This document shows positions 1 to 24,307 of a stretch of 24,307 nt of DNA, piece after piece. The notes under the pieces are model-generated. The model was not told where the DNA came from. It saw only the letters and a list, made by a program, of their open reading frames with translations, and made no database searches. Position 1 is the stretch's first letter. Every line of letters begins with the position of its first letter. The DNA comes from a virus, in the IMG/VR virus record IMGVR_UViG_3300009507_000122, positions 1-24,307 of that record; one strand, given 5' to 3'. A program made the translations under genes and the position numbers.

Positions 1-626
1 GGATTTGAGCTGTAACTGACAGTAGCCCACACATTATCAAAGCCCATATCAAAATCGTCGTATGTATTGGCAATGTGATTGGGCTCCTGTCTATGTACAT
101 TTTTAAGCCCACGTTCTATGTGATCTAATCTACAGCGTGGGTGCGGACGAAATACAATCGGACGCTGTGTGTATTTACGTATTTCGTCATATGTTTCTAG
201 GAACCATGTACTCATGCGTGGCATGTTTTGCCACTGTAAACTCTTATCGTGTTGTCCGCATATTAGAATAAAATCGCCGTTGGATCTCCAAGGCTTACAA
301 ACCAGTCCCAGGCTAGCAGCCCTAGACCTATCATTGTCTTGCTCACCAAAGTAAGCATCTCTGTTGATTCCATTTAATCCTACCTTCCATGTTGTTCCAC
401 GTTTGATACCGCCTACTTCAAGAACTATAGTAGGCTTTTTGTTTTCCCAGATAGTTTTGTTTCTAGCCATGCGGCCGTTGAAAAGCACACTCCAAATACA
501 ATCAACGTCGGCAGTGTTATCATTATAAACAACAGTATGCCCATTATCCACAAGGCTATTTGCAAAAGCATCAAACACCGGTCTGCTATTAAGTGCGCCA
601 TAATCCGTCCATAAACTAAATTTCAT
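1..626 (-). CDS. Capsule-synthesis-like GT-B family protein, paralogue 4 (partial, runs off left edge)
   Basis: I translated this reading frame by hand. It is open for 208 codons from an ATG at 626 to the window edge, and begins MKFSLWTDYGALNSRPVFDA. It carries the landmarks of the three related proteins further right: the phrase IRKYTQRPIVFRPHPRCR (about residues 158-175), with the R-x-H-P signature, and near the edge FDNVWATVSYSSNP, which matches the acceptor-domain start (NAWAVVGFNSNAL) of the protein at 5226-6158. The R-x-H-P plus later N/S-S-x-x-x-E-x-x-x-G-x-P layout is known from capsule polysaccharide synthesis proteins and Kdo/glycerophosphate transferases. The C-terminal third lies outside the window. 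The start overlaps the end of the upstream glycosyltransferase by 11 nt, implying translational coupling. Function is inferred: transfer of a sugar or sugar-phosphate during glycan assembly. Confidence 0.75.
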   Translation of the reverse strand, partial: MKFSLWTDYGALNSRPVFDAFANSLVDNGHTVVYNDNTADVDCIWSVLFNGRMARNKTIWENKKPTIVLEVGGIKRGTTWKVGLNGINRDAYFGEQDNDRSRAASLGLVCKPWRSNGDFILICGQHDKSLQWQNMPRMSTWFLETYDEIRKYTQRPIVFRPHPRCRLDHIERGLKNVHRQEPNHIANTYDDFDMGFDNVWATVSYSSN

Positions 627-1494
627 TCCAATATGCTTCTTTTCGATGAGGCATGACATCCTTTCTCTTTGATGACCCTGCGAATTTTCGATCACCTTTC
701 ATATGATCCATCCATTTACCTAACCTGCTGTTTATAAGCGGATGCCCGCCGCCGCCGGACTTTGCTAAATTATTTACTGCAATTTCAGTAGTGTAATCTA
801 ATGCATTTGGAAAATTTACTTTCATATCAAATAATATACTACCAAACACATAGCTGTCGTGCCATTCTTCTAGTGTAAAGATACCGTTGTCTGCATCTTC
901 GTACATACGTTCAAATTCTTTAAGGAATTCATGACACACTGGATGATTTAAATTTAACCCATAGAATCCACACTCGGGCCAGTTTTTTACAACCAGTTTA
1001 CCTTCTGGTCCAGGATTAACGCCCTTGCCTCTGCCGACGTATGTAATCCAACTAGTGTCAGGCAGTAGTTCTGCAAAGTCTTCATAACTCCAATCACTAT
1101 GTACAAATGTATCTGCATCCATCCACACACACCAGTCCTTAGAACGTGTTACAGCGTCGAACACAGCATAAACTTTATTAGCAAATCGTATAGCATGCCA
1201 TTTAAATTCTTTGTGATGATCCTTTGGACGGCGTTCTGGCCACGGACATTTACCATTAGCTTTAGGATCATCCTTCCAACGTTCTTTAAATGCATTAAGT
1301 TTAGGAAGTGTTTCTACTGCATCTAAAATTGTAATGCGTGTCGGGTCAGGATTTTTTGGTTTACAATTTTCAGCATACACAATTAATTCAATACGCTTGT
1401 CTACACGTCGAGCAAAACTTTCTAAAAACTTGTCGCCGTATGTGGACATTCCTTCGGGATGAAATGTCGTTACTACTGTTATTTTTTTGCCCAT
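616..1494 (-). CDS. GT-A fold glycosyltransferase with DxD motif
   Basis: A 292-residue protein with a beta-strand start (KKITVVTTF) and a metal/nucleotide-binding DxD in CVWMDADTFV (residues 126-128), the hallmark of GT-A glycosyltransferases that use nucleotide sugars. The later GFYGLNLNHP and WHDSYVFG segments resemble the acceptor region of that fold. An in-frame ATG exists at 1512, but the ATG at 1494 (MGKKITVV) is preferred: it begins the conserved strand and has GGAGG 11 nt upstream. It overlaps the previous gene's end by 16 nt. There is no signal peptide or membrane segment, so it should act in the cytoplasm. Donor and acceptor cannot be told from sequence. It sits between two capsule-like family paralogues, which argues for a joint job in building one glycan. 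Confidence 0.8.
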   Translation of the reverse strand: MGKKITVVTTFHPEGMSTYGDKFLESFARRVDKRIELIVYAENCKPKNPDPTRITILDAVETLPKLNAFKERWKDDPKANGKCPWPERRPKDHHKEFKWHAIRFANKVYAVFDAVTRSKDWCVWMDADTFVHSDWSYEDFAELLPDTSWITYVGRGKGVNPGPEGKLVVKNWPECGFYGLNLNHPVCHEFLKEFERMYEDADNGIFTLEEWHDSYVFGSILFDMKVNFPNALDYTTEIAVNNLAKSGGGGHPLINSRLGKWMDHMKGDRKFAGSSKRKDVMPHRKEAYWNEI

Positions 1495-2408
1495 TGTTTC
1501 AGGTGCCTCCATGCTGTTCCGTCTTTAAGTTCGTCTAATGTCCAATGCATTTGTGCCATTTTATGTATCCACGGTTCTCTGTCAAACTGTTGTAAATTTT
1601 CTATTTGTGTTATTAAATTTGATACCTTTGCTGCTTGACTTCTGGCAGGATCTAATACTATGGTAGGTATTCCTTCGATAGCTGCTGCAACTGCCGGACT
1701 ACTATTATAATTTATTACACAATATGCATTAGCAAAATCTTCTAATATATTAGATGAATGACTAACTATTACATTTTCTAATCTATATCTTGCTAATGAT
1801 CTTTTGTGCTCTAATATTTTTTTATCGCCTGGGTGAAATCTAACTATAATTCGCCTATCAGTATATTTCTTAATTTGTTGTATAGTTTTAACTAGCCAAG
1901 GCATTAACGGTTGACTATCCATACTCCAGCCGCCATCGCGCTGACAGCAAACTACAATATTGTTACCGCCAGTTTTATATGGCTTTAATGAAATCCCTAA
2001 ACGATTACTAATTAAATTCCAACGTTCTGGATTAGGATTGTCATTACAATACTCGCCTGTATTAGGAAAAATTCCATCATAGCTATAACGTAAAAACTTA
2101 TTAGAGTTTCCTTTGTCAGCATATAAAAATAAATTACTGTCAACAATAATACTGCGTTTTTTGTCGCGTTGCTGTTTTTCAAAAACGTTTTTACGCAAAT
2201 TTAAATGCAAGCTATTCTTACTTCCAGGATGCACAAATCCTTGCACAACAGCAACATCACAATCGACAGGATCATAATCTGTTACTATTGTCCCTTTGTC
2301 GCCACACTGCCAAACACCCTCGATAAAATTTACAATAATTTTAGGTTTTTCTGTGTTAGTATTACCAGGCGGTATTCCCATTAAGTATGAAGCAACAGTA
2401 ACAGTCAT
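1479..2408 (-). CDS. Capsule-synthesis-like GT-B family protein, paralogue 3
   Basis: A 309-residue member of the four-copy family in this operon. It shares with the protein at 5226-6158 the segments YCNDNPNPERWN, then IQQIKKYTDRRIIVRFHP (R-x-H-P), then FANAYCVINYNSSPAVAAAIEGIPTIVLDP, and a C-terminal W-x-x-x-(M/L)-x-x-x-(H/Q)-W-x-x-(D/E)-E motif. The R-x-H-P strand followed by an S-S-x-A-x-x-A-x-x-x-G-x-P loop is the pattern of capsule polysaccharide (KpsS/KpsC-type) and glycerophosphotransferase GT-B domains, where these parts bind the nucleotide-sugar donor. The family link is by pattern only. It begins in an ATGA overlap with the preceding gene. No membrane segments are seen. Role inferred: glycosyl or sugar-phosphate transferase for a surface or virion glycan. 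Confidence 0.7.
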   Translation of the reverse strand: MTVTVASYLMGIPPGNTNTEKPKIIVNFIEGVWQCGDKGTIVTDYDPVDCDVAVVQGFVHPGSKNSLHLNLRKNVFEKQQRDKKRSIIVDSNLFLYADKGNSNKFLRYSYDGIFPNTGEYCNDNPNPERWNLISNRLGISLKPYKTGGNNIVVCCQRDGGWSMDSQPLMPWLVKTIQQIKKYTDRRIIVRFHPGDKKILEHKRSLARYRLENVIVSHSSNILEDFANAYCVINYNSSPAVAAAIEGIPTIVLDPARSQAAKVSNLITQIENLQQFDREPWIHKMAQMHWTLDELKDGTAWRHLKQWAKK

Positions 2409-3208
2409 GATATATTATACTTCTTTATTAGTTCTATAGCAGTGCCATCTGTCATTTCTTGAGGACGATACTGGCAGTATCCTAACCAATGCTGCCATTT
2501 TTTTATTTTATCTTTATCAGCATACATAGGAGTTTCTATTAATGTTAAGTCCTTTTCGCAAAATTCGTCTGCTGCATTAGGAGCAAGAGTAAAACATGGT
2601 ATTCCATATCCTATTGCTTCGGTAGCTGCAATACTATTGTAAGTAACAACTGCAAATATATCATTGTCTAATTGTTTGTATATACTTCCGTTGCCGACTC
2701 GATCTCGTCTATTAACTTTATCTCTTACAATAACAGGACGATCGGTATGGTTTGCTAATGTTTCTAATGTGCTATTAACAAATTCATCTCTATTAATTCC
2801 ATAAAATTTACAAGGTTTTTCACTAGGAGTAACAACTAGTATACTACGTCCATCCTTTTTCCAACCAGGAAAGTTTAAATATTTTTTATTTGTAGATATT
2901 AGTTTAAATCTATCATCGGGCATATTCCAATTAATATCTGAATGTTGCATACCGCTTAAAACCATACGATGCCAGTCTTTGCGTTTTTGCATATTTCCTA
3001 TATATCCAGTATCAATATAGTAATAAGGTCGATTTTGTTTTTCACATAAGGTTACAATTTTTCTTCCAGCCATGCCTCTAAATATAACCGGCATATCAAT
3101 AGGATAATTATTGAGATCTTTCCAGTTAGGAACAAACTCAGCACCTATTGATTCAGCAAAGGGTGTTATAATAGCGTCTGTATTGTCTAGCACTAAAAAT
3201 TTAGCCAT
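2405..3208 (-). CDS. Capsule-synthesis-like GT-B family protein, paralogue 2 (variant donor motif)
   Basis: A 267-residue, shorter member of the same family. It keeps the C-terminal half well: VTYNSIAATEAIGYGIPCFTLAP, then LTLIETPMY and WQHWLGYCQYRPQEMTDGTA, nearly the same phrase as in the protein at 5226-6158 (WLYNLGYCQWREDEIARGDP). It lacks the central R-x-H-P: after HTDRPVIVR the expected H-P is replaced by D-K. In related GT-B enzymes that region contributes to catalysis or phosphate binding, so this copy may have changed chemistry, be a regulatory partner, or use another residue. The ATG sits inside the end of the preceding glycosyltransferase gene (8-nt overlap, ATGGCTAA), with AGGA upstream as ribosome site. 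Cytoplasmic, with no signal peptide. Confidence 0.68.
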   Translation of the reverse strand: MAKFLVLDNTDAIITPFAESIGAEFVPNWKDLNNYPIDMPVIFRGMAGRKIVTLCEKQNRPYYYIDTGYIGNMQKRKDWHRMVLSGMQHSDINWNMPDDRFKLISTNKKYLNFPGWKKDGRSILVVTPSEKPCKFYGINRDEFVNSTLETLANHTDRPVIVRDKVNRRDRVGNGSIYKQLDNDIFAVVTYNSIAATEAIGYGIPCFTLAPNAADEFCEKDLTLIETPMYADKDKIKKWQHWLGYCQYRPQEMTDGTAIELIKKYNIS

Positions 3209-3884
3209 TCATCATGTCCTGTAGTTCTTGTTTCCATTCTTGATTATATTCACAGTTCCTATAGTTTTCAAACCACGGTCCACCTTCTGTGTAGTGTAAT
3301 AGTTTTGGTGCACCATCCTCTGGCTGCTTGTAGTGTCCTACTAACCAATTCCATTCAGGTGATATTTCGCCAATTAGATCATCATTTTCTAGCCAACTAA
3401 ATCTATGAAAGTATGCTCCGTTAAGTTCTGGTTCATTTACTAAATCTATGTCAAGTCGTTTGTTAGCAGGGTGTCCGCAGTTAATAAGCATCATACTAGA
3501 CCAATTCTTACGTGGATAAACTGTTTGTGTTTGCCCGTCCATCTTAGTGCCTTCTTTAGGTGCATAGTCATGTTGTACACACATCAATGCCTTTGTATCG
3601 TCTGCTTGTGCAAACAACTCTGCAATGTCTGTAGTAAGTAACATGTCACAATCCATAAACACTGCCCATCCGTTAAAGTTAGCAAGTTCAGGAACTAAGA
3701 AGCGAGTAAATGTAAATTCAGTACTAGCAAGTTTATCTGGAGATCTCGAATACCACCCTTGACGTTTAAGATCATTTTGTTTTAACGGAATAACTTGAGC
3801 AGTCGGACTATGCCGTTCGATGCTGTGTTTGCATACTTGATATGCTATATCTTCTCTAGGGTCGTATCCTACAAATACTTTCAT
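3201..3884 (-). CDS. GT-A (GT8-like) glycosyltransferase
   Basis: A 227-residue enzyme. It opens with MKVFVGYDPREDIAYQVCKH, a start typical of a family of small bacterial and phage glycosyltransferases, has the metal-binding DxD as DCD in WAVFMDCDMLL (residues 78-80), an inner segment NWSSMMLINC, and ends with LLHYTEGGPWFENYR, which contains the His-Gly region that closes over the donor in this fold. It should transfer a hexose from a nucleotide sugar in the cytoplasm. It starts in an ATGA overlap with the nucleotidyltransferase-cupin gene and has a purine-rich AGAAGAG upstream, so the two are probably made together. The linkage formed is unknown. Confidence in fold is high, in substrate none. 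Confidence 0.82.
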   Translation of the reverse strand: MKVFVGYDPREDIAYQVCKHSIERHSPTAQVIPLKQNDLKRQGWYSRSPDKLASTEFTFTRFLVPELANFNGWAVFMDCDMLLTTDIAELFAQADDTKALMCVQHDYAPKEGTKMDGQTQTVYPRKNWSSMMLINCGHPANKRLDIDLVNEPELNGAYFHRFSWLENDDLIGEISPEWNWLVGHYKQPEDGAPKLLHYTEGGPWFENYRNCEYNQEWKQELQDMMNG

Positions 3885-4657
3885 GTGTCTCTTCTTTCTA
3901 TATCTTCTTCAACGCACTCACCCCATTGTATTTCTAGTATGTGTGCATTTTCTGTACCACTGTTAGATGCTAGGTGCCAAACTTCCTTGCCAATTTCATA
4001 TGGCATTCCGTGAGGCTTTAATTTTAGTGCTGATACATTTCCGTTCCACTCAGTCTGCATATCAACTACGCCTTCCAGTACCATCCACTGTTCTGAACGT
4101 TTGAAATGTTTTTGGTTGCTTAGTGCTTTGTCTGGATAGATTACAAGTTCTTTTACTTTATAACCTTTCTCAGGTCTGTCATCTAGCACACGCCAGTAAC
4201 CCCAGTCACGTTTAGTCTTTTGTGTTTTCCATTCGTCTAGTATCCAACTACTGCTGTTAGCTTTATTACTTCCGCCAACACCGAAGGCAAACTCGCACCA
4301 ACGATAATCACCGTACACTTCATACTCAGGCGTAGTAGCATCAGTTCTGTCTCCGCCATTAGCAAAGATCATAATGTCATCACCTGTAATCATAGTTGCT
4401 ACTTGACCGATTGCTTTGTTTGCTGTGTTGTCTAAATCGTCAAATCCAATAACCTGATCAACTACTGCTAGTTCTTTGATAATAGCAGCCCGTTCATTAA
4501 ACGGCATAAACGGTCTGCCCTTCTTACGTGTTAACCATTCGTCACTGTTAACTCCAACAACTAACTTATCACCAAGTTCTCGTGCTGCTTTAAAATATTC
4601 AATGTGTCCTGAATGCAGCGGATCAAAGCCGCCAGTTACTAATACTACTTTGTTCAT
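3881..4657 (-). CDS. Fused HxGH nucleotidyltransferase and type II phosphomannose isomerase-like cupin
   Basis: 258 residues in two domains. Residues 1 to about 140 form a cytidylyl/adenylyltransferase-like Rossmann domain: GGFDPLHSGHIEYF carries the H-S-G-H motif (15-18), followed by GVNSDEWLTRKKGR and ER at 55-56, closest in pattern to glycerol-3-phosphate cytidylyltransferases and the HldE/RfaE adenylyltransferase domain. Residues about 149-258 are a cupin like the C-terminal domain of type II mannose-6-phosphate isomerases: RDWGYWRVL, GYKVKELVI, metal ligands Q182, H184, E189 and H228, and the ending EEDIERRD. Classical bifunctional ManC pairs this cupin with an unrelated GT-A guanylyltransferase, so the pairing here is unusual. 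Likely role (inferred): making an activated sugar for the flanking glycosyltransferases. No Shine-Dalgarno is visible, and a TAAATA box lies 5 nt before the ATG. Confidence 0.8.
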   Translation of the reverse strand: MNKVVLVTGGFDPLHSGHIEYFKAARELGDKLVVGVNSDEWLTRKKGRPFMPFNERAAIIKELAVVDQVIGFDDLDNTANKAIGQVATMITGDDIMIFANGGDRTDATTPEYEVYGDYRWCEFAFGVGGSNKANSSSWILDEWKTQKTKRDWGYWRVLDDRPEKGYKVKELVIYPDKALSNQKHFKRSEQWMVLEGVVDMQTEWNGNVSALKLKPHGMPYEIGKEVWHLASNSGTENAHILEIQWGECVEEDIERRDT

Positions 4658-4662
4658 ATAGA

Positions 4663-4669
4663 TATTTAT
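4663..4669 (-). promoter_or_regulatory. Late-type -10 box (ATAAATA) 5 nt before the start of the fused nucleotidyltransferase
   Basis: On the minus strand ATAAATA ends 5 nt before the ATG at 4657. No ribosome-binding sequence lies between the previous stop (4682) and this start. If used as a T4-type late promoter it would give an essentially leaderless mRNA. The lone sequence match in AT-rich DNA is weak evidence by itself. Confidence 0.4.
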
Positions 4670-4681
4670 GTGCGTAGTTTA

Positions 4682-5242
4682 TTATAAAAACTTTATTTGG
4701 TATGTTGTATGTTTCTTTCCAGAGTATACTTTATCTACAATTTCAAATTCGCAATCTTGATCTTTTAATGTACTATTTCGTATATCTATAATAATTTTAC
4801 TATTACTAGTTGTATGATTTTTAATCAACTCTGCATATGTATTCAGCGGATAATGAAAGCCGCAACTCATTATACTGTATACCAGATCAAATTTAATATT
4901 ATCATCTAGTTGAATATCAGTAGCATCAACAAATGTATATTTTAAATTTCTTTTATTAAATGACTCTTTTAAAGTATCTAGTTTGTTATAAAATTTAAAA
5001 GTTTCTACAGTTCCATATTCAATATCTCTTTCTTCATCTTTTGTATTGTCAAAATCTCCATCTAACAAAAATAAATTAGAATTATATTTTTTTTGAAACA
5101 TTTCTGATTCAAAGGCTAGGCCACATCCGATATCTAAAATTGACATCGGAGTACTATTAATATATCTATCTAATATATTGAACATTTTAACTTTACTATT
5201 ATAATGCTCTAGAGTAGTCCATTTTTTAAACCATTCTGTCAT
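4682..5242 (-). CDS. Class I SAM-dependent methyltransferase
   Basis: A 186-residue protein with the SAM-binding motif I MSILDIGCGLAFES (about residues 33-46), an acidic end to strand 2 (LFLLDGDF), a motif III-like FVDATDIQL, and a motif IV FDLVYSIMSCGFHYPL that would contact the target. This is the small-molecule or sugar methyltransferase type. There is no DNA-target-recognition domain, so DNA methylation is unlikely. It starts 17 nt inside the end of the preceding gene, with AAAAGGA ahead of the ATG. The gene is visibly richer in A and T than the structural genes, hinting at acquisition. In this operon, methylation of a sugar residue (for example capping a glycan) is the best guess. The substrate cannot be seen. 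Confidence 0.78.
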   Translation of the reverse strand: MTEWFKKWTTLEHYNSKVKMFNILDRYINSTPMSILDIGCGLAFESEMFQKKYNSNLFLLDGDFDNTKDEERDIEYGTVETFKFYNKLDTLKESFNKRNLKYTFVDATDIQLDDNIKFDLVYSIMSCGFHYPLNTYAELIKNHTTSNSKIIIDIRNSTLKDQDCEFEIVDKVYSGKKHTTYQIKFL

Positions 5243-6158
5243 TTATTTTTCCTTTTAATTTTGATAAATGAAACCAAGGATCTCCTCTTGCAATTTCATC
5301 TTCTCGCCATTGGCAGTAACCTAAATTATAAAGCCATTGATTGCGTTCAAACATTATAGGATTTTCTAAATCTTTTAAATCTTTATTGCTACAATCCCAC
5401 GCCATTGAACTAGCACACATACTAAATGTAGGAACACCTTCACATATGCTCTCTGTTAATGCATTTGAATTAAATCCTACTACTGCCCAAGCATTACTAA
5501 AATCAGCATACAATCCGTCACCGCCTTCTAATAATGCTGCACCGTGTGTGTTTTTACTAATTTCTAGATTAAACCCTTTAAGTGCTTCTAATTGTCTATC
5601 CTGACGCAATGGATGCATCCGTACACGTATAGGTCTATCTGTGTATTTTTTAATTTGTGTTATAGTATATTCTATAAACTGTTTATAAGATCCGTGTTTG
5701 TCTATAAGTTTTTTTAAACTACTGTCGCCCGGACGTTGTAATACTAGTAATATATAATCGCCGTTTGTACGCCAATCCTTAATTTCTATAGATTGTTCTT
5801 TTTGTATACGAAGCCATCGATCTGAAGGACTATTATCATTACAATAATTGCCATCGTCTTGGTAATAACTTGTCCAACTGTACCTATGATAGGACATAGG
5901 ATTTGGAGGTTGTATCATGTTGCGTCTAAACACAGCACTTTCAACAACTAAAAATGGCTTGTTGCTGTCTAAAATATATTGATAATATTTGTTAAGCCCT
6001 CGACGTTTTTGACCTAAAATATTATTTTGTATAAACACATCAGCAGATTGTATAGTGTCTTGATCCGCCCAAGGAACTATTTTAAAATTAGGCAAATCTG
6101 GCATAGGATGATTCCTATACATTTCTTCAATGCCAATTACTGAACTATATTTGTTCAT
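5226..6158 (-). CDS. Capsule-synthesis-like GT-B family protein, paralogue 1
   Basis: 310 residues and the most complete copy of the family. N-terminal part: ADVFIQNNILGQKRRGLNKYY and KPFLVVESAVFRRN. Middle: SYHRYSWTSYYQDDGNYCNDN then ILLVLQRPGDSS. Donor-binding half: ITQIKKYTDRPIRVRMHPLR (R-x-H-P), DFSNAWAVVGFNSNALTESICEGVPTF, then WLYNLGYCQWREDEIARGDPW. The order (N-terminal partner domain, Q-R-P-G loop, R-x-H-P, N-S-x-A-x-x-E-x-x-x-G-x-P) fits a two-domain GT-B enzyme of the capsule polysaccharide synthesis kind. The assignment is by pattern and unproven. It overlaps the methyltransferase before it by 14 nt and the one after it by 17 nt. No transmembrane segment, so a cytoplasmic transferase is expected. 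Confidence 0.72.
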   Translation of the reverse strand: MNKYSSVIGIEEMYRNHPMPDLPNFKIVPWADQDTIQSADVFIQNNILGQKRRGLNKYYQYILDSNKPFLVVESAVFRRNMIQPPNPMSYHRYSWTSYYQDDGNYCNDNSPSDRWLRIQKEQSIEIKDWRTNGDYILLVLQRPGDSSLKKLIDKHGSYKQFIEYTITQIKKYTDRPIRVRMHPLRQDRQLEALKGFNLEISKNTHGAALLEGGDGLYADFSNAWAVVGFNSNALTESICEGVPTFSMCASSMAWDCSNKDLKDLENPIMFERNQWLYNLGYCQWREDEIARGDPWFHLSKLKGKINDRMV

Positions 6159-6705
6159 TTTGAAAAAGTAAACCTGTACGTTTTAAAAATTGATGCTTTC
6201 TTTTTTTGCCCATAGTAGAGTGTTTGCGCAATTCTACTGTCAAACTTGGATTATATTTAAATCCGTAATTTGACATTGTCTCTATCCAATATTCTTCAGT
6301 ATTACAATTTACGTGATGATATCCAGTGGCGCCTACAGGGGCGTATGTCATTACAAAAACTTTACACGCTTGGAATGATGTCATATAGTTTGGAATATAT
6401 TCTTGATACACATGTTCAACAAACTCTACACTCCATCCAATATCATATTTCTTACCCAAATGATTCAAAGGACCTGTAGTAAAATCATGTATAAGAAATT
6501 TATTTTCGTCATATCGATTGAGTGTATGATCACCGTCGATGCCCACGGCTTCTAAACCAATTTTTTCAGCTAATTGTACCATGCCGCCTGGTCCGCAGCC
6601 TACATCTAGGTATGTCTGTGCATTAAAATAATACTTGAGCCATTTTAATGCGCCTTCGTCTAAGTGTGTTAAACCGTTGTGGCCGCCAAGGTGTTCTTCT
6701 AACAT
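6145..6705 (-). CDS. Class I SAM-dependent methyltransferase
   Basis: 186 residues from the chosen start MLEEHLGGHNGLTHLDEGAL. Motif I is TYLDVGCGPGGMVQLA, strand 2 ends in AVGIDGD, and motif IV is YDIGWSVEFVEHVYQEY, all of the generic small-molecule methyltransferase type. The HLGGHNG...DEG opening is shared by several phage methyltransferases of glycan clusters, to my recollection. An in-frame ATG at 6726 exists, but the ATG at 6705 forms a TAATG junction with the stop of the preceding glycosyltransferase, the same junction used by uvsY, so it is preferred. The target is unknown. The partner genes suggest a sugar or peptide-like glycan component. Confidence 0.78.
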   Translation of the reverse strand: MLEEHLGGHNGLTHLDEGALKWLKYYFNAQTYLDVGCGPGGMVQLAEKIGLEAVGIDGDHTLNRYDENKFLIHDFTTGPLNHLGKKYDIGWSVEFVEHVYQEYIPNYMTSFQACKVFVMTYAPVGATGYHHVNCNTEEYWIETMSNYGFKYNPSLTVELRKHSTMGKKRKHQFLKRTGLLFQNEQI

Positions 6706-7337
6706 TATAAATATTTTCCATACCATCTGAGATATTTTGCTTTTGTTTTTTGTGTTCCTTTTAGTGTTAAGAAAATACTGTCACTACTATTTTTACCGAT
6801 ACACATCCAATCACGCGGTGCAGGTATAAAGTTATATTCTTCACTAAATTTATCAAGTATATTTTGATCTCTTCCCCATTCCCACTCTTCTATATCTTTA
6901 GATTTAATTTCATTAATATAATCTTGTCTAAATCCATTATCACTAAATGCAACCAATCCAGCTAACCATCTATTATCTTTATAAGATTGTAATATATGTT
7001 GTTTAGAAAAAAGAAACTCTATTTCTTCTTGAGAATAAGGCCTTGTACAAATTGTATCTGCGTCTATTGCAACTACTTTTTCTGATTTATTAAATTTGCT
7101 GTCAGCAATTAAAAACCTAACACTTTGTAAATAACTTATTTTTGAAGTATCGTTTGCAAACTTAATAGTTTCTTCGGTAATATCGACATTAGAAATAGTA
7201 TTAGATTTCGTAGGGTTTACTATATGACAATGAAGTCTTAAATTTGGATTATGAGATTTAATACTTTTAAATAAAGGAATTGCCCATGTATCAAAATAAT
7301 GTTGATCCACGCCTACTACTAAATTATAGACTTGCAT
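6705..7337 (-). CDS. GT-A glycosyltransferase, GT8-like
   Basis: 210 residues. Opening strand YNLVVGVDQHYF, then a DxD motif in VVAIDADTICTRPY (residues 92-94) preceded by the SVRFLIADSKF helix usual for GT8-type enzymes, and a late GRDQNIL segment that resembles the D-Q acceptor-side motif of the fold. Cytoplasmic, no signal peptide. It is the first gene of the glycan run and starts 14 nt inside uvsY, so it is translationally linked to a recombination gene. The gene is visibly more AT-rich than uvsY, which suggests the glycan block was joined to uvsY by transfer. Substrate unknown. Confidence 0.78.
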   Translation of the reverse strand: MQVYNLVVGVDQHYFDTWAIPLFKSIKSHNPNLRLHCHIVNPTKSNTISNVDITEETIKFANDTSKISYLQSVRFLIADSKFNKSEKVVAIDADTICTRPYSQEEIEFLFSKQHILQSYKDNRWLAGLVAFSDNGFRQDYINEIKSKDIEEWEWGRDQNILDKFSEEYNFIPAPRDWMCIGKNSSDSIFLTLKGTQKTKAKYLRWYGKYL

Positions 7338-7779
7338 CTTCCATCCCTGCTACTCTAAGCTTAACAACGTTTGTAATCTGCCATTGCTTTTGATCAAGAC
7401 CTTTTAAGAGTCCTAACCATTTGTTACGCATTAGTGCAAACTCGTTAATAATCTTTTCATAGTCAACGACATCTGCCTCACCGTCAACGTATTTTTCAAC
7501 GTCACGGCTAGACAGAGCTCGTTGGTAGTTTTCGAGATATTTCTTAAAGTACGAGCTACGCAACCTACGTAGCTCGATATTTAAGTAGTTAAGGATTGCT
7601 TCAATTTCTTGAAGCTGATTAAAACGTTGTTCAACGATGCCGGGCATTTCTGCCGCGGCACGTTCAACATTGCCTTTGAGCTTTACATCTAAACGTCCTT
7701 GTATCAGCTCATCTTCAAAGAACTGTACAGCACTTGGTATCTTAGATATGTCTCGCGATACTTCGCTATACCAACCCAT
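7324..7779 (-). CDS. uvsY: UvsY-like recombination mediator
   Basis: 151 residues, mostly helical and charged, compared with 137 in T4 UvsY. The core RFNQLQEIEAILNYLNIELR followed by a Lys-rich helix and a Y-x-x-G-E/A-D-x-V-D segment matches the pattern annotated as UvsY in T4-like cyanophages, and the family's helix-K-helix layout binds ssDNA. In T4, UvsY forms hexamers that help UvsX load onto ssDNA coated by gp32. The assignment rests on remembered family pattern and on context: gp32 and uvsX precede it. The ATG shares one base with the stop of the 75-residue gene (TAATG), and its own end overlaps the first glycosyltransferase by 14 nt. Confidence 0.8.
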   Translation of the reverse strand: MGWYSEVSRDISKIPSAVQFFEDELIQGRLDVKLKGNVERAAAEMPGIVEQRFNQLQEIEAILNYLNIELRRLRSSYFKKYLENYQRALSSRDVEKYVDGEADVVDYEKIINEFALMRNKWLGLLKGLDQKQWQITNVVKLRVAGMEDASL

Positions 7780-8006
7780 TACTCATCCCATTCTTCGTCG
7801 TCGTCATCGACTGCATCTAGATCTAGATAATAACTAATTGCTTCGTCTAGATATGAATCTGTGCCGATAACTTCTTTAAAAGTCTCATCACTGACACCGT
7901 AGTCTGCTAATAGATCAACATACTTTTCTGCAACAAGATGTATTTGTTTCTTGTCTGTATATTCTTTAAACATTGTCCAGATATCACTAATGTGTTCTTC
8001 ATTCAT
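7779..8006 (-). CDS. Small acidic protein of unknown function between uvsX and uvsY
   Basis: 75 residues from the chosen start MNEEHISDIWTMFKEYTDKK. An upstream in-frame start at 8057 lies inside uvsX and is not used: the ATG at 8006 forms an ATGAATGA overlap with the uvsX stop and has GAGGAAG about 10 nt upstream. The first two thirds are predicted helical (HLVAEKYVDLLADYGVSDETF), and the tail is strongly acidic (DLDAVDDDDEEWDE). I do not recognise a named family. The acidic tail is DNA-mimic-like or could bind the basic UvsY or gp32 partner. Its position, wedged and translationally coupled between two recombination genes, suggests a part in recombination or in its regulation (inference). 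Confidence 0.8.
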   Translation of the reverse strand: MNEEHISDIWTMFKEYTDKKQIHLVAEKYVDLLADYGVSDETFKEVIGTDSYLDEAISYYLDLDAVDDDDEEWDE

Positions 8007-9090
8007 TTGCAGTCGCTTCCTCAATTTGATCGATAGTTGCTTCTTCGTCAACTTCATCGGTATTTACCACAGGCTTCATCTTCTCGTTATATTCCATCAT
8101 GATCTGATCAAGTTTGCCTTCTTGCATCCATGCTTTGCGATATTCAAGAACTTCTTCGCCTGCTAGATTAATATACTTGAGTCGATTGCCTTGCTTTGTC
8201 AACAAGCCTTTCTTTTCAAATAATTCAACTAGACCACTGTACGGATTCATACCAGTCTCATAAGGAATCTTAACCTGCACACCTTCAAACGGTTTTGCAT
8301 AGCGTGTCTTCATTACTTTACAACCAGCACGGATGCCCATAACTTCTGAGATTTTGTTGCCGTCTTCATCTTCTTTCAACTTCAGTTTCTTCATTGCAAC
8401 AACAATACTTGATGCATAGATAAAGCCCGAGCCACCACTAATCTTGTCATCTGGGTCAAACATATCTTGCGATGCGTATGTGTGGTTAGTACATACTAGT
8501 CCAACGTTCAATGAGCCGATCATGTTAACTGTGTTACGAACAAGTGAAGTCAATGCCTTAGGCTTACGACCCATATCACCTTTCATATCACCCTTGTTAA
8601 ACTGATCAACGTCAGTAGGTGTTAGCAACATACCTAACGAGTCAACTACAAACAATACTTTCGGACGATCTTCTTCGTCCATCGCTTTGTAGTCTGTAAT
8701 AAATGTTGAGATAGTTTTTGCTACATCATCAATCATTGACATGTTTAGCTTGAGAAGTTTCTCTGCGCTAGTGTCAACTTGTAGAGCCTGTAACCAGCTC
8801 TCATCAAGTGCGTTCTCAGAGTCAATTAGTACTACAAAGATGCCTTGATCCTGTGCGTGTTTTACAATGTTACCTGAACAGAAATATGATTTACCTGCTC
8901 CTGACTCTCCTGCAAACACAGTAACCTTACCTAGCGGAACACCTTTGTGAAAGTCTCCTGAGATAAGATAGTTTAGTGCATATGATCCTGTTGAAATCCA
9001 ATCAGTAGGATCGTTAAATCCAGTACTCATGCCTGAGATACTCTTAGTCAAGTCCTTACGAAACTTACTAACATCAAATGATTTAGCCAT
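7999..9090 (-). CDS. uvsX: UvsX RecA-like recombinase
   Basis: 363 residues. Walker A is GESGAGKS (residues 61-68), Walker B is KVLFVVDSLG (about 144-153), a following segment GMLLTPTDVDQFNKGDMKGDMG fits the DNA-binding loop 1 region, and VCTNHTYAS plus KISGGSGFIYASS match the RecA/UvsX core. T4 UvsX has 393 residues, so length is normal. It forms filaments on ssDNA for strand exchange and recombination-dependent replication, with gp32 and UvsY. The start is ATG at 9090 (MAKSFDVSKF), with AGGAG upstream. A longer reading begins at a TTG at 9123 and is unlikely. A terminator separates it from gp32, and it ends in an ATGAATGA overlap with the next gene. Confidence 0.95.
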   Translation of the reverse strand: MAKSFDVSKFRKDLTKSISGMSTGFNDPTDWISTGSYALNYLISGDFHKGVPLGKVTVFAGESGAGKSYFCSGNIVKHAQDQGIFVVLIDSENALDESWLQALQVDTSAEKLLKLNMSMIDDVAKTISTFITDYKAMDEEDRPKVLFVVDSLGMLLTPTDVDQFNKGDMKGDMGRKPKALTSLVRNTVNMIGSLNVGLVCTNHTYASQDMFDPDDKISGGSGFIYASSIVVAMKKLKLKEDEDGNKISEVMGIRAGCKVMKTRYAKPFEGVQVKIPYETGMNPYSGLVELFEKKGLLTKQGNRLKYINLAGEEVLEYRKAWMQEGKLDQIMMEYNEKMKPVVNTDEVDEEATIDQIEEATANE

Positions 9091-9126
9091 GTTTTCTCCT
9101 AAAAAGCTGTAATATGTGGGCAACTA

Positions 9127-9159
9127 AAAAGGGTTGCTATTTGTAAAAGCAACCCTTTT
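9127..9159 (-). terminator. Hairpin terminator between gp32 and uvsX
   Basis: A perfect 12-bp stem AAAAGGGTTGCT / AGCAACCCTTTT with a 9-nt loop lies just after the gp32 stop (9169). On the minus strand it is followed by a T run (the stem's own TTTT plus one T). The A-rich far arm makes it plausible in both directions. It probably makes gp32 the most abundant product of its promoter and attenuates read-through into uvsX. Confidence 0.82.
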
Positions 9160-9168
9160 AGCTTGCTA

Positions 9169-10170
9169 TTAGCCTTGACGACTTCTAATCATTGCTAGAA
9201 TGTCGCTTGCGCCGCCTGCAGGTGCTGCCTCTGCCTCTGCTGCCGGTGCTGCAATGGCTGCTTCTGCCACTTTAACATCTGCCTCAAAAGGTGCTGCTTC
9301 TGCTGCCGGTGCTACTGGTGCACTTTGACTTGTAGCAGTTGCATTAGCACTTGCTTCTTTTTGCGGATCGCCTGTACGAGCTTGCATGCCACTTGGACGG
9401 AAGTACTGTGACCAACGATCTGCATCGTATGCTTCACCGTCAACTGACGCTTCAAACATTTCTTGCATTACCTTGATTGCAGTTGCATCTGGCTTCTTAG
9501 GAAGGAAGTCTGACAAGTTAAACAAACCGTGTGTATTAATTGCAGCCATTTCTTGATCGTTCAATGGACGATCTCTACGTGCCCAATTACTTGTGCCGTA
9601 GTCTGCATAACCACCTTTACTAGTTTTGTTTAAACGGAAGTCTACACCAGCAGTATAATCTGTTGGTAATTCTTCCATGTCTGGATCCATTAATGCTGCC
9701 TTAATGATCTGGAAGATCTGTGGGCCAATAATGAATCTACGGATTGGATTCTCCGGTGCTTGGTCGTCTGCGATAGGATTATCGGTTACGAACCCTTGGA
9801 ATACGTATGAACGCTTTTTCCAATACTTACGGCCCATGTCTTCAAGACTTGCGTCTTTAAACCAACCGCGTACTTCTGCAAGGATGCCACATGATTCGCC
9901 GTACATTTCCATACAAGGAACTTGTACTTGTACTGGACGAGATGATGTATCACCCTTAACACCTGCGAACGGAAGTTTGATCATCAAACGTTCTGCCCAG
10001 AAGAAAGTGTTATCTGTGTTGCCATCTGGAAGGAAACGCATCGTTGCTGATTCGCCTTCTTTAATATTCCAAAATGGGTAAATTGGGTTTGGACCTTGAT
10101 TCTGTCCGCCGCCTGATGAGCGTGTTTCTTGCTCTTTAAGTTTAGCTCTGATTTCTGCTAATGATGCCAT
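9169..10170 (-). CDS. 32: gp32 single-stranded DNA-binding protein
   Basis: 333 residues, near the T4 length (301). Core landmarks: PIYPFWNIKEGESATMRFLP, WAERLMIKLPF, PCMEMYGESCGIL (C86, C94), then YVFQGFV, IRRFIIGPQIFQII and GTSNWARRDRPL, all typical of marine T4-like gp32. The zinc site looks reduced to two visible cysteines, compared with the T4 Cys-His-Cys-Cys set. From about residue 265 the protein turns into an Ala/Glu/Pro-rich linker with imperfect repeats of an Ala-Ala-Pro-Ala type, and ends in SDILAMIRSRQ. It coats ssDNA and recruits UvsX, UvsY and replisome parts. It has its own sigma70-type promoter, a 5' leader with a paired repeat, AGAGG before the ATG, and a terminator behind it. 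Confidence 0.94.
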   Translation of the reverse strand: MASLAEIRAKLKEQETRSSGGGQNQGPNPIYPFWNIKEGESATMRFLPDGNTDNTFFWAERLMIKLPFAGVKGDTSSRPVQVQVPCMEMYGESCGILAEVRGWFKDASLEDMGRKYWKKRSYVFQGFVTDNPIADDQAPENPIRRFIIGPQIFQIIKAALMDPDMEELPTDYTAGVDFRLNKTSKGGYADYGTSNWARRDRPLNDQEMAAINTHGLFNLSDFLPKKPDATAIKVMQEMFEASVDGEAYDADRWSQYFRPSGMQARTGDPQKEASANATATSQSAPVAPAAEAAPFEADVKVAEAAIAAPAAEAEAAPAGGASDILAMIRSRQG

Positions 10171-10195
10171 AATTATATGCCTCTTTCGTTGTTAT

Positions 10196-10246
10196 TGCCT
10201 AAATGTTGCAGCATTATTGCTACAAGTGCCTTTTAATGTTACAGCA
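10196..10246 (-). repeat. Paired direct repeat in the gp32 5' leader
   Basis: Two imperfect copies 31 bp apart: plus-strand TGCCTAAATGTTGCAGCA (10196-10213) and TGCCTTTTAATGTTACAGCA (10227-10246). Both lie between the sigma70-type promoter and the gp32 ATG, so both would be in the mRNA leader. T4 gp32 represses its own translation by binding its mRNA leader. A doubled element here is a candidate operator for that control (inference). Confidence 0.6.
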
Positions 10247-10254
10247 CAGTTATT

Positions 10255-10283
10255 ATTATATAACAGATACTGAACAATGTCAA
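10255..10283 (-). promoter_or_regulatory. Consensus sigma70-type (early) promoter of gp32
   Basis: TTGACA (10283-10278), a spacer of exactly 17 bp, then TATAAT (10260-10255), all on the minus strand. Both hexamers are perfect matches to the bacterial housekeeping consensus. The predicted start is near 10248, giving a leader of about 78 nt before the gp32 ATG. It marks the border between the late block and the replication genes, and is probably recognised by unmodified host polymerase early in infection. Confidence 0.88.
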
Positions 10284-10322
10284 GTCTTTTTTAAAGAAAA
10301 AGAAATAAAACTTATAAGTGGG

Positions 10323-12293
10323 TTAGCGTAGTCCTGCTAACTCACGAATTCTATCAAAATCGTCGTTTAGTTCGTGTGCTGTGCCTTTGCTCATCTTTAC
10401 AGGATGCATTTTGCCTGATCCTTTAGGATATTCAAACTCTGACTGATGTGCTCTAGCCGCTGCTGCCGCTGCCTGTGTAAAGTTTTCGTCTACTTCATCT
10501 TCCATCTGCTGTGGTTGTGTGCGCATTTGCCACTCGTCAAACTTTGCAGTTATTTGTTCAATAAACTCTTTAGCAGGATTAATGTACTGTTCGCCGTAGT
10601 CTTTTTCGACCATAGTTAGTACTGCTGTTTCGCCTTTTGGAAATTGTCCATTCTCACGATCAAAGTAACTAAGGATGAACTCGCCTAATGGTGTCTTTTG
10701 TTCGTTAGGATCCATACCTTCTTCTGTGTCGTCTTCGTCTTGATTAAAATCGTGTGCATCAATATACTGCATTACTGGGTACAATGTGTTTACAATTTGA
10801 TTACCAAACTTGCCATTCTTGCCTGATCCTGGCTTGGTTTCTAACTTCTTTGCTTCGCCACGTAGTGTCATCATGTCATCGATTGCTGCTTGGAACTTTG
10901 GATCTATACCTTGAAATCCGTTTGTTCTTGCTTCAATCCAAGAATACACATCCCATACATCGCTTGCATATTCATTTGCTAAGTTGCCGTCGTACTCGTC
11001 ATCGCCTGTTTCGATCTTTTTGCCTTTACCACGCAACACACCTAGTGCATCACTTGCATCTTTTGATGTCTTGATGTATGCTTCTTGTATATCGTCTTCG
11101 TTTGTATCACATTCACAAGGTGCGCAATTACATTCTTCGCACTCTTTTGCTTCTGCAAACTGACCCATCATTTCTTCAAAGCCTTGTTCTAGTGCAATCT
11201 CTTCTGGAATCTTTTCACAATCATTTACACGCTTGCCTTTATTTTTACCTGTGCCGGGTTTAGTACCGACTTTTCTGTGACCGGGCCAGCAATTGTCTGG
11301 TCCTGCTACTTCTTCTAAATCGTCTGGTCCTAGTGATTTTGCTTTAGTTGCTTCACTTACTAGATTATAAATGTATGGGAATACATCTGCTAGTTCTTCG
11401 TTGAACTGCTTAATAGTAAGTTGATCAATCCAATTTTCTGCAACGTCTGTAGGCACATCTTCCATCATTGGCTTAGCATATGCTGCAAATGTTTCTGCAT
11501 AAAACTTTGGCTTTTGCAATGACTCGATTGTTTTCTTAACTGTACTAATACGTTCTTTAACTGCGTCAACATATCCTGATAGGCTTTCTGCCATTACAGC
11601 ACTACGACCCATATAGTTGTTGAACTTGCGCAACTTGCTCATCTCTTCTGATAAGCCTACAATGTGTCCGCCGAACTCATCGTGCGGTTTGCCGCCTTCT
11701 GCTACGTGACGTGCCATTGCTCTTGCTCCACTTAGGTGCTTGAACGGATATATAAAACGCTCGCCTTCTGCACTTTCAATATAAATTTTACCAATACTGC
11801 GTGTACGCCCTGCGGCACTTTCTTGGTTAACACCTTCTGTGTGCTTAATTACAATACGTGCTTCGCCTATTTTTTGGTAACTAATTCTGCTAGTGCCATA
11901 TAGTTTTGATTCGTTCATGTTCTCGTCCTCAGGGGTTTTCGCTAAGAATTTATAGTCTCTCTTATTTAAATTTGATTTTGTGATATCTCTTACACTGTAT
12001 GTTAGCATACGTTTTTTACTAAACACACGTAATTCTTTTAGGAAATCATACCATGCTTCTTTAGTCATTTCGTCTTGATCTTCCATAAAGTCTTTACTGT
12101 ATATAACAGTTAAGCCTTCATCTTCTTCAATGCTTACACTTACTTTGCCCAAGCCATTATAGTCAAAATCAAAGAAACGAGCCATAGTTGGCTCATTTGT
12201 AACTGTTCCTTCTTCGTCACCTATAGTAACTTCTGGAAATCTTCCTCTAATCTTATTAAAAAGGTCTTCACCTATTTTGTCAAATTCTTGCAT
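10323..12293 (-). CDS. Large virion structural protein (putative), Cys-containing
   Basis: 656 residues. The N-terminal MQEFDKIGEDLFNKIRGRFP, FDFDYNGLGKVSVSI and KRMLTYSVRDITKSNL resemble proteins seen next to gp17 in marine T4-like phages, usually called structural. The middle has CWPGHRKVGTKPGTGKNKGK (335-354) ending in DCEKI, and then a Cys cluster C385, C388, C390, C393, C395 that could bind metal. The C-terminal half has Ala-rich and acidic stretches and ends FDRIRELAGLR. No enzymatic motif is seen. It follows gp17 closely, and a late box ATAAATA lies 4 nt before the ATG. The role is unproven: an internal head or neck protein would fit. Confidence is high that it is a gene, low on function. 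Confidence 0.85.
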   Translation of the reverse strand: MQEFDKIGEDLFNKIRGRFPEVTIGDEEGTVTNEPTMARFFDFDYNGLGKVSVSIEEDEGLTVIYSKDFMEDQDEMTKEAWYDFLKELRVFSKKRMLTYSVRDITKSNLNKRDYKFLAKTPEDENMNESKLYGTSRISYQKIGEARIVIKHTEGVNQESAAGRTRSIGKIYIESAEGERFIYPFKHLSGARAMARHVAEGGKPHDEFGGHIVGLSEEMSKLRKFNNYMGRSAVMAESLSGYVDAVKERISTVKKTIESLQKPKFYAETFAAYAKPMMEDVPTDVAENWIDQLTIKQFNEELADVFPYIYNLVSEATKAKSLGPDDLEEVAGPDNCWPGHRKVGTKPGTGKNKGKRVNDCEKIPEEIALEQGFEEMMGQFAEAKECEECNCAPCECDTNEDDIQEAYIKTSKDASDALGVLRGKGKKIETGDDEYDGNLANEYASDVWDVYSWIEARTNGFQGIDPKFQAAIDDMMTLRGEAKKLETKPGSGKNGKFGNQIVNTLYPVMQYIDAHDFNQDEDDTEEGMDPNEQKTPLGEFILSYFDRENGQFPKGETAVLTMVEKDYGEQYINPAKEFIEQITAKFDEWQMRTQPQQMEDEVDENFTQAAAAAARAHQSEFEYPKGSGKMHPVKMSKGTAHELNDDFDRIRELAGLR

Positions 12294-12297
12294 ATTG

Positions 12298-12304
12298 TAT
12301 TTAT
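12298..12304 (-). promoter_or_regulatory. Late-type -10 box ATAAATA 4 nt before the 656-residue gene
   Basis: Minus-strand context is ATAAATACAATATGC, with the last A of the box 4 nt before the ATG at 12293. The same TAAATACAATATG string precedes the plus-strand gene at 23099. AGGT lies 14 nt upstream of the ATG, a poor Shine-Dalgarno distance. It is a candidate late promoter giving a leaderless mRNA. Confidence 0.5.
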
Positions 12305-12312
12305 CTACCTAG

Positions 12313-13893
12313 TTAAAAGTTACTGCTTATAAAGATGGGCATAGGTGCTTCGTAATCTTCTATGTCTTCAGCTTGTGTAAATGTACTATATATTCTTGGA
12401 TCCCAATCTTTGAGTACAGCCATCATTCTTAGTGCAAGTAGTGTAGCACTAACTAAGTCATCACTACCGCCGGACTTTGCTTGATAACTACTACCTGTTG
12501 CAACAAACGCTTTAAGCTCACTAATAAGAGTCTTACTTCTAACAGTCATCTTATCATTCTCGATCATAGTTTTAAGTCTACTACATGCTGTAATCTTAGT
12601 GCCATGCGTGGTGTTAAATCCTTTGCGGAACTTTCTTACGTGCCCTTTACGCATAGGTTCACTTACAAATAGTCCTGGAATGTTTTCTTCACCAAAGTCA
12701 TTAATAACAAGTAAACATGCTTCGCCAATGCCATTGTTTTCAACACTCCAATATATACCGTTGGTGTTATTAGTTTCTTGTTCTAAGTATTTGCATATAT
12801 CTGCAAGTACTCTAATTTGTCCAGGGATAGCTGTTTGATTGTGTTGCCACTCTGCTACTTGTTCGTAACTAGGCAGTTCAAACACTTGTATAGCTGCGTT
12901 ATCGCCCCCTGTTCCCATACTAGGGTCAAGTGCTACTGCATACGTATATTGCGCTGTAGGCTTCTTATACCAGCGTGTTTGGCCCATGTTGAGCATAGGA
13001 GACACACCTTCCATTGTAGCAAGTTTTAAACTGTTGATTAGTGTTTCGTCAAATACTAGGAATTCGCAACCGTATTCACGACGGAACTTTTCTTCACCAA
13101 TACGTCCAACTTCTTCTACTTTCCATTCTTCGTCACGATCTGGATGTTCGCTCCAATGTGATATAAAGCTGTGGAAGCCGTTAGAACCTAGCTCTTGTTC
13201 ATTTCCGTGTTCGTCAAACTTATTTTCTGCTTGTTTCCAAATGGTTGCAAAGGTATCTTCATCCGAGTTTGGTGTGCTTGTAATAATAGCTCTACCACCT
13301 GTTGCTAGTGTAGGAGATATTGAAGTCCAAAATTCTTCAGCAATGTTGGGTTGCACAAATGCAAACTCGTCACAGTATAGTAACGAGATACTCATACCAC
13401 GTCCTGTATTGCCTGTTGTTGTTTGTGCTACAATACGTGAACCATTTTCAAATTCAATTGATTGTTTGTTATAACTTGTAACACCTGCACGTATATGATC
13501 AGGGCAACTTTCATACACAAAACGTATGCGTGACATAATCTCTTGTGCACCTGTGTATTTGTGTGCAGCAACTAGAATAGTTTGATCCGGTATAAACATT
13601 GCATACCATGCTAGATAGATACTAGCACATGTAGTCTTGCCTGTTTGTCTAGGCATCATATTAATATTAAAGCGGAAGTTGTGATAACTATGCATTAATC
13701 CTAGCTGATATTCGTAAGGATCATACAACAGTTTACCCTTTACAGGATGCTGAATGTAAGCAAACTTTTTAGCAAAGTACAAGTATCCTTCAACAGGATC
13801 CATACAGGATACTAAGTCTTCAACTTGCTCGTTGGTATATGTTTCTTGTCTGTTTGCCTTCTTTATTAAGACGCCGTCTAATGATGCTGCCAT
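12313..13893 (-). CDS. 17: gp17 terminase large subunit
   Basis: 526 residues; T4 gp17 has 610. ATPase domain: Walker A MPRQTGKTT (about 80-88), Walker B LLYCDEFAFV with D175/E176, and the coupling motif ITSTPN (204-209). Nuclease domain: D323 in ALDPSMGTGGD, E385 in WSVENNG, and D478/D479 in GGSDDLVSATL form the expected acidic metal site. It drives DNA packaging into the prohead and cuts concatemers, working with gp16 and the portal. It starts right after an intrinsic terminator, with only TTTCACTAAATATTAAC between the terminator's T tract and the ATG. There is no Shine-Dalgarno, and a CTAAATA late box lies 5 nt upstream. It ends 20 nt before the next gene. Confidence 0.97.
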   Translation of the reverse strand: MAASLDGVLIKKANRQETYTNEQVEDLVSCMDPVEGYLYFAKKFAYIQHPVKGKLLYDPYEYQLGLMHSYHNFRFNINMMPRQTGKTTCASIYLAWYAMFIPDQTILVAAHKYTGAQEIMSRIRFVYESCPDHIRAGVTSYNKQSIEFENGSRIVAQTTTGNTGRGMSISLLYCDEFAFVQPNIAEEFWTSISPTLATGGRAIITSTPNSDEDTFATIWKQAENKFDEHGNEQELGSNGFHSFISHWSEHPDRDEEWKVEEVGRIGEEKFRREYGCEFLVFDETLINSLKLATMEGVSPMLNMGQTRWYKKPTAQYTYAVALDPSMGTGGDNAAIQVFELPSYEQVAEWQHNQTAIPGQIRVLADICKYLEQETNNTNGIYWSVENNGIGEACLLVINDFGEENIPGLFVSEPMRKGHVRKFRKGFNTTHGTKITACSRLKTMIENDKMTVRSKTLISELKAFVATGSSYQAKSGGSDDLVSATLLALRMMAVLKDWDPRIYSTFTQAEDIEDYEAPMPIFISSNF

Positions 13894-13898
13894 GTTAA

Positions 13899-13905
13899 TA
13901 TTTAG
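13899..13905 (-). promoter_or_regulatory. Late-type -10 box (CTAAATA) 5 nt before gp17
   Basis: Minus-strand CTAAATATTAACATG: the box ends 5 nt before the ATG at 13893 and follows the terminator T tract directly. With no ribosome site in between, transcription from it would start at or near the AUG. Confidence 0.5.
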
Positions 13906-13907
13906 TG

Positions 13908-13934
13908 AAAAAAATAGCGTCCTAAGACGCTATT
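13908..13934 (-). terminator. Strong intrinsic terminator before gp17
   Basis: On the minus strand AATAGCGTC-TTAG-GACGCTATT is a 9-bp perfect stem with a 4-nt loop, followed by a run of seven T (13914-13908, the first two part of the stem). It ends the upstream structural operon 22 nt after its stop codon (13956) and isolates gp17. Confidence 0.92.
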
Positions 13935-13955
13935 GAGTTTTATATTTAAGGGGTA

Positions 13956-15119
13956 TTAATGTGAGCCGCAGCTACTTGCGTATAGTTCTTCAAACTTATC
14001 TTTCCCGCAACCAAATTTAGCACCTACTTTTTTAAGCATTTCATTTTTTGAACATCCGCTTGCGTCAAGTCTTTTCATTTCACTTTTACAGCCTGCTTCA
14101 TCAAAACTATCTTTTGTTGCAACACCTTCTTTTGTTAAAAATGCTGGCTTGTCGTCTTTGGTGCCTTTTTTACCATCTTTGCCTGCATCCATTGGCATCT
14201 TGCCTGATTTGGATTTACCTTTGGCAGGTGCTTTACCTTTGCCCTTTTTCTCCATGTGCTTTTTTAAGCCTGCTGGCATTTCACCTTCAGATAGTTTCTT
14301 TTCTTGCAAAGCTGCCATTAGTGTAGCTTTAATACTTTCAACTGACATTGGATTGTCGCCGCCGGCTGTTGCTAGGTGTGATTTCTTTTGCTTGTGTAAG
14401 TCATCGCCGTCTGGGATAACAGCACTTAAATCGCTATACTGTTCGTCTGGCTCGTTTTCATAATCGCCGCCTGCTTCTTCAACTTCGTCGTCTACTTCAT
14501 TAGTAGGCAATCCTGCAAGTCTTGCAAGCTCATTTTGGCTGTCCATATCTTTGCCTTTAACTTTGATAGTGTACGAATCTTCGCCGGACATATCTTCAGT
14601 TGCTACTTCTTCAGCAACAGCTTCACAGCCTTCGCCGCAAGCACTACATCTACCAGTTCCATCACGCTCGTCTTGAACAGGAGCACTGCAACAGTTACTT
14701 ACCATACCTTCTGCATTTTCATCACCTGCAGAATATGCTTCGTCTGTATCAATGTCATCCATTTCAGCAGCATATGATTCGTCTTCACCGCCGTCTAAAT
14801 CTGCAATAGCAGGAAGGTTCATTTTGTCATCATCGTGATCATGTTCTGGCTTGCCCATAATACCTGACAACCGTTCCATATCCATACGCGGTGACATCAA
14901 TACGTCTGCTGCTGGTGCTGCATCGCCTAGTCCTGCGTTCTTCATCATATCTAACAAATCAGCAACATGTTCTTTGCCGCTTGCATTCATTGATACGTTT
15001 ACTGTTACTGGATTACCTTTGTCCATCTCTGGTGCAGGTGGAGCCATTCCCATAGGTCCTTCGGCCATTCCACATTCTTCAATGCGGTCCATTGATTCAA
15101 TTAATTTCTTCATATTCAT
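13956..15119 (-). CDS. Putative structural protein with zinc-ribbon-like and Cys-rich C-terminal regions
   Basis: 387 residues, low-complexity and very acidic in its first half (Met/Pro-rich opening, then HDHDDD and repeated D/E runs). A Cys cluster NCCSAP...GRCSACGEGCE (C143, C144, C158, C161, C165) looks like a zinc ribbon, and ELARLAGLP follows (197-205). The middle is Lys/Gly-rich (about 286-328). The C-terminal 50 residues have four cysteines around FGCGKDKFEELYASSC. I know similar acidic and Cys-containing proteins only as virion or core proteins of marine T4-like phages. There is no catalytic motif. It has a good ribosome site, GGAGG, within the end of the preceding gene, and a terminator 22 nt behind it. 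Function unknown. Confidence 0.8.
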   Translation of the reverse strand: MNMKKLIESMDRIEECGMAEGPMGMAPPAPEMDKGNPVTVNVSMNASGKEHVADLLDMMKNAGLGDAAPAADVLMSPRMDMERLSGIMGKPEHDHDDDKMNLPAIADLDGGEDESYAAEMDDIDTDEAYSAGDENAEGMVSNCCSAPVQDERDGTGRCSACGEGCEAVAEEVATEDMSGEDSYTIKVKGKDMDSQNELARLAGLPTNEVDDEVEEAGGDYENEPDEQYSDLSAVIPDGDDLHKQKKSHLATAGGDNPMSVESIKATLMAALQEKKLSEGEMPAGLKKHMEKKGKGKAPAKGKSKSGKMPMDAGKDGKKGTKDDKPAFLTKEGVATKDSFDEAGCKSEMKRLDASGCSKNEMLKKVGAKFGCGKDKFEELYASSCGSH

Positions 15120-15123
15120 AGTT

Positions 15124-15681
15124 TCAGCCTCCTACAACTGCTTTTGTATTTTCTGTGTCACCAATGTCTGTTGACTCGCCAACTGGGGCGCCTTCAGCAC
15201 CACTGTGTTCATTTTCTTTACGCACAGTTTCTAGTTCTTTTAAAAGACTCATTATTCTGTTTCCAGCAACTGAATCTTGCGCACCTTCACCGCCCATGTC
15301 TTCTTTAGTTAACATAGCTTCGTATGGTGCATCGTCTTTAGTTTCTTGATATTCTTCTCTAGGATCAGTTAAATTGCGCACAATAACATATGCTTGATCA
15401 ATATTACAACAGTTACCAATGTATGCTTGTAACACTTGTGGTGTAGTTGGATATTCAACACCTAGTTCAAAATAGGTAACTTCCATATTCTGTAGTTGTG
15501 GAAAGTCTAGCGGACGTTCCTGTATTGGTGTTTTCTTACCTGAAGTTAGGTTGCTAGCACCATACTTTTTAAGTATTGTTTCTAGTGTGTCTTCAAATCC
15601 TTCTGGTAAAGGCCCTGCAACACCAATTTTAAATTCGTAAGTCTTTTTAGACTCTGTTAGTACTGTTGTAAATGATCTCAT
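15124..15681 (-). CDS. Conserved virion-associated protein (function unknown)
   Basis: 185 residues. It begins MRSFTTVLTESKKTYEFKIG with an alpha/beta-looking first domain to about 120 (LPEGFEDTLETILKKYGA, LDFPQLQNMEVTYFELGVEY), then an acidic Gly-rich tail. In marine T4-like phages I recall such proteins between the small and large terminase genes, annotated as structural. No known catalytic motif. It has its own late box (ATAAATA at 15710-15716) and GGGGAT 9 nt before the ATG. The last codons supply the Shine-Dalgarno of the next gene. It may help packaging or be a head component, but nothing in the sequence decides this. Confidence 0.8.
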   Translation of the reverse strand: MRSFTTVLTESKKTYEFKIGVAGPLPEGFEDTLETILKKYGASNLTSGKKTPIQERPLDFPQLQNMEVTYFELGVEYPTTPQVLQAYIGNCCNIDQAYVIVRNLTDPREEYQETKDDAPYEAMLTKEDMGGEGAQDSVAGNRIMSLLKELETVRKENEHSGAEGAPVGESTDIGDTENTKAVVGG

Positions 15682-15708
15682 CGCGCAATGATCCCCGTTC
15701 TATATGTA

Positions 15709-16215
15709 TTATTTATCTTTATCCATACCTTTGAGCTTTTCTAAAAGGCTATTTCTATCAGTAACAACATAGCCTGCTCCATTAACAATGTCGCCATCGC
15801 CAGGTCCTTTGCCGTCGTTGTCCTGTTTTTGCTTTTTAAGTTGTAGCTCAACTACTTTTAATTTATTATTAAGTTTGGCTACTTTAGCATCTAAACTAGT
15901 TTTAAGTAATCCGCCTGCGGTTTCAAATACTCTGCCACTATACCGACTTTCTACATTCATACCTAGATCCATTAGATCATCGTATGCTTGCATTGCTTTG
16001 TCAGCAATTTCATTAAGCTCGTCGTCTGCCATTTTGCCCAAGCCTTTTATGGCAGGTAATGCACTAGCAATTTTATCAAACTCTTCTATGTCACGGAATG
16101 TTTCAACTACATTGGCCATTTCATGCTTTGTTTGTTCGGCTTCTTGGAATTCTGCTTGTTTTATAATTTCTTTCGAATCAGGTAAATTTAGTAGGTCTTC
16201 TAATTTTTTAGTCAT
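15709..16215 (-). CDS. 16: gp16 terminase small subunit (likely)
   Basis: 168 residues, almost the same as T4 gp16 (164). It is helical with a long central coiled-coil-like stretch (LNNKLKVVELQLKKQKQDN), and ESRYSGRVFETAGGLLKTSLDAKVAK (about 89-114) is a phrase seen in small terminase proteins of marine T4-like phages. The C-terminal region has a Gly/Asp linker, then LLEKLKGMDKDK. It would form rings that regulate gp17 and choose the DNA substrate. The large subunit follows after two genes rather than directly as in T4. A late box CTAAATA at 16242-16248 and GGAAAG before the ATG give it its own expression signals. Confidence 0.78.
   Translation of the reverse strand: MTKKLEDLLNLPDSKEIIKQAEFQEAEQTKHEMANVVETFRDIEEFDKIASALPAIKGLGKMADDELNEIADKAMQAYDDLMDLGMNVESRYSGRVFETAGGLLKTSLDAKVAKLNNKLKVVELQLKKQKQDNDGKGPGDGDIVNGAGYVVTDRNSLLEKLKGMDKDK
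15710..15716 (-). promoter_or_regulatory. Late-type -10 box for the 185-residue gene, overlapping the gp16 stop
   Basis: Minus-strand AAGATAAATAATACATATAG. The TAA stop of gp16 lies inside the ATAAATA box. The downstream ATG is about 30 nt away, with GGGGAT as ribosome site, so here the leader has normal length. Confidence 0.6.
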
Positions 16216-16241
16216 TTAAACTTTCCATTATATGCTACTAT

Positions 16242-16248
16242 TATTTAG
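16242..16248 (-). promoter_or_regulatory. Late-type -10 box for gp16, overlapping the sulfotransferase stop
   Basis: Minus-strand CTAAATAATAGTAGCATATA. The TAA stop of the sulfotransferase is part of the box. The gp16 ATG follows 26 nt later, with GGAAAG as ribosome site. Confidence 0.6.
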
Positions 16249-16826
16249 CTAAAATTATATCCAAATGTATTAATATCTTTTTCAAATTTAGTTTGTACTA
16301 TTTTCTTAGTGTTATCATTATAATAATCTTTATAACCGTGTGTCCTACTCGATACGTTTATGACTGGTAAGTCTTTATTAATATTAAATTTTTCAGCTAT
16401 TACTTTTATTTCTTCGTTAATATTTTCTAATTTTATAATATAATCGATACCCACTGTCCTGTGGTATTGATCCTTTAACATTGTAGTTTCTATAAAGTAT
16501 TCAAACCCTTTTTCAAAATTATTCAATACCTGCTGATTATATTCTAAACTAAACTTGCCTTTATTTTTGGGATGATTAATTCTGCGCAATGCTCTATCTC
16601 GATTAAAGAAATACCAACTAACACACCAATCCCACGGATTTCTTACTACTGCAAAACTAAAGTCAAATTTTCCGTATTTAGATTCAATAGCATTTAGCGT
16701 GTGGTGTTTTGTAGCTTTTGTTACACAACTATCTGTATTGTCTAGTAACCATCTCTGTATACTGCTGCCGCCTGTTTTAGGAATATGTATAAAGACACTA
16801 TTATAATCTTTAATAATTACTGCCAT
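16245..16826 (-). CDS. Sulfotransferase (Sulfotransfer_2-like)
   Basis: 193 residues. The 5'-phosphosulfate loop is SVFIHIPKTGGSSIQRWL (residues 10-27), and the 3'-phosphate-binding segment is FAVVRNPWDWCVSWYFF (about 58-74), both expected for PAPS-dependent sulfotransferases of the heparan-sulfate type. A C-terminal SSRTHGYKDYY segment is also typical. It would move sulfate from PAPS onto a sugar or protein. Its ATG abuts the gp4 stop (TAAATG), with a weak ribosome site, and its own stop is inside the gp16 late box. The gene is visibly more AT-rich than gp4 or gp16, and it separates packaging genes, so it looks like an inserted cargo gene. The substrate is unknown; the phage or host glycan is possible. 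Confidence 0.85.
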   Translation of the reverse strand: MAVIIKDYNSVFIHIPKTGGSSIQRWLLDNTDSCVTKATKHHTLNAIESKYGKFDFSFAVVRNPWDWCVSWYFFNRDRALRRINHPKNKGKFSLEYNQQVLNNFEKGFEYFIETTMLKDQYHRTVGIDYIIKLENINEEIKVIAEKFNINKDLPVINVSSRTHGYKDYYNDNTKKIVQTKFEKDINTFGYNFS

Positions 16827-17264
16827 TTATCTTTTACGTCCAGTATGAAATATATCGTCTTCAGTTACTATACGGAATATAATTCCTTTTTGTTTGCACC
16901 ATGCTCGTGCGGCTTCCCACTTGGCTTGATTAACCACGTAATGTGCTTGATTGTGTTTGCTATTACCAAGGCGTTCTCGCATTGCTTGATTAGCAGGTTT
17001 AACTTCAATTAGTTCTACACGCTTTTTAGTGCTTTTATCTGCATACGAAATAAAGAAATCAGGCACGTATACAGTTTGTTTACCGGTCAGTGGGTTGCGG
17101 TAAGGTATACGTACAGCCTCACTTGCCCAGTTTTCTATTGCAGGATGTTCGTCGCAGAACTTCATAAACGTAAATTCCCAACCCGAACGGTATGTAGGAA
17201 CTTTATTACCTATGTACTTTTGCGGATTTTTAAGATTAAATTTACCTTGCGCAAATCGACCCAT
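16827..17264 (-). CDS. 4: gp4 head-completion protein, nuclease-like
   Basis: 145 residues; T4 gp4 has 150. MGRFAQGKFNLKNPQKYIGN, then YRSGWEFTFMKFCDEHPAIENWASE, RIPYRNPLTG, VPDFFISY and ELIEVKP make a PD-(D/E)xK-like core: PDF supplies the Asp and E-x-K (IEVKP) the Glu and Lys. These are family landmarks of T4 gp4 and its phage relatives. In T4 it acts in finishing filled heads before tail joining. It starts right behind the 113-residue gene (TGA one base before its ATG), and its stop abuts the sulfotransferase start. Confidence is high. Confidence 0.9.
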   Translation of the reverse strand: MGRFAQGKFNLKNPQKYIGNKVPTYRSGWEFTFMKFCDEHPAIENWASEAVRIPYRNPLTGKQTVYVPDFFISYADKSTKKRVELIEVKPANQAMRERLGNSKHNQAHYVVNQAKWEAARAWCKQKGIIFRIVTEDDIFHTGRKR

Positions 17265-17265
17265 A

Positions 17266-17607
17266 TCATATTACAACGTTTCTTTGATCAAATAACTGAG
17301 ACTGTGCATCTTGTTCTCTAAAGCCTAGTACACTAGTCTTTTCTCTATTGAAGTTAAGTATTTGTGCAACTATAAGACTTAGCTGCACATCTGTAACACC
17401 TTTAAGTGTATCTATTAATTTTTGTACATTTAGATCATCAATTTTTGCTTGTTGTAATAATACACTAGCTGTATTAATAGCAGAAACTTTACCAAATCCT
17501 CTTTTTAGGAAATATCCAATAACAGCATCAACTTCACTTGGATTGTAACTAACTTCCAAGTTATAAAAATTATTAAAAAATTCTGTAGTAATATCTTTAT
17601 TTTCCAT
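17266..17607 (-). CDS. Small conserved phage protein of unknown function next to the baseplate gene
   Basis: 113 residues. TEFFNNFYNLEVSYNPSEVDAVIGYFLKRGF, then a helical part INTASVLLQQAKIDDLNVQKLIDTLKGV, then VAQILNFNREKTSVLG. I recall the ILN(F/Y)NR-x-x-TS ending in small structural proteins of marine T4-like phages. A role in the baseplate or tail is suggested only by position, directly between the tube-like protein and gp4. In T4, gp53 neighbours gp4, but this protein is much shorter than T4 gp53 (196), so that identity is not claimed. AGGA precedes the ATG. Confidence 0.78.
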   Translation of the reverse strand: MENKDITTEFFNNFYNLEVSYNPSEVDAVIGYFLKRGFGKVSAINTASVLLQQAKIDDLNVQKLIDTLKGVTDVQLSLIVAQILNFNREKTSVLGFREQDAQSQLFDQRNVVI

Positions 17608-17610
17608 GAT

Positions 17611-18831
17611 TTAATATCCTAAATCTGTAAGTGCATTTGATGCAATTTGTGTTAAATTTTGGTCGCCGTTTGCAATTTTACTTGCTATTTGTGCATTGTA
17701 TGCTGCTTTTTGTGAAGCTGTTGAATTATTGTAAATATTAATATCTACATTAGGCAAAGCTCCGCTATTAATTAACGATGGAGTAATCTGATTTGTAATA
17801 GCTGGTGATAATAACAATGTATTAATTTGATTGCTAGAAAGCGATGCAGAATTAGTAGACGTAGATGTCGACGATTGCTGTTGATTTTGAGGATCAGGAA
17901 CAGGTAATTTGTTTTGTGACAATACATTAGATACTACTCCTCCTATTACTCCAGTTGCAACTTGTTTTAAAATATTTTTGCTAGGACTATTACTATTTCC
18001 AAATGCTTTATTTAACAATGCTGAAGTACCTAAGCCTAGTAATGTAGGAAGCAGCCCTTTGCCTCCATCGTTACCTGAGATCATTGCATTATCTAAGTAG
18101 CCGAGCGGGCTAGGAGTTACATCATATCCTATCGATGCATCTGCAAACCCTGCTGGCGTATCTTCTGCAACTGAGCCGTTAGTATATTGTACAGCTTCGT
18201 ATGCAACTGTAATTGTATTTTCATTAAAGTCTGTGCCGCCGCTTTCAACACTACCGTGATCCCATGCTGTAAGTAATGGATTAACTAAAGTGTATGCAAC
18301 CCATTCTCTACGTGCTAGTTGGTATATAGTAATACTTTTAAAAAATGGATTTGGTTTTCCATTGTTAAGTCCGTAATTTGGTACATCGCCAAAATATTTG
18401 TCACGTGGCTGGTATGCAGTTTCAAGCCCGCCTGTAACTTTGTTAGCGTCCATAAAGTAATATCTATAATAATCTTCTAATAATGCTCTAGTAACTCCAG
18501 TATTATCGTCGTGGAATGCGATTCTACAGTCTTGATAATCAACTCTAGTTTGTACATTTTTTTTGCGATTATATTGTTGTTTGTTTTCTACACTTGCTCT
18601 AAAGCTAGGCAAGTCTGCTGACTTGACAAGTATGCCGATTTCTTTTTGAAATTTAAATGTATTTGTGTTGCTTCCGACGTCTTGGTGAGGATCAAACCTC
18701 ACATGATACATGTACTTTGTTTTAGGAGCAAACGCAAAATTATGTGCAGTATAAATTTGATTCGCATGACGGGCGTCACGCAAATGTGTTTCTGATTGAA
18801 GATTAAATAGGAATGCATCTTTTAGGCTCAT
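17611..18831 (-). CDS. Tail-tube-fold protein, baseplate cap type (gp48/gp54-like)
   Basis: 406 residues. Residues about 38-225 look like an enlarged gp19-type tube domain: FAPKTKYMYHVRFD, EIGILVKSADLPSFRASVE, QTRVDYQDCRIAFHDD and ENTITVAYEAVQYTNG. From about 255 comes a Gly-rich hydrophobic stretch (LLPTLLGLGTSALL and VATGVIGGVVSNVL), then a Gln/Ser/Thr/Asn-rich linker. In T4, gp48 and gp54 are tube-like proteins that join the tube to the baseplate, and this protein fits that role by fold, size and place behind gp19. Which of the two it matches is not decided. It has no close ribosome site except AAGGA, 11 nt from the ATG, and a late box 5 nt before it. Earlier annotations in related phages differ. 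Confidence 0.7.
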   Translation of the reverse strand: MSLKDAFLFNLQSETHLRDARHANQIYTAHNFAFAPKTKYMYHVRFDPHQDVGSNTNTFKFQKEIGILVKSADLPSFRASVENKQQYNRKKNVQTRVDYQDCRIAFHDDNTGVTRALLEDYYRYYFMDANKVTGGLETAYQPRDKYFGDVPNYGLNNGKPNPFFKSITIYQLARREWVAYTLVNPLLTAWDHGSVESGGTDFNENTITVAYEAVQYTNGSVAEDTPAGFADASIGYDVTPSPLGYLDNAMISGNDGGKGLLPTLLGLGTSALLNKAFGNSNSPSKNILKQVATGVIGGVVSNVLSQNKLPVPDPQNQQQSSTSTSTNSASLSSNQINTLLLSPAITNQITPSLINSGALPNVDINIYNNSTASQKAAYNAQIASKIANGDQNLTQIASNALTDLGY

Positions 18832-18836
18832 ACTAA

Positions 18837-18843
18837 TATTTAT
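18837..18843 (-). promoter_or_regulatory. Late-type -10 box ATAAATA 5 nt before the tube-like gene
   Basis: Minus-strand GATAAATATTAGTATG: the box ends 5 nt before the ATG at 18831. It lies just downstream of the gp19 terminator, where a new promoter is expected. AAGGA overlaps the box. Confidence 0.5.
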
Positions 18844-18866
18844 CCTTATGTATTAACCTTGTATAT

Positions 18867-18900
18867 AAAGAAAAGCGAAGATTGAATTAACAATCTCCGC
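18867..18900 (-). terminator. Intrinsic terminator after gp19
   Basis: On the minus strand GCGGAGATTG-TTAATT-CAATCTTCGC makes a 10-bp stem with one G-U pair and a 6-nt loop, followed by TTTTCTTT. It sits 35 nt after the gp19 stop (18935) and would end the tube transcript. Confidence 0.88.
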
Positions 18901-18934
18901 TCTCTATAGAAAATACCAACTTCAACTAATAGTA

Positions 18935-19579
18935 TTAGCCAGTAACAGTCGTGCCGCCAATTGCTGCTGCTGCTGCTCTTGTAACTGCTTCGCCGATGCC
19001 TTCGAACGACTCGTCTGATCCAAACTGGATAGCGTTGTCATAACGAATACTTAGTGTAGTTGTTACTGCTTCGTTAGTTGCATATGCTAGTGAATTGTAG
19101 TTTGCTGATTCTAAATAACAACCAACTAATTGGAAGCGGTCAATTACGTTTGCTCCATTAGCGCCGTTGCCACCATCTAGAATTTCAATTCTAGTTTGGA
19201 ATTTGTATGTACCACTTGATACTGCGCTTGACTGCTCGAAGAAATCGAACTGCTTTTGTAGCTGCTGTCCAACAACTTTTTGTACGTTGTTGTTTGCATC
19301 TTCGCGTAGTGTTAGTGTAATTGGTTCCCATGTGTGCTTACCTGCAAGATATGTTCTTGAGTTATAAGCTTCAATAGTCATCTGTTCAAAACTAACGTTT
19401 GGACGAGTTACGTCTACTACTTGTCTTGAAACTTCTCTAGTACCATCTGGACCTCCAGTTGTACCAAAGCCGTCTAGTAATACTCTAAAGCGATACTGTA
19501 GTTTAGGCATCAATAATGATGAGTTACTTCCAGCACCTTCTGTAGGTACACTGATATTTTGTAATGTTGTAATTGGCAT
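18935..19579 (-). CDS. 19: gp19 tail tube protein
   Basis: 214 residues; T4 gp19 has 163. Landmarks: LQYRFRVLLDGFG, TREVSRQVVDVTRPNVSFEQM, TYLAGKHTWEPITLTLREDA (the W-x-x-I-x-L-x-x-x-D phrase of tail tube proteins), and TTLSIRYDNAIQ near the C-terminus. It stacks in hexameric rings inside the sheath. It has the expected neighbour order, sheath then tube, and is bracketed by terminators with its own late box, so it should be transcribed separately and at a high level. The ribosome site AGGAGA lies 6 nt before the ATG. It ends in an Ala-rich tail. Confidence 0.95.
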   Translation of the reverse strand: MPITTLQNISVPTEGAGSNSSLLMPKLQYRFRVLLDGFGTTGGPDGTREVSRQVVDVTRPNVSFEQMTIEAYNSRTYLAGKHTWEPITLTLREDANNNVQKVVGQQLQKQFDFFEQSSAVSSGTYKFQTRIEILDGGNGANGANVIDRFQLVGCYLESANYNSLAYATNEAVTTTLSIRYDNAIQFGSDESFEGIGEAVTRAAAAAIGGTTVTG

Positions 19580-19597
19580 TTATATTCTCCTATACAG

Positions 19598-19604
19598 TAT
19601 TTAT
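19598..19604 (-). promoter_or_regulatory. Late-type promoter of gp19
   Basis: Minus-strand ATAAATACTGTATAG. The 15 nt are identical to the copy upstream of gp18. A transcript from here would have a leader of about 13 nt containing AGGAGA. It lies directly after the sheath terminator hairpin. Confidence 0.8.
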
Positions 19605-19610
19605 GCTTAA

Positions 19611-19636
19611 ATGAGTGAGGAACTTTCCTCACTCAT
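19611..19636 (-). terminator. Hairpin terminator between gp18 and gp19
   Basis: ATGAGTGAGGAA and its exact complement TTCCTCACTCAT flank only 2 nt, so at least 10 bp pair around a small loop. It is followed on the minus strand by a short TTT only, so the U tract is weak. It lies 13 nt past the gp18 stop. Confidence 0.75.
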
Positions 19637-19637
19637 T

Positions 19638-19649
19638 ATATGCGCATAT
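19638..19649. repeat. 12-nt palindrome ATATGCGCATAT at the gp18 stop
   Basis: A perfect 12-nt palindrome lies at the end of gp18, one base from the terminator hairpin. It could add to RNA 3'-end structure or be chance. No protein-binding role can be shown. Confidence 0.5.
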
Positions 19650-22600
19650 TAACCTAGTGCTGCAATTTCGCCTGTGTTCTTAATTCTTAATGGAATATAG
19701 ATAAATTCAATAGCTTTTACTGGCTCAATAGCAATGTCTAAGTATAGTTCATTACGATCGATTCTTGCCGGTGTGTTATTGGATTCATCACATACTGCAA
19801 TAAAGTCATACAATGCACGTAGTGCTACTAGTTCTAGTAGCAATGCATCTGCTGCTGCTTTAATTTGATCTCTTGTGATCTTATCATTTGGCTCAAACAA
19901 GTATGGCTTAGCCAACAACTCTAGTTGTCCACGTAAGTAAACAGTTAGACGTGCTACGTTAACACGATCCAATGCACTTGCGTTTCTTGCACGAGTCTTT
20001 TGTCCAAATACAACAAGTCCTGCACCACTAATGAATGTGATTGGGTTAATTGCGTTTGAATAAAGTGTATCGCGCTGTCCTGTGTTTAGTGCTACACTAA
20101 CAAATTCGCCTTCACTATTAATATAGCCTGAACTTGTTGCATTGCTTACACCACCGCGTCGTGTTCCTGCTGGAGCAAACCAGGGGAAAGCAACTTGGTC
20201 GTTTAGTATAATAGTACGTAGCGCCATGTGCGAAGCCGGAACAACAACGTTGTTTCCTGCGTTATCACTTGTAAAGCCTGAACCATAATACATAGCCATG
20301 TACTCGTCAAAACTAACTGCACCGTTATCGTTATCTTCTAGTGCTAGTTTAGTGTTAGTTGCCCATTCATTTAATGAAGTTGCATCTGGTGTTAAACGGA
20401 ATGGTGTATCACCAACAACAAACCCAGTTAAGCGTCTGTCATAGTTTAGTGTGATCATTTCGCCAATTAGCTCTGGATAACCTGGTGTAGCCATTAAGTT
20501 AAACTGACGACTTTCTTCGTCACGTATATCTTGGTTGCTGTTAACTAGTGCTTGTAGTGCCTGTACAACACTCTTACGCTGTGCATGACGACCAAAGCTA
20601 CCTGAACCATCTTCTTGGTTACCTGAATCAGTAACCCAACGATGTGGATAGTAATTTTCCATTGAAGCGCCTGCATCAACTCCGCCTTGACGAACGTTTT
20701 TAGCAGTTGTATCTACATAGTTACGCTCGAAACGCTTAACGTTAAATCCGCTCTTACGTAAGTTCCATAACAACATACCTTTTGGATATAGTGCCGGATC
20801 CGGAGCATCTGTGTCTACATAATCACTTACAAGCAATTCTGCAATAGTTGCACTAGGTGCATCTAATGGAGAAAGTGTGCCGCCTGTGTCACCTTCTCGT
20901 GCATCTGCAAATAGTATACCATTTTCTGTAGATTGATCTGCTTTATCAAGTAGTATCCAAGCCGGTGTAGTTAAGTCTGCATTCCAACGGTAAATTGCTG
21001 GATAATCTTCAACACTTGCTGTGCTTACCCAAATGTCTCCCGTTACAAGTGGAGACTTTGCAACATTAGTTTGTGTTGTTGGAGCAGTTGCACTTACAAT
21101 AGGACCTTCTGCGTTAGTTCCAGTATATGGACTTGCAACACTACTTAATCCTGATGCGCCATCGTAATTTAAACCAACAAATGCATCGCCATTGTGTACT
21201 AGAATGTCAACTTCGTCAACAATACTGTTGTACCATAATTGACCGTCTGTTGCTAGACTTAATGGAACTGTGTCTGATGACGTGGCCATCAATGGTTTCC
21301 AGTTTGAAGCAACAAGACCAACTGCGTTTGGGCCTGCATAAAGATTAGCAGTATTAGCTGCACTAAATCCTGCTAGTGCTAAGCCGCCATCAGTATCAAC
21401 AATATTGATTTCGCCGCCTAGTTTATGCTGTATTACAACTCTGTTTTGTGAGTCTACTAGTGCTACAACATTTGTCATACCTTTTGCGTTAATTGCTGCT
21501 GCAATTAATTCTGCATCAGTAGTTGCGCCAGTTGTAGTAACACTTACTGTTACTGCTTCTGGAAGAACTGCTGTGTTTGCTCTAGTTTCTTGCAAGGTAA
21601 ATGTGTAAGTTGCTGCTGCAATACTAGCAATAGCTGTACCAGTAATACTAGTTGCTCCTGCTGTTGCACGAGTATATACTTTATAATTACCGATTGGGTT
21701 AGCAAGCTCATCTACGTTAACTTTTGCATATAATGCACCAGCTAGTAAGTTTGCGCCGCCACCTGTTTTATCCAAGCCGTAAATTGCAAGTTCTGGTGTA
21801 GTGTAGATTGATGCATCTACAGTTGACCAAAGCTGTGTAGCTGTACTATACTGCTTAACACTTAATTTTGCTCCGCCGTTTGGAGTAGTTGTTTTAATCC
21901 AAACACTGCCGCTCGGTGCAGGAGTTGTATCGCCTGACTTAAATTCTGGAACACTTGTATGCGGTGCTGGCTGTAGCCTAGGTGAACTGTATGTGCCTGC
22001 TGTTAATCCTAAATCAGCTAGTAACGTATCGTTTCCTTCTGCTAGCAAAACGTTGCCGTCTGCTGTTGCGCCATCTGATGCACTTAAACTATTTGCATAA
22101 ATTTCAATTGAGCCGTCTACTAGTGCTGCTGTTACTCCAGGTACTGCCGGAGCGTTAATTGCTGTTACCATGCCAGCAATGTCAGTGCCTGCATTTACAA
22201 CAGTTGTTCCGTTAATACTAATCGAATCACTTGCAGTTGTTGTAGGATTAGAAGCAGTGCCGCGTGTTACAGCCCAACTTGCTTTCCAAGCATCACTACC
22301 TAGTTCTACCCAAGTGCCTGCGTTAGTAGCTCTTTGTGCTGATGTGCCAAAACCTGGTGTTTTATAGTATGCTCTATTCATGTTATCGTTTGCGTCAATT
22401 ATATAATCGCCGATTTGACCAATTGAACCTTTTGGTGCCGATGCTAGGCCTGATGATAAATCAGTTATAACTGTTAATACTGTAGGTGTTTTTGATGTAA
22501 AGCTTTGACCGCCAACAACATTAATACTAGCGCCATTCCATTCAAGTATACCGTAGTTGCTGGTCGAAGTATCAAACCAGTATGCGCCGTTTGCAGCTTC

Positions 22601-22984
22601 GCCGCCGGGCGCTGTTGCACTTGCTGTTAGTTCTGATAGATCTAAATCTGCACGAACAACGTATGCACGATTTGAAACTCCTAAAACTGAATATGCTGTA
22701 TTAAGACCATATTCGTTAAGTTCTCCGCCGTGGATCATATTGCCGTTGTTGTCGCTATAAAATAAAGCATCGCCAAATGTTTCACCAAGCTCTCGCTGAC
22801 TAGTGATCAAATATGGTTTGCCTGCGTTTAATTTAGTAGTACCTACTGCTGTTCCTGTGCCGCTACTTTTAGTTTTATTACTAGCTGTAGCAACAAAGAT
22901 CATAGGTACCGTTCCAGCGGCTGCTGGTGTGTAGAATGATTCGTCAATTACATTGACTTCTACGCCTGGTGATACTAATGCCAT
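19649..22984 (-). CDS. 18: gp18 contractile tail sheath protein, enlarged
   Basis: 1111 residues, far above T4 gp18 (659). The N-terminus MALVSPGVEVNVIDESFYTP and the C-terminal domain (about 740-1111: WFAPAGTRRGGVSN, GQKTRARNASALDRVNVARL, LYLDIAIEPVKAIEFIYIPL) are typical sheath parts. Between about 120 and 740 lies an insertion of beta-type modules: G-x-x-W-(F/I/Y/V) repeats at 132-150, 359-390, 581-606 and 649-680, and two stretches like the flagellin-hook IN motif at about 252-300 and 460-540. Sheath insertions face outward, so these may bind surface glycans or stabilise the tail. AGGAGA lies before the ATG, with a late promoter about 40 nt upstream. A hairpin follows the stop. Confidence 0.96.
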   Translation of the reverse strand: MALVSPGVEVNVIDESFYTPAAAGTVPMIFVATASNKTKSSGTGTAVGTTKLNAGKPYLITSQRELGETFGDALFYSDNNGNMIHGGELNEYGLNTAYSVLGVSNRAYVVRADLDLSELTASATAPGGEAANGAYWFDTSTSNYGILEWNGASINVVGGQSFTSKTPTVLTVITDLSSGLASAPKGSIGQIGDYIIDANDNMNRAYYKTPGFGTSAQRATNAGTWVELGSDAWKASWAVTRGTASNPTTTASDSISINGTTVVNAGTDIAGMVTAINAPAVPGVTAALVDGSIEIYANSLSASDGATADGNVLLAEGNDTLLADLGLTAGTYSSPRLQPAPHTSVPEFKSGDTTPAPSGSVWIKTTTPNGGAKLSVKQYSTATQLWSTVDASIYTTPELAIYGLDKTGGGANLLAGALYAKVNVDELANPIGNYKVYTRATAGATSITGTAIASIAAATYTFTLQETRANTAVLPEAVTVSVTTTGATTDAELIAAAINAKGMTNVVALVDSQNRVVIQHKLGGEINIVDTDGGLALAGFSAANTANLYAGPNAVGLVASNWKPLMATSSDTVPLSLATDGQLWYNSIVDEVDILVHNGDAFVGLNYDGASGLSSVASPYTGTNAEGPIVSATAPTTQTNVAKSPLVTGDIWVSTASVEDYPAIYRWNADLTTPAWILLDKADQSTENGILFADAREGDTGGTLSPLDAPSATIAELLVSDYVDTDAPDPALYPKGMLLWNLRKSGFNVKRFERNYVDTTAKNVRQGGVDAGASMENYYPHRWVTDSGNQEDGSGSFGRHAQRKSVVQALQALVNSNQDIRDEESRQFNLMATPGYPELIGEMITLNYDRRLTGFVVGDTPFRLTPDATSLNEWATNTKLALEDNDNGAVSFDEYMAMYYGSGFTSDNAGNNVVVPASHMALRTIILNDQVAFPWFAPAGTRRGGVSNATSSGYINSEGEFVSVALNTGQRDTLYSNAINPITFISGAGLVVFGQKTRARNASALDRVNVARLTVYLRGQLELLAKPYLFEPNDKITRDQIKAAADALLLELVALRALYDFIAVCDESNNTPARIDRNELYLDIAIEPVKAIEFIYIPLRIKNTGEIAALG

Positions 22985-23023
22985 GTTGTTTCTCCTGTTG
23001 AGTGGTTAGTGTTCTCTATACAG

Positions 23024-23034
23024 TATTTATTATA
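23024..23034 (-). promoter_or_regulatory. Late-type promoter of gp18
   Basis: Minus-strand TATAATAAATACTGTATAG, with ATAAATA at 23030-23024, about 40 nt before the ATG. It is the same 15-nt ATAAATACTGTATAG as before gp19. It gives a leader of about 33 nt with AGGAGA. The gap to the plus-strand gene (22985-23098) holds only this element and the divergent start signals of that gene. Confidence 0.8.
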
Positions 23035-23087
23035 ATGAACACAAAACACCTAACATATACCATCTAAAAAGGTACCGAAAAGGTGAG

Positions 23088-23094
23088 CTAAATA
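23088..23094 (+). promoter_or_regulatory. Late-type -10 box 4 nt before the plus-strand HNH-like gene
   Basis: Plus-strand AGGTGAGCTAAATACAATATG. The CTAAATA box ends 4 nt before the ATG at 23099. The last 13 nt match those in front of the 656-residue gene. AGGTGAG is a possible ribosome site, 11 nt from the ATG. Confidence 0.45.
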
Positions 23095-23098
23095 CAAT

Positions 23099-23434
23099 AT
23101 GAGACCATTATGCACTTGCGGGCAACGTCCTGCTGCAATAAACTACCGTAAAGAAGGCAAAACTTATTATCGAAAGAAATGCGAACGCTGTTTGCGTAAT
23201 GGTGCTGGACACGGAATACCGTTATGGAAACAACGTGGGTATGAAAAGAAAGATGTTTGCGAAAAATGCGGGTTTAAATCAAAGCATCCTGAACAGTTTA
23301 ATGTGTTTCATATAGATGGAGATCTACAAAACTGTCGACCAAATAATTTAAAAACTATATGTGCTAACTGCCAACGTATAACTCAAAAAGAAGGCATACG
23401 TTGGAAGCAGGGAGACTTAACTCCGGATTTCTGA
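23099..23434 (+). CDS. HNH-like zinc protein (endonuclease family, last His missing)
   Basis: 111 residues and the only plus-strand gene. Cys pairs C5/C7, C28/C31, C54/C57 and C88/C91 suggest two zinc sites. The core NVFHIDGDLQNCRPNNLKTICANCQ (71-92) is the HNH pattern H-x-x-G/D...N...L-x-x-x-C-x-x-C, but the usual His after the last C-x-x-C is Gln (Q92), so nuclease activity is uncertain. I recall similar proteins in marine T4-like phages beside the sheath gene. Free-standing HNH genes are often homing endonucleases. Here it could also be a DNA-binding regulator. It overlaps the dNMP kinase-like gene tail-to-tail by 18 nt, and its promoter region is divergent from that of gp18. Confidence 0.85.
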   Translation: MRPLCTCGQRPAAINYRKEGKTYYRKKCERCLRNGAGHGIPLWKQRGYEKKDVCEKCGFKSKHPEQFNVFHIDGDLQNCRPNNLKTICANCQRITQKEGIRWKQGDLTPDF

Positions 23435-23944
23435 TGCATTATAAGAATCAATATGTTTAATAAGCTGTGCTAAATTAAATTCTAATTCTTCTAGTGTACC
23501 GTTGTTGTCAATGGTAAAATCTGCCATCCATTGTTCTAAACTCATTGAGTCTTTGGATTCAGCTTCAAGATGCATACTTCGATCAACCCAAATACAATAA
23601 TCAAATACACCAGTGTTTTGCATTGCAAAGAATTCACGCTTGTTTCTCAGCCCACAATAGATATCATAAGCAGCAAACATTTCTCTACCTAGAGTCGCTG
23701 CATCAGGTACATTATAATCGCAGATAGCATTATACCATTCTGCTCTGTGATTATGCCTGTCAGCATAACACTCTTCCTCATTAGCATATCCATACTTGTC
23801 CTTTAGATCATTGTATATAAATTGTAGACTACAAAACTTTGAACTGCTTTCAAACGTGTATCCATAGTGATCACGCAGCATTTCGCACACAGTATCTTTA
23901 CCATGTCTGCCATGTCCAATAACAAGTAGTTTAGGTTTGCTCAT
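23417..23944 (-). CDS. Deoxynucleoside monophosphate kinase-like P-loop protein (gp1-like)
   Basis: 175 residues; T4 gp1 has 241. The P-loop GHGRHGKDT (residues 10-18) with G-K-D-T matches the dNMP kinase style (T4: SGKDT). The helix TVCEMLRDHYGY, the Arg-rich ADRHNHRAEWYN lid-like part, and FDYCIWVDRSMHLEAE fit a small nucleotide kinase. It would phosphorylate dNMPs for phage DNA synthesis. It has a consensus sigma70-type promoter, AGGAG before the ATG, and no visible terminator behind it, so its transcripts may run antisense into the HNH gene and on toward gp18. A generic P-loop kinase cannot be excluded. Confidence 0.82.
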   Translation of the reverse strand: MSKPKLLVIGHGRHGKDTVCEMLRDHYGYTFESSSKFCSLQFIYNDLKDKYGYANEEECYADRHNHRAEWYNAICDYNVPDAATLGREMFAAYDIYCGLRNKREFFAMQNTGVFDYCIWVDRSMHLEAESKDSMSLEQWMADFTIDNNGTLEELEFNLAQLIKHIDSYNASEIRS

Positions 23945-23966
23945 TTATATCTCCTAGTAATAACTT

Positions 23967-23994
23967 ATTATAACAGAACTTATGCATTTGTCAA
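23967..23994 (-). promoter_or_regulatory. Consensus sigma70-type (early) promoter of the dNMP kinase gene
   Basis: TTGACA (23994-23989), a 16-bp spacer, then TATAAT (23972-23967) on the minus strand. Both hexamers are perfect. The -35 lies in the 3' end of the methyltransferase gene. It shares a CTGTTATA stretch with the gp32 promoter. Predicted early expression. Confidence 0.85.
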
Positions 23995-24307
23995 CCTCGA
24001 TTTATTCTTAATAATAAAGAAATTTGCGCCGCGAGGAATATGTTTGTATACATTTTTATCTTTAGAATATTCGTCAACTGCGTCAATTATTCCTTGAAAG
24101 CTTCTATGATAATCGTCGCCACATACAATCGAAACATTAGAAAATATTAATAACCATTGTTTCATAACTTCATATTCATGTCTGTCATCGAGATATACTA
24201 AATCCCAATTGTTTGTAAATTCTTTACTTACAATCCAGTCATCGGAATCCATTTCCCAAACTGTTTTTATTATTTGTTGATTAGGATGATATGATATAAA
24301 CCTATCA
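23980..24307 (-). CDS. Methyltransferase, C-terminal part (partial, runs off right edge)
   Basis: The frame is open from the window edge. Reading past the internal ATG at 24252 gives RFISYHPNQQIIKTVWEMDS upstream, so that ATG is not the start. WDLVYLDDRHEYEVMKQWLL, VSIVCGDDY and GIIDAVDEY match the end of SAM-dependent methyltransferases of the Methyltransf_24 kind (strand 4 with D-D/H, then a G-D-D-Y loop). The SAM-binding N-terminal half is outside the window. It may belong to another glycan-modification group. Its end contains the -35 of the next gene's promoter. Confidence 0.75.
   Translation of the reverse strand, partial: DRFISYHPNQQIIKTVWEMDSDDWIVSKEFTNNWDLVYLDDRHEYEVMKQWLLIFSNVSIVCGDDYHRSFQGIIDAVDEYSKDKNVYKHIPRGANFFIIKNKSRLTNA

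Follow-up and report, generated by a model that had tools for sequence, protein, structure and literature searches.

A Sulfotransfer_2-family gene occupies, as a single-gene cassette, a cargo slot between gp4 and gp16 in a T4-superfamily phage

Sulfotransferases are already known from phages, as are hot-spots where cargo lies between T4 core genes. Described viral sulfotransferases include PHROG 3347, the proteins of Roseobacter phage SIO1 (gp5.1), Prochlorococcus phage P-SSM7 and Synechococcus phage ACG-2014f, and those of giant viruses; the role of the phage enzymes has been described as unclear (PMC10580990). Cyanophage hot-spots lie near gp5, between gp46 and gp25, between gp16 and gp17, and near psbA (PMC3037559). 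Pelagimyophage islands are rich in glycosyltransferases, for which a role in changing the host O-chain and averting coinfection was proposed (PMC7029224). The stretch of DNA analysed here (24,307 nucleotides, hereafter the window) is a 24.3-kb piece of a marine T4-superfamily myovirus, with a large terminase nearest to those of PA5oct-like jumbo phages (54%). Its junction between gp4 and gp16 resembles these hot-spots and islands in carrying variable metabolic cargo between conserved structural genes. It differs from them in being usually empty and mostly single-gene, among the matches listed, in the recurrence of sulfotransferases within it, and in the rebuilding of a late promoter at its edge. 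A gp4–gp16 slot with recurrent sulfotransferases was not found in the literature searched, and the reoccupied gp4 slot appears to be new to it.

Table 1. Coordinates of the features discussed, numbered on the window
Feature	Position	Strand	Remarks
gp4 head-completion/head-closure gene, left edge of the slot	16827..17264	-	PHROG 218, E=1e-43; TnsA-like nuclease domain (N)
Sulfotransfer_2-family sulfotransferase ORF (cassette, ATG to TAA)	16245..16826	-	193 aa
HIPKTGGSS codons (residues 14-22), predicted 5'-phosphosulfate-binding loop with Lys17	16761..16787	-	motif
His41 codon, candidate catalytic base	16704..16706	-	kept in at least 90% of 53 homologues
VRNPWDWCVSWY codons (residues 61-72), predicted 3'-phosphate-binding motif with Arg62 and Ser70	16611..16646	-	
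CTAAATA, putative gp16 late-promoter box including the sulfotransferase stop TAA	16242..16248	-	26 nt ahead of the ATG of the gp16-position gene
gp16 leader ATAATAGTAGCATATAATGGAAAG..., right edge common to filled and empty sites	16216..16244	-	conserved
gp16 (small terminase)-position gene, right edge of the slot	15709..16215	-	PHROG 445, E=1e-3, weak; synteny with terL
terL	12313-13893		clear; a few genes past the gp16-position gene
ATAAATA, putative late-promoter box	18837..18843	-	5 nt ahead of the tail-tube-like gene
Glycan-biosynthesis cluster	3..7337	-	homologues flank the sulfotransferase in sister phages
GT8-like gene	3201-3884		glycan cluster
Nucleotidyltransferase-cupin gene	3881-4657		glycan cluster
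Methyltransferase gene	4682-5242		glycan cluster
Four paralogous cluster proteins	3-695, 1479-2408, 2405-3208, 5226-6158	-	mutual identity 25-33%

A preliminary description, made from the sequence alone, had called the gene between gp4 and gp16 a PAPS-type sulfotransferase, and family searches agree. The ORF matches PF03567 (Sulfotransfer_2) in Pfam with 31.1 bits (gathering score 22; E=3.4e-7), an above-threshold match covering most of the domain (positions 4–251 of 252), and PHROG 3347, annotated as galactose-3-O-sulfotransferase (E=3.8e-17). IMG/VR yielded 26 relatives; these and a low dN/dS led us to reject a chance ORF. Using tblastn at 1e-5, no match was obtained among INPHARED phages, and single-sequence and profile searches of PDB sequences gave weak sulfotransferase matches, none of them significant. 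An AlphaFold2 model built on a 53-sequence alignment (pLDDT 94.9, pTM 0.89) predicts a PAPS-binding sulfotransferase fold; an earlier model from 14 close sequences was poor (pLDDT 64) and was discarded. The two best structural matches in VIA-align were heparan sulfate 2-O-sulfotransferase (HS2ST) structures (Z 10.7, rmsd 3.1 Å over 162 residues, and Z 10.6); next in rank were further heparan-sulfate enzymes and cytosolic SULTs. Foldseek was weaker (best PDB E 2.8e-3), yet it also placed sulfotransferases in the top ranks.

The structural matches do not single out a substrate: the SULT1/2 structures, which act on small molecules, score only about 1 Z below HS2ST (Z 8.8–9.8). These scores would suit sulfation of a small molecule or host metabolite (detoxification, a signal or a defence nucleotide), as by cytosolic SULTs, and so would the diversity of enzymes found in the slot, among them a halogenase of a small-molecule-type family. 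We nevertheless consider such a target distinctly unlikely: HS2ST is the better structural match, 47 of 53 homologues match PF03567 and thus belong to Sulfotransfer_2, not Sulfotransfer_1, and a glycan-gene neighbourhood recurs around homologues, as described below.

The PAPS-binding motifs are intact in an alignment of 53 distinct homologues, and the catalytic-type Lys and a candidate for the catalytic His, to which the preliminary description had tied its assignment, are both present. Lys17, in the PKTGG loop, and His41 are each conserved in at least 90% of the homologues, while Arg62 and Ser70, in RNPWDxxVS, are invariant. By position, the Lys17 loop would be the equivalent of PKTASTS in HS2ST. 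Against a two-sequence HS2ST profile, hhalign recovered the 3'-phosphate-binding motif as the sole region, aligning VRNPWDWCVSWY to VIRDPIERLVSYYYF with a probability of 34%. His41 and Arg62 are 21 residues apart, compared with 22 between H142 and R164 in the HS2ST chain sequence; we take H142 to be the catalytic base of HS2ST, with the residue numbering and roles assumed accordingly. The protein is like HS2ST (PDB 3f5f, 4ndz) in its predicted fold, its PKTGG-type 5'-phosphosulfate-binding loop, its RNPxxxxVS-type 3'-phosphate-binding motif and a conserved His ahead of it. It is unlike HS2ST in being a prokaryotic viral protein of 193 aa with about 15% identity, in which no signal peptide or membrane anchor was noted, without a formal prediction. 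With the sulfotransferases of SIO1, P-SSM7 and ACG-2014f it shares enzyme class and structural matches (BFVD).

The order gp4–sulfotransferase is kept in the 26 closest IMG/VR relatives, with gp16 next where the contig reaches it. Slot occupancy was scored in relatives found from gp4 with both flanks readable (n=77 among the matches listed, the best 80). Among these, the junction is empty (30–74 bp) in 66/77, contains one or two sulfotransferases of more than one lineage in 8/77, and contains other cargo (a radical SAM protein, a tryptophan halogenase or a small ORF) in 3/77; the figures describe nearest relatives, some near-copies included, and should not be read as natural frequencies. Each relative is a metagenomic fragment, so a gene missing from it may still be present in the genome. 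The radical SAM protein is found in L069, the halogenase in L106 (3467-4942, PF04820, E=6e-92) and an ORF of 73–77 aa in L007 and L095. Tandem, unlike sulfotransferases fill the slot in L085, L086 and L122–L124, and a distinct one fills it in L094. Sulfotransferases again adjoin gp4 in distant T4-likes, in which gp4 is only 34–44% identical.

Precise empty sites in close relatives confirm the insertion between gp4 and gp16 that had been proposed. In L029, an empty site with gp4 and gp16 proteins 98–99% identical to those of the window, gp4 (...AAAAGATAA) runs straight into ATAATAGTAGCATATAATGGAAAG; in the window, AAAAGATAA and ATAATAGTAGCATATAATGGAAAG are both present and are split by ATG...AGCTAA. 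The edges of the cassette are the edges of the ORF. As first described, the ATG directly follows the gp4 TAA, and the gene lends its own stop (TAA, 16245-16247) to the CTAAATA box of gp16. In the empty slot, the GATAAATA box is formed by the stop of gp4 itself; in filled slots, the box is restored by the stop of the cassette or by the bases after it. We conclude that the sulfotransferase gene forms a one-gene cassette, that the gp4–gp16 junction in which it lies is a cargo slot, and that the gene is cargo and not an autonomous moron (a classical moron has its own promoter and terminator).

Because the slot is empty in 66 of the 77 relatives among the matches listed, the gene is dispensable for building this kind of virion; the reading as an essential head gene was rejected. 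Nor is the gene conserved with the head genes, as a virion-associated modification gene would be. The preliminary description had taken its placement among late genes to favour a target in the virion. The comparison does not support this argument: virions of this kind are made by most relatives in the absence of the gene, and enzymes of unrelated types also enter the slot, so the position points to late expression and not to a target. If a capsid or tail protein were sulfated, on a glycan or a tyrosine, this would be consistent with late co-expression with head and tail genes, and virion proteins could be decorated by phage glycosyltransferases. Given the occupancy of the slot and the location of homologues in glycan clusters, we regard a virion target as unlikely.

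The motif [AC]TAAATA is credible as the T4-type late promoter of this phage, because 8 of its 9 coding-strand copies are found no more than 60 bp upstream of a gene start, a zone that takes in 6.7% of positions. No late box was found within 60 bp upstream of the sulfotransferase gene. The nearest upstream late box for tube2–u17266–gp4–sulfotransferase is that at 18837-18843, with a 5-nt spacing before tube2 that is kept in 33 of 34 distinct relatives. The sulfotransferase would probably be expressed late, by read-through from this promoter ahead of the tail-tube gene, with coupling to gp4 translation probably providing a further route.

Comparison with L004 points to exchange of the ORF by itself. 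The sulfotransferase is 92% identical to that of the window at the DNA level (dS 0.24), whereas the flanks are about 70–72% identical (gp4 dS 2.18, gp16 saturated); similarity goes up at the ATG and down past the common promoter/leader. As judged from these alignments, the sulfotransferase ORF alone was transferred. A single clade for all gp4-slot copies was rejected (p-AU 0.003). When the test was confined to slot copies from the phage group to which the window belongs, a single clade was not rejected (p-AU 0.073), so independent capture within this group is suggested by the tandem unlike copies and the shape of the tree. Outside the gp4 slot, the closest copies in the tree are those of L117, L119 and L120 (SH-aLRT 88 in a quick tree); they belong to glycan clusters and have a late-promoter box of their own. 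A recent acquisition from bacteria was rejected, as even the nearest homologues in bacteria share only about 33% identity and fall outside the window's clade in the tree.

The gene had also been described as more AT-rich than its neighbours. This is correct with respect to gp4 and gp16 (28.7% GC vs 39.5% and 36.3%), with GC below both neighbours in each of the 10 relatives checked. Equal or greater AT-richness is nonetheless seen elsewhere in the window (u17266, 28.7% GC; GT6705, 28.1%; MT4682, 24.8%).

Patchy presence and frequent exchange might also be expected of a functionless passenger, decaying or neutral, gained by recombination. However, dN/dS is well below 1 in all comparisons with the window (0.11–0.28, pairwise against 14 relatives; median of all pairs, 0.20), the motifs are intact in the 53 homologues and the slot has repeatedly been occupied by the same enzyme class; we therefore give a passenger hardly any credence, the lowest among the readings weighed here. 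By these substitution estimates, the sulfotransferase is under purifying selection.

The substrate is best approached through the genomic neighbourhood of the homologues. The window itself encodes, about 9 kb from the sulfotransferase gene, a glycan-biosynthesis cluster of two GT8-like enzymes, a nucleotidyltransferase-cupin, methyltransferases and four paralogous proteins, which gave no Pfam or PHROG family match and, as a profile, no match in the PDB. Of 30 homologous loci located away from the head region, 16 are embedded in, or adjoin, counterparts of the window's glycan genes, often with 60 bp or less between the sulfotransferase and a nucleotidyltransferase; the other 14 have no homologue of these genes in reach. 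In four phages with an empty slot and a sulfotransferase elsewhere on the fragment, the latter is in each case beside this glycan cluster. In addition, L161 (2466-4406) encodes a 647-aa viral fusion of Sulfotransfer_2, Glyco_transf_25 (LPS biosynthesis) and Sulfotransfer_4. Collectively, the glycan-gene neighbourhood, the GT25 fusion and the HS2ST-like predicted fold make a sugar the best-supported acceptor of the putative enzyme. The linkage to glycan genes could alternatively refer to a glycan on the virion.

The same neighbourhood bears on sulfation of a phage DNA base (hypermodified or glycosylated) as an anti-restriction measure. A role of phage sulfotransferases in base-modification systems has been proposed, and PMC10829341, citing Iyer et al. 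2013, mentions base-modifying phage systems with sulfotransferases. Here, the neighbours are of the surface-glycan type, and family searches recognised no base-hypermodification gene within the 24-kb fragment, which is a minor part of the genome. We consider this target very unlikely.

On balance, we judge it somewhat probable that the product of this single-gene late-slot cassette is a PAPS-dependent, catalytically active carbohydrate sulfotransferase acting on a surface or phage-directed glycan. Sulfate would be transferred from host PAPS to a sugar hydroxyl of a glycan made or remodelled by the phage through its glycan cluster, with surface polysaccharide or LPS of the host as the most likely acceptor. 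The phage would likely gain from an altered receptor chemistry, such that competing phages are excluded and progeny are not wasted by re-adsorption; receptor masking or superinfection exclusion is perhaps the purpose. By analogy, a late sulfation step would fit the O-chain/coinfection model proposed for pelagimyophages. More tentatively, it is possible, although we would not assume it, that the gp4-adjacent junction is a dedicated, exchangeable surface-chemistry slot in T4-superfamily marine phages. PAPS sulfotransferases would have captured it several times independently, late sulfation of host glycans would exclude rivals, and the trait would be swapped as single ORFs together with a regenerated late promoter.

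Sulfotransferases are found repeatedly in marine phages, and the genes around the homologues narrow the field of substrates from anything to glycans. Natural pairs with and without the gene, with flanking proteins 98–99% identical, together with reoccupation of the slot, offer a clean comparison, by which it can be tested whether a defined glycan is sulfated and how this affects adsorption and superinfection.

Several smaller observations concern the promoters and the surroundings of the slot. On the minus strand, 4–5 nt separate four late boxes from the ATG that follows: those at 18837-18843 (tail-tube-like gene), 13899-13905 (terL), 12298-12304 (u10323) and 4663-4669 (nucleotidyltransferase gene). 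A spacing of 4–5 nt ahead of u10323 is kept in 9/10 distinct relatives. Given T4-like start-site spacing, these boxes would yield leaderless late mRNAs. The gp16 leader TAAATAATAGTAGCATATAATGGA (16216-16247, minus strand) is identical in at least 39 gp4 relatives among the matches listed, even though synonymous sites of the flanking codons are nearly saturated in many of these relatives; this conservation exceeds the need of a -10 box. A DUF7275 protein is inserted between gp16 and the next gene in L013 (5080-5928), suggesting a second slot one gene beyond the gp4–gp16 slot. In L018 (2323-4224), a subtilase-family protease gene (PF00082) lies between u17266 and gp4. An HNH-endonuclease-like ORF lies on the opposite strand of the window (23099-23434, plus strand), upstream of the tail sheath gene.
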